The position numbers were made by a program, and so were the translations under genes. Under the pieces are notes generated by a model, which saw only the letters and a program-made list of their open reading frames with translations, did not search any database and was not told the origin of the DNA. A stretch of 64,000 bases of DNA from Chloroflexota bacterium (GTDB lineage Bacteria; Chloroflexota; Chloroflexia; Chloroflexales; Roseiflexaceae), in NCBI GenBank assembly GCA_018969485.1, contig JAGWYG010000005.1:22250-86249 (forward strand), written 5' to 3'. Of this stretch, positions 1 through 64,000 are shown piece after piece; positions within the stretch are counted from its first letter, which is position 1; the number at the start of each line of letters is the position of its first letter.

Positions 1-768
1 GAAACGCTCGCCAGCCGGCCGAACCGGTGCGGGCGGCGCGGCGATGCGCAGCAGCCGCTCGGCGTTGCCGTGCAGGATGGCGGCGCGCTCGGCGTCGTTC
101 AGCTCGGCGCGGAACACGACGTTCATGCTGGCCTGCGGCGCGTACTCCGGGGCGCCGCTGCCGTACAGGATGCGCGTCACGTCGCCCAGTTCGCGGCGGA
201 TGGTCTCGATGATGCCCGGCATCGCCAGACGGCTGGTGTCGAGCGCGAGGCGCGGATAGTCGCGCGCTGCCGCCAGCACCTGGCCCAGCACATCGTACGA
301 GGCGCCGAGCAGCACTAGCGGCAGCCCGACGTCGGCGACGCTGCGTACCAGCGCCTCGATCTGGCTGATGCTGCCGGCGGGCGCGAGCACCGGCAGGCCC
401 AGCGGGGCGACGGCACGCAGCACCCGGCGCACCATGGCGCTGTCGGCGGGCCAGAGCTGGCCCCACGAGCCGCAGTCGAGGCGCAGCGCGCGGAAGCCTC
501 CGGCGGCGATCTGCGCGACGTCGGCGTCGAGCCCGATGCCGCGCAGCGGATTGATCGTCGCCGCGGCGAGCAGGCGCGGATCGGCGGCACACTGGGCTGC
601 GGTCTCGCGGTTGCCCGCCACGTGATCGTCGCGCGTGCCGCGCAGCGATAGCGTCAGCGCCGCCGCGATGCCACCGGCATCCATCAGGTGCCGGAGCGTC
701 GCCAGCGAATGATCGTCGCTGTCGCCGGGCAGCACGCCGAAGCTGGTGTTGATGTCGATCGCGTACAT
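1..768 (-). CDS. Amidohydrolase-like TIM-barrel protein (3' end outside window)
   Basis: An open frame of 256 codons runs leftward off the window edge from an ATG with a GAGGAG ribosome site five bases upstream. The protein begins MYAIDINTSFGVLPGD and looks like the amidohydrolase-2 (metal-dependent hydrolase) fold, with alternating helix/strand blocks such as 'PLVLLGASYD' and a C-terminal 'LHGNAERLL' typical of the family's last helix. The usual N-terminal metal-binding HxH is replaced by 'DINTSFG', so a classical binuclear site is doubtful. It follows the hydroxyacid dehydrogenase by nine bases and probably shares its transcript, which suggests a step in breakdown of a sugar- or acid-derived compound. 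Family assignment is fairly sure; the substrate is unknown. Confidence 0.72.
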   Translation of the reverse strand, partial: MYAIDINTSFGVLPGDSDDHSLATLRHLMDAGGIAAALTLSLRGTRDDHVAGNRETAAQCAADPRLLAAATINPLRGIGLDADVAQIAAGGFRALRLDCGSWGQLWPADSAMVRRVLRAVAPLGLPVLAPAGSISQIEALVRSVADVGLPLVLLGASYDVLGQVLAAARDYPRLALDTSRLAMPGIIETIRRELGDVTRILYGSGAPEYAPQASMNVVFRAELNDAERAAILHGNAERLLRIAAPPAPVRPAGERF

Positions 769-777
769 GCCGTCTCC

Positions 778-1788
778 TCAGCGCAGGTCGCTGGCGCCGA
801 TGACATTCAGCAGCGCATCACCGCGCAGCCAGGCGGCCAGATTGTGGGCGAACAGCTCCCACAGCCGCGGCAGGAACATCCGGCTGCCGGTCGAGCCGGA
901 GATGTGCGGCGTCAGCACGGCGTTGGGCATGTCCCACAGCGGGTGCCCGGGCGGCAGCGGATAGGCGAAATGGGTGTCGAGGGCGGCGCCGCCGATCCAG
1001 CCTTCGGTCAGCGCCCGCAGCAGCGCGGCCTCATCGATCAGGTGGCCGCGGCTCGGGTTGAGGACGACGGCGTGCGCCGGCAGGGCGCGCAGCTCGCGCT
1101 CGCCGATCAGGCTGCGCGTGCCCGGCGCGATCGGGATCGTCAGCGCCAGGTAGTCGAGCTGACCAAGGAACTCCTCGCGCTCGTCGAAGGTGTAGCGCCG
1201 CTGTGGCAATGCCCCCGCGATGTCGCTGCTGCCCGGCACGGCGTAGTGCCCGGCGCGCGGCCCGATCGGCGCACGCGTCATCACGCTGATCGTGAGGCCG
1301 AACGCTGACGCGAGCTGTGCGACCGTGCGCCCGATGCTGCCGTAGCCGATGATGCCCAGGTGCCGCCCACGCAGCTCGGACTGGAAGCGCGGCAGGCGCT
1401 CCCAGGCGTGGCGCCGCTGCATGTCGAACAGGCCGCGGACGTCGCGCTCGAAGACGAGCATCATCGCGAGGCACCACTCGGCGATCGGCACGTCGTTCAC
1501 GCCGCTGGCATTGGTGACGATGACGCGCTCGCCGAGCCCCTGGCCGGCGACGTGCTCGTATCCCGCCGAACTCAGCTGTAGCCAGCGCAGGTCGGTCAGG
1601 TCGGCCAGATTGGCCGGGACGCCGTCGGCGAACAGGATGCGGCAGCGCGCGGCGAGTCCGGCATCGAGCCGGCTCGCGGCGTCGAACATTGGCACGACGG
1701 TCACGGCCGCGGGGCCGGCCAGGCGCCGGACTGCTGCCAGTCCGGCGTCGTCGATCCGCTGTGCGATGACGATCTGGTCAGGATTCAC
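778..1788 (-). CDS. D-isomer-specific 2-hydroxyacid dehydrogenase family protein
   Basis: A 336-residue NAD(P)-dependent oxidoreductase of the D-2-hydroxyacid dehydrogenase family. The Rossmann motif GYGSIG is at residues 148-153, the catalytic Arg lies in 'NPSRGHLID' (about Arg247), and the catalytic His lies in 'LTPHISG' (about His295). The family's acid in the 'EPLP' segment is replaced: the sequence reads 'DTHFAYPLPPGHPLW', so the usual Glu is Tyr. That raises the possibility of altered catalysis. The chosen start is GTG with a GAGTGAGG stretch just upstream; an in-frame GTG five codons earlier overlaps the stop of the preceding gene and is also possible. It sits between the propeller glycosidase-like gene and the amidohydrolase in one leftward operon. 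Confidence 0.85.
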   Translation of the reverse strand: MNPDQIVIAQRIDDAGLAAVRRLAGPAAVTVVPMFDAASRLDAGLAARCRILFADGVPANLADLTDLRWLQLSSAGYEHVAGQGLGERVIVTNASGVNDVPIAEWCLAMMLVFERDVRGLFDMQRRHAWERLPRFQSELRGRHLGIIGYGSIGRTVAQLASAFGLTISVMTRAPIGPRAGHYAVPGSSDIAGALPQRRYTFDEREEFLGQLDYLALTIPIAPGTRSLIGERELRALPAHAVVLNPSRGHLIDEAALLRALTEGWIGGAALDTHFAYPLPPGHPLWDMPNAVLTPHISGSTGSRMFLPRLWELFAHNLAAWLRGDALLNVIGASDLR

Positions 1789-1795
1789 GCCAGCC

Positions 1796-3322
1796 TCACT
1801 CACTGACGAGCTCGACCGCGTACAGTCGCGGTTCGTTGTGGGCCTGGCGCCGCATGCTGATGCGCAGCCGTACGGTCTGGCCCGCGAGCGCCGCCAGCGG
1901 GGCTGCCGGCCAGTGGACCGGGCAGTCGAGGCCGGCGGGGATGGCGAGGTGGCCGGAAGCGGCGCCGCTGTATGCAGCGAGCAGGTGGAAGCGCGCGTCG
2001 GCGACGGCGATGCGGCAATCGGCACCGCCATCGATGTTCAGCAGCAGGCGCGCGGCCGGCGGCACGACGAATGGTGCGGTCCAGACGACCCCCTCGTCAG
2101 GATCGTAGGTGGTCGCCGGGTCGTACTGGTTGCTGCCGTGCTGCCGGATCAACGCCTCGGGATCCGGGTTGAGCGCCAGGTAGCCCCAGCGATCGCGCGG
2201 CAGCGTGGCCAGCGCGACATCGCCGTAGTAGGCCTCGCCGTATGGCGCGTTGCGCCAGCGGTCGAAGTAGATGCGTGTCTCGTCGCCGACGTTCAGGATG
2301 CCGTTGCCCTGCGCCAGGATCGTCGGGTACTGCGTACCGTTCCACGCGGGTGCCGGCGCGTCATCGGCCGCGATGAAGACGTGCCCCTTGGCTGGCTCGC
2401 GAAACTGCAGCCCGTCGTTGCTGACGACGAGCGACAGGTCACAGGTGATCTGGTGAAAGTCGGGATGGTTGTGCCAGCGACCGAAGAGCCCGACACACAC
2501 TGAGCCGAAACTGGCGGCGCCGATGCCGATGTGTACCTGATCGTATGGCTTGCGCAGGCCGCGGTCGGCGTGATCGGCCGGCTCGGGCAGCGTGAACGAC
2601 TCGACGGTCTCCTCGATCCAGTGATCGAAATCGCTCGAGACCCAGGCGTACGCCTGGCGCCCCATCAGCCCGCCACCTTCGCTGCGGCGCCAGGGCGAGA
2701 TCGTCTGGGCGTTGACGATGTACAGGCCGTCGTGGTGATAGAACGAGGCCTGCTCGAGGAACTCGCGGATGACCAGTTCGCGCCCCGGCGTCCAGTGCAG
2801 CCCGTCGGCGCTGGTGGCGGTGCGCATCGACCAGTACGGCCCGGTGTGCGGGTTGTAGACCAGTTTGTATCGCCGCGTCGGGTCGGGATCGTCGTCGTCG
2901 CGGATGAGCGTGACCCCTTCGATGCGCGTTTCGGGCAGCGCGATGGCGTTGTTGGCCCGGCTGCCACGAAACTCGATCTGGTTGAGAATCGGCCGCTGCC
3001 AGGTCAGGCCGTCGTCGCTCTCGGCATAGGCGATCGGCCCCTGGGTCAGGGTGCCGGGAGCGTCGCCGAGCGCGACCGGGTAGTACCACATGCGGAACCG
3101 GCCACCTTCCTGTAACACGGTGCCGTAAAAATGCGCCGCGATCTGGTCGGGCGCCAGCGGGTCGTCGCGCCGCGGCGCCAGCACTGGCTCGGCACGGATC
3201 GCCGGCCGGCTGATGCAGAGGTGCAGATTCCGCCGCAATGGTAACGCGTGATCGTCGATGGCGAGCCACAGCGTACGCCGGACCGGCGCCCGTGGCGTCG
3301 CGTGCTGGTCGTTGTGTGTCAT
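1796..3322 (-). CDS. Glycosidase-like five-bladed propeller protein
   Basis: A 508-residue protein starting with MTHNDQ after an AGGAGA ribosome site. Repeated blocks such as 'FRMWYYPVA', 'YAESDDGLTW', 'SADGLHW', 'VSSDFDHW' and 'VSNDGLQF' are the W/F-anchored strands seen in GH43/GH32-type five-bladed beta-propellers. The C-terminal ~110 residues form a beta-rich module with 'LLLNIDGGADCRIAVAD', resembling the accessory domain of Chloroflexota and Planctomycetota glycosidase-like proteins. No signal peptide is evident, so it is probably cytoplasmic. It is the first gene of the leftward operon. An open frame continues upstream of the chosen start but is antisense to the divergent aminotransferase and is ignored. 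The fold is likely; the activity is not established. Confidence 0.8.
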   Translation of the reverse strand: MTHNDQHATPRAPVRRTLWLAIDDHALPLRRNLHLCISRPAIRAEPVLAPRRDDPLAPDQIAAHFYGTVLQEGGRFRMWYYPVALGDAPGTLTQGPIAYAESDDGLTWQRPILNQIEFRGSRANNAIALPETRIEGVTLIRDDDDPDPTRRYKLVYNPHTGPYWSMRTATSADGLHWTPGRELVIREFLEQASFYHHDGLYIVNAQTISPWRRSEGGGLMGRQAYAWVSSDFDHWIEETVESFTLPEPADHADRGLRKPYDQVHIGIGAASFGSVCVGLFGRWHNHPDFHQITCDLSLVVSNDGLQFREPAKGHVFIAADDAPAPAWNGTQYPTILAQGNGILNVGDETRIYFDRWRNAPYGEAYYGDVALATLPRDRWGYLALNPDPEALIRQHGSNQYDPATTYDPDEGVVWTAPFVVPPAARLLLNIDGGADCRIAVADARFHLLAAYSGAASGHLAIPAGLDCPVHWPAAPLAALAGQTVRLRISMRRQAHNEPRLYAVELVSE

Positions 3323-3359
3323 GATGTCTCCTGCGCCACGACGGTGTGGCTGCCGTCCC

Positions 3360-3380
3360 GTCGGGAGCGTCGCTCCCGAC
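3360..3380. promoter_or_regulatory. Perfect 9-bp inverted repeat between divergent genes
   Basis: GTCGGGAGC and GCTCCCGAC flank a 3-base loop. The repeat lies in the 5' leader of the leftward operon and directly upstream of the -35 box of the rightward aminotransferase promoter. It could be an operator for a regulator that controls both, or an attenuating hairpin in the leftward leader. No run of T follows on either strand. Confidence 0.5.
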
Positions 3381-3383
3381 TCG

Positions 3384-3412
3384 TTGACCGACCATCCTGC
3401 ATGGAGTATAAT
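3384..3412 (+). promoter_or_regulatory. Sigma-70-type promoter for the aminotransferase gene
   Basis: TTGACC, a 17-base spacer and a perfect TATAAT. Transcription would begin near 3419, leaving a leader of about 70 bases before the ATG at 3491. Confidence 0.72.
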
Positions 3413-3437
3413 GCTGGTCTGACCACCCGACCGTCCC

Positions 3438-3466
3438 ATAGTAGCGAAGAAGTGCAGCGTTGTCAA
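3438..3466 (-). promoter_or_regulatory. Sigma-70-type promoter for the leftward glycosidase-like operon
   Basis: On the minus strand: TTGACA, a 17-base spacer and TACTAT. Transcription would begin near 3431 and run left through the oppositely directed promoter at 3384-3412 before reaching the ATG at 3322. The two promoters are face-to-face, so their transcripts overlap at the 5' ends. Confidence 0.68.
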
Positions 3467-3490
3467 GTTGCACGGCTGGAGGGGGAACCG

Positions 3491-4837
3491 ATGACGACCA
3501 ACCAGCGCGACCCGCGGGTCGCCCGTTCGTACGAGGTCTACGACGAAGCGCTGGCGCTGATCCCGGGCGGGACGCAGCTGATCAGCCGGCGCCCGACGCT
3601 GTACGCGCCGGGGCTGACGCCGCCGTACGTGGCGCGTGGCAAGGGGGCCTATTTCTGGGATCTCGACGGCAACCGGTACCTCGATCTGATGATGTGCGTC
3701 GGTGCGTCGATCCTGGGCTACGCCGACGACGTGGTGGATGCGGCGGTGATCGCACAGATTCGCGACGGCACCGCCTACAGCGTGAGCCACCCGCTCGAGG
3801 TCGAGCTCGCCCGCGAGCTGGTCGATGTCATTCCCTGCGCCGAGGCGGTGCGGTACTGCAAGGGCGGCGGCGAGGCCGATGCCATCGCGGTGCGCATCGC
3901 CCGGGCCTACACCGGGCGCGAGACCGTGCTGTTCTGTGGGTATCATGGCTGGCACGACTGGTACCTGGCAGCCAATCTGGAGAGCGACGAGGTGCTCGAC
4001 AGCCACTTGCTGCCCGGCATCCGGCCCGATGGCGTGCCGCACGGCCTGGCCGGCACGTGTCTGCCCTTCCGCTACAACGATCTTGGTTCGCTGCAGGGTC
4101 AGCTCGAGCGGCATCGTGGCCAGGTCGCCTGCATCATCATGGAGGCGGCGCGGGGTGCGGCGCTGCCGCAGCCCGGCTTCCTCGAGGGCGTCCGGCGCCT
4201 CGCCGACGAGCACGGCGCCCTGCTGATCTTCGACGAGGTCGTCACCGGCTTCCGGCTGGCGCTCGGCGGCGCCCAGGAGCGCTTCGGCGTCATCCCCGAT
4301 CTGGCGACCTATGCCAAGTCGATCTCGAACGGCTACGCGATGGGCGCGGTGGTGGGTCGCCGCGACGTGATGCAGATCGCCGGCCGGCTGTTCATCAGCA
4401 GCACCTACTGGTCCGACGCGGTCGGTCTGGCGGCATCGCTGGCGACCATCCGCGAGCTGCGTCGGCGTGATGCCTACCGGGGCCTGGCCGAGGCGGGTGC
4501 GCGCTTCCAGGCCAGCTTCAATGCCATCGCGACGGAATACGGCCTGCCATTGTATGCCAGCGGCCTGCCCGAGCTGGTCGCCATTGGCTCGCGGACGGGC
4601 GATCCGGCGCTGACGCGCTGCCTGAAGGATTACTACGTCCAGGAGTTGACGCGCCGCGGCATCTTCGCGGGGTTCGGCGTCAATACCTGCCTGGCGCACG
4701 GTCCTGCCGAGCTCGGGCTGGTCGAGGCAGCGCTGCGCGAGGTGGCGCCGCTGCTGCGCGCTGCGCTCGATGCCGGCGACTGGGATCAGCGGCTGCACGC
4801 GCGGAGCGTCGATGCCTTCCGCCGCCAGGTTGGCTAG
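3491..4837 (+). CDS. Class III aminotransferase (glutamate-1-semialdehyde aminomutase-like)
   Basis: A 448-residue PLP enzyme of the class III family, close in style to glutamate-1-semialdehyde 2,1-aminomutase. It has the N-terminal 'IPGGTQL' motif, 'GGGEADAIAVRIARAYTGR' at about 126-144, the cofactor Asp in 'LIFDEVVTGFR' (Asp248) and the Schiff-base Lys in 'YAKSISNGY' (Lys276). The start ATG follows a purine-rich GGAGGGGGAACC ribosome site. It has its own promoter and is divergent from the glycosidase-like operon. There are no haem-synthesis genes nearby, and the family includes many catabolic or secondary-metabolism enzymes, so calling it hemL would be unsafe. Confidence 0.87.
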   Translation: MTTNQRDPRVARSYEVYDEALALIPGGTQLISRRPTLYAPGLTPPYVARGKGAYFWDLDGNRYLDLMMCVGASILGYADDVVDAAVIAQIRDGTAYSVSHPLEVELARELVDVIPCAEAVRYCKGGGEADAIAVRIARAYTGRETVLFCGYHGWHDWYLAANLESDEVLDSHLLPGIRPDGVPHGLAGTCLPFRYNDLGSLQGQLERHRGQVACIIMEAARGAALPQPGFLEGVRRLADEHGALLIFDEVVTGFRLALGGAQERFGVIPDLATYAKSISNGYAMGAVVGRRDVMQIAGRLFISSTYWSDAVGLAASLATIRELRRRDAYRGLAEAGARFQASFNAIATEYGLPLYASGLPELVAIGSRTGDPALTRCLKDYYVQELTRRGIFAGFGVNTCLAHGPAELGLVEAALREVAPLLRAALDAGDWDQRLHARSVDAFRRQVG

Positions 4838-4844
4838 CCGGGCG

Positions 4845-4875
4845 GGCCGTGCCCGCTGCGCTGCCCGGCACGGCC
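4845..4875 (+). terminator. GC-rich hairpin after the aminotransferase gene
   Basis: A 9-bp perfect stem (GGCCGTGCC / GGCACGGCC) with a 13-base loop starts eight bases after the stop codon. No T-run follows, so termination efficiency is uncertain. Confidence 0.45.
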
Positions 4876-5002
4876 GGCGATGTGCGCTGCCGGGCAGGCT
4901 CGTGCCGCGGGCGCGATGCGTGTGGCCAGCGCCGTGCGGGCTGAATGCCGTCGCGCGGCGGCGTTCGGCCCGCAGCCGCCCCCACCATCACCGTCGGCCG
5001 GG

Positions 5003-5008
5003 TATAAT
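5003..5008 (+). promoter_or_regulatory. Candidate -10 box upstream of the sensor kinase gene
   Basis: A perfect TATAAT preceded by GG, 71 bases before the kinase start. No convincing -35 box is present at the normal distance, so the call rests on the -10 alone. Confidence 0.4.
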
Positions 5009-5078
5009 GCCAGGGTAGGCATGATCCGCCTCGCCGGCGCTCACTGCACGCATGGCAGGCGGGCGTCGGAGGGTCGTC

Positions 5079-6494
5079 GTGTCGCTGCGGCTGCGCCTGA
5101 CACTATCATATCTGGGGTTTTTTGCCGTCGCACTGCTCGTGCTGCATGGCGGGCTGTACATCGCGGTGCGCCAGGCGCTGCTCGGTGGCATCGACAATGA
5201 GCTGCGCCTCGGCGTCCAACTGCTGCAGCAAGGCTTCACCAACAGCAATGCCACGGTGCTGGCGACGCTCAACGGCGACCGCCTGGCGCTCCTGATGCGT
5301 CAGCCGCCGGTGCAGGATTTCGAGCCCACCAACCTGTTCGCCCAGGTCTACCAGAGCGACGGCGTCCGGGTGGCGAGCTCGCCCAACCTGGCGCTGCCGC
5401 TCGACCTTGATGCGGATGTGCTGCGGCGCGCGCTGGCGGGCGAGACGCTCATCGTGACGGTCGTGCGCGATGGGTACCCGCTGCGCGAGTTGGTCGCGCC
5501 GCTGCGCCTGGATCAACGCATCGTCGGCGTGCTGCACGTCGCCCGCTCGCTGCGTGCCACCGAGCGCGCCTCAACGCTGCTGCTCTATGCCTTCGGCGCC
5601 GGCGGCGTGCTGGTGTTGCTCGCGGCGGCCCGCGGCGGTGCCTGGATCACCAGCGAGGCGCTGCGCCCGATCGATGAGATTGCGGCGACCGCCCGGAGCA
5701 TCGTGCGCGCCGAGGACCTGAGCCGGCGCGTGCCGGTGCCCGCCGCACAGGACGAGCTGCAGCGGCTGAGCGTCACGGTGAACGAGCTGCTTGAGCGCTT
5801 GCAGCTGCTCTTCGATGGCCAGCGCCGCTTCGTCGCCGACGTCTCGCATGAGCTACGGACGCCGCTCGCGGCGATGCGTGGCAATCTCGACATCCTCGCA
5901 CGTGGTGCGGCGCGTGATCCTGGCCTGCTGGCCGAATCGATCGGCGATATGCGCCGGGAGGTGGCACGGCTGATCCGCATGACCAACGACCTGCTCCTGC
6001 TGGCGCGGCGCGAGGCGGGCATCGAGCTGCGCCGCGAGCCGGTCGAACTGGAGTCGCTGCTGCTCGAGGTGCATCGTGAACTGCTGCCGCTCGCCGTGGG
6101 CGTCGAACTGCGCATCGGTGACGAAGACCAGATCGCGGTCGTGGGAGATCGCGATCGGCTGAAGCAGGCATTGCTCAACCTGAGCGTCAATGCCCTGCAA
6201 CACACCCCCGCCGGCGGCAGCGTGACCCTGTCGCTCGCCCGCGAGCAGAATTGTGCGGCGCTGATCGTCAGCGATACCGGCACTGGCATTGCGGCGACCG
6301 AGTTGCCGCGGATCTTCGATCGCTTCTACCGTGCCGATCAGTCGCGCAGCCGCGATCGCGGTGGCGCCGGGTTGGGGCTGGCGATCGTCCGCTGGATCGC
6401 CGATGCACATGGTGGCGCGGTTCGCGTGGCGAGTACCCCGGGCGTCGGTACGACGTTCACGCTGCTCATCCCGTGCGCGCCGCCCGCACCATGA
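5079..6494 (+). CDS. Membrane sensor histidine kinase
   Basis: A 471-residue two-component sensor kinase. A membrane helix lies near the N-terminus ('LSYLGFFAVALLVLHGGLY'), followed by a ~130-residue extracytoplasmic sensor and a second helix ('AFGAGGVLVLLAAARG'). Next comes a HAMP segment ('LRPIDEIAATARSI'), the HisKA phospho-acceptor 'VSHELRTPLAAMRGN', and a HATPase domain with N box 'LNLSVNALQHTP', G1 'SDTGTGI' and G2 'GGAGLGLAIV'. The GTG start is chosen because GGAGGG lies five bases upstream; an ATG nine codons earlier lacks such a site. No response regulator adjoins it in this window. It overlaps the next gene at its stop. Confidence 0.92.
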   Translation: MSLRLRLTLSYLGFFAVALLVLHGGLYIAVRQALLGGIDNELRLGVQLLQQGFTNSNATVLATLNGDRLALLMRQPPVQDFEPTNLFAQVYQSDGVRVASSPNLALPLDLDADVLRRALAGETLIVTVVRDGYPLRELVAPLRLDQRIVGVLHVARSLRATERASTLLLYAFGAGGVLVLLAAARGGAWITSEALRPIDEIAATARSIVRAEDLSRRVPVPAAQDELQRLSVTVNELLERLQLLFDGQRRFVADVSHELRTPLAAMRGNLDILARGAARDPGLLAESIGDMRREVARLIRMTNDLLLLARREAGIELRREPVELESLLLEVHRELLPLAVGVELRIGDEDQIAVVGDRDRLKQALLNLSVNALQHTPAGGSVTLSLAREQNCAALIVSDTGTGIAATELPRIFDRFYRADQSRSRDRGGAGLGLAIVRWIADAHGGAVRVASTPGVGTTFTLLIPCAPPAP

Positions 6495-6502
6495 GGACGG
6501 TG

Positions 6503-7177
6503 ATGCGCTGCCTGACGCTGGCCGACGAGGTTATTCCCGCCGTGTATAGCCTGAATGCCCGCGAGCGCTTCGCCGGCGTCGCGTGCGTGCTGGCGTGCGG
6601 CGATCTGCCCTACTACTACCTCGAGTTCGTCGTGACGACGCTGGCGGTGCCGTGCCTGTATGTGCCGGGGAACCATGATCGCCCCGAGCAATCGAGCACG
6701 GGCGAGGTGCTGCTCGAGCCGCGCGGCTGCGTCTCGCTGCATGGGCGTGCCCTGCGCCTCGGTGGTATGCTGTTCGCTGGTGCCGGCGGGAGCCTGCGCT
6801 ACAACCGGAGCAGTGGCGCCCAGTACACCGAACGCGAACAGATGCTGCGCCTGCTGCGCCTGGCGCCGGCATTGATGCTCAATCGGGCGCGCTATGGGCG
6901 CTACCTCGATGTGCTGCTCACGCATGCGCCGCCACACGGCATTCATAATGGCCCGGATCGGCCACATGCCGGCTTTCGTGCCTTCCGCTGGTTCATGCGG
7001 CGCTTCGAGCCACGCTACCTGATCCATGGCCACATCCACCGGTCCTATGGCTTCAGCCCGGTATTCGAGACGCGCCTCGGCCCGACGCAGGTGATCAACA
7101 CCGCCGGCCATCGCGTCATCGATATCGTTGCCGCATCCAGCATGCGGAGATCAACGGATCACGTTCCAGATGTCTGA
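6503..7177 (+). CDS. Calcineurin-like metallophosphoesterase
   Basis: A 224-residue phosphoesterase of the calcineurin-like superfamily. Metal-binding motifs are visible in order: 'CGDLPYYY' (GD), 'YVPGNHDRPE' (GNHD), 'LLTHAPPHG' (H) and 'LIHGHIHRSYG' (GHxH). The first motif, normally DxH, is altered ('LADEV'), as in many atypical family members from this phylum. The ATG at 6503 is preferred for the AGGACG ribosome site; an ATG at 6491 overlaps the kinase stop in an ATGA arrangement and is an alternative. Translational coupling with the kinase upstream and overlap with the next gene suggest one operon. Confidence 0.85.
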   Translation: MRCLTLADEVIPAVYSLNARERFAGVACVLACGDLPYYYLEFVVTTLAVPCLYVPGNHDRPEQSSTGEVLLEPRGCVSLHGRALRLGGMLFAGAGGSLRYNRSSGAQYTEREQMLRLLRLAPALMLNRARYGRYLDVLLTHAPPHGIHNGPDRPHAGFRAFRWFMRRFEPRYLIHGHIHRSYGFSPVFETRLGPTQVINTAGHRVIDIVAASSMRRSTDHVPDV

Positions 7178-8087
7178 ATCATCCTGGGTGACGTCACAGG
7201 CGCGCCTGGCGTTTGATCAAGCCCGGCGCCGCGCGGTGATCGAGACGATTCTCGATCTGCTACGCGGCCGGTCACATGAGATGCTCTCATTCGATGAGGT
7301 GCGCCTGCGGCTGAATGTGCGCGCCCAACATACGCTCGGCCTGCAGACGATTCCGCTCGATCGGATTATCGGCAGTGAAGGTCGTCAGGCAGCATTTGAT
7401 CGGCGGTTCCTGCCGCTCTCGACGGCACTCAAGTCGCGCTGGGTCCGCGTCGATGAGGCGATGCAGCGTGATGTGCCGCTGCCGCCGATCGATGTCTACA
7501 AGATTGGCGAGCTGTACTTTGTGCGCGATGGCAATCATCGCGTGTCGGTGGCACGGCAGCGAGGCCAGATTGATATCGATGCACATGTCACCGAGCTTGT
7601 CATCGATGTGCCGCTCGATACCGCGATTTCGGCGCGTGATCTGCTGCTGAAGGAGGAGTATAGCGATTTTCTTGAATGGACTCGGCTGAATCAGCTTCGT
7701 CCGGCGCAACGCATCGAATTCAGCGAGCCAGGCGGATATCTTGAGCTGATCCGGCACATCAATGCCCACCGATACTACATGGGGCTCGATCAGCACCGTG
7801 AGATCAGTCGAGACGAAGCGGTTGCCGATTGGTACGATACGGTGTATGTTCCCGCCGTCGAAGCGATCCGGCGCGAACATGCGCTGGCGCACTTCCCCGG
7901 GCGCACCGAGGCTGATCTGTACCGCTGGATCATGGAGCATCGCTGGTATCTGAGCGAGCAGCATGGCGGCGATCCCGGTCCTGCCGTCGCCGCCGGATCG
8001 TTCGTCACCCGCTACGGGCATCGCGACCTGCGCGACGGTTTTCTCGAGGCCTGGCGCCGGCTGTTCGCCGGCGATGCCGGCGACTGA
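7170..8087 (+). CDS. ParB-nuclease-like motif protein of unknown function
   Basis: A 305-residue cytoplasmic protein starting MSESSWVTSQ; its ATG lies within the last eight bases of the phosphoesterase gene. The central part carries 'LPPIDVYKIGELYFVRDGNHRVSVARQRG' (given here by its key residues: LPPID at about 109, DGNHR at about 124), which matches the ParB/sulfiredoxin-like fold signature where the protein reads 'D-G-N/H-H-R'. The C-terminal half is rich in Tyr/Trp/His ('INAHRYYMG', 'WIMEHRWYLSEQ'). No DNA-binding helix-turn-helix is evident, so it is unlikely to be a chromosome-partition ParB. I do not recognise a specific function. The overlap ties it to the kinase/phosphoesterase operon. 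Confidence 0.75.
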   Translation: MSESSWVTSQARLAFDQARRRAVIETILDLLRGRSHEMLSFDEVRLRLNVRAQHTLGLQTIPLDRIIGSEGRQAAFDRRFLPLSTALKSRWVRVDEAMQRDVPLPPIDVYKIGELYFVRDGNHRVSVARQRGQIDIDAHVTELVIDVPLDTAISARDLLLKEEYSDFLEWTRLNQLRPAQRIEFSEPGGYLELIRHINAHRYYMGLDQHREISRDEAVADWYDTVYVPAVEAIRREHALAHFPGRTEADLYRWIMEHRWYLSEQHGGDPGPAVAAGSFVTRYGHRDLRDGFLEAWRRLFAGDAGD

Positions 8088-8142
8088 TCCGCCGCCGCGG
8101 GTGGCGCGCTGTGGCGTGGCGGCCGCAGCGCGCCCGATGGCC

Positions 8143-9159
8143 TCACGGCGTGGTGAGCAGATCGGGGTGGTGGCGGCGGGCCACGTCGGGGTGCGAGCGC
8201 AGCCGGCTCTTGAGGTGATTGCGGCCGATCTCGCGGAACATCGGATTGAGCGGATCGACCGTGACGCCACGGACGCGCTCGGCGAGCGGTTCGGGCAGCT
8301 GCAGCACCGGAACCGTCGAATCCAGGCGCGCGCCGAAGAAGAATGCCACCGACAGGCGCTCGCTGCCCGCCGGCGGCGTCACGACCCGATGGACGTTCGC
8401 GCGCAGATAGCCGTTCGACGCCATCTCGAGCACTTCGCCGACGTTGACGACGAAGGTGTCTGGGATGGGCGGTGCGCTGATCCATGTGCCGCGATGCTCC
8501 ACCTGCAGCCCTTCCTGCACGTCCTGCAGCAGCACCGTCACGAAGCCCCCGTCCTTGTGCGCACCGACCCCCTGGTCGCTCGCCGTCTGGTCGCGCCCGG
8601 GGTAGCGGATGATCTTCATCAGATAGTGTGGCTCGGGCGTGTAGATGTCGGCGAACACGTCGGCAGGCTGGCCGAGCGCCAGCGCAAAGATCCGGATGAG
8701 GCGCACGGCCAGCGCGCTGGCGAATGCCTGGTAGGCGAGGATCACCTCGCGTAGCTCGGGCAACGCCGCGGGCCACTGGTTCGGGCCGCGCAAGCGTGCC
8801 CAGGGAGGCGAATCCGGCGTCAGGACCGGCGCTGCGCGCTCGACGCCGAAATCCACCTGCTCACGCCAGTCCTGCGTACCGCGGGTGTATTCCATCCCCT
8901 GGCGATTGTAGCCGCGGAAATGTGGCGAGTTGATCATCTCGATCGCGAGCTTGTCGGCCTCGGGCAGCGCGAAGAACGCCCGCGATAGCCGTCGGACGTC
9001 CTCGAGGAGCTGTGGCGCGGCGCCGTGGCCGGTCACGTAGAAGAACCCCAGTTCGTAGGCGCTGGCCTGGACGTCGGCGAGGAAGGCGGCACGTTCGGCG
9101 GGATCAGCATCGAAACGGCGTAGGTCGAGGACGGGCAGGGTGGCATCCGCGAGACTCAT
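8143..9159 (-). CDS. 2-oxoglutarate/Fe(II)-dependent oxygenase, isopenicillin-N-synthase family
   Basis: A 338-residue oxygenase with the plant/fungal-type DIOX_N start ('LPVLDLRRF', 'ASAYELGFFYVTGHG') and a double-stranded beta-helix core. The iron triad is His201 and Asp203 ('GAHKDGGFVT') with His257 ('NVHRVV'). Arg268 in 'GSERLSVAFF' is placed to bind 2-oxoglutarate. The ATG follows a GAGGAG ribosome site. It lies 52 bases downstream of the cysteine-desulfurase-like gene and probably shares its SAM-riboswitch-controlled transcript. The substrate is unknown; context suggests a sulfur-containing or methionine-derived compound, which is inference only. Confidence 0.88.
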   Translation of the reverse strand: MSLADATLPVLDLRRFDADPAERAAFLADVQASAYELGFFYVTGHGAAPQLLEDVRRLSRAFFALPEADKLAIEMINSPHFRGYNRQGMEYTRGTQDWREQVDFGVERAAPVLTPDSPPWARLRGPNQWPAALPELREVILAYQAFASALAVRLIRIFALALGQPADVFADIYTPEPHYLMKIIRYPGRDQTASDQGVGAHKDGGFVTVLLQDVQEGLQVEHRGTWISAPPIPDTFVVNVGEVLEMASNGYLRANVHRVVTPPAGSERLSVAFFFGARLDSTVPVLQLPEPLAERVRGVTVDPLNPMFREIGRNHLKSRLRSHPDVARRHHPDLLTTP

Positions 9160-9211
9160 GGCATGCTCCTCACTGGCTGGATGGTGGCAGACAGTCACCG
9201 GTGTCCGGGCA

Positions 9212-10612
9212 TCAGCGACTGACGGCCGTCGCGGGCGTGCGCGGCGGCGGCCGCAGCGCGGCGAACCGGTCACTCACCGCAATCTGCTCGTCGTGCGGCC
9301 GAAAGCCGCGGTCGGCTGCGTCCCAACAGTAGGCATCACGGTAGTGACCATCGGCGATGGCGCCGATGATGGCGCAGCAGCGCGCGATGTCATCGGCGGT
9401 GTTGTCGAGGCCGATGCTGGCGCGTACCAGCCCCTGGCCCGGGACATCACACCGGGCGTCGTCGCCGGTGAGCGTCGCCACGTATGGCTGGGCACAGAAG
9501 GCCCCGGCGCGCACCGCGATCCCGGCCTCGTAGCTCAGGATCGCAGCGACCAGCCGCGGGTCGTGGTCGGCGACGCTGAATGGTACCACGCCCAGCCGCC
9601 CGGTGCTGCGGCTGGCGTCGTCATCGCCATGGATGGTGACCTGCGGGATGCTGGCGAGGCCGTGCAGCAGTTGAGCGGTCAGCCTGCTCTCGTGAGCAGT
9701 GATGCGCTCGTGCCCCAGGCGCCGGAGCTCGAGGAGTGCGGCGGCCAGGGCGACGGCGCCGACCAGGTTGGGCGTACCGGCCTCGTCGCGGGCGGGCGCG
9801 TCGGCCCACTCGATCGCGTCGGGCGTCACCCGGCGAACGACGCCGCCGCCGACGTGCTCGGGTTCGCCGCGGGCGAAGGTGTCGCGACGACCGACAAGCA
9901 CGCCGGCGCCATATGGTGCATAGCATTTGTGTCCCGAGAATGCGATGTAGTCCAGATGTGCCGGATCGGCGGGGTCGCCCATGGTGATGGGGCGGTGCGG
10001 TGCGAGTTGGGCGGCGTCGACGGCGATCCGGGCGCCGACGGCGTGGGCTTCCTGCGCCAGCCGGGTGATGTCGGGCAGGACGCCGGTGACGTTGCTCGCG
10101 CCGGTGACGGTGAGCAGCCGCACGCGCCCGGCGTGCTGCCGCAGCAGCCAGGCGGCGTGGTCCATGTCGAGCGCGCCGCGCGCATCGCAGCGGATGCGGT
10201 GCAGCGCTGCACCGCGGCGCCAGGGCAGGTCGTTGGCGTGATGCTCCAGCGCGGTGCTGATGACGACGTCGCCGATGCCGAGGGCCAGGCGGTAGGCCAG
10301 CCGGTTCAGCGCCCAGGTGGTGTTGGCGCCGATGATCACCACGTGCTGCCGCTCGTCGGCGCCGACCGATTCGGCGATGATCGTGCGCGCATCCTCGTAT
10401 GCCTTGGTCGATGCGCGCGACAGGTGCCCGTCGCCGCGATGGACGCTGCCGTACCAATCGAGGCATTCCCCGACGAGTTGCTGCACGGCGCGCAGCGGTG
10501 GTGTGGTGGCGGCGTGGTCGAGGTTGATGGCCCGTACGCTGCGCCCGCCGCGTATGCGTACGATCGGAGCAGGGGCGGTGGCGTCGGCGAACGGGCCGGC
10601 GGCTGTGTGCAT
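9212..10612 (-). CDS. Class V aminotransferase, cysteine desulfurase-like
   Basis: A 466-residue PLP enzyme of the class V/SufS-like type. It shows 'INLDHAATTPPL' at about 29-40, the PLP-stacking His in 'ALEHHAND' (about 123), Asp199 in 'AVDAAQ' and the Schiff-base Lys229 in 'AFSGHKCYAP'. Near the C-terminus 'RAGAFCAQPY' aligns with the active-site Cys motif of SufS/CsdA desulfurases, so desulfurase chemistry is plausible. The ATG start is chosen for the GTGAGG ribosome site; a GTG twelve codons upstream is possible. No SUF scaffold genes adjoin it. Its leader carries a SAM-I riboswitch, which points to sulfur or methionine metabolism rather than routine Fe-S assembly. Confidence 0.88.
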   Translation of the reverse strand: MHTAAGPFADATAPAPIVRIRGGRSVRAINLDHAATTPPLRAVQQLVGECLDWYGSVHRGDGHLSRASTKAYEDARTIIAESVGADERQHVVIIGANTTWALNRLAYRLALGIGDVVISTALEHHANDLPWRRGAALHRIRCDARGALDMDHAAWLLRQHAGRVRLLTVTGASNVTGVLPDITRLAQEAHAVGARIAVDAAQLAPHRPITMGDPADPAHLDYIAFSGHKCYAPYGAGVLVGRRDTFARGEPEHVGGGVVRRVTPDAIEWADAPARDEAGTPNLVGAVALAAALLELRRLGHERITAHESRLTAQLLHGLASIPQVTIHGDDDASRSTGRLGVVPFSVADHDPRLVAAILSYEAGIAVRAGAFCAQPYVATLTGDDARCDVPGQGLVRASIGLDNTADDIARCCAIIGAIADGHYRDAYCWDAADRGFRPHDEQIAVSDRFAALRPPPRTPATAVSR

Positions 10613-10680
10613 CGGATGCCTCACGTTGCTGTGATGCCCATCGCTCACCAGGAGTCGTCGCCCGCTCGCCCTGCCGTGAC

Positions 10681-10713
10681 GACGCCCCTTCCATAGTGCA
10701 TGGAAGGGGCGTC
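10681..10713 (-). terminator. Hairpin in riboswitch expression platform
   Basis: A 13-bp perfect stem (GACGCCCCTTCCA / TGGAAGGGGCGTC) with a 7-base loop lies 15 bases downstream of the SAM-I aptamer in the transcribed direction and 68 bases before the start codon. It is well placed as the SAM-dependent terminator, although no U-run follows it. Confidence 0.62.
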
Positions 10714-10728
10714 GATCCAGGCGCGCCC

Positions 10729-10820
<92 letters not shown>

Positions 10821-10849
10821 GTTGTGCATCTTGAATTGTCAATGTCATG

Positions 10850-10878
10850 TATATAACAAACATTGCAAGCATTGTCAA
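10850..10878 (-). promoter_or_regulatory. Sigma-70 promoter for the riboswitch-controlled operon
   Basis: On the minus strand: perfect TTGACA, a 17-base spacer and TATATA, ending about 30 bases before the aptamer. The divergent gene has a separate TATAAT at 10939-10944. Confidence 0.82.
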
Positions 10879-10938
10879 GTACGGGCGCCAGCCGGCCCGG
10901 CCCGATCCGTCCCACCGCCCGGTGCGGCAGCATGCGGG

Positions 10939-10944
10939 TATAAT
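10939..10944 (+). promoter_or_regulatory. Candidate -10 box for the DadA-like oxidoreductase gene
   Basis: A perfect TATAAT in the context GCGGGTATAAT, 65 bases before the start codon. No recognisable -35 box. Confidence 0.4.
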
Positions 10945-11009
10945 CGTTGGCAGCTGGTATGCGGATGAGCGACCCGCCGGGCGACCAGCGGCATGAGAGG
11001 AGTCGTGCG

Positions 11010-12377
11010 ATGGAGCAGGACCGCGGGACGGTACCGTTCTGGCTGGACATCGAGCGTCCCGGCTTCGGCACGCTGGAGCAGCCCATCCGGGTCGATGTCG
11101 CGATCATCGGGGCGGGCATTGTGGGGCTGAAGCTGGCGCGCGTCCTGGCGCGCCATGGGGCGCGCGTCGCCATCCTCGAGGGCGCGCGGGTTGGCGAGGG
11201 TGCCTCTGGGCGCAACCAGGGCACGATCAACCGCGGGCCGAGCCCGGGCTACGGCGCGCTGGTACGGCGTCATGGGCGCGGCACTGCCCGGCGGCTGTGG
11301 CAACTGGGGGATGAGAATCACCGCCTGATCCGCGGGCAGATCGCGGAGTACGCCATCGCGTGCGACTATCAGCGCGACGGCATGATCTCGCTGGTACGCA
11401 GTGATCTGCCGGAATGGCAGGCGCACGCGGCGGCGTGCCGCGCGGAGTACGAACTGCTGCGCGAGGACGGGTTTGCCGTGAGCTGGCTCGATGATCAGGC
11501 GGTCGGGCAGATCACCGCGGCCCCGGCCGGCACCTACGCGTGTGGCATGATCGATCACAGCGATGGCCAATTCCACAGCGGCCGCTACGTCATCGGGCTG
11601 GCGCAGGGTATCGCGCGCATCCCGGGCGTCGCGCTCTTCGAAGGCGTGCGCGTGCGCGCAGTGCGGCGCAGCGCGGGCGTGACGCGCCTCGACACCGACC
11701 GGCACCCGGTCGATGCGCCGCTGGTGGTGCTGGGGACGAATGCGCTGGTGCCGCAGGTGGTGCCTGGCCTGGAGCGCTCGATGCGCGCCGAGCGTGGCCA
11801 GGTGATCGTCACCGCGCCGCTGGCCACGCGCCCATGCCGTGGCAGTTTCGGCACCTCGCTGGCCTGGTGGCGCGAGATCGACGACGGCGGCGGGCGCTGG
11901 CGCCTGCTGTTCGGCGGCGGGCGCGAGCGTGATGAACCTGACAGCCTGTTCCCGCAGTTCGACGCACAGGGTGGCCCACACCAGGCGCTCGAACGCGATG
12001 GCTTCGCGGCCTCGGCGGCGCATCAGCGGCGTCTCGACCTGCAGCTGGCGACGCTGTTCCCGGAGCTGGCCGGTGTGCCGATCACTCACCGCTGGGGCGG
12101 GCTGCAGTCGTTCACCGCCGATGGCCTGCCACTGGTCGGCTGCCTCGACGCCGACCGGCAGATCTACGGCGTCGTCGCGCTGTGTGGCCGGGGCAACTGC
12201 CACAGCGACGTGGCCGCCGAGCATCTCGGCGCACGGCTGTGCGGTGTGGATGGTCCGGCGTATGCGGATCTGTTCGATGATCTGTGCGCACCGGATCGCG
12301 CCAGCGCACGCTGGCCGGCGTGGCGCAGCGCGTACAGCCAGGCGCCGGTGGGCGACGACGGGCGCGCCCGCCCGTGA
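11010..12377 (+). CDS. FAD-dependent oxidoreductase (DadA/glycine-oxidase type)
   Basis: A 455-residue flavoenzyme of the DAO superfamily. The N-terminal dinucleotide-binding motif 'AIIGAGIVGLKLARVL' starts near residue 32, followed by 'AILEGARVGEGASGRNQG', the second FAD contact typical of DadA-like proteins. The C-terminal 'GGLQSFTADGLPLVGCL' and 'VVALCGRGNC' form the flavin-capping region. The start ATG follows GAGAGGAG. It is monocistronic and divergent from the SAM-regulated operon, and convergent with the AlaX-like gene. Likely substrates are amino acids or amines; the sequence does not say which. Confidence 0.87.
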   Translation: MEQDRGTVPFWLDIERPGFGTLEQPIRVDVAIIGAGIVGLKLARVLARHGARVAILEGARVGEGASGRNQGTINRGPSPGYGALVRRHGRGTARRLWQLGDENHRLIRGQIAEYAIACDYQRDGMISLVRSDLPEWQAHAAACRAEYELLREDGFAVSWLDDQAVGQITAAPAGTYACGMIDHSDGQFHSGRYVIGLAQGIARIPGVALFEGVRVRAVRRSAGVTRLDTDRHPVDAPLVVLGTNALVPQVVPGLERSMRAERGQVIVTAPLATRPCRGSFGTSLAWWREIDDGGGRWRLLFGGGRERDEPDSLFPQFDAQGGPHQALERDGFAASAAHQRRLDLQLATLFPELAGVPITHRWGGLQSFTADGLPLVGCLDADRQIYGVVALCGRGNCHSDVAAEHLGARLCGVDGPAYADLFDDLCAPDRASARWPAWRSAYSQAPVGDDGRARP

Positions 12378-12617
12378 GCGACGCGCGCTCGCGCGCCGGC
12401 GGCGGGCGGGGCACGTGGGTACGCTGGCAGCATGGTGCGCCCGGGCCCGCAGCGGTCCGCCCGGCCCGGGGCTGCGTGCCTGCGGGTGCGTTGCCAGATG
12501 CGGCGTCGGGGCGCATGGCCGTGGCCCCGCCGCACGCGGCAGCATGCGATCCGGGCAGAGGCCAGCAGCACGAGCGTGCAGCGCGGGCGCGTATGCCATC
12601 ACGGCGCCCGGGAAGCA

Positions 12618-13274
12618 TCACGCAGCATCGGTGGCCGGCGCGACCCGGATCTCGATGCGCTCCTTGTGCCGCCCGACGTTCCTGCGCCGCAGCGTGATCG
12701 CGCCGACCTCGCCCGTACGCCGCACGTGCGTGCCGGCACAGGCCACCCGGGCGAACCCTGCGATCTGCCAGAAGCGGCGCTCGGCAGCGCGATCGCTGTA
12801 CCCCGTGACGATCGGCAGATCGGCCAGCACCAACTGCAGCGCGTCGGCGGCCAGATCCGGCAGCAGCGGCGCCAGGCTCGCGGGCCAGGCCAGGTCGATG
12901 CGGGCATGGTCGGCGCTGATGTGCGCGCCGAGGCGCACGGCTTGGGGCAGGCGCCGCATCGCCAGCTCCAGCACCAGTTCGGCGGCGAAGTGCAGTCGCA
13001 TCAGGCGGTAGCGCCGCGCCCAGTCGATGGCGAGCGCGACCGCCGTGCCCGGGCGCAGCGCGTGTGATGCCGGCAGCGTATACCACAGCGTCGCGGCATC
13101 CCAGCGCGCATCCTCGACCACCGCGCCGCCGATCGTCCCGTGGTCGCGCTCCTGGCCGCCGCTGAACGCGAAGATGATGCTCTCGGCCAGCGCGATCTCG
13201 CGCCCCTGCACGGCGACCACGGTGGTATCGCAGCGGCACAGGTAGGGATCGTCCCAGAACCGTTTCACCGTCAT
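12618..13274 (-). CDS. AlaX-like aminoacyl-tRNA editing domain protein
   Basis: A 218-residue stand-alone relative of the alanyl-tRNA synthetase editing domain, which hydrolyses mischarged Ser/Gly-tRNA(Ala). The N-terminal barrel has 'IIFAFSGGQERDHGTIGG', equivalent to the 'FYPEGGGQPxDxG' region, and the C-terminal zinc half carries 'CAGTHVRRTGEVG'. The first zinc motif is unusual: the normal HxxxH reads 'HFAAE', with Glu in place of the second His. The start follows GGGAGG. It lies 26 bases downstream of an amidase gene in the same direction. An active or altered deacylase are both possible. Confidence 0.82.
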   Translation of the reverse strand: MTVKRFWDDPYLCRCDTTVVAVQGREIALAESIIFAFSGGQERDHGTIGGAVVEDARWDAATLWYTLPASHALRPGTAVALAIDWARRYRLMRLHFAAELVLELAMRRLPQAVRLGAHISADHARIDLAWPASLAPLLPDLAADALQLVLADLPIVTGYSDRAAERRFWQIAGFARVACAGTHVRRTGEVGAITLRRRNVGRHKERIEIRVAPATDAA

Positions 13275-13300
13275 CGTCGGCCTCCCGGATGCATTCGGCA

Positions 13301-14695
13301 TCACACCGCGAGCGGTGGCTCCAGCATCTGCCAGCCGGCCGCCTGCTCATAGGCTGCACCGGCGCGCAGCACCAGCGCCTCGCCCCAGGCGGGCCCCACG
13401 ATCTGCAAGGCCACCGGCAGCCCCGCGACCAACCCCATCGGCAGCGAGAGCGCTGGCACGCCGGCGAGGTTGAACGGTGCGGTGAAGTGGGTCATGCGTG
13501 GCGCGATGGCCACCATCGACGCACCATCGCGCAGCGGCGCGACCACCGGCATCGTCGGTGTGAGCAGCAGATCGACCTGGTCGAACAGCGTATCGAGCTG
13601 ATGGCGCCAGCGCTGCTGGGTGCAGCGGGCCGCAGCATAGGCCGGTCCGCTGGTCGCCGCACCGCCCCGCATGCGGGTCAGCACGTCGGCGCCGAAGCGC
13701 TCGGGCGCATCGCGCAGCCGTTCGTGGTGTAGCGCTGCGGCATCGGTGGTGATCATCAGCGCATTGGCAGCGCGTGCCACACCGGCATCGCGCAGTTCCA
13801 CCTCGACGATCGTCGCACCGAGCGCGCGCAGGGTGCCGACGGCTTCCTCGAATGCCGCCATGACCGGCGGCTCGGCATCGCGGAAATGGGCATCACGCGC
13901 CACTGCCAGGCGCAATCCGGCCACACCGGCGCCCAGGCTGGCGCCAGTGGCCGTGAATGGCTGGCGCGCCGACCACGGATCGGCGGCGTCGTGGCCGGCG
14001 ATCGCATCGAGCAGCAGGGCCACATCGACCACCGAGCGCGCCATCGGCCCGGCATGGTCCAAGTTCCAGCTGAGCGGCAGCACGCCGCGCACGCTCACCC
14101 GACCAAAGGTCGGCTTCAGGCCCACCACGCCGCACAACGCCGCCGGCAGGCGAATGCTGCCGCCGGTATCGCTGCCCAGCGACGCCGGACACATCGCGGC
14201 GGCCAGGGCCGCGGCCGAACCGCCCGACGAGCCACCCGCCACGCGCTGCCGATCCCAGGGGTTGGCCACATCGCCATAGTGCGGGTTCTCGTTGGTGATC
14301 CCCAGCGCCCACTCGTGCATGTTCAGCTTGCCGAGCAGCACCATGCCGGCAGCGAACAGCCGATCGACCACCGCAGCGTCCTGTGTGGGCACCCAGTCGG
14401 CCAGAAAGCGCGTCCCGCCGGTGGTGCGCACGCCGGCCGTCTGGTAGAGATCCTTGAGCGCCAGCGGCAGCCCATGCAGCGGCCCGCGATCGATGCCGTC
14501 GCGCAGTTCGTCGTCGCGCGCGCGCGCCGTCGCGCGCGCCTGCTCGGCAGTGACGGTGATGAAGCAGTTGAGCAGCGGATCGATGCGGGCGATCCGCTCA
14601 AGAAAGGCATCGGTGAGGGCGAGCGCCGTGAGTTCGCCGGTTCGCAGCAGCGCACCGGCCTGCGCCAGGCTCAGTCGTGTCGGATCAATCGACAT
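13301..14695 (-). CDS. Amidase (amidase-signature family)
   Basis: A 464-residue amide hydrolase of the amidase-signature family. The Ser-cisSer-Lys triad is visible: Lys in 'LPLALKDLY' (about 80), cis-Ser in 'AGGSSGGSAAALAAA' (about 157) and nucleophile Ser in 'GSDTGGSIRLPAA' (about 180). The family includes GatA, but no gatB or gatC adjoins it and the C-terminus is typical of generic amidases. The ATG follows GAGAGGAT. It sits nine bases after the M61 peptidase gene, so it probably belongs to a three-gene leftward operon that handles peptide or amide substrates. Confidence 0.9.
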   Translation of the reverse strand: MSIDPTRLSLAQAGALLRTGELTALALTDAFLERIARIDPLLNCFITVTAEQARATARARDDELRDGIDRGPLHGLPLALKDLYQTAGVRTTGGTRFLADWVPTQDAAVVDRLFAAGMVLLGKLNMHEWALGITNENPHYGDVANPWDRQRVAGGSSGGSAAALAAAMCPASLGSDTGGSIRLPAALCGVVGLKPTFGRVSVRGVLPLSWNLDHAGPMARSVVDVALLLDAIAGHDAADPWSARQPFTATGASLGAGVAGLRLAVARDAHFRDAEPPVMAAFEEAVGTLRALGATIVEVELRDAGVARAANALMITTDAAALHHERLRDAPERFGADVLTRMRGGAATSGPAYAAARCTQQRWRHQLDTLFDQVDLLLTPTMPVVAPLRDGASMVAIAPRMTHFTAPFNLAGVPALSLPMGLVAGLPVALQIVGPAWGEALVLRAGAAYEQAAGWQMLEPPLAV

Positions 14696-14704
14696 GGCAT
14701 CCTC

Positions 14705-16429
14705 TCAGTCCGTCAGGCCGAGCCAGGCGGCGCGATCAGCGTCGTCGGCGATGGCTCCCACCACGGGGGCGAGGCGCAGCCGTTCGGCTGGTGCGGCGCC
14801 CAGTTCGACCACACGATGCAGCAGGGTATCGCGGCGAAACAGGCTGAACGTCACGCGCTGCCCGGCGCGCCGCTCGCCGAGCCGCGCGCGCAGCCGCTCG
14901 TCGTCGATGCGCACATCATCGAGCGCGATCAGCTCATCGCCGGCATAGATGCCCGCCAGCGCTGCCGGCGCATCGCTGCGCACGCTCTGCACCACCAGCC
15001 GGCCATGCTGCGTCTTGAGCGTCATGCCGTGCCAGGCATGGCCGGCTTGGCTCCACTCGAGCCAGAGGCCGACGCTGGCGAATGCCGCCCCGTAGTTGAG
15101 CGGCGCACAGCCCGCGATGACGTCGCTGAAGAATGCGCCGACATCACAATCCGCAGCACCACCGGCCGCGAGCACCTGCTCCACCTCGGGCCTGATGCCG
15201 AGCGCATCGTCGAACCCTGGCCCGGTGACCGGATAGCGCTCGAACAGCAGGCGCATCACGTCGTCGAGGCTGCGCCGTCCTGCTGTCCGGTGGCGAATCA
15301 GCAGGTCGAGCAGCAGCGCCGCGAGGCTGCCCTTCAGATAGTACGAGACACTGCTGTTGCCGCTATGTTCGTCGGGCCGGTAGTATTTGATCCAGGCATC
15401 GAAGCTGCTCTCGGTCAGGCTCTGGAGATCCTTGCCCGGCAGCGCCTCGTGCTTGACAATATCCTCGGCGAGGAGTTCGAGATAGCGCGCCGGTGTGATC
15501 AGCCCGGCGCGCACCAGCAGCAGATTGTCGTAGTAGCTGGTGATGCCCTCCATCACCCACAGCTGCCGGGTATAGTTCTCGCCACGATAATCGAACGGCC
15601 CGAGCGGCCGCGGCCGGATGCGCTTGACATTCCAGACGTGAAAGAACTCGTGCGATGTCAGACCGAGGAAGCGCTCGTAGCGCCGTTCGGGCTGGAAACC
15701 CCAGCGGTCGTACAGATTGACGACGCTGTTGCGGTGCTCGAGGCCGCCGTAGAGCCCGTCGGCCAGCAGGACGATGAACACGTAGCGGCGATACGGCAGC
15801 CCACCGAACATATCGCGCGCAGCCAGCACGATCCGCCGGCTGTCGGCCACGATGCGATCAATGTCCTCGTTGCCCGTCCCCCACAGCGCGATCTCGTGGG
15901 GCCGGCCGTCGACCTCAAACTGCACGAGGCGATGCGTCCCACACTCGAATGGTGAATCAATCAGCTCGTCATAGTCGCTGGCGCTGAACCAGCCATCGAC
16001 TGCATCCAGGCCGGTGGTCACGCGCCAACCTGCCGGCGCCTCCACCCGCAGCCGGTGTGTGGCCGATTCGTGGCCCACCAGCGCCATGCAGATACACGCC
16101 GGGTTGAAGAAGCCGTGGCTGTCGTCGAGGTGTGCGGTCCGTACCGTCAGATCGAATGCATACACCCGATACTGCACGCGCAGCAGCGCACCCGGCCGTA
16201 CATCGATGCTCCAGCTGTCTTTGGCCACTTTGTGCCATCGGGCTGGCTCGCCATCGCACCATGCGACAAATTGTTGGACGTGCCGGGCAAACTCACGGAT
16301 CATGTACGAGCCCGGCGTCCAGGTCGGCAGGCGCAACGTCACCTGATGCGCATCAACTGAACACTCGATCGTCACGCCGTAGCAGTGCGTGTGCGGCGCG
16401 TCAATCGCAATGGTATACGACAATGTCAT
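14705..16429 (-). CDS. M61 family glycyl aminopeptidase with C-terminal PDZ domain
   Basis: A 574-residue zinc peptidase. The N-terminal beta-rich domain has 'RLPTWTPGSYMIREFARHV', a hallmark of M61 (glycyl aminopeptidase) proteins. The catalytic motif is 'LTSHEFFHVWNVKRIRP' (HExxH equivalent HEFFH, about 318-322), followed by 'WVMEGITSYYDNL', whose Glu completes the zinc site. A PDZ domain occupies roughly residues 475-560 ('VVQSVRSDAPAALAGIYAGDEL'). No signal peptide is seen, consistent with cytoplasmic turnover of peptides. The ATG follows AAGAGA. It is the first gene of the operon with the amidase and AlaX-like genes. Confidence 0.92.
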   Translation of the reverse strand: MTLSYTIAIDAPHTHCYGVTIECSVDAHQVTLRLPTWTPGSYMIREFARHVQQFVAWCDGEPARWHKVAKDSWSIDVRPGALLRVQYRVYAFDLTVRTAHLDDSHGFFNPACICMALVGHESATHRLRVEAPAGWRVTTGLDAVDGWFSASDYDELIDSPFECGTHRLVQFEVDGRPHEIALWGTGNEDIDRIVADSRRIVLAARDMFGGLPYRRYVFIVLLADGLYGGLEHRNSVVNLYDRWGFQPERRYERFLGLTSHEFFHVWNVKRIRPRPLGPFDYRGENYTRQLWVMEGITSYYDNLLLVRAGLITPARYLELLAEDIVKHEALPGKDLQSLTESSFDAWIKYYRPDEHSGNSSVSYYLKGSLAALLLDLLIRHRTAGRRSLDDVMRLLFERYPVTGPGFDDALGIRPEVEQVLAAGGAADCDVGAFFSDVIAGCAPLNYGAAFASVGLWLEWSQAGHAWHGMTLKTQHGRLVVQSVRSDAPAALAGIYAGDELIALDDVRIDDERLRARLGERRAGQRVTFSLFRRDTLLHRVVELGAAPAERLRLAPVVGAIADDADRAAWLGLTD

Positions 16430-16480
16430 TTATGGTCTCTTGTGAATAATAAAGATCATGAATGTGAATATTACGATGTT

Positions 16481-18031
16481 TCAGGTGCTTCGAACTTTTA
16501 ATAAATACCATACAGGGATAAAGTTTTCCGGTTCAATAATTGCATGTTCACGAAGCATATCTGCATGATATTGCCAAGAAAAAGTCGATAATACGTCAAA
16601 ATGTGAATACCATGATGAGTCGAGTGTTTTGTCAGCATTATCGTAGATGATAGCATATGACGCCTGCCAATATGTCAGATTGGCGAGTATCTGATCGGGC
16701 GTACGTCCCCATATTTGTGGTGCTCCCTCGAAATTCGTATCTGCGACTGCATACCAGTCAGGCATGAGATGAATCTCGCGCAAAGAAGCTATATAAATTG
16801 GCAGTTCGATGAGTACTCGATACCCATTATATAATGAACCATATAATCCTTTCGGGTCATCAAATGCAAATAATATCCGGCTATGTTTTGGTACAGGTGC
16901 TAAAAAATGACTTATCTGCGATTCAATTGGCGTATGATCAAATGGTTTGAATATTTGCACATTACCTGATAAATTACGCGATATACCGATTGAATAAGGA
17001 TGTAATACAGTAGAAAACCAGATAACTGGAATTGTTGCTATAAAAGCAGCATTATATGCGGTGTCTGCGAACAATAAACTGACGAATATGATATTCATCG
17101 ACTGTATATCTGCAACTCGCACAAATCGTTGATTCAGCACGAATAAAAATAAACCAAACCAGGCGAGATATGGCACACGGCCGCTTATCGCCCATAAGAG
17201 TACACAAGATATGAAATATACGCCAGCAATATACGCATTTGACGCTAAAGCATTTTTTTGTCCGCCACCCCAGCGTTTATACCGTACTTTATGTGATGTT
17301 AGCCCAATAAGCTTGGTGGTATTGTGGAAAATCTGAGATATGCGGTTGTTTTGAAAAAACACATGCAAATGTGTTGCAGATTTGAATAAAGCTGGTATTA
17401 ATACGATAATTGGAGCAATATCACGAGTTAATACGGAAATTGCAAGAGATATGAGCAATGCGTAGTATACATGTGTATATCCTGAAAATGATGCGAGAAG
17501 CCATATTATTCCTGCAGCAACCCAGTTTTGGTTCATGGTAAAAAACAATGCTGAAGGAAGCCACATCCAGCCGATAATCTGGTAGTTTTGTCTGACAAAT
17601 GCCATTGAGTATGTTGTTGAACTTAAGGTCACAATAATTGCCGCCAGTAATACCCACAATTCATTACGTTCTTGCATCCACAGCACATGGCTGAACGACC
17701 AGACTAACGAACAAATAAGTGTTACTGTCGTGCCTGCATGGGCATATATATATGATGCTGGCAGTGAAAGATGAAATAACCGTGCAACAGGAGTATTTCC
17801 TAGTCCCATTATGGTGCTTAGGCCACTTTTTCCATATTTGTCGAGATTAATCCATTGTGTTCGGTAAAATAGTGCATTTAATGCACTTTTTGGATGAAAT
17901 CCCATATAGTTAGACCATTTACCATCAAGCAATATTTTTGATGCATTTAATGATTTATACCAAGCATATGGCATTTCGAATAGTAATAAGATTGGATATA
18001 GTACAGTCTTCAGAATATGTGCAATTTTCAC
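16481..18031 (-). CDS. Multi-pass membrane protein of unknown function, AT-rich
   Basis: A roughly 516-residue integral membrane protein with about ten hydrophobic segments (for example 'LPASYIYAHAGTTVTLICSL', 'WVAAGIIWLLASFSGYTHVY', 'AYIAGVYFISCVLLWAI') and a soluble C-terminal ~150 residues. The layout resembles membrane glycosyltransferase (GT-C-like) or polymerase proteins of polysaccharide clusters, but no diagnostic motif was found. The GTG start is preferred for the GAGG five bases upstream; an ATG at 18070 would add 13 residues. Base and codon use is far more AT-rich than the rest of the window, as in the flippase gene at 20.2 kb, so the pair was probably acquired from elsewhere. Confidence 0.72.
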   Translation of the reverse strand: MKIAHILKTVLYPILLLFEMPYAWYKSLNASKILLDGKWSNYMGFHPKSALNALFYRTQWINLDKYGKSGLSTIMGLGNTPVARLFHLSLPASYIYAHAGTTVTLICSLVWSFSHVLWMQERNELWVLLAAIIVTLSSTTYSMAFVRQNYQIIGWMWLPSALFFTMNQNWVAAGIIWLLASFSGYTHVYYALLISLAISVLTRDIAPIIVLIPALFKSATHLHVFFQNNRISQIFHNTTKLIGLTSHKVRYKRWGGGQKNALASNAYIAGVYFISCVLLWAISGRVPYLAWFGLFLFVLNQRFVRVADIQSMNIIFVSLLFADTAYNAAFIATIPVIWFSTVLHPYSIGISRNLSGNVQIFKPFDHTPIESQISHFLAPVPKHSRILFAFDDPKGLYGSLYNGYRVLIELPIYIASLREIHLMPDWYAVADTNFEGAPQIWGRTPDQILANLTYWQASYAIIYDNADKTLDSSWYSHFDVLSTFSWQYHADMLREHAIIEPENFIPVWYLLKVRST

Positions 18032-18241
18032 GATGACCTCATGACTTTTAAACAGTGCTCTACTTTCCATAAATACATATATTGATCTAAAGGGCGTCTA
18101 TCTTGCATTTTCAGGTTTTTTTGATTCTGATGGCGCATAATGATCGCTTTGATTTTTTAATCTAAATCGCATTATTTGGGTCACTATCGTAAAAATAGTT
18201 GCCTAGTTAGGTGCTTGCGTTACTCATCAACAAGACTTACT

Positions 18242-18680
18242 TCAATATTCTCTTAGAGTAAATTCATGTGGCGAAGCAAAGTCATCATGAATAGCAAGTC
18301 TGTAACTGCCACGACCTTCGTATTTTTGCCATGATTGGTCTTTCCGACTAAAAATCTCCTTTTTGGCGATCACAAAGTGCTGTTTGATGAAACACTCGCT
18401 CAGGTCAAGGTAGCCACGTTCAAGTATGCCACTGACCAAGCTGATCAAAACTCGCTTGACGGTGCTGCTGTCAACCCATTCCTGAGAGCGATGATGGGCG
18501 CATTGGTAGGGCGGATAGCGACTGGAAAGGCTAGGCCTCGGGGCAGTTGTTTGCACGATCTACAGCATGCTATCGAGCAGCGGTCGATCACCTTGGCGCG
18601 ACCTCCCGTTGCCATCGGCTCTGCGTAGCGGCCGAGTTCAAAGGGCCCACGAGTGTCCTCTGTTCATCGGTCAGATCCAT
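18242..18680 (-). pseudogene. IS5-family transposase remnant
   Basis: Translating the minus strand from the ATG at 18680 gives 'MDLTDEQRTLVGPL', the standard start of IS5-family (IS427-like) transposases, but a stop appears after 30 codons. The family then continues in another frame: 'LLDSMLWIVQTTAPR', 'RYPPYQCAHHRSQEWV', 'LERGYLDLSECFIKQHF' and 'SPHEFTLREY'. The C-terminal half with the last catalytic acid is missing. A GAGGGAAGAGGTGG ribosome site survives before the ATG. It abuts the IS66 copy at 18746, so the latter probably inserted next to or into it. Confidence 0.82.
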
Positions 18681-18745
18681 CGCCACCTCTTCCCTCATAT
18701 GTCTATGCCGGAATCAGTATACCGTTTTTGAGAAGACCGCTAGAG

Positions 18746-20190
18746 GTAACCGTTCGGGGAGTCATCCGGACGTGATGAGCACCGGAGCCGGCTGGCCAAC
18801 CCAGGCTGCCTGCACCGCCTCGGCCAGAAAGGTCAGGACGTCACGCTGCTGTTGGCAGCAGGTCGTCACCACGGACAGCATCCGCTCGATGAACCGGCTG
18901 CCGGCCGTGCTCGGCGTGCCAATGCTCGGCTTCCGCCAGATCCACGGTGAGCTGTAGGGCCCGCCCGGCGGCGTTGTTGGCCGGCTCGACGCCCGCGACT
19001 CGTGTCAACATCCCGAGCGTCTCCCAATGCGTCGGCAGATCTGTACTGAAGCGCTTGGGTGCGGTGCCAGGGATCGCGCTGCCCTGCCACCAGCAGATCC
19101 CAGATCGCCGGCCGCACCGGGAGGAGTGCCACCTGCAGCCCGGCCCGGTCGGTGATGCCGTTCCGAAAGGCGTGCCAGGCCGCGAACAGCGCGTCCACCT
19201 GCGCCAGCACCCGCAGCGTCCACGGGTGGTTCCCGAAGCCGGCGCCGGCCAGCACGCGCACGTTCCGCTGCAGGTGCGCCAAGTGCAGTTGCCGCTGGGC
19301 GTTCGGCAGCCCAGTGCATGCCGTCCAGCAGTCGGAGACGACAATCCCGGCGCAGGTCTCGCCCAGTGGGGCCCGCAGTCCCGCCTGCCGCCGCGTGGTC
19401 GCGATCCGGCAGTTCGTTGCGACCTGCGTGGCGGCCGCGCAGAGCCAGACGCGAGGCGCAGCAGCGAGCCAGGCAGCCTCATCGGCGTTGGCCGTGTCCT
19501 GTGTGCAGCTCTGGTGACAGCGCTTCCCAGGCTGATCAGCAGGCCGCAGACGTACGCCAGCAGATCCTGGCAGGCCCGATCGCTGAACTGGTCGGTGCTG
19601 TGGAGCATGCTGGTCGGGGCAGTGACGCGTGGCCGATACTCGTCGGATGGTGCGCGCGCCGGAGGCGGGGCGACCACGAGCGCCTGGCAGGCTGGACAGC
19701 AGACGGTGTGCTGCTGGGGCGCGGTGACATGCGGCCGGATAACCGGCGGCTTACACACCTGGGTGCGGCGTACCGGGCGAGCATCGGGCAGGTCAGCAGC
19801 CCAGGGCGTCTGGCAACCCGGATAGCGCATCGTCTGGCAGGGCACCACCGCGTCGACCTGCTCGGGTGGCAGGAGTGGGCGGGTCTGCCTAGGATGGCCG
19901 GGCTGCCCACCACGCGGTCGGCCGCGCGGAGGCTTCTGGGGGCGAGGTGGCGCCGACGGCGGATCGGACGAGAGCGGCCTGGACGAGTTCTGTGAGGTCT
20001 GGTTCACCCGCAGGCGCAATGCGCGCACCTCGGCCATCAGGGCCGTCGGTAGCACCCGGACACTGCCCGGGGTGGTGTCCCAGCCGTCTGCAGGGATGCT
20101 GCTTGGTGGAGGTGCTCGCTCATCCATGCCGTTAGTATGCCGTCAAATCCAGCGCCTGTCAAACACCCGGTCGTGTCTCTGAATGGTTGC
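18746..20190. mobile_element. Degenerate IS66-family insertion sequence
   Basis: The element is about 1.45 kb. Its ends read outward as GAACGGTTAC (left, minus strand) and GAATGGTTGC (right, plus strand), an imperfect inverted repeat with 8 of 10 matches, which resembles IS66-type termini. Flanking 8-bp sequences (18738-18745 and 20191-20198) do not match, so target duplications are lost or the ends are slightly misplaced. The element sits between two AT-rich genes of the glycan cluster. Confidence 0.65.
18762..20127 (-). pseudogene. Frameshifted IS66 transposase
   Basis: The first ~200 residues read in one frame: 'MDERAPPPSS', an Asn/Ser/Pro-rich 'QTSQNSSRPLSSDPPSAPPR' leader, 'GQPGHPRQTRPLLPPEQVD', and a Cys-rich zinc region with 'CCPACQALVV'. 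After 'LLISLGS' the frame is lost and recognisable IS66 segments continue in other frames: 'MAHLQRNVRVLAGAGFGNH' and 'TRVAGVEPANNAAGRALQLT'. The C-terminus 'LTFLAEAVQAAWVGQPAPVL' ends at about 18762. Several frameshifts make it inactive. Confidence 0.87.
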
Positions 20191-20198
20191 ATATTTTC

Positions 20199-21587
20199 TT
20201 AATGTTTACGATTTTCGATAAACTGAGTAATAAAATACAATATTGTCGCTAAACCACCAAAAACAGCACATTGTATGATCGAATTATCATAGAGCGTCAT
20301 AAATAAGTAGCATACAGACAATAATATCTGTGATCCAATGTACTTATAGTTGAACCGAAAAGAGTGTCTTTTTTCGCTCAAGAAAAAACTAACTGCTACG
20401 GTGATTATATTGGCAAGCAAATTGGCATATGCTGCTCCGATTATTCCATATACTGGAACAAATAAGATCGTAAATCCAACATTAACGACAACTCCAGCAA
20501 ATATCGCGAAAGTAAAATCACCAGAATGGTTTGAACGCCACGAACCGAGAGTAGAAAATATAGTGAGATTATAAATTACTCCATTCAATGCGATTACTCG
20601 AATAATAGTTATAGCATCATGAAATTGCGGGGGTGCTAGCATATTCGCGATAACAATTGCAATTTCGCCGAATATCGCCCACAATAGTGCAATAACATAC
20701 ACATATGTGTTACATAGTTGTTTTAAGGCTATACTTGCTTGATTTTGAGGGTATTGAATGATTTTCATTGAATATGGAAGAAAAGCAGTGCGAATAACTG
20801 AATTTACAAGTGAGAACATTGATGCAATATTATTTCCATATTCATATACTCCAACTTGTGTATTTGAAATAAATGTTGCAACTGACCATTTATCAATGTT
20901 TGTGTTCAAATACTGCGAGATTGATGCAGGAAATAATGGTATCGAAAATGATAATATTTGCTTGAGCACTATTTGGTTGGTATGAATATGAAAAACTGAT
21001 AAAAGTGGTCGTAAAATGATGAGTGAGATAAATAAACCAGAAAGTATTCCAACTATCTGACCAATAACATACCCCTGTATTGTTGTATTAAAATGTATTA
21101 TTACTACTGATGACAGTGCGCTAATAGCTGAACTGAATGTGCTATGTAAGAAATATAACCAAGGTTTTTGCTTCATTCGCATCACTAAAACAAATATCTC
21201 GGTTATATTATTGATATAAGCAGTAAAACCGACAATTGCCAGAGTTATCATGTCAATATTGATTATTTGAGTATTGATCATAATAAAACAGCAAATAACA
21301 TATATTATATACGTAAAAATACCAAAAACCAATCTAAATGCTACGATATTCTGCAATAATAAGTGTTGATCATGAATTTCATGAAAATACCTAGTATAAG
21401 CAGTTTCAGTTGAAAATCCCATTACTAATGACAATATGATGCTGGTTGACGAAATTAATGCAATAGATCCATATTCTTCTGGTGAGAATACGTAAGTGTA
21501 TACAGGAATGAGCGCAATTCGAGCAATACCAGCAATAATACTGGATAAACCGTAGATAACAGCATCACGAATGACACTTTTTAGCAC
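20199..21587 (-). CDS. Wzx-like polysaccharide flippase, AT-rich
   Basis: A 462-residue polytopic membrane protein with about 12-14 hydrophobic segments. It begins 'LKSVIRDAVIYGLSSIIAGI' and has 'LIPVYTYVFSPEEYG', the signature start of the MATE/Wzx polysaccharide transporter family; 'SIPLFPASISQYLNTNIDKW' in the middle is also typical. It would move lipid-linked glycan units across the membrane. The start is GTG without a clear ribosome site. It lies downstream of the formyltransferase gene in the glycan cluster, but is much more AT-rich than the genes from 21.65 kb onward, which indicates replacement by transfer. Confidence 0.88.
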   Translation of the reverse strand: MLKSVIRDAVIYGLSSIIAGIARIALIPVYTYVFSPEEYGSIALISSTSIILSLVMGFSTETAYTRYFHEIHDQHLLLQNIVAFRLVFGIFTYIIYVICCFIMINTQIINIDMITLAIVGFTAYINNITEIFVLVMRMKQKPWLYFLHSTFSSAISALSSVVIIHFNTTIQGYVIGQIVGILSGLFISLIILRPLLSVFHIHTNQIVLKQILSFSIPLFPASISQYLNTNIDKWSVATFISNTQVGVYEYGNNIASMFSLVNSVIRTAFLPYSMKIIQYPQNQASIALKQLCNTYVYVIALLWAIFGEIAIVIANMLAPPQFHDAITIIRVIALNGVIYNLTIFSTLGSWRSNHSGDFTFAIFAGVVVNVGFTILFVPVYGIIGAAYANLLANIITVAVSFFLSEKRHSFRFNYKYIGSQILLSVCYLFMTLYDNSIIQCAVFGGLATILYFITQFIENRKH

Positions 21588-21647
21588 AATGGTGCCAGAT
21601 TACTCATAAACTTCAGTTTGTGAAATTGACTGCATTGTATGTGCAGT

Positions 21648-22235
21648 TTATTTGATGATGGTAGACAGCTGACGATACAGCAACGCCGCACCTGCCTGGT
21701 ATGCCGCACGTTCATCATCACAGTAGCGGGATGATGCGCACAGCGTAAACGGCTCGCGCGCGACCACCGCGCCCGTATCAATGCCACGGGCCACGTGGTG
21801 CAAGCAGGCATACTGATGCAATGCACCATCGGCGCGGGCGCGGGCGAGCGCACCGAGGCCAGCATACTCCGGCAGCGAGGCGCAGTGGATGTTGTAGATT
21901 GGCACGCCGAGCGACAGGACGCGCTGATTGATGATCAGGCCGGCGCGGTACAGGATGACCCGTGCCGGGCTGAGCTGTCGGATATGTGCCGCGAGGTCGC
22001 GGTTGCTCCGCACCATCGGCAGCGTGACCGGTGGCGGTGCTTCGGCGGTGCGGAACTGGCACCACCACATGTGTGCAGCCAGCCGTACCGGAAGCGCGCG
22101 CCGCCGCAGCAACCGCCAGACGCGCGTCATGCTCGTCGAGCGATCGACGGCGCACATGACGCCCGGCAGGCCCGCGATCCGTCGGTAGGCCGCGCCGGCG
22201 TAGCCATCATTGCCCAGCAGCACAAGTGTATGCAT
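21648..22235 (-). CDS. Formyltransferase-fold protein, probably sugar N-formyltransferase
   Basis: A 195-residue protein with a formyl_trans core. The catalytic Asn and His lie in 'IYNIHCASLPEYAGLGA' and the Asp in 'ARGIDTGAVV', matching the Asn-His-Asp triad that transfers formyl from N10-formyl-tetrahydrofolate. It is shorter than methionyl-tRNA formyltransferase and lacks the OB-fold C-terminus. Its ATG overlaps the stop of the DegT-type aminotransferase gene by one base (TGATG), so the two are translationally coupled. The most economical reading is that the aminotransferase makes an amino sugar and this enzyme N-formylates it, as in Qui3NFo/Qui4NFo pathways; the sugar itself is not known. 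Confidence 0.8.
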   Translation of the reverse strand: MHTLVLLGNDGYAGAAYRRIAGLPGVMCAVDRSTSMTRVWRLLRRRALPVRLAAHMWWCQFRTAEAPPPVTLPMVRSNRDLAAHIRQLSPARVILYRAGLIINQRVLSLGVPIYNIHCASLPEYAGLGALARARADGALHQYACLHHVARGIDTGAVVAREPFTLCASSRYCDDERAAYQAGAALLYRQLSTIIK

Positions 22236-23419
22236 CACGACACACTGAAATTGACTGTCGCCCGGCTGGCCAGGGCCGCATTCGGACACTCGACCCGATA
22301 GGCCGCGTATGCGGCGAGCTCGGGGATGCTGTACTGGATCAGCTCGCCGAGATGGACGCCGCGTGCGGCATACTCGGCCACGACACGCCGACGGTCGGGC
22401 ACGCGCACCACGTAGTGCGAATAGGTCGCCCCGTCGCGCAGCGGCGGCTTGATCCAACCATCGGGCGCCTCAAGGTGATCATTATACCATGCAGCACGAC
22501 GGCGGCGGTGTGCGATGATCGCGTCGTACCGCGCAAGCTGCACCATGCCCACGGCCGCCTCGACCGGGGCCATCTGCTGCGCAGCATCGGGTGGGAAGCG
22601 GATCGCCTCATCCAGATGGTAGCTGCGCGTCAGCCGATTGAGCAGCGGCGTGCGCTCCTGCAACCACCAGGTCAGGCCATAGAGCGTGGGATGGAAGGCG
22701 GCTGCCGCGCCCAGCAGGTACAGGCGGCGCTGGATGCCCTTGTGCCAGCTCGCCGGCGCGAGGTGCTGGTCGCGCCAGGTGCGCACCCGGTGTGCGAGCG
22801 CGGCGTCCTGGAACGTGAGCATGCCGCCGAAGATTGCGGTGAGGATCTTGCTGATGTTGAACGCATAGATCGCGACGTCGCCGACGGTGCCGACGGCGCG
22901 GCCACGCCAGGTTGCGCCAAACGCGTGGCTGCAATCCTGGATCAGCCAGACGCGGTGGCCGTAACGTCGACCGGCCTGCTGTGCGATCGCGTCGAGCTGG
23001 TCAACGTCCTGCGCATAGCCGAAGGTATGCGTGGCGATGATCGCGCGCGTACGCGCATTCACCGCCGCCTCGGCGCGCGCCAGGTCCATGTTGTAGTCGT
23101 CGAGGCTGATGTCGACGAAACGCGGATGATTACCGCTGAGGACGACGGCATGCGCGACGACCGAGCAGGTATACGCCGGCATGATGACTTCGGCGTCGTC
23201 GATGCCGAGCGCACGCAGGAAGGCCCACTGGGCGACGCGACCGTAGGGGAATGCCACAGCCGCGCTGGCGCCGAACGCGTCGGCGAACGCGGCTTCGAAG
23301 CGGCTGACGGCGTCGGCGGGCGGCGTGAGCAGCGCAGCGAATTCGGCGAGTCCGAGCGTCGGATGAAAGCGCGGTTCGATGGTCAGCCTCCCCGGCACTG
23401 CTGCCGTGCCGCTGGTCAC
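22235..23419 (-). CDS. DegT/DnrJ/EryC1-family aminotransferase
   Basis: A 394-residue PLP enzyme of the sugar-aminotransferase family. 'AAFADAFGASAAVAFPYGR' is the substrate/PLP entry region, 'EVIMPAYTCSVVAHAV' the conserved second strand, 'LIQDCSHAFGATWRGRAVG' the Asp/His segment under the ring, and the Schiff-base Lys is in 'YAFNISKILTAIFGGML'. The GTG start overlaps the stop of the preceding gene. The family transaminates keto-sugar nucleotides for surface glycans. Position before a formyltransferase supports synthesis of an N-formylated amino sugar. Replacement of the common 'SFHPTK' by 'AFNISK' occurs in some relatives that act on lipid-linked or non-nucleotide substrates. Confidence 0.88.
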   Translation of the reverse strand: MTSGTAAVPGRLTIEPRFHPTLGLAEFAALLTPPADAVSRFEAAFADAFGASAAVAFPYGRVAQWAFLRALGIDDAEVIMPAYTCSVVAHAVVLSGNHPRFVDISLDDYNMDLARAEAAVNARTRAIIATHTFGYAQDVDQLDAIAQQAGRRYGHRVWLIQDCSHAFGATWRGRAVGTVGDVAIYAFNISKILTAIFGGMLTFQDAALAHRVRTWRDQHLAPASWHKGIQRRLYLLGAAAAFHPTLYGLTWWLQERTPLLNRLTRSYHLDEAIRFPPDAAQQMAPVEAAVGMVQLARYDAIIAHRRRRAAWYNDHLEAPDGWIKPPLRDGATYSHYVVRVPDRRRVVAEYAARGVHLGELIQYSIPELAAYAAYRVECPNAALASRATVNFSVS

Positions 23420-24975
23420 ACCGTGTCGGCGGTGTGTTCGTCCTGGATCTGCCAGTACCCCTGGCTGGCCATGTGGATGGCGACGAACGGGTGCGTGGGC
23501 GCCGCGACAGTGTATCCCGGCGGCGCACTGGTATGGTCTTCGATGACGAGCGCCGCACCGAAGATGATGCGCCGGCGATGCCGTGCCGGCCAGAGCCGGA
23601 CGCCGGTGATGACCCGGGCGACGATCTGGCGCTTGACCCATTCGCGCACCGCCCGATGGCGAAACAGGGTCAGCGCGAGCAGCCGCAGCGCCAGCGTATG
23701 CCAGGGCTGCGGCAACGCCCTGGGCATCGCACTGAACCTGGTGCTGATCGTGACGCCATGCTCGTCGAGCACGACGCTGGCGTCGGGATCCTGGCCCTGG
23801 GTGCTGCCGCATCGACCGGCGCGATCGCGCAGGATGACGCCGGCATCGATGCGCTGGTGATCGTGCGCGTAGTGCTGGACGATGCCGCCGCGCAGGGTGT
23901 TGATGATGGTGTAGTGCTGCATGCCGCGGTCGACCAGCAGGCCGGCCGATGGAAAGGATCGCCGGAATGGTGCGCCATCGCATGGCAGCGTCGGAGCATC
24001 GGGCGGCAGTGGCGATCCGGCGAGGACGGCCGACCAGCAGTAGGCGTTGAAGAACGGGATCAGATTCAGATCGTCGAGGGTGTCGAGGGTGACGACGCGC
24101 CGTTGTGCGATGCTCGCGGCCATGCGCCGGGCGATCGCTGCAGCCTGCGGCTGTGCCGGCGCCAGCGCCAGGAACCCCGCAGGCACGAAGAACCGTACGC
24201 ATCGGCTGCCATAGATGCCGCCAAACGATCCATCGGGATGGACGAAGTGGCTCAGGAATGTGCAGGCGCGCTGCAGCGGCTGATCGAGCGCCAGATCGGG
24301 GCGCCGCAGGTGGACATCGGCGAGGTAGTACAGGCATAGGCTCTGGTATGCCGGATCGGCGCCATCGTACTCGCGAAACCAGCCTTCGTCCGATTGATGC
24401 TGCAGGATGCGCTGCAGCAGGATACCTGCCCGGCGTTCGGCGCGCCCGTCACCCTCCTGGCGCTGCCAGCGCACCAGCGCCGCCACGGCGGTCGCCAGGT
24501 GGTTGCTGATGATCGCATGTGTCTCGTCGGCGACGCACAGGTAGTCGATCAGCGGGGCGATCGTCGCGCGCCAGTGCTGCCGCCGCAGCCCGTCGAGCTG
24601 ATCGTCCAGCAGCTCCAGGGCACACATCAGATCGAAGGCGACCAGCGCCGTCACGCAGAACGACCCCTCGCGCGGAAACGCTTCCTCAAGGCTGCCATCG
24701 CCGCGCGTCAGCTGCCGCGTTCCGCGGAAGAGCGCGTCGATCCGTCGCAGGAATGCCTCGCGGCTGGTGGGATAGGGCCACAGGCCATGCCGCCACAGGC
24801 GTGCGAGCCCGTGTGCTGCACCCTGGAAGGTTCCGTTGCCGAAATCACTCAACCCCCACGCCCAGTAGACCCGGTCGGCGACGCCGTAGCTGTCGCTGGT
24901 GGCGTCGGTATCGAGCATGGCCAGCACGCGTGGCAGGACGGCCAGCACCTGCGCGTGGTAGGGCGTGGCGCTCAT
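23416..24975 (-). CDS. Heparinase II/III-like protein, putative
   Basis: A 519-residue soluble protein starting MSATPYHAQVLAVLPRVL; its ATG overlaps the previous stop (ATGA). The N-terminal ~330 residues are helical with repeated 'W/Y-rich' hairpins ('YWAWGLSDFGNGTFQGAAHG', 'DEGWFREYDGADPAYQSLC'), as in the alpha/alpha-toroid of heparinase- and alginate-lyase-like proteins. The C-terminal part is beta-rich ('GIVQHYAHDHQRIDAGVILR'). Similar genes occur with AsnB and glycosyltransferases in surface-glycan loci. Neither lyase activity nor catalytic residues can be assigned from sequence alone. Confidence 0.68.
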   Translation of the reverse strand: MSATPYHAQVLAVLPRVLAMLDTDATSDSYGVADRVYWAWGLSDFGNGTFQGAAHGLARLWRHGLWPYPTSREAFLRRIDALFRGTRQLTRGDGSLEEAFPREGSFCVTALVAFDLMCALELLDDQLDGLRRQHWRATIAPLIDYLCVADETHAIISNHLATAVAALVRWQRQEGDGRAERRAGILLQRILQHQSDEGWFREYDGADPAYQSLCLYYLADVHLRRPDLALDQPLQRACTFLSHFVHPDGSFGGIYGSRCVRFFVPAGFLALAPAQPQAAAIARRMAASIAQRRVVTLDTLDDLNLIPFFNAYCWSAVLAGSPLPPDAPTLPCDGAPFRRSFPSAGLLVDRGMQHYTIINTLRGGIVQHYAHDHQRIDAGVILRDRAGRCGSTQGQDPDASVVLDEHGVTISTRFSAMPRALPQPWHTLALRLLALTLFRHRAVREWVKRQIVARVITGVRLWPARHRRRIIFGAALVIEDHTSAPPGYTVAAPTHPFVAIHMASQGYWQIQDEHTADTV

Positions 24976-25742
24976 CGCTGGTACCAGAACCGCACGATCA
25001 GGCTGGCATCGATCGATGGCAGCACCGGAATCGGCCAGAAGCCCAGCCGGCGCCGCGTGAAGTGCCGGTCGAGCCGCTCGATGATGTCGTCGGCCAGATT
25101 CGGGTGTTCCCAGCAGATCAATCGGTCGGGATCGATGCTGGTGTGCCGCTGCAGCCAGCGCCGCGAGGTGAGCGCGCGGCCGATGCCCCAGGCCAGGCCG
25201 CCGTCGGCGGGGATCGCGCCGATGATCGCGCCGCCCGGCCGCACAACGCGGCGCCACTCGGCCAGATAGCCGTCGATCGGGTGAAGGTGCTCGAGCGAGT
25301 AGAAGCTGATGAGGACATCGATCGTCGCATCATCGACAGGAAGCCGGGGTGTGTCGCGGGTGACGGCATGCGAGCCGAATGCCACGCCGAGCCGCTGCAG
25401 GTGCTGCTCGCTGCGCGCCAGCATCTCCGGATGCACATCGATCAGCGTGTAGTGCTGCGGCCGGCCACGCCAGTGCCGGCTGTGGCGGATGTCGCCGGCG
25501 CCGACCTCGAGGACGGTGCGACCGGCCAGCGGGACGGCGCGCACGATCGTGTAGCCGGCATCATTGACCAGCGACCCCGCGCCATGTCGCTGGTGGGTCA
25601 TGTAGAAGCGATCATAGGTCTGCTGCCATTCGAGCCACATCGGATCGGCATGATCAGGAACTGCTCCCCAGCGCTCGCGGTCGCCCCACAGCGGAGTGCG
25701 CCAGGCAGTCGGGAGCCAGTGGCGGATGACCGGGAGTCTCAT
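24972..25742 (-). CDS. SAM-dependent methyltransferase, class I
   Basis: A 256-residue methyltransferase. Motif I is 'VLEVGAGDIRHSRHW', the acidic loop is 'YTLIDVHPEMLARS', and motif IV/post region is 'IDVLISFYSLEHLHPIDGY' followed by 'VVRPGGAIIGAIP'. The start ATG overlaps the upstream stop (ATGA), and its own stop overlaps the next ATG, so expression is coupled within the glycan operon. The acceptor is unknown; lipid-linked sugar or glycan is likely from context. Confidence 0.87.
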   Translation of the reverse strand: MRLPVIRHWLPTAWRTPLWGDRERWGAVPDHADPMWLEWQQTYDRFYMTHQRHGAGSLVNDAGYTIVRAVPLAGRTVLEVGAGDIRHSRHWRGRPQHYTLIDVHPEMLARSEQHLQRLGVAFGSHAVTRDTPRLPVDDATIDVLISFYSLEHLHPIDGYLAEWRRVVRPGGAIIGAIPADGGLAWGIGRALTSRRWLQRHTSIDPDRLICWEHPNLADDIIERLDRHFTRRRLGFWPIPVLPSIDASLIVRFWYQR

Positions 25743-27091
25743 CGGGCAGACCCTCCTGTGCCAACGCGTCGCGGGTGATCCGAGGCCGGCTGGTGCGCGC
25801 GATCGATGGTGCACATCGCGGCGCGGACCGCCGCGAGCAGCTCGTCGAAACCATCTGCCCAGCCATAATCATCGCTCAGGGTGTGCGGATGCCACAACAC
25901 CGCCGCCTGCCCGCCAACCAGCCGCACTTCGGCGAGCCAGCCGGCGATGGCGTCACGGCGGCCGGCCGGCGCGAGGGGCTGATAGTCGTACAGATGCGAA
26001 TCCATGAGGATCGAAGGCGTCACGCGGATGCGGTGCGGCGCCTGCCGCCGATGATCCCACGGATGCCAACTGAGCGCGGCGGCGGTGCGAAATCCCGGCC
26101 GATCGTTGAACATCAGCGTCGTGTCATGGCGCAATCCGGCGTCCGACTGCGCGCGCCAGGTGGCGTCCCAGCTGAAGCGCAGCCAGTGCTGCCGGCACGC
26201 GTCGACGGGGACGTTGCTGGCTGCGGCGAGCGCCTGCCGCGCCACCGCCAGCGGCATCTCCGCGTTCCAGGCATCGAAGCCCGGATGCAGGCCGATCTGA
26301 TGGCCGTCCTGCCGCAAGCGCGCCAGCAGGCGCTGCACCGGCGCCGTGGCGACATCGTAGCCCGGATCCATCAACCAGTGTCGCTGCGCCCGCGGCGTGG
26401 CGAAGATGTGGTAGGTCGCCTGGACGCCCCACGCCCGCTCCATCGCCAGGAGCCGGTCGAAGGTCCACCAGTCGTCGGCCGAACGAAACAGCCGCACGAT
26501 GCGCTGCAGACGTGCGCCCGCAGCGGCCAGCCTGCCGCTGCGCAGGGCGCCGAGTGCCCGCCAGAGATGAAAGGCGCTCTGCTTGAGCTGGATCGGCAGT
26601 GTGCGTGCGGTCGCATCGACGTCATGGGTCATGAGGATCAATGGTGCGTTCGGCGCCGGGAGCGCGCAGCCATCCTCGTGTGCCGCCCACGCATCGAGCC
26701 AGCGTGCGATCCGGTTGACCCAGGCGTGCTGCCAGACCCGCGGATCCCAGCCGCGCAGCCGCAGGCTGTACGAATGGATCACGCCATGCCGCGCTTCCCA
26801 GCACCGCTCGTGCCAGCCCTCGAGCAGAACGAACGCGACGGTCCACCAGTCGATCTGGCGCCAGTCGTCCGACGGCTCGCCGAGCTCCTCCGGGATGAGG
26901 ATGCGACCATCGATGCCGGCCGCGCTCCAGGGCGGCAGCGCAACCGGTCGCAGACGCAAGGGGAGGCGCAGGGCCGGTTCCTGTACTGCGATCGGCAGTG
27001 CGGCGATGCGCGCCGCCCGTGCTCCCCATGTCGCTGCCAGGGCGCGCTGTACATGCGCACGGCGCTGGGCGGCAGCAGGCAACGGCAGCAT
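25739..27091 (-). CDS. Polysaccharide deacetylase-like protein
   Basis: A 450-residue protein. The NodB-like core is recognisable: 'LILMTHDVDATAR' carries the HDxD-type metal motif (Asp-Val-Asp after His) and 'GHQIGLHPGFDAWNAEM' carries the second His cluster. 'WHPHTLSDDYGWADGF' near the C-terminus resembles the last motif. The N-terminal ~140 residues are a separate domain seen in deacetylase-like proteins of surface-glycan loci. It starts three bases after the asnB stop. Predicted role is N- or O-deacetylation of a glycan precursor. Confidence 0.78.
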   Translation of the reverse strand: MLPLPAAAQRRAHVQRALAATWGARAARIAALPIAVQEPALRLPLRLRPVALPPWSAAGIDGRILIPEELGEPSDDWRQIDWWTVAFVLLEGWHERCWEARHGVIHSYSLRLRGWDPRVWQHAWVNRIARWLDAWAAHEDGCALPAPNAPLILMTHDVDATARTLPIQLKQSAFHLWRALGALRSGRLAAAGARLQRIVRLFRSADDWWTFDRLLAMERAWGVQATYHIFATPRAQRHWLMDPGYDVATAPVQRLLARLRQDGHQIGLHPGFDAWNAEMPLAVARQALAAASNVPVDACRQHWLRFSWDATWRAQSDAGLRHDTTLMFNDRPGFRTAAALSWHPWDHRRQAPHRIRVTPSILMDSHLYDYQPLAPAGRRDAIAGWLAEVRLVGGQAAVLWHPHTLSDDYGWADGFDELLAAVRAAMCTIDRAHQPASDHPRRVGTGGSAR

Positions 27092-27094
27092 CGT

Positions 27095-28990
27095 TCAGGC
27101 CCGATCGATGAAGCGCTGATGCCAGAGTTCGATGCACAGGGCCCCCCAGAGCGCCCGTGCGCCGACACCTGGCCGCTCGATCAATGCCTCGAGTCCGGCC
27201 GGATCGAACAGACCACGCTCGCGGCACGCCCGCGAGGTCAATACGTCGCTGACGAAGTCGCGCACCGGGCCGCCAGCCAGCCATCGGGTGAACGGCACCG
27301 GGAAGCCCATCTTGTCTTTACGTTGCCAGACTGAGGCGGGCACCAGCGACTGCACCGCCTGCTTGAACAGGTGCTTGGTGCGGCCGCCCTGGAACTTCAT
27401 CGGCGGTGGCATGGTGGTGACCAGATCGACGATGCGGGTGTCGAGCAATGGTACGCGCGATTCGAGCGAGACTGCCATGCTGACACGATCTTCGACGTGC
27501 AGCAGCGCTGGAAGCAGGGTCTTCTGGTCGAAATGAGTCATCTTGTTGATATAGGAGCGTGTGTCGGGGTGATTGAAAATTGCCTGGAACTCGCTGAACA
27601 GACGAGCGCGATCATCATTGCCGAGTACGTCTGGCATCAGGATTGATGCCATGTCGGAACTACGATCGATCAGGCGGAAGTAGCGCGCATCCATCGGCTC
27701 GAAGAGACCATCGCGCCAGAAATGCGCGAGCAACGGACCATACTGTTGTAGCAATGCGAGTTGCGGCACGATCGATTCGAGCGTCACCAGATGCCGGCCT
27801 TCTTCCTGAGTCTCGAAGATGGCACCCTTGAGTGCCTGCTCGAGATATCCCACCAGATAGCGCGCATAGCCGCCAAAGATTTCGTCGCCGCCCTGCCCCC
27901 CGAGCACAACGGTGACGTGCTGACGCGCCAGGCGACTGACGATGAACTGTGGAAAGACCCCCGGGCCGGCCGCTGGTTCGTCGAGCGCATCGATCAATCC
28001 CGGCAATGTGTCGACGAAATCGTGCGCCGTAGGGACGACTTCGTGATAGATGGCGCCGAGTTGCTGCGCGACGACGCGCGCATGCGCTGACTCGTCGTAG
28101 GCGGCACCCTCGGCGAACCGCCCGTGGAACACTGGCAGCGGCTGGTCGCTGTGCCGCGCAGCAAGCGCACAGACGACGCTGGAATCGAGCCCGCCGGAGA
28201 GATATCCACCGAGCGGTACGTCTGAACGTCGCTGCAACCGGAGTGCGTCATCCAGCACGGTGCGCAGCTGTTCGAGAAAGAATCCTTCGGTGTGATCGTC
28301 ATCGATCTGATAGTTGACGTTCCAATATGATGTGACCGCGTTGATGGTGGCACCATGGCCGTGCATGTAATGGCCGGGTGGCAGCTTCGAGATGCCAGTA
28401 AATAACGTGCGATCATTGAGGCAGAACTGGAAATGCAGATACTGACGAAGTGCATGATCGTCGCGGATGGCGCGTACTTCTGGATGCTCGAGCAGCGCCT
28501 TGATTTCCGACGCAAATATCAGCTCTTCGGGAGAGTGTGTATAGTAGAGTGGTTTGATGCCAAAAGGATCACGTGCTGCGATCCATCGATGATGTTGTCG
28601 GTCGTGAAATACAAATGCGAACATGCCATTCAGCCGCGTGATACCAGCAGCACCTGCATGAATGAGCAACTGCAGGAGCACCTCGGTGTCTGATGCGGTC
28701 TGAAAGCGACATCCTGCGGCGATCAGCTCCTGGCGTAGTTCGACATAATTATAGATTTCACCATTATACACCAGGGTATAGCGTCCATCATCGCTGATCA
28801 TGGGTTGGACGCCAGCGACCGTATCGATGATCGCCAGGCGGCGATGACCAAACAGTGCCTGTCGGGGCACATGATGCACCCCTGATCCATCTGGCCCGCG
28901 ATGTGCCAGACGGCGCGTCATCGCCTCGATGACCGCGCGCCGACCGGCCAGATCATGCCCGTCGGTGAGGATCGCTGTTATTCCGCACAT
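27095..28990 (-). CDS. asnB: Asparagine synthase (glutamine-hydrolysing) family protein
   Basis: A 631-residue two-domain amidotransferase. Cys2 of 'MCGITAIL' is the N-terminal glutaminase nucleophile after Met removal, supported by 'RHRRLAIID'-type and 'YNGEIYNYVELR' segments. The C-terminal synthetase has the PP-loop 'YLSGGLDSSVV' (about 264). Length fits the AsnB family. Copies in polysaccharide or secondary-metabolite clusters often amidate uronic acids or other acceptors, so free asparagine synthesis is not assured here. Its start lies inside the end of the methyltransferase gene, which indicates coupling. Confidence 0.93.
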   Translation of the reverse strand: MCGITAILTDGHDLAGRRAVIEAMTRRLAHRGPDGSGVHHVPRQALFGHRRLAIIDTVAGVQPMISDDGRYTLVYNGEIYNYVELRQELIAAGCRFQTASDTEVLLQLLIHAGAAGITRLNGMFAFVFHDRQHHRWIAARDPFGIKPLYYTHSPEELIFASEIKALLEHPEVRAIRDDHALRQYLHFQFCLNDRTLFTGISKLPPGHYMHGHGATINAVTSYWNVNYQIDDDHTEGFFLEQLRTVLDDALRLQRRSDVPLGGYLSGGLDSSVVCALAARHSDQPLPVFHGRFAEGAAYDESAHARVVAQQLGAIYHEVVPTAHDFVDTLPGLIDALDEPAAGPGVFPQFIVSRLARQHVTVVLGGQGGDEIFGGYARYLVGYLEQALKGAIFETQEEGRHLVTLESIVPQLALLQQYGPLLAHFWRDGLFEPMDARYFRLIDRSSDMASILMPDVLGNDDRARLFSEFQAIFNHPDTRSYINKMTHFDQKTLLPALLHVEDRVSMAVSLESRVPLLDTRIVDLVTTMPPPMKFQGGRTKHLFKQAVQSLVPASVWQRKDKMGFPVPFTRWLAGGPVRDFVSDVLTSRACRERGLFDPAGLEALIERPGVGARALWGALCIELWHQRFIDRA

Positions 28991-29820
28991 GGTCGATGAC
29001 AGTTCGCGTAGACCATGAACCCGAGATGCCGATCCAACATGCGATGCAACCAGCGGGGGAGGGGAAACGGCATGGCACGCGCCGGGAAAAAGTGAACGTA
29101 GAGCTCATCGATGACCAGGTGCGGTTCGAGCAGCGCACGAAATTGTGCCGTCGTGTAGCTTTTGCCGATCGGATTGTCGCTGCCATCATAGCGGCGCACC
29201 AGTTCGTCAACATCGCGCGTCTGGAGGATCTGCTCGCGGCCGCGGCCGCGCAAACCAAATCCGAGCCATGCCAGTGGCCAGGCGAGGCGCCACAGCACCG
29301 GCCAGAGCCGCAAGAGCGCATTGCGGTGATAGACCGAGATCACGGCAGTCCCACCTGGCCGCAAGACCCGTGCGATTTCGGCGACTGCCGCAGTTGTGTC
29401 AGGGGTGTGATGGATGACGCCCTGGCAGTTCACGTGATCGAATATGGCATCGGCATAGCTCAGGCGCTCGGCATCCTCGCGCTGCAGCGTCGCCGTGAGA
29501 TGGTGGAGTTCCAGGCGTCGCCGCGTGAGCCCGAGGGCATGCTCGGTAAGATCGGCGGCATGGAGTTGCCCGAGTCCATACATGCCGAACTCGGTGACCC
29601 AGAAGCCCACGCCGCACCCCAGGTCGAGGATGCGGCGCGTCTGTGCACCTGGTCGCGGTGGCGGCAGCACCCGGATGTCGAGCGCACCGGCGAAGCAGTC
29701 GTCGAGATAGACGCGCCGGTGCTCGGCATAGAACTCCAGCGAACCGGCCGGATGGCGCGACTCGCCGGCAAACAGCGGATGCTGCTCCCAGAAGCGCCTG
29801 ACATCATCAGATCGGGTCAT
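28978..29820 (-). CDS. SAM-dependent methyltransferase
   Basis: A 280-residue class I methyltransferase. Motif I is 'ILDLGCGVGFWVTEFG' (about 65-80), followed by 'LHAADLTEHAL', 'DHVNCQGVIHHTPDT' and 'VLRPGGTAVISVYHRN'. The last feature and the C-terminal 'FFPARAMPFPLPRW' resemble ubiquinone/glycan methyltransferases. ATG overlaps the GT2 gene by 14 bases. The N-terminal 'VRRFWEQHPLFAGES' is common in glycan-cluster methyltransferases of this phylum. Confidence 0.87.
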   Translation of the reverse strand: MTRSDDVRRFWEQHPLFAGESRHPAGSLEFYAEHRRVYLDDCFAGALDIRVLPPPRPGAQTRRILDLGCGVGFWVTEFGMYGLGQLHAADLTEHALGLTRRRLELHHLTATLQREDAERLSYADAIFDHVNCQGVIHHTPDTTAAVAEIARVLRPGGTAVISVYHRNALLRLWPVLWRLAWPLAWLGFGLRGRGREQILQTRDVDELVRRYDGSDNPIGKSYTTAQFRALLEPHLVIDELYVHFFPARAMPFPLPRWLHRMLDRHLGFMVYANCHRPCAE

Positions 29821-30610
29821 TGGTCATCCGCCAATCGACATGCTTGCGCCGGATGGCGCCGCGCCAGCCGCCCCATGGCCAGTGATACAGCACGGCCATC
29901 ACCAGATATCCCAGCGTGGTCGTGCTGCCGACCATCTTGCTGGAACCCTGCTTCTGATCATAGCGTAGGACAAACGGCACTTCGCCGAAGCGTGCGCCGA
30001 TCAGCCGTAACTTGACCAACTTTTCGAGGGTGCAGGTGAATCCGAGCCCCTTGAGCTGGACAAAATTGTTGCCGTAGAACGCGATGGCGTGGCGGATGAT
30101 CTCGGCGCGGTAACCGCGGAAGCCGCACGAATATTCGCGCAGCCCCGGGATCGGAAAGAAGAGCCGCATGAAGATATTGGCGCACTGACTGATGAACGCA
30201 CGGTATGCGCTGACGCCCAGCTGACCGCCCCCCGGCGCAAAGCGCGATGCGATGACGACATCGCAGTCGGCGCGCACCCGGGCGACGATCGTCGGGATGT
30301 ACTCCGGCTCGTGCGTGTCGTCGCAGTCCATCCGGATGATGACGTCGCCCGGCTCGGCGAGCTCGCTGGCACGCTCGAATAGATCGCGCACTGACTCGCC
30401 CAACCCGCGGTTGATCCGGTGCCGGATGATCTCGAGGGGTAACGTCGTGCTGGCGCGCTCGAGTTGCTCCTGTGTGCCATCCCGGCTGCCATCATTGCAG
30501 ACGACGATCCGATACGGTTCGCCCAATGCTGTTAGCGTATGCTGCAGTTTTGGCAACAACCGCGGCAGCGATTCTTCTTCGTTGTATGCTGGCAGTAATA
30601 CGATGATCAT
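29807..30610 (-). CDS. Family 2 glycosyltransferase (DPM1/ArnC-like)
   Basis: A 267-residue GT-A enzyme. 'LLPAYNEEESLPRLLPKL' is the nucleotide-binding start, 'VCNDGSRDGT' the first acidic motif, 'IIRMDCDDTHEPEYI' carries the DxD metal motif, and 'NPHDxxCGFRGYR'-type residues appear as 'EYSCGFRGYRAEI'. No C-terminal membrane helices are visible, so it resembles soluble dolichyl-phosphate-mannose-type synthases that act on a polyprenyl phosphate. It is the first gene of the leftward glycan cluster; the AT-rich stretch upstream contains a candidate promoter. Confidence 0.9.
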   Translation of the reverse strand: MIIVLLPAYNEEESLPRLLPKLQHTLTALGEPYRIVVCNDGSRDGTQEQLERASTTLPLEIIRHRINRGLGESVRDLFERASELAEPGDVIIRMDCDDTHEPEYIPTIVARVRADCDVVIASRFAPGGGQLGVSAYRAFISQCANIFMRLFFPIPGLREYSCGFRGYRAEIIRHAIAFYGNNFVQLKGLGFTCTLEKLVKLRLIGARFGEVPFVLRYDQKQGSSKMVGSTTTLGYLVMAVLYHWPWGGWRGAIRRKHVDWRMTNDPI

Positions 30611-31543
30611 TGGCGCCTTATCGTGTCATGCTATTGCGAGCTAGCGGTTCAAATGCATGTTGTTTGTGATAACATGTCGCTGGAACAGCATTGAGCACAC
30701 AAAAATCATACCAGGAATGCGATTGATTAGTGATATCGGCCAAAGGATTGGTACTCTTGCCATGATCTGATCAATTGCGACAAAATCGGTATGTTTTTCA
30801 CTTAGTTATGCGCTTTTCGCGAGAATATCCGTCACTATGTAACCATATTAACGCATTATTGAAGATACTCATCAAAAACTGACGAGTTACTATGCATATC
30901 CCAAAAAACAGCATTTGCAATACTATGTTGTATGTATGTGATAGTGCTATGAATGCCATATGGTTAATGCCATGACGTGTCTGACAGTAGTGAATATTGG
31001 CGAATATCAAGGGATGGATAATCTGCTGCAAACTTATTGAATAGTGGGTATATACCAAGAACGCGGTTCCACGCGGTACAATCATCAGCCGCAAGCTTCA
31101 GCACGACCGTAGCCCATGGCCAAATGACGCTGAATAGCGTTACGCCAACCAGGATGTATCAGATTCGACGGGCCATCGTTGCGTGCATTGACGATCAATC
31201 CGCAGAGAGCACAGCGTGGACGCGCGCGGCTCGGAGACGCCAGACACTGCGTTCCCACGCGCCCATCATACCATGAAACCCTCATGGTGCGGCGCAGGCA
31301 TCTGGTGCGCGCAGAGCCCCGTCGATGCCAGGGCGCGTGGAGCGCCGCGCCAGCGAATCCGCCGCGATCACCGGGAGAATCCGCCACGGGAGGGCGGCCT
31401 GGTGGCTGCCAGCCTCGGCAGTGATCAGCAGCATGTCCACGCGATCGCATGAGGGGGCAGCAGCGAGCCGTGCGGCATGGGGCCGTCCCGGCTGCCGGGC
31501 GATCGGCGATACCGCACACCACGGCTGACGGGCGGCGCGCTCG

Positions 31544-31576
31544 CGCCGCACAGGCACCGATGCTGCCTGTGCGGCG
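31544..31576. other. Isolated 13-bp perfect hairpin
   Basis: CGCCGCACAGGCA and TGCCTGTGCGGCG flank a 7-base loop. No coding sequence lies within 450 bases on the right or 900 on the left. It could be a terminator without a T-run, or a structured element. Confidence 0.5.
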
Positions 31577-31869
31577 ACGTCAGACATCGTGGCCGCCGCA
31601 GGCGCGCGCCGGAGTGATGCATACAAGCCGACCGGCGTCGACGAGGCGGCGGTGTGATGGCATCCGGATCAGGTGCCGCGAGCAGCCTGATGGTGCCGGT
31701 ACGGCTGCGACCGGCCGACGCCCGCGCATCGGGCGCACGCATGGCGCGCCCCTGGCGCGTGGTATGGCGTGTGGCTGCGCTCGGCGTCGGGCATGGCCGG
31801 CACTCAACGACGCCGGAGGAACTGTCGGCGTCTGGCCCCAGGCCATCCTACCCAAGTCATCGTACGTTA

Positions 31870-31898
31870 TTGACCCGTATGACTCTCTGTGATACGAT
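31870..31898 (+). promoter_or_regulatory. Sigma-70-type promoter before the TPR-like gene pair
   Basis: TTGACC, a 17-base spacer and TACGAT. Transcription would begin near 31905, giving a leader of about 120 bases before the ATG at 32026. Confidence 0.66.
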
Positions 31899-32025
31899 GG
31901 TTCGCAACAGGGCATCGTGTACCGCATGCGACGTGGCCGTGGGCCGAGGGCGTGGCGCGTACGGCAGCGGCAGCCCTGCGGGCGTGCGGCACCGGGATCG
32001 TCAGACACCGAAGGAAGGAAGGGGC

Positions 32026-33210
32026 ATGTCGGATCCAGATGCAATTCTGCGATTGGGGATCGATGCGGCGCGTGAGGGAAACCGCGAGGAGGCGCGCAGC
32101 CTGTTCTCGCTGCTCACGCGCGAAGATCCGGGCAACGTTCAGGGATGGCTCTGGCTCGCCGGCGTCGCCGAACACGCCGAGCAGCGGCGTATGGCGCTCG
32201 AGCGCGTGGTTGCGCTCGACCCCACCAACGAGATGGCGCTCAACGGGCTGAAAGCGCTTGGGGCGGCACGCCGCTCGCACTCGGTGCCCACGGCCGCCTC
32301 GCTTGCCGATGTCGAGCCGGTCGCTGCTCCGGCCGACGAAGAGCGCTACGCATCACAGCTTGACGCCACCTACCAGCAGCGGCGCCCCGGTGCTGGCGCC
32401 GCTCCGTCACCCCGGCCTGTCGCGTACCGTGATGTGGATCGTGATGAGGATGACGACGCTGCCGATTCCGCGCCGTCGTCGTCGCAGCGGCTGGTGCGGC
32501 CGCTGCTCATCGCGGTAGTGTTCCTGCTCGGGATCGGTCTCGTCGCGCTGGCAGTGGTGACGATCTTCAACCGCGCCGGAGGTGGCGATGCCAGCGAGGT
32601 GGCCACGCTGCCGCCGACGCTGATCGTCGAGCCGACAGCCAGCCTGCCGCTGGAGCCCACGGGCGATCCGGCAGGCGAGCCGGTCATTGATGCCACCACC
32701 GAGCCAGTCGTCGAGCCGCCCACCGCCACGATCGAGCCGACGCCGACGCCGACGCCGATCCCGACCCAGGTGCCGCCAGAGCAGGCAGCACCCACGTTAC
32801 TCCAGGCCGGCGAAGTCGCCAACGCTGGCGGGTGGTCGTACACGCTGATGCCCGGTTACGTCTACGGTGCCGTCGGCAATGTCATCGGCGGCAACACCGC
32901 CCAGGGGCAGTATGCCGTGGTACTCGCGCTGGTGAGCAACAAGACGGGCATCGATCAGCCGGTGCCGCAGGAATTCTTCGTGCTGAAGGACGCTGCGGGC
33001 GGGGTCTATCCGGCACGGCCCGACCTGGCTCAGATCTACGTGCAGCGCGGCGCCACCGCCGACATCGCGCTGGGCGATGTCCTGCCGGCGAACGAGACGC
33101 CGACCAGCGTCATGTTGATCTTCGATGTCCCGCCTGGCGCGACGAGCCTGGTGCTGTTCTCGCGTGAGAACACGACCCAGGGGTGGCTGGCGGTGGCGAG
33201 CGTGCCATAG
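32026..33210 (+). CDS. Membrane-anchored protein with TPR-like N-terminus and C-terminal beta domain
   Basis: A 394-residue protein starting after a strong GGAAGGAAGGGG ribosome site. Residues 1-85 form a TPR-like helical repeat ('ARSLFSLLTREDPGNVQGWL', 'ERVVALDPTNEMALNGLKAL'). A single membrane helix ('PLLIAVVFLLGIGLVALAVV', about 162-182) is followed by a Pro/Thr/Glu-rich linker. The C-terminal ~130 residues ('YAVVLALVSNKTGIDQPVP', 'ALGDVLPANETPTSVMLIFD') resemble DUF4352-type immunoglobulin-like domains. The TPR end should be cytoplasmic and the beta domain outside. The next gene encodes a shorter paralogue with the same order of domains. Function unknown. Confidence 0.84.
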   Translation: MSDPDAILRLGIDAAREGNREEARSLFSLLTREDPGNVQGWLWLAGVAEHAEQRRMALERVVALDPTNEMALNGLKALGAARRSHSVPTAASLADVEPVAAPADEERYASQLDATYQQRRPGAGAAPSPRPVAYRDVDRDEDDDAADSAPSSSQRLVRPLLIAVVFLLGIGLVALAVVTIFNRAGGGDASEVATLPPTLIVEPTASLPLEPTGDPAGEPVIDATTEPVVEPPTATIEPTPTPTPIPTQVPPEQAAPTLLQAGEVANAGGWSYTLMPGYVYGAVGNVIGGNTAQGQYAVVLALVSNKTGIDQPVPQEFFVLKDAAGGVYPARPDLAQIYVQRGATADIALGDVLPANETPTSVMLIFDVPPGATSLVLFSRENTTQGWLAVASVP

Positions 33211-33228
33211 CACCGGGAGCGATGCCGC

Positions 33229-34362
33229 GTGGCCGGATCAGCCGCGCCCCAGCAACCACTCGGGTCACATGAAATCGCCGGGTTGATTCGTATCGCGCGC
33301 AACGCGCATGCCCGCGGTTCGGGGGAGCGGGCGCGGGCGTTGCTGCACACGCTGGCGCAGCGTGCGCCCGATGAGCGCGAGGTGTGGTGGGCGATCGCTG
33401 ATGTCGCCGCCGATCCGCGCGAGCGTCTGCGAGCACTGGAGCGAATCGTGGAGATTGACCGACGAGCGATCGTGCCTGTGGCACGCCACACGATGTCCGC
33501 TGGGCCGCCGCCGGTGGATCGGGGGCGCACGGTGATCATGATCACCGCCGCAGTGATCGTGGCGATCGTGCTGGCGGGGTTGACCTTCGCCTGGTACGGT
33601 GGGGGATTCGATCGGGCCTTCGGCGGAGTCGTGTGGGGTGGTGTCGCGTCTGCCGTGGCGCCGGCGTGGCCGACGGCGCTGGTGCGCGACATGGAGCGTG
33701 CGCCGGCGATCAGCGCCGACGCGACACCCCGCATCAGCGCCAAGAGCGTCGCGCTCGCCACATTGCCATCGGTCACCCAGGTGGTGGTACAGCAGGCCGC
33801 AACCACGCCGGTGCGGCAGCCGTCGCTGCCGACGGCACAGGTGCCACTCGACCAGCGCATGCTGCCAGGCGTGATCGTCGTTCCGCCACCGACACAACTG
33901 ATGCCGACGCCGAGCGTCGTGTCGGGGACTGCGGTGCCTCACCATCAGCCGGGCGTGGTCTATAGCACCGGGCAATGGCAACTCAGCGTATTGCGTGCCA
34001 GCGATGTCGTGTGGTTCGATGGCGCGATCGATGGTCGTGATGCGCGTGGGCGGTACGCCGTCGCGTTGGTGATCATCATCAACAACGGCGACGCATCGAT
34101 CGTCCCGGGAACGTTGTTCAGCGCCATCGATGCGCAGGGGCGGCGGTATCGTGCCGAGGTCGACCTGTCGCGCGCCTATCTCGATGCATTCGGGCGCGGG
34201 GTGCGTGGCGACATCAGCCTGGCCGAGGTCATTCCTGGCGCGGGCGTCAGCGTCAGCGTGCCGGTTGTCTTCGATGTGCCGGCGGACGCCGGCGGCGTGC
34301 GCGTCGTCATCGGCGACGATGACGCGGGCTGGCAGGTGCTGGCGCCACAGCGCTCGTCGTGA
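33229..34362 (+). CDS. Membrane-anchored protein, divergent paralogue of the preceding gene
   Basis: A 377-residue protein with a GTG start 18 bases after the previous stop and GGGAGCG upstream. The N-terminal ~75 residues are TPR-like ('ARALLHTLAQRAPDEREVWW', 'LERIVEIDRRAI'), then comes a membrane helix ('VIMITAAVIVAIVLAGLTFA'), a long Pro/Thr/Val-rich spacer and a C-terminal domain with 'YAVALVIIINNGDASIVPG' and 'ISLAEVIPGAGVSVSVPVVF' that parallels the neighbour. The two genes are probably co-transcribed and arose by duplication. Function unknown. Confidence 0.82.
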   Translation: MAGSAAPQQPLGSHEIAGLIRIARNAHARGSGERARALLHTLAQRAPDEREVWWAIADVAADPRERLRALERIVEIDRRAIVPVARHTMSAGPPPVDRGRTVIMITAAVIVAIVLAGLTFAWYGGGFDRAFGGVVWGGVASAVAPAWPTALVRDMERAPAISADATPRISAKSVALATLPSVTQVVVQQAATTPVRQPSLPTAQVPLDQRMLPGVIVVPPPTQLMPTPSVVSGTAVPHHQPGVVYSTGQWQLSVLRASDVVWFDGAIDGRDARGRYAVALVIIINNGDASIVPGTLFSAIDAQGRRYRAEVDLSRAYLDAFGRGVRGDISLAEVIPGAGVSVSVPVVFDVPADAGGVRVVIGDDDAGWQVLAPQRSS

Positions 34363-34411
34363 GCGACGGGGATCCGCGGGTGCCGACACATGACACCTGC
34401 CGCGCCGCCAG

Positions 34412-34797
34412 CGCCGGGATTGCGGTGATCAGGCGGGCGATCGCATGACCAGTGCGGCGACGTCGGCGGCGCAGCCCCACGCCAGCGTCACTCCGGCGCC
34501 ATGGCCACCCGTCGCCCGCGTGCGCTGCGGCCACCGGGCGCGCGACGCGCGCGACGCGCCGGGATTGCGGTGATCAGGCGGGCGATCGCATGACCAGTGC
34601 GGCGACGTCGTCGGCGCAGCCCCACGCCAGCGTCACTCCGGCGCCATGGCCACCCGTCGTTCGCGTGGGTGCGGTCACCGGGCGCGCGACGCGCGCGACG
34701 CGCCGGGATTGCGGTGATCAGGCGGACGATCGCATGACCAGTGCGGCGACGTCGTCGGCGCAGCCCCACGCCAGCGTCACTCCGGCGCCACCATGGC
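34412..34797. repeat. Tandem repeat derived from the 3' end of the D-amino-acid oxidase gene
   Basis: Three copies begin at 34412, 34557 and 34701 (spacing 145 and 144 bases). Each starts CGCCGGGATTGCGGTGATCA. The third copy contains the true stop and last ~25 codons of the oxidase gene; the first two carry the same codons (with MRSPA instead of MRSSA at the end) followed by a ~40-base GC-rich spacer. This is duplication of a gene's tail downstream of itself, not a CRISPR array. Confidence 0.9.
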
Positions 34798-35662
34798 CAT
34801 AGTTGTGAATCAGCCGTCCACGAGGATGGGCTGCCGCCTCGAGACGTACCGTGTGGCGACCAGGGCGCAGGCCGACGCGGTGCTCGAGGACGGTTGCGCC
34901 GCGCAGGCGTGGCTCCAGCGCACAGCAGCGCCGGATGATCGCATCAGCCGTCATGGCATCGACCGCGAGCGATTCGGCGCCGTGCTGTGCCGTGCCGCCG
35001 AGGATGATGTCGCTGATGCGCGGAACGATGTATGTCACCCCATCAGGGTGGTCTTCATCGAAGATGAACCGATCCAGACCAATCTGGGCCACGCGCACGA
35101 TCTGTCCACGAATCGCGACCAGATCGTGATCGCCGAAGCCGCGGGCTCCCAGGCCGGCACAATTGATCACCACGTCAGCATCGGCGAGCGCCTGGTCGAG
35201 CGCCGCGTAGCTCACCAGGGTCATCGCGCCGCCGGCGGCGGCCAGGCGCGCCTCGAGGTATGGCAGGTAGCGTGGCATCTCGACGACGGGCGCCGAGAAG
35301 GCATAGCCCCCGGCATAGCCCGGCGGCAGTTCGCTGCCGCTGGCATGCCGGAAATCAGGCACCGCATCGCGCCACCAGGGATCCGGCGGCGCACCGCGAT
35401 ACAGTTCAATCCCCGAGCGCTGTACGATGCCGGCGCGCGGATCGTCGGCCAGGCGCACAAGTTCGGCGTACGTGACCGCCGCCCAGCGATTGACGGCGTC
35501 CTGCGGAAAGGCCTGATATGGATACCAGACCGCGGCGGCGACCGCCGAGGTCGTCGCTGCCGCCGGCGCCTGTGCGTGGACGCGCACCCGATGGCCGGCC
35601 TCGCTGAGTCGGATGGCGCTGGTGAGGCCGATGACCCCCGCGCCGATGACGATGATGTCCAT
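34718..35662 (-). CDS. D-amino-acid oxidase family flavoenzyme
   Basis: A 314-residue FAD enzyme. 'IIVIGAGVIGLTSAIRLSEA' is the FAD-binding fold at the N-terminus, and the family-specific C-terminal 'IHNYGHGGAGVTLAWGCA' closes the flavin site. 'VGLRPGRHTVRLE' contains the Arg that binds the substrate carboxylate. Length and motifs fit D-amino-acid or D-aspartate oxidases, which deaminate D-amino acids with oxygen. The C-terminal 25 codons are copied twice downstream (34412-34700). The gene stands alone, with a weak GAGAACG ribosome site. Confidence 0.93.
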   Translation of the reverse strand: MDIIVIGAGVIGLTSAIRLSEAGHRVRVHAQAPAAATTSAVAAAVWYPYQAFPQDAVNRWAAVTYAELVRLADDPRAGIVQRSGIELYRGAPPDPWWRDAVPDFRHASGSELPPGYAGGYAFSAPVVEMPRYLPYLEARLAAAGGAMTLVSYAALDQALADADVVINCAGLGARGFGDHDLVAIRGQIVRVAQIGLDRFIFDEDHPDGVTYIVPRISDIILGGTAQHGAESLAVDAMTADAIIRRCCALEPRLRGATVLEHRVGLRPGRHTVRLEAAAHPRGRLIHNYGHGGAGVTLAWGCADDVAALVMRSSA

Positions 35663-35746
35663 TGAGCGTTCTCACAGCAGACGGACGCGTCGCTTGACGC
35701 ATCCACATGGCCGGGGGTGCATCGCACCTGCCCGCCAGGGCGCCGT

Positions 35747-35783
35747 ATGCCCGTGTCGCGGTGATGCCGACCGACACGGGCAT
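35747..35783 (-). terminator. 12-bp perfect hairpin downstream of the subtilase-FHA gene
   Basis: ATGCCCGTGTCG and CGACACGGGCAT flank a 13-base loop, 26 bases after the stop codon on the minus strand. No T-run. Confidence 0.55.
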
Positions 35784-35808
35784 GCGACGCACTGGCATGG
35801 CGGGCGCG

Positions 35809-37377
35809 TCAGTCGATTCGCCCGCGCGTCTGGCCGAACTGCAGTTGGTCGCCGCGCCGCAGCGCCGTCGGGCCAGCGATGCGTCGATTGTTGACGAGCG
35901 TTCCATGGCTGCTGCCAGCGTCTTCCAGGGTCATCCCCTGCGGCTCAACCCGCAGCACGGCGTGGCGGCGCGAGATCGTCGGATCGCCGGAGATCACGAT
36001 GGTGCAGCCGGCGTCGCGCCCGATCAGGCTGGCCCCGCCGGCGATCTGGTAGCGTTGCACGCCACCCGGGCCATTGACCGTCAGCACGGGCCCCATCGCG
36101 CCAGCGCCCGCCGGCGGCGGCGGGGCCGCTCCGCTGCTCCGCCCCCGGCCAGTCACGGCCCGCACGAGCATGATGATCAGGAGCAGTGCGCCACCGAGCA
36201 CCAGGACACACGCGGCCACCGGAACCAACAGCAGCAGCAGGATGCGGCCCGGCTCCGGCGCCGGGCGCTCGGGCGGGCTCGGGCGCTCGGGCAGGCTCGG
36301 GCGCTCGGGCGTGGCCGGCGTCGGCTGCTCGGGCTGGTCTGGCGTCGCCGGCGTCGGCTGTTCGGGCTGTTGGCCGACGAACGGTGCCAGTGCCGCGCAC
36401 GCGTCGATCCGCCCGCTGCCGATCTCGACGTCGGGATTGACCGCCGAGATGTCTGTTGCAGTGCGCTCGATCTGTTCGCGCACCTCGGCGGGGGTCAGGG
36501 CCGGGTTCGCCGACAGCAGCAGCGCCGCCAGCGCGGCGACATACGGCGTCGCCTGCGATGTCCCCGACATATAGTCATAATCATTGCGAAAGCGTTCGGC
36601 ACGTGGCAGTTCATCGCTGGTGAGGAACACCTCGTAGGTCGGCATCGCCGACAGGATCTGCACGCCGGGCGCGCCGACCGAGATCCACGGGCCCGAATTG
36701 GAGAAATCGGCCTTCTGGTCGTTGGGATCGAGCGCCGCGACCACCATCGCATCGGGGTTTTCGCCGGCGATGGAGTTTGGAAACGGCACGAAGTCGTTGC
36801 CGGCGGCGACCACCACGACGGCACCGCCGGCGATCGCGTCGCGGATCGCCTGCTTGACCAGTTCGGACTCCTCCTCGGCAGCCAGCACCAGGGTCGAGCC
36901 GAGGCTGAGATTGATCACACGCGCACCCTGCTCGGCGCTGAAGCGCACACCGGCGGCGATCGCCTCCTCGGAGCCCCGGCCGCTCGCATCCATCACGCGC
37001 ACGGGCAGGATGGAGACGCCCGGCGCCAGGCCGGCGACACCCTCGGCATTGTTGAGCGTGGCGGCGACGATGCCCGCTACGTTGGTGCCATGGCCGTTCT
37101 CGTCGGATGCGTCGGGATCGTCATCGACAAAATCATACCCCGGCAGGATGCGATCGGCGAGATCCGGGTGCTGGAGATCGACGCCGCTGTCGACGATCGC
37201 GACGATGATCTCGCGGCTGCCGGTCGTGGACTGCCAGGCACACGTGGCGCCCACCTGGTTGAGTGCCCACTGATCATCGATCAGCGGGTCGGACGGCGCA
37301 GCCGAGACCATCGTCGTGCCGAGCAGCGCCAGCGCCGCGATCAGCGGCGCGAGATGGCGGAAGCATGGCCGCTTCAT
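35809..37377 (-). CDS. Secreted subtilase fused to a C-terminal FHA domain
   Basis: A 522-residue protein. A signal peptide ('LIAALALLGTTMVSAAP') precedes a S8 peptidase domain with Asp in 'AIVDSGVDLQHPDL', His in 'ENGHGTNVAG' and Ser in 'SGTSQATPYVAAL'. A Pro-rich repeat ('EQPTPATP', 'PERPSPPERP') leads to a membrane helix ('ILLLLLVPVAACVLVLGGAL') and then an FHA phosphothreonine-binding domain ('SLIGRDAGCTIVISGDPTIS', 'GSSHGTLVNNRRI'). The protease would face outside and the FHA domain the cytoplasm, like mycosin-type proteases in topology. The ATG follows GGAGGAG and overlaps the stop of the preceding gene. This domain pairing is unusual. Confidence 0.92.
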   Translation of the reverse strand: MKRPCFRHLAPLIAALALLGTTMVSAAPSDPLIDDQWALNQVGATCAWQSTTGSREIIVAIVDSGVDLQHPDLADRILPGYDFVDDDPDASDENGHGTNVAGIVAATLNNAEGVAGLAPGVSILPVRVMDASGRGSEEAIAAGVRFSAEQGARVINLSLGSTLVLAAEEESELVKQAIRDAIAGGAVVVVAAGNDFVPFPNSIAGENPDAMVVAALDPNDQKADFSNSGPWISVGAPGVQILSAMPTYEVFLTSDELPRAERFRNDYDYMSGTSQATPYVAALAALLLSANPALTPAEVREQIERTATDISAVNPDVEIGSGRIDACAALAPFVGQQPEQPTPATPDQPEQPTPATPERPSLPERPSPPERPAPEPGRILLLLLVPVAACVLVLGGALLLIIMLVRAVTGRGRSSGAAPPPPAGAGAMGPVLTVNGPGGVQRYQIAGGASLIGRDAGCTIVISGDPTISRRHAVLRVEPQGMTLEDAGSSHGTLVNNRRIAGPTALRRGDQLQFGQTRGRID

Positions 37378-37901
37378 GGCTCCTCCGCGGCGGTGGGCAG
37401 TTCGACGCTGCTCAGATACCACGAACCCTCGATCTTGGTCAGCCGGAAGACCGAGTCGACCGGATGCTCGCCGGTGATCTCTCGTCCGATATCGATGGTG
37501 TAGCGCATGGTCGCCGTCCAGCGTACCTGGGCGTGCACCCCGTCATTCGCAAGCAACTCGTAGGTGTCGTCCTGGAAGTCGATCTTGCGCAGATATTCGA
37601 CGTAGATGCGCAATTCCGGGCTGAGCTGCCGGGTGAGATCGCTCGGCTCGAGCAGGGCGAGCATGGCGCTCACGTCACGGGCCTCGAGCGCCGCGGCGAA
37701 ATTGCGCACCACCTCGATCGGTCGCGTGTCGGCCTCGGGGCGCTGGATCCACCAGACGGCACCGAGGGCAATGCCGGCGAGCAGTGCGACGACCGCCCCG
37801 ATCACGGGCAGGCGGCGCCCCGGCAGGGATCCGAGTGGCGGTCTGCGCAGCGGCCCGGTGTCGCCACGGCGCCCGGCGGGCGCGGCCTGGTCTCCAGTCA
37901 T
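37374..37901 (-). CDS. Membrane-anchored NTF2/DUF4878-like protein
   Basis: A 175-residue protein starting MTGDQAAPAG after GGGAGC. One membrane helix ('LPVIGAVVALLAGIALGAVW') is followed by an extracytoplasmic domain with 'VVRNFAAALEARDVSAMLAL' and 'VFRLTKIEGSWYLSSVEL', the start and end of the NTF2-like/DUF4878 fold. Its stop overlaps the ATG of the subtilase-FHA gene (ATGA), so the two are co-translated and may act together at the membrane. An in-frame start upstream would add about 12 residues. Confidence 0.78.
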   Translation of the reverse strand: MTGDQAAPAGRRGDTGPLRRPPLGSLPGRRLPVIGAVVALLAGIALGAVWWIQRPEADTRPIEVVRNFAAALEARDVSAMLALLEPSDLTRQLSPELRIYVEYLRKIDFQDDTYELLANDGVHAQVRWTATMRYTIDIGREITGEHPVDSVFRLTKIEGSWYLSSVELPTAAEEP

Positions 37902-38305
37902 CGCGTGCTCCCAGTCATCAATGACCACCTCCAGCATGCCTGGTGCATCATCGCGCTATGGGCCGTGTTGATCACATCGGCGCGCGATCTGGTCTGGCGG
38001 TACGCAATTCCGGCGGCCTGATGGTCGGACTATCCCGCATCCGTGCCGGGCGAACCCCGCGCTGGCGCGGTGAACGATCCATCGGACGAGCTCACATCAT
38101 CGCGGCGATGGCGTGGCGGCATCCCGTGATGTGTCGATCGCCGGAGCTCGGTCATGATGGGTGGCGAATCATGGTGTGACGGCGCCCGGCAGCCTCCAGT
38201 ATAGCAGAAGCAGCGCGGCGTCGGCACGAATCCGCGAATCCGCGAGGATAGGATCAGCGCGCTCCGACGCATGGCGTGCGACGGGGCATCGTGTATACTA
38301 CAGGC
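37902..38305. other. Intergenic region between divergent genes
   Basis: About 400 bases with no supported gene. A TATACT at 38294-38299 lies only six bases before the ATG of the M23 gene, which would put the transcription start at or next to the start codon (a leaderless message); no good -35 box was seen. Confidence 0.45.
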
Positions 38306-40159
38306 ATGAATCGTCGCGTCGCGCCACACGCAGTTCTGATCGCCGCCGTCGGGCTGGTGGCCCTCATCGCCGGGATTGTCGGCGTCTGGCGGCTGCGCGC
38401 CCCGCTGGGCGACGCCCCGCCGCCGACCGCACGCCCGGCGACGAGGGTGCCCGCTGTGCCGACGCCGCCCGTGGTGACGCCACGCCCGACGCCCATGGCG
38501 ACGGCGCGACCGGTACCGACGGCGACAGTCCCGGCATCCGCGCGACGGTTCGACGACCAGCGACTGAATTACGCCCCGGGCGTCTCGCCCGGCGCGCTGC
38601 AGGCCTGGCTCGACCGCCAGCCGGGCACTCTCGGCCAACTGACGCTGTCGGTCGGCGGGCGGCGCCACACCTTTGCCGAGGTACTCATCGGGCAGACGTC
38701 GTACTACAGCGTCAACCCGCATCTGGTGCTGGCGCTGCTGGAGCTACAGGGCGCGTTGCTGAGCGATCCCGCCCCGACCGCCGACCAGTTCACCTGGGCG
38801 GCCGGCTATCGCGGCGAGGCGGGAAACCGCGCCGGCCTGCAGGCGCAGGTGCGCTGGGCCGTCCGGCAGATCCTGCATGCCCGCCGCGACTACCCGGCCT
38901 ACGCGCCGCTCACGTACGCCGATGGCAGCGAGGCGCCGCCACCGGCCGGCCTGACGCTGGCAGAGTATGCACTCGCCCGCCTGCTCGCGCCGACCACCAC
39001 GCCCGACGCCCTGGGTGGCCGCATGGCCCGGCTGGTCGACGTGTATGCGAGCTGGTTCGGCGATCCGCGAAGCGCGCCGGATGACTGGCCGGCGCCGGCG
39101 GCGCCATTCCTCGTGCGGCCGACGGATCGCGTGTATCCGGTGACGTCGTTTTTCGATCACAACGGGCCATTTCTGACCCGCAACCGCAGTGAAGGCATTC
39201 ACACGTACTGGGGCCGCACCGAGACCAACATCGCGTTCGCCTATAACGGCCACGACGGCTGGGATTATGCGGCCTCGCCACCGGCCCCGGCGCTCGCCGC
39301 AGCCGCGGGCGAGGTGTACTTCGCCGGCAATGCGGATGACGGATGTGCGACCGGTGCCGTCATCGTCGATCACGAGAACGGCTACCGCACGCTGTACTGG
39401 CATCTCGAGCGCATCGACGTCGCCATCGGCGACCGGGTCGCCGCGGGTGATCCGGTGGGGATCATCGGCAACACCGGGTGCTCGCTCGGGCCGCATCTGC
39501 ATTTTGGCGTGCAGTACCTGGGGCGGAACGTCGATCCCTATGGCTGGTGCGGTGCTGATGCAGACCCGTGGGCCATGCATCCTGCCGGGGCGGCGAGCCG
39601 CTGGCTGTGGAGCGACCGGCCGTCGCCGTGTGATGCGCCGCCAGCCGATGCGCGCGTGCTCGATGAATCGCGGGGCGGCTTTCTCACCGATTCGACGTGG
39701 CGCGAGGCGCCGACCGGAGTCGGTGGCACCGCCCGATTTGCGGCCTCGCGGCGCTCCACCGCCCTCGATGCGCCATGGAAGCCGCGGCCGGCGACGCTGC
39801 CCGCCGCCGCGGCGTGGCGCCTCGCGATCGATGCCCCTGCGCGCTATCAGGTCAGCGTCTATATCCCCTATGCACTCAGCGATCTCGGCGACGCGCGGCA
39901 ACTGCGATTCGTCGTGCACCACGCCGATGGCATCAGCGAGGTGCTGATCGACGGCATGGTCTACGCGAATGAATGGGCGCCGCTCGGCAGCTATACCTTC
40001 GACGATGCTGTCCTGATCACCATCGCCGGCATCGCCGAGGCCGCCGACCTGACCGTCTGGGCCGATGCGGTGATGCTGCGCCCCGCACCGGCCGGCGCGG
40101 CGCCCGGCAGCGCGGGGCCGGCCGGCCGGCCATTGCAGGCACAGGAGGCGAAGTCATGA
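38306..40159 (+). CDS. M23-family (LytM) cell-wall endopeptidase, membrane-anchored
   Basis: A 617-residue protein. An N-terminal helix ('AVLIAAVGLVALIAGIVGVW') and a Pro/Thr linker precede a ~200-residue helical domain ('FAEVLIGQTSYYSVNPHLVL', as in other phylum members). The M23 peptidase domain has 'YNGHDGWDYA' (His and Asp) and 'LGPHLHFGVQY' (HxH), the zinc ligands of LytM, at about residues 315-410. The C-terminal ~170 residues are beta-rich and may bind carbohydrate. It would cleave peptidoglycan cross-bridges outside the membrane. Its stop overlaps the start of the sensor kinase gene, implying coupled expression. Confidence 0.9.
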   Translation: MNRRVAPHAVLIAAVGLVALIAGIVGVWRLRAPLGDAPPPTARPATRVPAVPTPPVVTPRPTPMATARPVPTATVPASARRFDDQRLNYAPGVSPGALQAWLDRQPGTLGQLTLSVGGRRHTFAEVLIGQTSYYSVNPHLVLALLELQGALLSDPAPTADQFTWAAGYRGEAGNRAGLQAQVRWAVRQILHARRDYPAYAPLTYADGSEAPPPAGLTLAEYALARLLAPTTTPDALGGRMARLVDVYASWFGDPRSAPDDWPAPAAPFLVRPTDRVYPVTSFFDHNGPFLTRNRSEGIHTYWGRTETNIAFAYNGHDGWDYAASPPAPALAAAAGEVYFAGNADDGCATGAVIVDHENGYRTLYWHLERIDVAIGDRVAAGDPVGIIGNTGCSLGPHLHFGVQYLGRNVDPYGWCGADADPWAMHPAGAASRWLWSDRPSPCDAPPADARVLDESRGGFLTDSTWREAPTGVGGTARFAASRRSTALDAPWKPRPATLPAAAAWRLAIDAPARYQVSVYIPYALSDLGDARQLRFVVHHADGISEVLIDGMVYANEWAPLGSYTFDDAVLITIAGIAEAADLTVWADAVMLRPAPAGAAPGSAGPAGRPLQAQEAKS

Positions 40160-42120
40160 TGCGATCGGTGCGCACCGGCAGCGGCGCAGCACGCCAGTCG
40201 GCGCACCACGCGTCGGAGATCGACGCGCTGGCCGGGCAGCTGGCGCTGGCGACGGTGATCGACGAGCAGCGCGAGGTCCTGCGCTCCATCGGCGCCGCAT
40301 GGCATGGCGCCGGCGATGCGCCCGACGCCCTCGCGCACTTCGGCATCGCGCTCGCCGCGAGTCATCAGCTCGATGCCGGGCTGGTGCTCGCCGAGCTCAT
40401 GCTGGCCTATGGCGCAGCCCGTGACGACCAGCACACGCGCGAATGGGAGATTCACCTGGTGCGGCGCATGGCCGAGCTCAAGGGCCTGCACCGCATCATT
40501 TCGGCGGCGAATTCGACCCTCGATCTCGATACGTCGCTGCATCTCGTCGTCGCCACCGTGGCCGAAGTCATGGGCGTCGAGGCCTGTTCGGTCTATCTGT
40601 ACGACAAAGACAGCGATGATCTCACGCTGCGTGCGACGCGCGGGCTTGATGCGGCAGCGATCGGCCAGGTCCGCGTCGCGATGAATGCGGGCGTCACCGG
40701 CGCGGCAGCCCACGAGGGACGCCCGGTGATGGTGCGCGATACCTGGCGCGACGCCCGCGTTGCCGCCGAGCCGGCACTCGGCACCGAGCCGTTTCGCGCC
40801 ATCCTCGCCGTGCCGATCGTGCTGTTCAGCGCCGAACGCGTGCACATCGGCGCCGCGAAGCTGCAGGGCGTCATCACCATCCAGACGACCGGCCCGCGGG
40901 AATTCACCGCCGATGAGATCAATTTCGTCGAGACGGTCGCGGGTGAGCTGGCATTCTTTGTGGTGAATGCCCAGCTGTATCAGCAGACTGACGACCAACT
41001 GCACCAGAAGGTCCGCGAGCTCACGACGCTGCAGCAGGTGTCGAAGGTGATCGCCGAGCAGCTGAACCTCGAAGAAGTGCTGAAGCTGATCGTGGCAAAA
41101 TCGGTCGAGTTGGCCCGCGCTGATCGTGCAGATATCTTCCGCACCGGTGATGGCGGCGTGCTCGAGCTGGCGGCGACTCACGGCGGCAAGCGTCATGATG
41201 TGCCCGAGTTCATCGCGCAGGCGGTGCGGGATGCCCGGCCGCTCGCGGTCCTGAACGCATTCAGCGATACGCGGTATCCCGAACTCGCGCCATTTGCCGC
41301 CGAGGAGGGATTCTATTCGCTGTTCTGCATGCCGTTGCGCGTGCGCCAGGGGCGCACGATCGGCGCGATCTGCCTCTACACCCGCGACGCGCGTCACTTC
41401 GACTACGAGCAGGTGCGGCTGCTGTCGACCTTTGCCGACGAGGCGGCGATCGCCATCGAGAACGCCCGGCTCTATGAGGAGAGCCAGCGGGCGCTGGCGA
41501 TCAAGTCGGCGATGCTGCAGGAGATGCATCACCGGGTGCGCAACAATCTTCAGACGATCTCGGCGCTGCTGGCGATGCAGCAGCGGCGGCTCGATGCCGG
41601 CAGCCGTGCCGCCGCCGTGCTGCGCGACAGCGTCTCGCGGATCGATGCGATCGCCGGCGTACACAACCTGCTGTGCCGCGAAGACATCGGCGTGACGACG
41701 GTGGATGCGGTGGCCCGGCAGATCATCGCCAGCGCGCAGGTGACCTTCGATCGACCCGAGACGCCGATCGGCTACCGCGTGATCGGCGCCAGCGTCTCGA
41801 TTGGCTCGCGCGAGGCCACGGTGCTGGCGATCGTGCTCAACGAGTTGGTCGTCAATGCGGTGACCCATGGCCTGGCCGGCCGGGGCGGCACGGTGATCGT
41901 CGAGTGCGGCATCACCGCCGAGCACCTGGTCAGCGTCGACGTGCGCGATGATGGGCCGATGCACGGCCCGCAGCAGCGCGGGCCATCGGGCAGTGGCATG
42001 GGACTGCAGATCATCCGCACGCTGGTCGGCGATGATCTGCACGGTGTGTTCACGCTGACGCACACCGCGACGGCGACCTGTGCCCGGGTGGTGTTTCCGC
42101 AGCGCATCACCGATGTGTGA
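40156..42120 (+). CDS. GAF-domain sensor histidine kinase (HisKA_2 type)
   Basis: A 654-residue cytoplasmic sensor without membrane helices. After a ~100-residue helical start come two GAF domains, at about 125-275 ('VEACSVYLYDKDSDDLTLRA', 'FRAILAVPIVLF') and 310-455 ('VLKLIVAKSVELARADRADI', 'GFYSLFCMPLRVRQG'). The phospho-acceptor motif 'MLQEMHHRVRNNLQTISALL' is of the HisKA_2/HWE-like type, and 'VLNELVVNAVTHGLAGRGGT' with 'GMGLQIIRTLV' completes the ATPase. The double ATG follows AGGAGGCGAAG. No response regulator is adjacent. Coupling to an M23 endopeptidase suggests a role in sensing linked to the cell wall or growth state. Confidence 0.92.
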   Translation: MMRSVRTGSGAARQSAHHASEIDALAGQLALATVIDEQREVLRSIGAAWHGAGDAPDALAHFGIALAASHQLDAGLVLAELMLAYGAARDDQHTREWEIHLVRRMAELKGLHRIISAANSTLDLDTSLHLVVATVAEVMGVEACSVYLYDKDSDDLTLRATRGLDAAAIGQVRVAMNAGVTGAAAHEGRPVMVRDTWRDARVAAEPALGTEPFRAILAVPIVLFSAERVHIGAAKLQGVITIQTTGPREFTADEINFVETVAGELAFFVVNAQLYQQTDDQLHQKVRELTTLQQVSKVIAEQLNLEEVLKLIVAKSVELARADRADIFRTGDGGVLELAATHGGKRHDVPEFIAQAVRDARPLAVLNAFSDTRYPELAPFAAEEGFYSLFCMPLRVRQGRTIGAICLYTRDARHFDYEQVRLLSTFADEAAIAIENARLYEESQRALAIKSAMLQEMHHRVRNNLQTISALLAMQQRRLDAGSRAAAVLRDSVSRIDAIAGVHNLLCREDIGVTTVDAVARQIIASAQVTFDRPETPIGYRVIGASVSIGSREATVLAIVLNELVVNAVTHGLAGRGGTVIVECGITAEHLVSVDVRDDGPMHGPQQRGPSGSGMGLQIIRTLVGDDLHGVFTLTHTATATCARVVFPQRITDV

Positions 42121-42144
42121 TGCGCGATCGCGAGGGGGAACCGC

Positions 42145-43242
42145 ATGCAACGCCATGAGCGGCTGTTCACGGAGATGGAGCGCGCGGGCTTCGATGCGCT
42201 GGCGATCGTTCCCGGCGCGAATGCCGCGTATCTGACCGGGATCGACTTCACCACGCGGCTGCGCCTCAGCATGGTGCTGGTGTCGCGGCGCGGTGCGGCG
42301 CTGATCGTGCCGGCCATGGAGGCGCGGCGCGCCGCGGCGGTGGCGACGCTGCCGCTGCAGGGCTTTCCGTGGGCCGATGGCGCGGATCCGCGCCAGGCGC
42401 TGCGCGCCGCCGGCGATGCGCTCGGCCTGCGCGGCGCGCGCGTGGGGATCGAGCCGACGGTGATGCGGGTCTTCGAACTGCATGCGCTCGAGGCCGCCAT
42501 CGATGGCATCACCTGTGCCGACGCGACCGGGACGCTGATGGCGCTGCGCTCGGCCAAGGACGCTGACGAGCTCGCCGCCATGCGCGAGGCCGTCGCGATC
42601 ATCGAGTCGACGCTGCAGCAGGTGCTCGCCGAGCTCGCTCCGGGGCAGACCGAGCGCGCGATCGCCGAGCGGTGGGATGCGCTGATCCGTGCTGCCGGCA
42701 GCATTCCGGCATTTGAGACTGCGGTCGCTGCGGGTGCGCACGGCGCGTCGCCGCACCACACGAGCGGCGATCGGGCGCTGCAGCGCGGCGATCTGGTCGT
42801 GCTCGATGGTGGCGCCGTCGTCCGCGGCTATGTCTCGGACATCACCCGCACCGTGGCGATCGGCCCGGTCGACGACGAAGCCCGGGCGGTGTATGCGGCG
42901 GTCGAGCAGGCGAACCTGGCGGGCCGCCAGGCCGCTGCGCTGCCCGGGGCGAGCGGCGATTCGGTCGATCGTGCGGCACGGGCGGTGATCGACGCTGCCG
43001 GGTATGGGCCGGCGTTCCTGCATCGCACCGGCCACGGGATCGGCCGCGAGATCCATGAGCCGCCATTCATCGTGGCCGGATCGACGGCGCCGCTGCCGGT
43101 CGGCGCCACGTTCACGGTCGAGCCAGGGGTCTACCTCGCCGGCCGGTTCGGGGTCCGCATCGAGGACGACCTGGTGCGCACCGCCGATGGCGCCGTGAGT
43201 CTGACGTCGTTTCCGCGCGGCCTGATCACGGTCGATGCGTGA
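42145..43242 (+). CDS. M24-family Xaa-Pro aminopeptidase
   Basis: A 365-residue metallopeptidase. The N-terminal creatinase-like domain ends around 125. The pita-bread catalytic domain shows all five metal ligands: Asp and Asp in 'VLDGGAVVRGYVSDITRT', His in 'HRTGHGIGREIHEPP', Glu in 'TVEPGVYLAG' and Glu in 'RIEDDLV'. It removes N-terminal residues before proline. Its stop overlaps the scpB start (TGATG). Confidence 0.93.
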   Translation: MQRHERLFTEMERAGFDALAIVPGANAAYLTGIDFTTRLRLSMVLVSRRGAALIVPAMEARRAAAVATLPLQGFPWADGADPRQALRAAGDALGLRGARVGIEPTVMRVFELHALEAAIDGITCADATGTLMALRSAKDADELAAMREAVAIIESTLQQVLAELAPGQTERAIAERWDALIRAAGSIPAFETAVAAGAHGASPHHTSGDRALQRGDLVVLDGGAVVRGYVSDITRTVAIGPVDDEARAVYAAVEQANLAGRQAAALPGASGDSVDRAARAVIDAAGYGPAFLHRTGHGIGREIHEPPFIVAGSTAPLPVGATFTVEPGVYLAGRFGVRIEDDLVRTADGAVSLTSFPRGLITVDA

Positions 43243-43901
43243 TGGCGGATGGCGTGCTGCCACCGGTCGCTCCACGACCACCGATCGAGGCGCTGCTCGA
43301 GGCGGTGTTGTTCGTCGCTGCCGAACCGGTGATGCTTGCCACCCTGGCGTTGACCCTCGAGTGTGATGACGCCGCGCTCGAGGCGGCGCTGTCGCGCCTG
43401 GCACAGCAGTTGCAACCGCGTGGCATTCGGGTGCAGCGCCTGGCGATGGCCGTCACGCTGGTCACGGCACCCGAGGCTGCCGCCGCCGTCGAGCGTCTGC
43501 TCGGTGTCGCGCCGCCGCCGCGCCTCAGCGCCGCAGCCCTCGAGGTGCTGGCGATCATCGCCTACCATCAGCCGATCACGCGGGCGCAGGTCGAGGCGGT
43601 GCGCGGGGTCGATTGTGGTGGCGTGATCCGCGCCCTGCTGGCGCGGGAGTTGATCTGCGAAGCGGGCCGTCGCGAGACCGCCGGTCGGCCATTCCTGTAC
43701 ACGACGACGGAGACGTTTCTGCTGCGCTTTGGCCTCGAGTCGCTGGCTGCGCTGCCGCCGGCGCCGGGGCAGATCTCACAACTTATCCACAATCATGCCG
43801 AGTTATCCACAGGGAATGTGGATAACTTGCCGGAGGGCGGCACGCGCCATCCAGCCTATTCGCATGCGACGAATCGCGCTGCGCCATCGCCGGCGCACTG
43901 A
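43242..43901 (+). CDS. scpB: Segregation and condensation protein B (ScpB)
   Basis: A 219-residue partner of SMC/ScpA in chromosome condensation. Two winged-helix domains are visible: 'IEALLEAVLFVAAEPVMLAT' at the start and 'LSAAALEVLAIIAYHQPITR' with 'DCGGVIRALLARELI' in the second, followed by 'GRPFLYTTTETFLLRFGLES'. The conserved domain ends near residue 178. The remaining ~40 residues are encoded by DNA that contains three perfect DnaA boxes, so the tail composition is set by the origin. No scpA lies in the window. The ATG overlaps the M24 stop by one base. Confidence 0.92.
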   Translation: MADGVLPPVAPRPPIEALLEAVLFVAAEPVMLATLALTLECDDAALEAALSRLAQQLQPRGIRVQRLAMAVTLVTAPEAAAAVERLLGVAPPPRLSAAALEVLAIIAYHQPITRAQVEAVRGVDCGGVIRALLARELICEAGRRETAGRPFLYTTTETFLLRFGLESLAALPPAPGQISQLIHNHAELSTGNVDNLPEGGTRHPAYSHATNRAAPSPAH

Positions 43902-44343
43902 GCGTTGTCCACAGCAGGTGGCCACCCGGGCATGCGCGGTGGCGCCGACGCGGCACGGCCGCGGGCTCGCCCTGGTACGCCACCGCCGGGGCGCCGGCCG
44001 GATGCGCCGCGCCACGCATGTGCGTCCTTGCTCGCGCGCGGCGACCCCGCACCGTGCTGGCCCGCGCTGCCGGTCGAGCGGAGGCGCCCCTGCTCGCGCG
44101 GAGACCGCGGTAGGCGTCATCGAGGCGCATGCTGTGCGCCAGGCGCCACTGCTCGTGCGCGGAGACCGCGGCGACGCCCTGGCGTGCGGTCATCGGGTGG
44201 CAGGGCACCAGATGCGCCCCGACCACTCCCGCGCGGCGCGGAACCGGAGCGAGCGCTGACCCGGCGCCGCGCGGCACCCCATCACCGGCGGCCCGCACAC
44301 GCCCAGCGCGCCATCGGTGCGTGCATGCCGGTGGCGTGGCGTC
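43783..44343. other. oriC: Putative replication origin (oriC) with DnaA boxes
   Basis: Perfect DnaA boxes TTATCCACA lie at 43783-43791 and 43803-43811 (plus) and at 43817-43825 (minus, TGTGGATAA). A one-mismatch box TTGTCCACA is at 43905-43913. The first three are inside the 3' end of scpB. Between there and dnaA the sequence is very GC-rich and carries three copies of an imperfect ~20-base repeat (TGCTCGYGCGCGGMGACC core) at 44029, 44091 and 44150, spaced about 60 bases. No obvious AT-rich unwinding element was seen. Confidence 0.75.
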
Positions 44344-44372
44344 TTGTCTCGACTGCGTGCATCGGGTATAGT
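44344..44372 (+). promoter_or_regulatory. Promoter of dnaA
   Basis: TTGTCT, a 17-base spacer and TATAGT. The leader before the GTG at 44482 would be about 100 bases. Confidence 0.65.
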
Positions 44373-44481
44373 GGAGGGCGACGGATGATCCCACCGACGT
44401 GCTGGTGCTCGCGCCGAGCCCGCGGCGCCGTGCGACCATGCGCCGCGATGGTCGTCCGGGTGAACGGTGGCGGAGGGCGAT

Positions 44482-45897
44482 GTGGACATTCCACGGATCT
44501 GGGCGACGACGCTGGGAACGCTCCAGGTGCAGACGACGCGCAATGAGTTCGTGACGTGGCTGCGCCCGGCGCGGCTGCTCGCGATCGAGAACAACGTCGC
44601 ACTGGTGGGCGTCCCCAGCAGTTTCGCCAAGGAGCGCATCGAGAACCGCTACATCGCGGCGATTCGCGATCAGCTCAGCCTGCATGCTGGCGAACCGATC
44701 GATGTGCGCGTGGTGATCATCGAGCAGCGGGCGCTGCCCGGCGAGATGATGATCCCCGCCGAGAGCGTGCGCGCCGAACCGGCCGGCGAGGTGGTGGCGC
44801 CCAGCGACAGCGCTGCGGTGACCGTCCAGCAACTCAGCTTCACCGGCGGCGCCCAGGGAATGCTCAATCCGCGCTACACCTTCGACCGGTTCATCGTGGG
44901 ATCGAGCAACCGCCTCGCCAACGCCGCCTGCCTCGCCGTCGCCGAGCATCCGGCACAGGCGTACAACCCCCTGTTCCTCTATGGTGGCGTCGGCCTCGGC
45001 AAGACCCACCTGCTGCACGCCATCGGCAACCGCGCGATCGACCGTGATCCGGATATCAATGTCCTGTATGTATCGAGCGAACGGTTCACCAACGACCTCA
45101 TCAATGCGATCCGGCGGCAGCAGACCGAGGATTTCCGGCATCGCTACCGCAATATCGATATCCTGATGATCGATGACATTCAATTCATCGCCGGCAAAGA
45201 CGGCACGCAGGAAGAGTTCTTCCACACCTTCAACACCCTGCATTCAGCCGGCAAGCAGATCGTCATCTCCTCCGACCGCCCCCCCAAAGCGATCGTCACG
45301 CTCGAGGAGCGTCTGCGTTCACGATTCGAGTGGGGGCTCATCGTCGACGTCCAGCTGCCCGACTTCGAGACGCGCACCGCGATCCTGCGCGCCAAATCCG
45401 AGCAGATCGCCGCGCACGTCCCGGCCGACGTGATTGATTTTCTGGCAAGCCGCGTGCAGAGCAATATCCGCGAGCTCGAGGGATGCCTCAACCGGGTCGC
45501 AGCAGTCGCGCAGCTGAGCGAGCGGGCGATCACCGTGGAGGTCGCTGCGGCGGCGCTCGTCGAAATCCTGAACACGGCCGGCCAGCGGCGCATCTCTCCC
45601 GACGTCATCATCCGCGAAGTTGCCGCGCATTACGGTGTCGAACTGCGGGCGCTGCAGGGGCGGAGCCGCAGCCAGAGCGTCGTGCTGCCGCGGCAGGTCG
45701 CGATGTATCTGTTGCGCGAGGAGACCGGGCTGAGCCTGGTCGATATCGGGCAGTTGCTCGGGGGGCGAGACCACACGACGGTGATCCATGGATTCGACAA
45801 GGTGACCGAGGAGCTGAATGGCGATGCGCGGCTGCGACGCGACATCGCCACGATCCGTGAGCGCCTGTACCAGGGCCAGGATGGGGGAGCGCATTGA
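44482..45897 (+). CDS. dnaA: Chromosomal replication initiator protein DnaA
   Basis: A 471-residue initiator. Domain I begins '[20 protein letters not shown]'; the AAA+ domain has '[20 protein letters not shown]', Walker A '[16 protein letters not shown]', Walker B '[13 protein letters not shown]' and '[20 protein letters not shown]' (sensor/Arg region). Domain IV carries the DnaA signature '[13 protein letters not shown]' that reads the 9-mer boxes. The GTG at 44482 is chosen because GGAGGG lies four bases upstream; another GTG at 44467 would add five residues. It adjoins the putative oriC. dnaN is not the next gene, which differs from many bacteria. Confidence 0.97.
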
Positions 45898-45928
45898 CTG
45901 ACGGGCCATCCCGGCGCAGGAGCATGGC

Positions 45929-46807
45929 GTGAACGGCAGCCAGCCGCCAGCCGCCGACATGATCATCGATGAGCCGCTCGTCGCCCGCCTGCTCGCCGAG
46001 CAGCGCCCCGACCTGTGCGGCCTGGCGCTCCGCAGCGTCGGCCATGGCTGGGACAACGCCCTCTGGCGGATCGGCGCACACGCGGCCCTGCGGCTGCCGC
46101 GGCGGGCGCTCGCGGCCGCGCTGGTGCTGCACGAACAGCGCTGGCTGCCCGTGCTGGCCCCGCGACTGCCGGTGCCCATCCCGGCGCCCGTCTGGTGCGG
46201 CGCGCCCGGCGCGGCATTTCCCTGGCACTGGAGCATCGTCCCGTGGTACGACGGCACGGCGGCCGATGGCATACAGCTAGGCGCCGCCGCACAGGAGCAG
46301 CTTGCGGCCACGCTGCGCGCGCTGCACCAGCCCGCACCGGGAGATGCGCCGGCCAATCCGCTGCGCGGCGTCGCGCTGGCGCTGCGCAGCGACGCGTTCG
46401 ACGCGCGGGTGGCGCTGGCGTGCCAGGTCAGCGGCAGCGCGGTCGATGCGTGCCGGGCCGTGTGGCACGAAGCGATCACGGTGCCGATCGATGTGGCGCC
46501 GTGCTGGATTCACGGCGATCTGCATCCGGGCAACGTGCTGATCGGCGCCGGCCAGATCGCTGCGCTGCTGGACTGGGGGGATCTGTGTGCCGGTGATCCC
46601 GCCACCGACCTGGCGGCATGGTGGATGCTCGTGGCCGACGCGGCAGCCCGGCAGGCGATGCTGGCGCGCTCGGCATCGCCGGCGACCGTGCGGCGTGCGC
46701 GCGGCTGGGCTCTGTTCTTCGGCGTGATGTTCGCCGCCGCCGGGCACCACGACGCATCGCTGGCGCGGCTCGGCAGCATGACGCTGCGGCGTGTGATCCA
46801 GGAGTGA
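45929..46807 (+). CDS. APH-family phosphotransferase
   Basis: A 292-residue small-molecule kinase of the aminoglycoside phosphotransferase fold. The nucleotide lobe has 'GHGWDNALWRIG' and 'ALRLPRRALA'; the catalytic loop is 'WIHGDLHPGNVL' (Brenner motif HxDxxxxN) and the metal Asp lies in 'ALLDWGDLCAGDPATDLAAW'. Such enzymes phosphorylate sugars, choline or antibiotics; resistance cannot be inferred. GTG start with GCAGGAGC upstream. Confidence 0.9.
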   Translation: MNGSQPPAADMIIDEPLVARLLAEQRPDLCGLALRSVGHGWDNALWRIGAHAALRLPRRALAAALVLHEQRWLPVLAPRLPVPIPAPVWCGAPGAAFPWHWSIVPWYDGTAADGIQLGAAAQEQLAATLRALHQPAPGDAPANPLRGVALALRSDAFDARVALACQVSGSAVDACRAVWHEAITVPIDVAPCWIHGDLHPGNVLIGAGQIAALLDWGDLCAGDPATDLAAWWMLVADAAARQAMLARSASPATVRRARGWALFFGVMFAAAGHHDASLARLGSMTLRRVIQE

Positions 46808-46811
46808 TGTG

Positions 46812-48890
46812 ATGCCCCCACGATACCGCCCGCAGCCACGGCTCATCGGCTGGATCGTGCTGCTGACGCTCCTGATGGTGCCGCGCCCGGCGGCGGCCGG
46901 TGGCTCGTCGGCCCGTCCCGACGAAGTGGTCATCGGCCTACGCCCGGGGATCACGCTGAGCCGCCAGGCGCGACCGTCGGTCGCCAGCGCCGGCCTGGGC
47001 GAGGCGTTGCGCCGCATCGGCGCCGTGGCGGCGCTGCCGGTCGGCGGCGACGCCTACCGCGTGCGGCTCACCGGCCGGGTAGCGCCCGACCAGGCCAGCA
47101 GCGCGCTGCTCGCGAGCGATGCCGTGGCGTATGCCGAGCCAAACCGCTGGCGCACGCGGCAGCGGCTGCCCAACGATCCGATGCTCGCCGAGCAATGGGC
47201 GCTGACTGCGATCAGCGCGCCATCGGGCTGGGAGCAGACCACCAGCGCGACGGTGCCGATCGCCATCATCGATTCGGGCGTCTCGCCGACCCACCTCGAT
47301 CTCAAGCAGCAGCTGCTGCCCGGCATCGATCTGGTGTCGCTCGACGACGATCCACGCGACGACGATGGCCACGGCACGTACACCGCCGGGCTGGCTGCGG
47401 CGAGCGGCGACGACGGCATCGGCATCGCCGGCGTCTGCTGGTCGTGCCCGATCATACCCGTCAAGGCGCTCGATCGGCGCGGCCGCGGCGACGATGCCAC
47501 CATCGCGCTCGGCATCCGGTGGGCCGTCGACCGCGGCGCGCGGATCATCAGCATGGCGCTCGGCGGCCCCAATGAATCGCGCGTGCTGGACGAAGCCGTG
47601 CGCTATGCCACCAGTCGCGGCGCATTGATCATCGCCGCTGCCGGGAACGACGGCGTCGGCGGTGCAGCCAGCTATCCGGCCGCATTTGCCGACGTGCTGT
47701 CGGTCGCCGCACTCGATCGCGATGGCAGCGTCGCCACATTCTCCACCTCCGGGAGCTCCGTCGATCTGGCGGCGCCCGGCGTCCAGATTCTCAGCACGAG
47801 TTGGCAGCGCCTGCAGGGTGACGGCTATGACGTCGCCGACGGCACCAGCGCCGCCAGCCCGCAGGTCGCCGGGGTCGCCGCGCTGGTGCTCGGCCGACGC
47901 GACACCCTGACGCCCGACCAGCTCGCCGATGTGCTGCGCCTCGGCGCCGACGACATCGACGCGCCCGGACCCGACGACCGGTCGGGATATGGCCGCGTCG
48001 ATCTGCAGCGCAGCCTGGCGCTGGTCGATGATCCGAACCTGCTGCAGTCCTCGGTGATCGAAGGCCAGATCCGCGATGCCACCTGGCCCGTGACGCTGCT
48101 GCTCGACGGTGCGACGCCGGTGCCGCTCGACGCGGACGGGCGCTTCCGTCTGTCCGGGCTGGCACCAGGAACCTATGTGCTCGTGGCGACCGATCAGGCG
48201 GGCCGTACGCTGGAGCTGCGCGCGAGCGTCAACGGCACCGCGCTCGGGCGCGCATGGCTCGATGGCCGGTTTGCCTCCGACGGGCGCGCCAACTTCGTGG
48301 CGGAGACACCCGACGGCCTCAGCCGCTGGTTTCCCGAGACGGGCCACACGTTGCGTGGCGCCTTCCAGGCCTTCTGGGAGCGTCACGGCGGGCTGGCGAC
48401 GTTCGGCTACCCGATCAGCCGGGAGTTCGTCGAACGTGATCCGCTGACCGGCGATCGCCTGGTGCAATACTTCGAGCGTCACCGCCTCGAGCTCCATCCC
48501 GAGGCGGCGCCCGGGGCGCAGGTGCAGCTGACGCGCCTGGGCGACCGGCTGCTGCGTGCGGCGGGCATCGACTGGTACGGCGCCGGCCCGAATCCACCGA
48601 TCGTGGGGTGTCGCTTCTTCGAAGCGACCGGGCGCAATCTCTGTGGCGCATTCCTGGCGCGCTGGCGCGCCGGCGGGATCGAGGGCGACGGCCGTGCCGG
48701 CTTCAGCGATGCCGAGAGCCTGGCGCTGTTCGGCTACCCGCTCGGTGAGGCGCAGCCGCTGACGCTGGCCGACGGCCGCACCATCATGGTGCAGTGGTTC
48801 GAGCGCGCCCGGTTCGAGGATCACGGCGAGCAGGGCGTGCTGCTCGGCCTGCTCGGCGACGAACTGGCGCGCGCGCAGGGACTGCGCTGA
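46812..48890 (+). CDS. Secreted subtilase with C-terminal repeated modules
   Basis: A 692-residue exported serine protease. The signal peptide is 'LIGWIVLLTLLMVPRPAAAG', followed by an inhibitor-like propeptide (about 30-120). The S8 domain has Asp in 'AIIDSGVSPTHLDL', His in 'DDGHGTYTAG' and Ser in 'DGTSAASPQVAGVAA'. After a carboxypeptidase-regulatory-like beta domain ('RFRLSGLAPGTYVLVA') come two copies of a module with 'FPETGHTLRGAFQAFWERHG...FGYP' and 'FFEATGRNLCGAFLARWRAG...FGYP', common in exported proteins of this phylum. The ATG follows GGAG; an overlapping GTG one codon upstream is possible. Confidence 0.92.
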   Translation: MPPRYRPQPRLIGWIVLLTLLMVPRPAAAGGSSARPDEVVIGLRPGITLSRQARPSVASAGLGEALRRIGAVAALPVGGDAYRVRLTGRVAPDQASSALLASDAVAYAEPNRWRTRQRLPNDPMLAEQWALTAISAPSGWEQTTSATVPIAIIDSGVSPTHLDLKQQLLPGIDLVSLDDDPRDDDGHGTYTAGLAAASGDDGIGIAGVCWSCPIIPVKALDRRGRGDDATIALGIRWAVDRGARIISMALGGPNESRVLDEAVRYATSRGALIIAAAGNDGVGGAASYPAAFADVLSVAALDRDGSVATFSTSGSSVDLAAPGVQILSTSWQRLQGDGYDVADGTSAASPQVAGVAALVLGRRDTLTPDQLADVLRLGADDIDAPGPDDRSGYGRVDLQRSLALVDDPNLLQSSVIEGQIRDATWPVTLLLDGATPVPLDADGRFRLSGLAPGTYVLVATDQAGRTLELRASVNGTALGRAWLDGRFASDGRANFVAETPDGLSRWFPETGHTLRGAFQAFWERHGGLATFGYPISREFVERDPLTGDRLVQYFERHRLELHPEAAPGAQVQLTRLGDRLLRAAGIDWYGAGPNPPIVGCRFFEATGRNLCGAFLARWRAGGIEGDGRAGFSDAESLALFGYPLGEAQPLTLADGRTIMVQWFERARFEDHGEQGVLLGLLGDELARAQGLR

Positions 48891-48938
48891 GCGCCCGTGC
48901 CGGCGACACTGCCCATCGCGCTGATGTTGAGGAGACCC

Positions 48939-49595
48939 ATGAACGATCCACAGCGGATCTACTTCGCCGGCGACCTGTTCGACCACAAGGATCTGAGCGG
49001 CAACGTGCTGCTCGCCGCCGCCATCGATCGCGAGAGCGGCGGGGCACTGCAGTGCGTGCTGCCGCAGCATCTCGAAGCCGTCGGCAATCGCTCGGTCGAC
49101 GTGCGCAACGTCGATCTGCTGGCCATCATCGAGGCCGACCTGATCCTGCTGAACTTCGACGGGCTCGAGCTCGATTCCGGCACCGTCGTCGAGTTCATGA
49201 TGGCCAAGATGCTCGACCTGCCGGCCGTGGTCCTGCGCACCGACTTCCGCCGCGGCGGTGACCAGCGCGATGGCGACCCATGGAACCTGATGGCGTCGGG
49301 GTATCCGCGCAGCCGGGTCGTATGGCTCAATGCGATGCGCTGGTACCGCGAGGCCTGGGCGCCTGGCGTGGCGCCGGCGATGGTGCTCGAGCAGTACCAC
49401 GCGCGGATCGCGCGCGCCGTGGTCGATGCCTTCGCCGAGGCCTGCGCCGAACCGGCGGTGCATCCCCGAGACCCCGCGGCGCTCGCCGCCCTGTATCACT
49501 GGGCGCGGCAGTTTCCCGGCAGCGGCCTCGATGCCCTGATCAGCGACGAGCGCGTCCTGGCGCTGGTGGCGCGGCGGCTGGCGCGCCAGCCGTGA
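48939..49595 (+). CDS. Nucleoside 2-deoxyribosyltransferase-like protein
   Basis: A 218-residue protein beginning 'MNDPQRIYFAGDLFDHKDLS' after a GAGGAGA ribosome site. 'YFAGDLFDHKDLSGNVLL', 'EADLILLNFDGLELDSGT' and 'VVEFMMAKMLDLPAVVLRTD' match the Rossmann-like nucleoside 2-deoxyribosyltransferase family, with the catalytic Glu likely in the 'GTVVEF' segment. It may exchange bases between deoxyribonucleosides or act on a related nucleotide. It is 44 bases after the subtilase and 90 bases before alaS, which has its own promoter. Confidence 0.87.
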   Translation: MNDPQRIYFAGDLFDHKDLSGNVLLAAAIDRESGGALQCVLPQHLEAVGNRSVDVRNVDLLAIIEADLILLNFDGLELDSGTVVEFMMAKMLDLPAVVLRTDFRRGGDQRDGDPWNLMASGYPRSRVVWLNAMRWYREAWAPGVAPAMVLEQYHARIARAVVDAFAEACAEPAVHPRDPAALAALYHWARQFPGSGLDALISDERVLALVARRLARQP

Positions 49596-49618
49596 CTGCG
49601 CCGGCGGTCGGGGCGCGT

Positions 49619-49647
49619 TTGACGGCATTCGGCGCGCTGGGTACAAT
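49619..49647 (+). promoter_or_regulatory. Promoter of alaS
   Basis: TTGACG, a 17-base spacer and TACAAT, ending 38 bases before the alaS start. Confidence 0.72.
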
Positions 49648-49685
49648 GGCGCGACGACCGGGTTGACCTGAAGGGTAGGGACGGC

Positions 49686-52346
<2,661 letters not shown>

Positions 52347-52385
52347 CCGCGTCGGCGACGGTGACCGATGTGAGGTAGGACGAGC

Positions 52386-54212
52386 ATGAGCGATGAATCT
52401 GCACGCCAGCGTGGCCGGCCAGACCCCGACCGCGATGCGCTCGCGCTGCTCGATGCGCTGCTGACCGAGGCACCGGCGGCGACGGTGGTGGTGGTTCGTC
52501 CGAACGATACCATCGGGACGGTTGCGGCGCGGATCTATGCGACCGGCGCCGCCCGGATCGAGTTGCTCTTTCCGCCCGAGCACGTCGAGTTTCGCCAGCC
52601 GACGAGTTTCTCGACGCTGCGCAGCCTGCTGGCCGAGGCGGGCATCGCGGTCAGCGTGGTCACCGTCGATCCGGCGATCGCGGCGGCGGCGCGTCGTGGA
52701 CAGGTGGCGGCGGTGACCGTCGAGCCACCGGTGCGTGCGGCCACCGCCGGCCAGGCGGCAGCCGCGGCATCGCCGGGCCGCGCCGCCGAGCCGCCCACTG
52801 TGCCGGCAGCCCGCGCCGCCGAGCCGCCCACCGTCCGCCGCACGCCCGCCATCGAGCCACCCGCCGTCCGCCGCACGCCCGATGTCGCAGCGCTGCAGGC
52901 GGCGGCGACGCTGGCGCAGCCGCGCCGCGACCCATCGCGCGATGCCGACACCGCGCCCAGCCGCATCCGGCGGAATCGTCGCTCGGCGTTCATCGGCACG
53001 CTCGTCGCCCTCGGCATGATGGTCGCGGGCGGCGCCGGCTGGTTGTCCACCCAGCGCACGACGGTGGCGGTCGTGCCGCCACGCGCCGCGACCGAGCAGC
53101 ATCCGTTCGATGGCGAGGTGCTGCCGGTCGCCGTCGCGCTCCCCGAGAGCGACGTGCCGACGGTGCAGGCGAAGCCGCTCAGCGTCGCGGTGACCTTCTC
53201 GGTGCGGGGTCGGGTGCAGTCCGAGAGCATGGTGCCGACCGGCCGCGCCCAGGGGATGGTCACCATCATCAACACACTCGAACAGCCTGTCGAGCTGCCA
53301 GAGGGCACTGACCTGCTCGCGAGCGGCGCGGACGGCGGCGAGATCCGCTTCATGCTCGACCAGGCGGTCACCGTGCCGGCTGCCGTGACCTCATCGGATG
53401 CCAGTGGCCTGAGCACCACGTACGGTTCGCTCGAGGTGATGGTGACGGCACGCGTCGCGGGATCGACCGGCAATGTGCCGCGCGATGCGATCACCCGGAT
53501 CGTCATTCCGGGGCAGCAGCCGATCATCACCGATCGCAGCAATCTGCTCATCCGCCACGAAGCGCTCGCCGGCGGCAGCGAGGCGCTGCGCCGGGCGGTG
53601 AGTGATGCTGCCATCCAGCCGGTGCTCGGCGAGGCGCTGACTGGCCTCTACCGCACTGCGATGGAGCGGTTCCAGCAGGAGATCGGTGACCGGGCGTTCA
53701 CGCTCGACCCCGAGACGATCGCGCCGACGCCGGAGCGCCTGGCGCAACCCGACGGCGGCGTGACCGTCACCGTCACACCTGACGTCGGCGAGCCCGTCGG
53801 CGACGATGGCGCCTTCGACGTGACGGTCAGCGCGACGTTCAGCGCGCTGGCGACCCCGACCGACGAGCCGGTTCGGGTACAGCTCCAGCGGATCGTGCCA
53901 CAGCATCTGGTCAGGCAGGTGGCGCTGGTGTGCCAGCCAGCGGCGCTGCCGGCCTTCGTCGTCGATGCCTGGCGCTGGGATGGGTCGGCGCTGAGCGCCG
54001 ACGGCGTGATGTCGTGCACGACGCCGAGCCAGCTTGCCGACGACATGCTGGTGCGCATACATGCGGCGCTGCTGGGGATGACGCGCGCCGAGGCGCGCGA
54101 GTACCTGGATGTGCTGCAGAGTCGCGGGATGATCGCCGGCTACACGCTGCCCGACGTCGAGCGGCTTCCTGAGCTTGACTGGCTGCTGACGGTGCAGGTG
54201 GCGGGTGTATGA
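52386..54212 (+). CDS. Membrane protein with baseplate-J-like domain
   Basis: A 608-residue protein. The first ~100 residues contain 'VVVVRPNDTIGTVAARIYAT', a segment found in proteins adjacent to ruvX in this phylum. A Pro/Ala-rich low-complexity stretch with repeated 'AAEPPTV' leads to a membrane helix ('FIGTLVALGMMVAGGAGWLS', about 200-220). The extracytoplasmic region contains 'MVTIINTLEQPVELPEGTDL' and 'VPRDAITRIV', resembling the baseplate J/gp47 fold of contractile injection and phage tails. No other phage-tail genes are nearby, so it is probably a domesticated surface protein. It lies between alaS and ruvX in an apparent operon. Confidence 0.8.
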   Translation: MSDESARQRGRPDPDRDALALLDALLTEAPAATVVVVRPNDTIGTVAARIYATGAARIELLFPPEHVEFRQPTSFSTLRSLLAEAGIAVSVVTVDPAIAAAARRGQVAAVTVEPPVRAATAGQAAAAASPGRAAEPPTVPAARAAEPPTVRRTPAIEPPAVRRTPDVAALQAAATLAQPRRDPSRDADTAPSRIRRNRRSAFIGTLVALGMMVAGGAGWLSTQRTTVAVVPPRAATEQHPFDGEVLPVAVALPESDVPTVQAKPLSVAVTFSVRGRVQSESMVPTGRAQGMVTIINTLEQPVELPEGTDLLASGADGGEIRFMLDQAVTVPAAVTSSDASGLSTTYGSLEVMVTARVAGSTGNVPRDAITRIVIPGQQPIITDRSNLLIRHEALAGGSEALRRAVSDAAIQPVLGEALTGLYRTAMERFQQEIGDRAFTLDPETIAPTPERLAQPDGGVTVTVTPDVGEPVGDDGAFDVTVSATFSALATPTDEPVRVQLQRIVPQHLVRQVALVCQPAALPAFVVDAWRWDGSALSADGVMSCTTPSQLADDMLVRIHAALLGMTRAEAREYLDVLQSRGMIAGYTLPDVERLPELDWLLTVQVAGV

Positions 54213-54669
54213 TGCGCCAGCAGCGGCGCCTGGGCCGCCGCCCGAGCCTGGCCGGGTGCTGGCGCTCGATGTCGGCGGGCGGCGCATCGGCGTGGCGCTG
54301 AGCGACACGACGCAACGGCTGGCGACGCCGCTGACGACGCTGGCGGCGGCGCCGCGCCCACACGCATTGCTGAAGATCGCGACCCTCATCGCGCAGCACG
54401 AGGTCGTCGCGCTGGTCATCGGCCTGCCGCTGTCGCTCGACGGGACGGTGGGGCCGCAGGCGCAGCTGACGCAGCGGTTCGGCGCGGCGCTGGCGGCGCA
54501 TGTGCAGATCCCGATCCACTACGTCGACGAACGCTTCACCAGCGCGGCTGCCGAGCGCATGATGATCGAGCTGGGCATTCGTGCCGACCGCCGCCGCGCA
54601 CAGATCGACCAGGTGGCGGCGTCGCTCATCCTGCAGGAGTATCTTGATCGTGAGCGTCCGACGTCGTGA
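54205..54669 (+). CDS. ruvX: Holliday junction resolvase-like protein RuvX (YqgF)
   Basis: A 154-residue RNase H-fold nuclease involved in pre-16S rRNA end processing. 'LALDVGGRRIGVALSD' holds the first acidic site, 'ALVIGLPLSLDGTVGPQA' the second and 'PIHYVDERFTSAAAE' the third; 'RRRAQIDQVAASLILQEYL' provides the final Asp. The GTG start overlaps the end of the previous gene by eight bases. Confidence 0.93.
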   Translation: MYDAPAAAPGPPPEPGRVLALDVGGRRIGVALSDTTQRLATPLTTLAAAPRPHALLKIATLIAQHEVVALVIGLPLSLDGTVGPQAQLTQRFGAALAAHVQIPIHYVDERFTSAAAERMMIELGIRADRRRAQIDQVAASLILQEYLDRERPTS

Positions 54670-54721
54670 GCGCACCGGCCGCGGTCGTCCGGCACAGCCG
54701 CGCAGGCGGCGCGTCGGGCGA

Positions 54722-55723
54722 TCAGGGGGTGGCGTCGTGCGCGTCGCGCGATGGCTGCGGCGGCGCCGGGCGGTCGCCGGCAGCCGGCACGCCACCGAGC
54801 GTCCATGCCTCGCTGACGCAGCGCTCGACCGCACACGCCAGCACATCGGCGGCGATCGCCCCGAGCAGCGTCAGCGGCGGCGCGGGGCGCCGTGCGGTCG
54901 CGACGACGAAGATCGCATCACCATCATACGGTGTATGGATCGGGTAGATGGTTCGCGCGAGCCCATCGTGAGCCATCTGGGCCACCTTGCGCGCCTCGGC
55001 CTTGGTCAGCGTCGCGTCGGTCGCCACCACCGCGATGGTTGTGTTCTCGGCTGTGGCGGGACGATGTTGGGCCGCCAGCTGCCGCAGCAGCCGGTGTGCC
55101 GGCACGATCGACCCGGCGGCGTCGCGCACACCTGCCAGCACGACCCCGTCATGTGCGCGGCGCACCTCGCCCAGCGCATTGCAGACGGCCAGCGCGCCGA
55201 TCGTGGTGCCATCGGCGAGGCGCTCGCTCCAACTACCGACGCCGGCCTTCATCGACCAGGCATTGCCCCGGAGTTTGCCGACCGTCGCGCCGATGCCAGC
55301 GCCGACGCAACCTTCGCCGGTCAGCGTCGTCGCGGCATCGCAGGCCGCCCGCCCCATCGCGTGATCGGGCCAGCGGTCGCCCGAGCCGATCGCCAGATCG
55401 AAGATCACCGCCGCCGGCACGATCGGCACCGGGCGTACGCTGGTGGCGAAGCCATGACCGCGCTGCGCGAGCCAGTGCATCACGCCATCGGCAGCCGCCA
55501 GGCCAAACGCGCTGCCGCCGCACAGGACCACCGCATGCACCTGGGCGACCAGCGCCTCCGGCACCAGCAGATCGGTCTCGCGCGTGCCGGGCGCGCCACC
55601 ACGAACATCCACCGCACCGGTCGCGCCATCGACCGTCAGCACGACGGTGCAGCCGGTGAGCGCAGCTGCGTCGTGGGCGTGACCGACCAGAACGCCGGGG
55701 ACGTCGGTGATCGCCGGGGGCAT
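54722..55723 (-). CDS. P1/DmpA-family peptidase (S58)
   Basis: A 333-residue member of the DmpA/L-aminopeptidase-esterase family, which self-cleaves to expose a catalytic Ser/Thr. 'ITDVPGVLVGHAHDAAALTG' is the classical start, 'RGGAPGTRETDLLVP' and 'VVLCGGSAFGLAAADGVMHW' are family signatures, and 'ATLTKAEARKVAQMAHDGLA' precedes the conserved 'YPIHTPYDGDAIF'. The ATG follows GAGGAGTGAG. It ends the leftward operon and converges with ruvX. Confidence 0.92.
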   Translation of the reverse strand: MPPAITDVPGVLVGHAHDAAALTGCTVVLTVDGATGAVDVRGGAPGTRETDLLVPEALVAQVHAVVLCGGSAFGLAAADGVMHWLAQRGHGFATSVRPVPIVPAAVIFDLAIGSGDRWPDHAMGRAACDAATTLTGEGCVGAGIGATVGKLRGNAWSMKAGVGSWSERLADGTTIGALAVCNALGEVRRAHDGVVLAGVRDAAGSIVPAHRLLRQLAAQHRPATAENTTIAVVATDATLTKAEARKVAQMAHDGLARTIYPIHTPYDGDAIFVVATARRPAPPLTLLGAIAADVLACAVERCVSEAWTLGGVPAAGDRPAPPQPSRDAHDATP

Positions 55724-55727
55724 ACGC

Positions 55728-56525
55728 TCACTCCTCTGCCAGGAGCTGCTCGAACAGCGACTGCCAGAATTCGAGCGGCTGGGCCCCGATCACGAGGCGA
55801 CCGTTCACCAGGAACGACGGCGTGCTGCGCACGCCCGCATCGAGCGCCAGCTGCACATCGGCGGCGATGGTCTCGGCGTGGCGGTCGCTCGCGACACACG
55901 CCTGGAGTGCCGCCTCGTCGAGGCCGAGCTGGCGCGCCTCGCTGAGATGCACCGCGTAGTCGGCATCGCCACCGCCGACCCATGCGCCGGCGCTGCCGCT
56001 GGCGAAGATGCGCTGCTGCATCGGGAAGAAGGCGCCCTGCTCGGCGGCACAGTTGGCGACATGCGCCGCCAGCACCGCGCCGGGATGGATCTCGATGATC
56101 GGCAGGTCGCGATGGACGAAGCGCACCAGGCCGGTATCGACGTACTGCTGGATCAATGCTGGTTTCGTCTCACGGACGAATCGATCACAGAATGGTCACT
56201 GGTAATCACTGAACTCGATCACCTCGATCCGGGCGCGAGCGCTCCCGATGGTGCGCAGCTCGACGATCGACGCAGGCGGCAGCGGGGTCGCTGCGTCTGG
56301 CTGCACCGTCGGTGCGGCGGTGCGCAGCGCCGCGGGCGACGGCGTGCGCGGTCGCGGCGACGGCGTGTGTGGGCGCGGCGACGGCATGCGCGGCGCGGCG
56401 GTCGGATCCGGCGCCGTCGCGCGTGGTGGCGCCTCCGGGCCGCAGGCGAACAGCGCGAGCGCGCACATCCAGCCGGCCACGGCCGCATGCCAGCGACGCC
56501 GCCGTCGGCGGGTATGATCATTCAT
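55728..56525 (-). CDS. Candidate selenoprotein: DsbA-like thiol-disulfide lipoprotein with UxxC active site
   Basis: A 265-residue exported protein if codon 110 (TGA, 56196-56198) is read through. Residues 10-28 form a lipoprotein signal with lipobox LFAC (Cys28), followed by a Pro/Thr linker. The thioredoxin-like domain begins 'EFSDYQ', normally followed by CPxC in DsbA relatives; here the first Cys codon is TGA, then Pro-Phe-Cys. Beyond it 142 codons stay open in the same frame with the rest of the fold, including 'LPIIEIHPGAVLAAHVANCA' and the cis-Pro loop 'VRSTPSFLVNGRLVIG'. A hairpin placed like a bacterial SECIS lies just downstream (56164-56180). Alternatives are a nonsense mutation or a sequencing error at one base. 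No selA, selB, selC or selD gene is in this window. Confidence 0.78.
56164..56180 (-). promoter_or_regulatory. SECIS-like hairpin for UGA decoding
   Basis: In the transcript, a perfect 6-bp stem UUCGUC/GACGAA closes the 5-base loop CGUGA, which begins 21 bases after the UGA. Bacterial SECIS elements typically have the loop 16-37 bases from UGA with G in the first two loop positions; both conditions are met. Confidence 0.68.
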
Positions 56526-57018
56526 AGGCTTCGATCTGCCCCGTATCACGGCGGACATACGACTGGATCAGCGGACTCGAGCCATCGTCACCGCAGTACG
56601 GACACACCACCCAGGTCAGGTCGATCGCGCGATCACACCCACCGCAGCGGCGGCGCAACGACGTATGGCAGTGCGGGCACAGGATGAATTCCGCGTCGGT
56701 CGGACGCTGGCACCCCGGGCAGACATACTTCTCCTCGAGGTCGCGCCGCAGGTACTCTTCCTCGAGCGTCCGCTCGTAGCGTTCGGCCTGGGTCTCGCGC
56801 GGCCGCAAGATCGCGTGCAGCAGCACCCCGGCGAACGGAATGAACAGCGCCAGCGAGACCGAGAGCACCTGGAGCAGCACCTCGTTGCTCCGACTACTGA
56901 TGTCGCGGTAGGTCCACAGCACCGAAGCGGCCCAGAGGACCACCAGATAGGCTGCCATCGCCCAGGCGACCAGCGTCAGGATCGGGATGAAGTTGGTCAG
57001 AATCGCGCCGAAGTCCAC
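56518..57018 (-). CDS. Membrane protein with double zinc ribbon
   Basis: A 166-residue protein. Two N-terminal hydrophobic helices ('ILTLVAWAMAAYLVVLWAAS' and 'VLSVSLALFIPFAGVLLHAI') anchor it, then a charged helix ('ERYERTLEEEYLRRDLEEKY') leads to two zinc ribbons: 'CPGCQRPTDAEFILCPHC' and 'CGGCDRAIDLTWVVCPYC'. All eight Cys are present. The GTG start is chosen for AAGGAG seven bases upstream. Its stop overlaps the ATG of the DsbA-like gene, so it is co-translated with it. Function unknown; a membrane adaptor or assembly role is possible. Confidence 0.85.
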   Translation of the reverse strand: MDFGAILTNFIPILTLVAWAMAAYLVVLWAASVLWTYRDISSRSNEVLLQVLSVSLALFIPFAGVLLHAILRPRETQAERYERTLEEEYLRRDLEEKYVCPGCQRPTDAEFILCPHCHTSLRRRCGGCDRAIDLTWVVCPYCGDDGSSPLIQSYVRRDTGQIEAYE

Positions 57019-57032
57019 GCGCGTGCTCCTTG

Positions 57033-57371
57033 CTAGGACGACAGCAGCCGCTCGACGCCGGCAGCGTTGAGGACGAAGACTGTCGCACCGCCGACCTGTA
57101 CCTCGACGGGCGATGGCGGATAGAACTCGCCCGACTCGGCGACGGGTGGCAGCGGCGAGACATACCGGGTGCGGGTGTAGCAATGTTCGCGCACCAGCTT
57201 GAGGACAGGTTCGACCTGATGGTCATTCACGGCGGTGAGCAGCGTGACGTTGGCGTCGCGCAAGAAGCCACCGACGCTGCTGATGCGCGTCACGCGATGC
57301 CCGTGGGCCGTGAGCGCCTCGATCAGGTCGCCGGCATCGGGACGTTGGACAACGGCGATCACCAGCTTCAT
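57033..57371 (-). CDS. darA: Cyclic-di-AMP receptor, DarA/PstA (PII-like)
   Basis: A 112-residue PII-like protein. 'MKLVIAVVQRPDAGDLIEAL' and 'TRISSVGGFLRDANVTLLTA' match the c-di-AMP-binding DarA/PstA family (formerly YaaQ/DUF970), including the 'GGFLR.GN' loop, here GGFLRDAN. It overlaps tmk in the same order as in Bacillus subtilis (tmk-yaaQ), which supports the assignment. ATG overlaps the tmk stop (ATGA). Confidence 0.9.
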   Translation of the reverse strand: MKLVIAVVQRPDAGDLIEALTAHGHRVTRISSVGGFLRDANVTLLTAVNDHQVEPVLKLVREHCYTRTRYVSPLPPVAESGEFYPPSPVEVQVGGATVFVLNAAGVERLLSS

Positions 57372-58033
57372 GAGGGTCCCCTTTCACTTGGTCGGCAGAC
57401 GCCTGCGACCCTGTCCAGCGATGGGCGGATCGCTGCCTCGATCCGACGTGCGACGTCGTCGACGCCGGCTGTGGCATCGATCGTATGCCAGCGCGCGGGT
57501 GCTGCGGCACGCACAGCGCGGTATCCGGCCGCGACCCGCTCATGATACCCGATCGTCCGCGCATCGAGGCGATTCCAGGCATCGCCAGACTGTCGCTGCT
57601 TGCGCTCGAGCGCCGCAGCCACCGGCATCTCGAGCAACACGGTCACATCGGGCTCGAGCCCACCCGTCGCGCTGTACGTGATGCGCCGCAATTCGTCCAG
57701 ATCGCCGCCGAGGCCATAGCCCTGGTGCGCCAGGGTCGAATCGGCGTACCGGTCGCAGATCACGATCTCGCCGGCGGCGAGCCGTGGCCGGATCACCTGA
57801 CGCACCAGTTGTGCCCGGGCCGCTGCGAACAGCAGCACCTCGGTCATCGCTGCCATCTCGTGATGGTCATCGTCGAGCAGGATGGCGCGGATGCGCTCGC
57901 CGATCGCGGTGCCGCCGGGCTCGCGCAGCTCGGTGACCACATAGCCGGCGCTGCGCAGCCAGGCCGCCAGCCGGCGGGCCTGCGTGCTCTTGCCGGCACC
58001 CTCGGGCCCCTCGAGCGTGATGAACAGGCTCAT
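57368..58033 (-). CDS. tmk: Thymidylate kinase
   Basis: A 221-residue dTMP kinase. P-loop 'GPEGAGKSTQ' at 9-18, the DR(Y/H) motif in 'VICDRYADSTLAHQGYG', and the lid region 'ERKQRQSGDAWNRLD'. Length fits. It phosphorylates dTMP to dTDP. ATG overlaps the stop of the upstream ATPase gene (ATGA), and its stop overlaps darA. Confidence 0.96.
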   Translation of the reverse strand: MSLFITLEGPEGAGKSTQARRLAAWLRSAGYVVTELREPGGTAIGERIRAILLDDDHHEMAAMTEVLLFAAARAQLVRQVIRPRLAAGEIVICDRYADSTLAHQGYGLGGDLDELRRITYSATGGLEPDVTVLLEMPVAAALERKQRQSGDAWNRLDARTIGYHERVAAGYRAVRAAAPARWHTIDATAGVDDVARRIEAAIRPSLDRVAGVCRPSERGPS

Positions 58034-59661
58034 CGCGAGAATTTCACGCGCCGGTGCGGCTCGCGCCCACGGCTCTCTGACTGGACATTATACCGCTCCG
58101 CGAGCTGATGCTGCAGGCGCCGGACATATCCGCTGCGCGGCTGCAGCTCGACGGTGCGCCGCTCACCATTCAGCACCTGCCCGATCGCAAGCTCGGCCTC
58201 GAGCAGCGCGGCGGCGACTGGATTATCGCTCTCGGCCGGCGCATCGGCGCCATCCTCGCCGGCGACCACCTCGCGGAGCTGAAACACATCGGCGAGCTGC
58301 CGTTCCATCTGGATGGTCGTGTTGTTGCGCAACACATACACTGGAACGCCGCGATCCTCGGCCTGCCGCACGCGCGCGGCGCCCTGGCGATAGTAGTTCT
58401 TCAGCGTCATCACCATCGTCGCGTCCTGCATGTCGCGCACGATCGTGGCCGGCACGCGCAGCTGATTGATCACGCGCTCGAGACGGTCGCGGCTGACGCC
58501 GAACGGATAGATGCGCTGGCCGGTGCCACCCGCCGCCGCGGCCGGCGGCGCGGTGGCGGCCACGACCGGCGCCGCGGCATGGCCCGCCGCCGCCGACTGG
58601 GTGCGCGCGCCGCGCTGACCGCCGCGATCATCGCGTGGCGGCACGCTGCTCACGGCCCGCTCGACGACGATCTGTCCGTCGGCGTCGCGGCGGCGCAGCT
58701 CGGCGGGCGGCAGATCGCGCCGCAGCAGGCAATCGACCGCCTCGGCGACGTTGTCATAGACCGTGACAGCGTCCCAGCTCTGGATCTCGACCAGCACATC
58801 GAACGTCGGCGGCGCCTTGCGCTCGAGGACCGTCTTCTGGGTGCCACGCCGGCGCGCCTCATCATCGCCGAGCGTCACCGCCTGGATGCCGCCGATCAGA
58901 TCCGACAGCGTCGGATTCGACAGCAGGTTGTCGAGGGTCTGGCCATGCGCCGTGCCGATCAGCTGCACACCGCGCTCGGCGATCGTCCGCGCCGCCAGCG
59001 CCTCGAGCTCAGTGCCGATCTCATCGATCACGATCACCTCGGGCATGTGATTCTCGACCGCCTCGATCATCACGCTGTGTTGCTCGGATGGCCGGGGCAC
59101 CTGCATGCGCCGCGCCCGCCCGATCCCGGAGTGCGGGATGTCGCCATCGCCGGCGATCTCGTTCGAGGTGTCCACGATCACGACCCGCTTGCGCAGATCA
59201 TCGGCCAGCACGCGCGCCATCTCACGCAGCATCGTCGTCTTGCCGACGCCCGGCCGGCCGAGCAGCAGGACGCTGCGACCGGATTCGATGAGATCGCGCA
59301 CGATGCTGATCGTGCCGAACACCGCCCGGCCGACGCGGCAGGTCAGGCCGATGACGCGGCCCGAGCGGTTGCGCAGCGCCGAGATGCGGTGCAGCGTGCG
59401 CGGAATGCCCGCCCGGTTGTCTTCGCCGAATGCACCGATGCGGCCGACGACGTCGTCGATGTCGGTCTGGGTGATGTCGTCCGGCGAGAGCAGACACTCC
59501 TCGCCGCGATAGCGCGCCTCGGGCGGCCGCCCGAGATCCATCACCACCTCGAGGAGATCGGCGCGGTGGTGTGGCCCGGCGATGAGCGCCTGGCGGATCC
59601 GGTCGGGAAATGCCTCGAGCAGCAGATCGATATCGGCAGCGTCAGCGCGACGATCGGGCAT
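58030..59661 (-). CDS. SpoIIIAA-like AAA ATPase with C-terminal R3H domain
   Basis: A 543-residue protein. The AAA+ core has Walker A 'LLLGRPGVGKTTMLREMARV' (about 135) and Walker B 'EVIVIDEIGTELEALAARTI', similar to the stage III sporulation protein AA family and chloroplast/cyanobacterial R3H-ATPases. A Gly/Ala-rich linker follows, then 'RIYPFGVSRDRLERVINQLR', and a C-terminal R3H nucleic-acid-binding domain with 'NGERRTVELQPRSGYVRRLQ'. In non-spore-formers its role is unknown; nucleic-acid remodelling is plausible. AGGTGA precedes the ATG. It overlaps the acetyltransferase-like gene by 20 bases. Confidence 0.9.
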   Translation of the reverse strand: MPDRRADAADIDLLLEAFPDRIRQALIAGPHHRADLLEVVMDLGRPPEARYRGEECLLSPDDITQTDIDDVVGRIGAFGEDNRAGIPRTLHRISALRNRSGRVIGLTCRVGRAVFGTISIVRDLIESGRSVLLLGRPGVGKTTMLREMARVLADDLRKRVVIVDTSNEIAGDGDIPHSGIGRARRMQVPRPSEQHSVMIEAVENHMPEVIVIDEIGTELEALAARTIAERGVQLIGTAHGQTLDNLLSNPTLSDLIGGIQAVTLGDDEARRRGTQKTVLERKAPPTFDVLVEIQSWDAVTVYDNVAEAVDCLLRRDLPPAELRRRDADGQIVVERAVSSVPPRDDRGGQRGARTQSAAAGHAAAPVVAATAPPAAAAGGTGQRIYPFGVSRDRLERVINQLRVPATIVRDMQDATMVMTLKNYYRQGAARVRQAEDRGVPVYVLRNNTTIQMERQLADVFQLREVVAGEDGADAPAESDNPVAAALLEAELAIGQVLNGERRTVELQPRSGYVRRLQHQLAERYNVQSESRGREPHRRVKFSR

Positions 59662-60649
59662 AGGGTGTCACCTCATCATGCAGCGATGCCGTCGTGGGAA
59701 TCGGTCGGCGTGGTTCGGCGTGACGACGCAGCGCACTGGCGAAGAGCCGCCGGACGGGGACGGTGCCCTGACGTGCGACCAGATGCTGCTCGCCCAGCGG
59801 CTCGAAGCCCAGATCGGCGGCAGGCGCGAGCAGCTCCTGCTGGTATTCGCGCAGGATGAGATAGACCGGCGAGGTGTCGGTCACCTGGCCGAGGCCGAAG
59901 CGCAGCACATCGCCGACGATGTCGCGCTGGTCGGGCCGGACGATCAGCGTGAGGACGTGTGCCGTCTGCCCCGAGACCAGCTGCAGCGACGCGGCGAGCT
60001 CGTCGTCGCGCCCGAGCACCCAGGCGCGGCGCGTGGTGCTCAGGCTGCGCGCGATCGGCAGCTGCCAGTCGCGCGCGCTGCGCACCTCGGCCAGCTGGAC
60101 CGGATGCGGCGTCGTGGCGCCGTAGAGCCGGTGCACGCCCCAGACATCGCGCCGCGACTGCGGCCGCATCGGCGCGATCGTCGTCCGCTGGTCGAGGTCG
60201 GGGCCATCGAGGTGCAGCACCATCTGGCGCGTGTAGCAGTGGAAGCCCACCTGGCGAAACACTTCGCGCAGCTCGTCGGGCGTCTCGGGCAGCGCAGCGT
60301 AGAAGCGCTGGATGCCATCGCGCGCGGCGGTGGCACACAGCGACTCGAGCAGGCGAAACCAGACGTCCGGGTCGGTCGGAGACCCCGGCCCGCCACCGTA
60401 GGTCGCCAGCATCACGATGTCGTGCTCGGGCCGGCCGCGCCGCCCCTCGGCCCGCACGAACGCCTGGACGCCACGGTCGCGATAGACTTGGGCCGCGCCA
60501 TCGCGTGCAGCCGCCTCGATCAGCGCGCGAACCACGAACCACGCCGGTCGGCGCGCCGTCGCCAGCATCGCCTCGTGGTAGAACATGACCACGCTGCGTG
60601 GTTTTTGCCATGCCATCCAGATGTCCGCGATGGTCGCCTTGCGTATCAT
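59642..60649 (-). CDS. GNAT acetyltransferase-like protein
   Basis: A 335-residue protein beginning 'MIRKATIADIWMAWQKPRSV', typical of GNAT N-termini. Two half-domains are visible: 'FVRAEGRRGRPEHDIVMLAT' with 'VFRQVGFHCYTRQMVLHL', and a second with 'LTLIVRPDQRDIVGDVLRFG' and 'PADLGFEPLGEQHLVARQG'-type ending. The acetyl-CoA loop is weak, so it may be a degenerate or two-domain GNAT. It precedes and overlaps the R3H ATPase gene in the operon. The best ribosome site (AGGAG) is far from the ATG, leaving the start slightly uncertain. Confidence 0.77.
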   Translation of the reverse strand: MIRKATIADIWMAWQKPRSVVMFYHEAMLATARRPAWFVVRALIEAAARDGAAQVYRDRGVQAFVRAEGRRGRPEHDIVMLATYGGGPGSPTDPDVWFRLLESLCATAARDGIQRFYAALPETPDELREVFRQVGFHCYTRQMVLHLDGPDLDQRTTIAPMRPQSRRDVWGVHRLYGATTPHPVQLAEVRSARDWQLPIARSLSTTRRAWVLGRDDELAASLQLVSGQTAHVLTLIVRPDQRDIVGDVLRFGLGQVTDTSPVYLILREYQQELLAPAADLGFEPLGEQHLVARQGTVPVRRLFASALRRHAEPRRPIPTTASLHDEVTPYARSSR

Positions 60650-60705
60650 GGTGTCCAGCGACTCCTGCGCGAATCACGGGCTGTGACGGGCCGGCTGGCG
60701 CTCCG

Positions 60706-61275
60706 TCAGAGCGTCAGGAAGTACCGGTGCACCCGGTCGTCGTCGGTCAGCTCCGGGTGGAAGCAGGTGGCCAGGATGTGGCCCTGCTGTGCGGCGACGA
60801 TCGCTCCATCGGCGAGCCGCGCCCTGACGGCGACGTCGGCGCCCGGCTGCTCGAGCAGCGGTGCGCGGATGAAGACCGCGCGATGCGTGCCGGCGACGAT
60901 CCCATCGATCGCGAGATCGACCTCGAAGCTCTCGAGCTGGCTGCCGAAGGCATTGCGCCGGGCGGTGACGTCCATCAGCCCGAGCGTCGGCTGGTCGCTC
61001 CGGCCATCGGCGATCGTCTTCGCAAGCAGGATCGCGCCGGCGCAGGTGCCCCAGATCGGCATGCCGGCGGCGACCCGCTGCCGGATGGGCTCGATCAGGT
61101 GGTAGATACCCAAGAGCTTGCCGATGGTCGTGCTCTCGCCACCCGGAATGATCAGCCGGTCGACGTCGTCGAGGTGGCGTGGCAGGCGCACCTCGCGCAC
61201 CGCCACGCCAACGCCGCGCAGCATCACCAGATGCTCGCGCACATCGCCCTGCAGGGCCAGGACACCGACGGTCAT
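60706..61275 (-). CDS. pdxT: Pyridoxal 5'-phosphate synthase glutaminase subunit PdxT
   Basis: A 189-residue class I glutaminase that feeds ammonia to PdxS. 'MTVGVLALQGDVREHLVMLR' is the family start; the nucleophile Cys78 is in 'GTCAGAILL'; His and Glu are in 'TCFHPELTDD'. 'IIPGGESTTIGKLL' forms the oxyanion region. It follows pdxS by 18 bases. Confidence 0.96.
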   Translation of the reverse strand: MTVGVLALQGDVREHLVMLRGVGVAVREVRLPRHLDDVDRLIIPGGESTTIGKLLGIYHLIEPIRQRVAAGMPIWGTCAGAILLAKTIADGRSDQPTLGLMDVTARRNAFGSQLESFEVDLAIDGIVAGTHRAVFIRAPLLEQPGADVAVRARLADGAIVAAQQGHILATCFHPELTDDDRVHRYFLTL

Positions 61276-61293
61276 GCGGTCATGTACCTCTCA

Positions 61294-62175
61294 TCACCAG
61301 CCACGCCCGGCCATCAGTTGCCCGGCCGGGATGGTGTCGATGTTGATGCCGACCATCGCCTCACCGAGCCCCTTGCTCACTTCGGCGATGATGTATGGAT
61401 CGTTGTAGTGCGTGGTCGCCTCGACGATGGCACGCGCACGCCGGGCCGGATCGCCCGACTTGAAGATTCCTGACCCGACGAAGACGCCGTCGACGCCGAT
61501 CTGCATCATCAACGCCGCATCAGCCGGGGTCGCGATGCCGCCGGCGGCGAAGTTCACGACCGGCAGGCGGCCAGTCTCGGCGACGTGCCGCACCAGCTCG
61601 TAGGGCGCCTGGAGGACCTTGGCGGCGTTGAACAGCTCGTTCGGGTCCATCGCCTGCAGCCGGCGGATCTCGCCGAGCACGGCCCGCGCGTGGCGCACTG
61701 CCTCGACGACGTTGCCGGTGCCCGCCTCGCCTTTGGTGCGCACCATCGCGGCGCCTTCGGCCATGCGCCGCAGCGCCTCGCCCAGATTCCGGCAGCCGCA
61801 GACGAACGGAATGCGGAAGGCGTGCTTGTTGATGTGAAATTCCTCATCGGCCGGCGTCAGCACCTCGCTCTCATCGATGTAATCGATGCCGAGCGACTCG
61901 ATGACCTGGGCTTCGACGAAGTGCCCGATCCGTGCCTTGGCCATCACCGGGATGGTGACCGATTCCTTGATGCGCGCGATCAGTTCGGGATCGCTCATGC
62001 GCGCGACACCACCCTGGGCACGGATGTCCGCCGGCACGCGCTCCAGCGCCATCACGGCGACGGCACCAGCCTCTTCGGCGATCCGCGCCTGCTCGGGGGT
62101 GACCACATCCATGATGACCCCGCCCTTGAGCATCTGGGCGAGGCCGACCTTCGTCGTCCAGGTGGACTTGTCCAT
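61294..62175 (-). CDS. pdxS: Pyridoxal 5'-phosphate synthase lyase subunit PdxS
   Basis: A 293-residue subunit that builds PLP from ribose 5-phosphate, glyceraldehyde 3-phosphate and ammonia. '[20 protein letters not shown]', '[20 protein letters not shown]', the catalytic Lys in '[15 protein letters not shown]' and '[18 protein letters not shown]' are invariant family segments. AGAGGAGAT precedes the ATG. Together with pdxT it supplies PLP for the many PLP enzymes in this window. Confidence 0.97.
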
Positions 62176-62210
62176 CGTTGATCTCCTCTGCCGTGGCAGT
62201 CACCGACGGC

Positions 62211-62216
62211 ATTGTA
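62211..62216 (-). promoter_or_regulatory. Extended -10 promoter for pdxST
   Basis: On the minus strand TGCTACAAT gives an extended -10 (TGn before TACAAT), 35 bases before the pdxS start. No clear -35. Confidence 0.5.
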
Positions 62217-62308
62217 GCATATCGTGACGACCGCAGATGATACGCCGCCCCCCGCGGCACGACCACGGGGGACGGAAGCAGCGTCAGGGCTGTGGATCGC
62301 TCCCCGGG

Positions 62309-62914
62309 TCAGTGCCGATATCGCGCCGCGACTGCGCTCCAGTCGACGGTGCCCCACCAGGCGTCCAGGTAGTCGGGGCGGCGGTTCTGGTACTTCAGAT
62401 AGTACGCGTGCTCCCAGACGTCGACGCCCAGCAGCGGGGTGTCGCCCTTCATCAGCGGGCTGTCCTGGTTGGCGGTGCTGTAGATTTGCAGCGCCCCGGC
62501 CGGCGTCTGGACCAGCCAGGACCAGCCGCTGCCGAACCGCTTGACGCCGGCGTCCTTGATCGCTGCCTTGAAGGCGGCGAAGCCGCCGAAGGTGCTGTCG
62601 ATCGCGCTGCCGAGCGCGCCGGTCGGCTCGCCGCCACCGTTGGGGCCCATGATGCTCCAGAACAGGGTGTGATTGTGGTGGCCGCCACCGTTGTTGATGA
62701 CCGCCTGCCGGATGGCCTCGGGGACATCATTGATGTTGCCGAGCAGGTCCTCGATCGGGCTGGCCTGCAGCGCCGGGTGGCTGGCGAGCGCAGCGTTCAG
62801 GTTGTTGACATATGCCGCGTGGTGCTTGCCATGATGGATCTGCATGGTCTGCGTGTCGATATGAGGCTCGAGTGCGCTCACGTCGTAGCCGAGCGCCGGC
62901 AGTTCGAATGCCAT
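62309..62914 (-). CDS. sodA: Superoxide dismutase (Fe/Mn family)
   Basis: A 201-residue dismutase. Metal ligands: His in '[20 protein letters not shown]', His in '[12 protein letters not shown]' and Asp/His in '[20 protein letters not shown]'. '[11 protein letters not shown]' and 'QDSPLMKG' are family segments. The residues around the active site suit a manganese or cambialistic enzyme, but metal choice cannot be proved. AGGAGAAT precedes the ATG. The SufR-like regulator gene lies upstream in the same direction. Confidence 0.94.
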
Positions 62915-63041
62915 GACGATTCTCCTCGTCTCGCGGTGCCGGTTGCTGGCGCGACGGTCGCGCACAGGCCGGCGGCGGATCCCGGATGCCTGACACTACG
63001 CGGCGGGCAGTGCGCCGGATGTCGCCCGGCAGCGCCGTGCG

Positions 63042-63686
63042 TCACGGAGTGGCCGGCGCCTCGGCGGCGATGTGGTAGCGACAGCACTGGCCGCCGCCGG
63101 CGATCGTCTCCTCCCGGATGATCGACCCGCCGAGGATGCGCTCGTACAGCCGCAGTTCGTGGGCGCACGCCTGCGGATAATCACGCGCGACGCAGTCGAC
63201 GGGGCAGTTGTGTTCGGTGAGCACGAACGACCCGTCCGGGTTGGCGCGCCATTCGCACATGTAGCCCTGCTCGGTGAGCAGTTCGGCCAGTACGGCGACC
63301 TGCTCGGCCCGCGGCCGGCCGGCGAGCCGCGCCTGGTATTGACGCTCGAGCTGTGCGGCACGATTGGCGAAGACCTGGTCGACCGCGGTGGCTCCGCCGG
63401 TGGCCTGGACGACTGCCAGCGCCTCGAGGGCGAGCCGGTCGTAGCGCCGGGGGAAGTGCGCGTCGGCGGCGTCGGTCAGCGCGTACAGGTGGCTCGGCCG
63501 GCCGATGCCGCGCCGTACGCCACTGATGTGGACCAGGCCGTCGCGCTCGAGCACGGCGAGGTGCTGGCGGACGCCGACGGCGCCGACGCCGAGCTCGGCG
63601 CTGAGCTCGGCGGCGGTCAGCGCGCCGCGCCGCCGCAGCAGCATCATGATGGCGCTGCGGGTTTCACCCTGTTCACGGTGTTCCAT
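63042..63686 (-). CDS. SufR-like DeoR/ArsR-type transcriptional regulator with Fe-S cysteines
   Basis: A 214-residue regulator. The winged helix is 'MMLLRRRGALTAAELSAELG' to 'LVHISGVRRGIGRPSHLYAL'. The C-terminal half carries four cysteines arranged as in SufR ('EHNCPVDCVARDYPQACAHE' and 'GGGQCCRYHI'), which could hold an Fe-S cluster that senses oxidative stress. It lies 127 bases upstream of sod, so redox control of sod is an attractive inference. No suf operon is in the window. Confidence 0.88.
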   Translation of the reverse strand: MEHREQGETRSAIMMLLRRRGALTAAELSAELGVGAVGVRQHLAVLERDGLVHISGVRRGIGRPSHLYALTDAADAHFPRRYDRLALEALAVVQATGGATAVDQVFANRAAQLERQYQARLAGRPRAEQVAVLAELLTEQGYMCEWRANPDGSFVLTEHNCPVDCVARDYPQACAHELRLYERILGGSIIREETIAGGGQCCRYHIAAEAPATP

Positions 63687-63724
63687 CGCCAGAACCTCGC
63701 GGTGACCTCGATGCCGTTGTCGAT

Positions 63725-63754
63725 CAGTCTAGCACTGCCGCTCCCGGATTGTCA
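63725..63754 (-). promoter_or_regulatory. Promoter of the SufR-like gene
   Basis: On the minus strand: TTGACA, an 18-base spacer and TAGACT, about 40 bases before the start codon. Confidence 0.7.
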
Positions 63755-64000
63755 AGAACGTGCTTGCGAAAGTGGGGCGCTGCGCCGCTGCTCCGGTGGG
63801 GCACATCCCTCGGCTCCATCGCGGCGAAGCCGGCCTGCGCGGGCGGTGCTGGCAGGCCGCGCAGGCGGTCTTGGCCCCGGCAGCCGTGCCCTGCAGGGCA
63901 CGGCGCGCCGTCGGGTGAAACCCCATCGCCGAGCCCTGCGACGGCACCGGCGCCCACCACGCCGCCGGGGGCGCGGCGCCCCCCGGCACCCCCCGCCGCC
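63755..64000. other. GC-rich end of window without a supported gene
   Basis: No recognisable protein in any frame. An 8-bp GC stem with an 8-base loop (63965-63988) is the only structure seen. Confidence 0.5.

Follow-up and report, generated by a model that had tools for sequence, protein, structure and literature searches.

A predicted DsbA-like selenoprotein of Chloroflexota and the hairpin that accompanies its TGA codon

The gene considered in this study lies at 55728..56525, on the minus strand, of the window (the whole stretch of 64,000 nucleotides that was analysed, taken from a draft Roseiflexaceae genome). It very probably encodes a DsbA-type thioredoxin-fold protein in which a TGA codon, replacing that of the first active-site Cys, is predicted to be read as selenocysteine (Sec) by the organism's own SelB and tRNA-Sec, guided by a hairpin downstream. 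That Sec would be inserted at this TGA was proposed in an initial annotation made from the letters of the sequence alone, and the proposal gains support from the Sec genes of the genome, from relatives with TGA or Cys at the same site, from selection on the protein and from the hairpin.

The gene and its in-frame TGA

The gene has 265 codons, with one internal TGA and then a terminal TGA (55730-55728). The initial annotation placed the internal TGA at codon 110, in the context EFSDYQ-TGA-PFC, and equated it with the first Cys of the active site. Both points were borne out, since relatives have the first Cys of CPFC there. The codon, a predicted selenocysteine, occupies 56196..56198, and the active-site motif U-P-F-C (codons 110-113), defined by translation and by alignment with relatives, occupies 56187..56198. 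The proline of codon 236 (55818..55820), in the loop RSTPSF, is at least 90% conserved in 64 sequences and by analogy with the family would be the cis-Pro. A predicted signal peptide (56442..56525), judged by eye on the translation, contains a putative lipobox LFA-C (residues 25-28, with Cys28), assigned by the lipobox rule; ACGPE at this predicted lipobox is kept in database relatives P0003-P0006. The translated protein matches the Pfam families PF13462 (Thioredoxin_4), with 97.2 bits (cut-off 23.2), and PF01323 (DSBA), with 54.7 bits (cut-off 25.6). All of these features, like the neighbouring genes, are on the minus strand.

Upstream is an ORF with a double zinc ribbon (56518..57183), whose stop overlaps the start of the DsbA-like gene and which is also found beside orthologues. 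It is followed, according to the annotation of the neighbours, by a cyclic-di-AMP receptor (57033..57371) and a thymidylate kinase (57368..58033). Downstream, a gene for a peptidase of family S58 (54722..55723) has its ATG 4 bases past the stop of the DsbA-like gene.

The frame is open past the internal TGA, as had been claimed, but for 155 codons rather than the 142 first counted, a figure that corresponds to the ORF from the next TTG. The window is GC-rich. It has 235 open runs that reach 100 codons or more before a TGA closes them, and 34 of these are followed by another 150 or more open codons. Openness past the TGA is a weak argument alone. TGA also serves as an ordinary stop, ending 13 of 14 nearby ORFs that were picked, the DsbA-like gene included.

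Relatives were sought with the profile NF041057 in 158 genomes of the class, 133 of which gave a match at E 1e-10 and 51 a match over the cut-off, and, across the 82 genomes of the order, with the window protein, which found a match in 81 of them at E 1e-15. A further 60 DNA stretches were added to the comparison. Exclusion of short or partial matches (phmmer, coverage filter) left 135 matched domains, or 132 rows after removal of 3 duplicate loci. Among these matches listed, the first motif position holds TGA in 44 rows and Cys in 88. The initial annotation had suggested checking homologues for TGA or Cys at the site and for stops scattered elsewhere. They have Cys or TGA there and no scattered stops, except in L132 and in a small number of rows whose matched stretch contains a further stop (among the matches listed, L131 and G077). 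L132 (G019:C335), whose matched frame has an intact CPYC, carries three TGAs 25-29 codons ahead of it; this row was counted as Cys. Frames with two or three DsbA-like domains occur in L077, L080 and L130 (an Ardenticatena record, a Myxococcales record and G020), with Cys at each site read.

The nearest relative, in record CAIQIY010000061.1 of a sister genome from the same genus, has 83% protein identity and the identical TGA, and TGA is found at the site in other genera as well. In the comparison with the sister genome, dN/dS is 0.40 over the signal and linker, 0.022 over codons 85-109 and 0.044 over codons 111-265. Purifying selection acts on both sides of the TGA, and the value of 0.044 past it indicates that the downstream part behaves as a translated protein.

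A search of 5.8 billion proteins gave 154 relatives, none with more than 55% identity among the 120 matches listed. Fourteen database sequences were read, ten of which have Cys at the site. The other four (P0032, P0034, P0035 and P0121; 146-152 aa), known here as proteins only, start just past the place of the UGA, which fits the earlier expectation that automatic annotation would split such a gene.

The predicted SECIS hairpin

The predicted bacterial SECIS hairpin, UUCGUC-CGUGA-GACGAA (56164..56180, minus strand), is proposed on the basis of its fold, its conservation and the constraints of a published model. It is as first described, with the stem starting 15 nt downstream of the UGA and the loop 21 nt downstream of it. 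The model of the bacterial SECIS (PMC13188914, section 5) specifies a loop of 3-9 nt, a stem of 4-16 bp, a G within the first two loop positions, a distance of 16-37 nt from UGA to loop, and a minimum free energy (MFE) of at most -7.5 kcal/mol. The hairpin has a 5-nt loop (CGUGA), a 6-bp stem, G at loop position 2, a spacing of 21 nt and an MFE of -13 kcal/mol over 52 nt, and so lies within all four constraints. The 52-nt fold is modestly better than those of shuffled sequences (z of -1.83, with 10 of 200 shuffles folding equally well), so the folding energy alone is weak evidence for the hairpin.

The comparison of rows is more informative. The codons GTC CGT GAG ACG are identical in all 16 compared TGA rows of the gene's clade, and the same codons vary, in residue and in synonymous codon, across 39 compared Cys rows (the clade has 45 Cys rows, the remaining 6 being outside the codon comparison but inside the 88-row count of stems). 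All 43 testable TGA rows have the full core stem in one register or the other, as against 6 of 88 Cys rows, all six at one register and none of the 88 at the other. The exact 13-mer of the hairpin is found at the site in 17 of the 43 TGA rows and in none of the 88 Cys rows. L104, whose contig leaves no space ahead of the site, falls outside these counts; the pattern search described below shows its hairpin.

Broken down by type, complete core stems are found in 17 of 17 TGA rows that share the window gene's kind of hairpin (16 of the clade plus L141), in 4 of 4 TGA rows of a third clade and in 22 of 22 of the Rcas_1661 clade. Compensatory changes among the rows give A-U and U-A at pair 20/34 and U-A and C-G at pair 23/31, and in the Rcas_1661 clade four of the five core pairs show two pair types each. 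The observed pairing of the stem was reached by 0 of 2000 shuffles in either set, a control that ignores relatedness. Since the core is invariant within the window gene's clade, the signal of covariation comes from pair 20/34 and from the other clades. Towards the outside of the stem, pairing is not conserved (a standard pair stands at 19/35 in 9 of 21 rows and at 18/36 in 5 of the 21). Over 52 nt, 5 of the 43 TGA rows give a fold above -7.5 kcal/mol, and several TGA rows have a minimum-energy fold other than the hairpin. The members of the third clade (L109, L114, L117 and L123) read SDYG or SDFG before U-PFC, with TGA at the site and a variant hairpin at the same distance, which in one of the four carries a compensatory change from U-A to C-G.

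A blind search of 82 genomes was made with the pattern TGA-N17-CGTCCGTGAGACG, allowing one mismatch. It gave 18 exact matches and 5 with one mismatch, while the reversed pattern, also with one mismatch allowed, gave 2 as a control. All 18 exact matches are within the DsbA-like family, one copy per genome in 18 genomes from distant genera. Seventeen of them coincide with members found by the protein search, and the 18th, in G030, reads SDFE-U-PFC. There are no DsbA relatives among the five matches with one mismatch. One of these five (L148:1402-3033, minus strand, in G041) lies within a Na/H exchanger whose C-terminal part is a rhodanese domain (135 and 31 bits in Pfam), and falls in that domain. 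The site reads YCT-TGA-TNDASS, has the hairpin CGUC-CGUGU-GACG and may represent the CxU form of rhodanese (NF041203) named in PMC13188914.

The same TGA in the sister genome, purifying selection on the protein, and a stem that tracks TGA and not Cys amount together to a signal beyond chance.

Locus, phylogeny and known selenoprotein families

Neighbouring genes were compared at 26 loci. The order c-di-AMP receptor, zinc ribbon, DsbA-like gene, S58 peptidase is common to TGA rows (in full in the window, L046/L076 and L047) and Cys rows (in full in L048-L054 and L057), usually preceded by thymidylate kinase if the stretch extends that far. L055, L056, L058, L065, L067, L073, L085, L097 and L100 keep the first two neighbours and have no match to S58, and none of these neighbours was matched at L059, L062, L063, L069 and L107.

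A careful tree of 94 rows was constructed from the 132 by leaving out 38 long-branch, odd or near-copy rows. In it the syntenic rows form a clade of 22 (12 TGA and 10 Cys) with support of 97/95. The distribution of Sec and Cys over this tree takes 9 changes, 8 of them forced by well supported branches, and the Sec rows formed a single clade in 0 of 200 bootstrap trees. Cys and TGA are exchanged among orthologues at one syntenic locus. The tree itself cannot separate gain of Sec from loss, but the exact 13-base hairpin is common to separate TGA subclades, which suggests that Sec came before Cys there.

The best match of the window protein among NCBIfam families is NF041057 (Rcas_1661 '(seleno)lipoprotein'), with 148.2 bits (140.6 in the genome search), below the cut-off of 190, and the organism's own genome has no member over the cut-off. 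The 30 loci that do exceed it (L015-L044, among the matches listed) are in one clade without the window gene. This clade has 34 rows in the 132-row tree, including L139, L140, L101_2 and L142, and 31 rows in the 94-row tree, with support of 100/99. G020, which exceeds the cut-off only by virtue of a frame with two domains, falls outside the clade. Three genomes (G059, G060 and G064) each hold both an over-cut-off member of NF041057 and a member of the window gene's clade. Both lineages have the thioredoxin fold (putatively, for the window gene, as a lipoprotein), both begin the active site with either TGA or Cys at an equivalent position, and both come from the same bacterial class. They differ in that the window gene, of a separate clade, has UPFC where many members of NF041057 have UTxC, and in that its hairpin has another stem sequence and a loop 4 bases further from the UGA.

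Selenoproteins of this general kind are in print. A review from 2026 (PMC13188914) includes in its lists both a 'DsbG-like protein, NF041057, UxxC' and a 'DsbA-like protein form 1, PF01323, UxxC', DsbA-like and DsbG-like selenoproteins are reported in PMC1088965 (the Sargasso Sea set) and PMC1794560, and the latter, from 2006, counts three selenoproteins in Chloroflexi. With NF041057 already curated and such UxxC types named in these sources, the initial annotation overstated its case in calling an exported DsbA-like protein with Sec unusual. The published DsbA-like selenoproteins (PMC1088965; form 1 in PMC13188914) resemble the window gene in that their UxxC motif sits in a DsbA-type fold and a SECIS follows closely; the window lineage is set apart, so far as their descriptions go, by its place in Chloroflexota and its near-invariant hairpin. 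Among the titles and abstracts listed in a literature search, none names this lineage. From the score below the cut-off, the separate clade and the UxxC types in print, the window gene is an additional lineage of a known kind of selenoprotein, under the curated cut-off, and not a new kind.

Among named proteins, a 'DsbA family protein' of Roseiflexus castenholzii (P0005) has 48% identity over 89% of the query, and six orthologues of this type in genus g7, presumably Roseiflexus itself to judge from near-identical sequence features, stand at the same locus as the window gene. P0005 differs in having CPFC. The six g7 genomes have Cys in their rows of the clade, no hairpin in those rows and no match to SelB.

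On balance, I slightly favour the view that DsbA-like UxxC selenoproteins form three or more separate lineages in Chloroflexota, each equipped with a SECIS hairpin of its own, and that the hairpin of the window gene's lineage has been frozen as one 13-base element. On this view Sec would be the older state; Cys would have replaced it repeatedly at that locus, in several cases in genomes without a match to SelB.

Selenocysteine machinery, alternative readings and role

The genome of the organism (a draft in 247 contigs, 95.6% complete) was checked for SelA, SelB, SelD and tRNA-Sec, as the initial annotation had advised, and all four are present. The tRNA-Sec scores 67.7 bits (cut-off 47) and is read by ARAGORN as tRNA-SeC with anticodon tca. 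The C-terminal domain of SelB scores 64.7 bits, in an open frame of 791 aa, SelA scores 424 bits and SelD 354.6 bits (cut-off 125). The SelD gene (L075, C178:11574-12500) has an in-frame TGA of its own, in SCAG-U-AAKLGPG, which I take to be the usual Sec/Cys position of SelD. With this second TGA, the genome likely makes at least two selenoproteins.

SelB was detected in 119 of the 158 genomes of the class, and tRNA-Sec scores over the cut-off in 59 of the 82 of the order. With G067 and G068 (tRNA-Sec of about 51 bits) set apart, TGA members are found in 39 of 67 order genomes that have SelB or tRNA-Sec and in 2 of 15 that have neither (p = 0.003, among the matches listed and ignoring relatedness). 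By SelB alone the association is weaker (34 of 58 with, 7 of 24 without; p = 0.028, with the same provisos). Neither SelB nor tRNA-Sec was matched in G071 (92% complete) and G072 (72% complete), yet both have TGA members; several other genomes of genus g9, unlike these two, have SelB, tRNA-Sec or both. In G060, SelB is present, the member of the window gene's clade has Cys, and the Rcas_1661 member has TGA.

If a Cys codon had suffered a nonsense mutation or been misread in sequencing, the gene would be a pseudogene or the product an ordinary CPFC protein, a reading favored by TGA being one base from TGC and TGT and by the draft state of the genome. This reading was rejected, as exceedingly improbable, on the strength of the same TGA in the sister genome and the dN/dS of 0.044 past it; the TGA also recurs in other genera, and the hairpin tracks TGA and not Cys. 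The conservation indicates that the frame is read through but not which residue goes in, and on that ground UGA might be read without selenium, as some other residue, through a change in the code or general readthrough. A change in the code was rejected, UGA being the usual stop in the window (13 of 14 nearby ORFs), and the broader idea deserves hardly any credence beside a SECIS-type hairpin, a Sec gene set in the genome and Cys at the site in other relatives. Of a different sort is the suggestion that the gene is an NF041057 orthologue that drifted under the cut-off and no separate lineage, as its best match and the want of an over-cut-off member in its own genome might indicate. Filing it there was rejected by score and tree. 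The 30 over-cut-off loci listed have their own clade (100/99), the gene groups with syntenic Cys orthologues (97/95), three genomes hold members of both clades, and both the motif and the register of the hairpin differ, all of which makes such drift very unlikely.

An AlphaFold2 model of the product (64 sequences) has a mean pLDDT of 87.5 and a thioredoxin-type fold. Its best matches in the PDB are TsdA/DsbA entries of Corynebacterium diphtheriae (7unn; 4pwo, deposited as DsbA), with TM of 0.60 by query length and 29-30% identity, followed by Wolbachia DsbA1, BdbD and ScsC. TsdA is thus the best match in sequence and fold among solved structures; it differs, apart from the modest identity, in coming from another phylum and in being a Cys enzyme (entry 7uno is a C129S mutant). 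These structures speak for a product that works as a DsbA-like oxidase and not as a reductase or repair enzyme, an idea to which I give a tentative credence somewhat short of even. Against it, the genome has a DsbD_TM (DsbD/CcdA-type) protein of 39.2 bits (cut-off 27.1) and, at 95.6% completeness, no match to VKOR, the same search being positive in 3 of 14 control genomes. The Thr before the presumed cis-Pro in RSTPSF is also DsbC/DsbG-like. The DsbD/CcdA-type match, together with the lack of a VKOR match, leads me to lean towards a reducing or repair role.

For the predicted Sec enzyme, SelB and tRNA-Sec would decode the UGA at codon 110, directed by the hairpin 15 bases downstream. The protein would be exported and anchored to lipid through Cys28, and UPFC would perform thiol-disulfide exchange on the outer side of the membrane. 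The product would then be an outward-facing thiol-disulfide enzyme, with the selenol attacking first.

Since the gene scores under the curated cut-off, automatic annotation would probably break it in two, giving an N-terminal stub and an enzyme truncated at its start. The syntenic orthologues offer a natural series: TGA with the hairpin, Cys without a complete stem where SelB is kept (G060), and Cys without a match to SelB (genus g7). The series makes the replacement of Sec by Cys directly testable, and it lets the benefit of selenium to an extracytoplasmic disulfide enzyme be tested as well.
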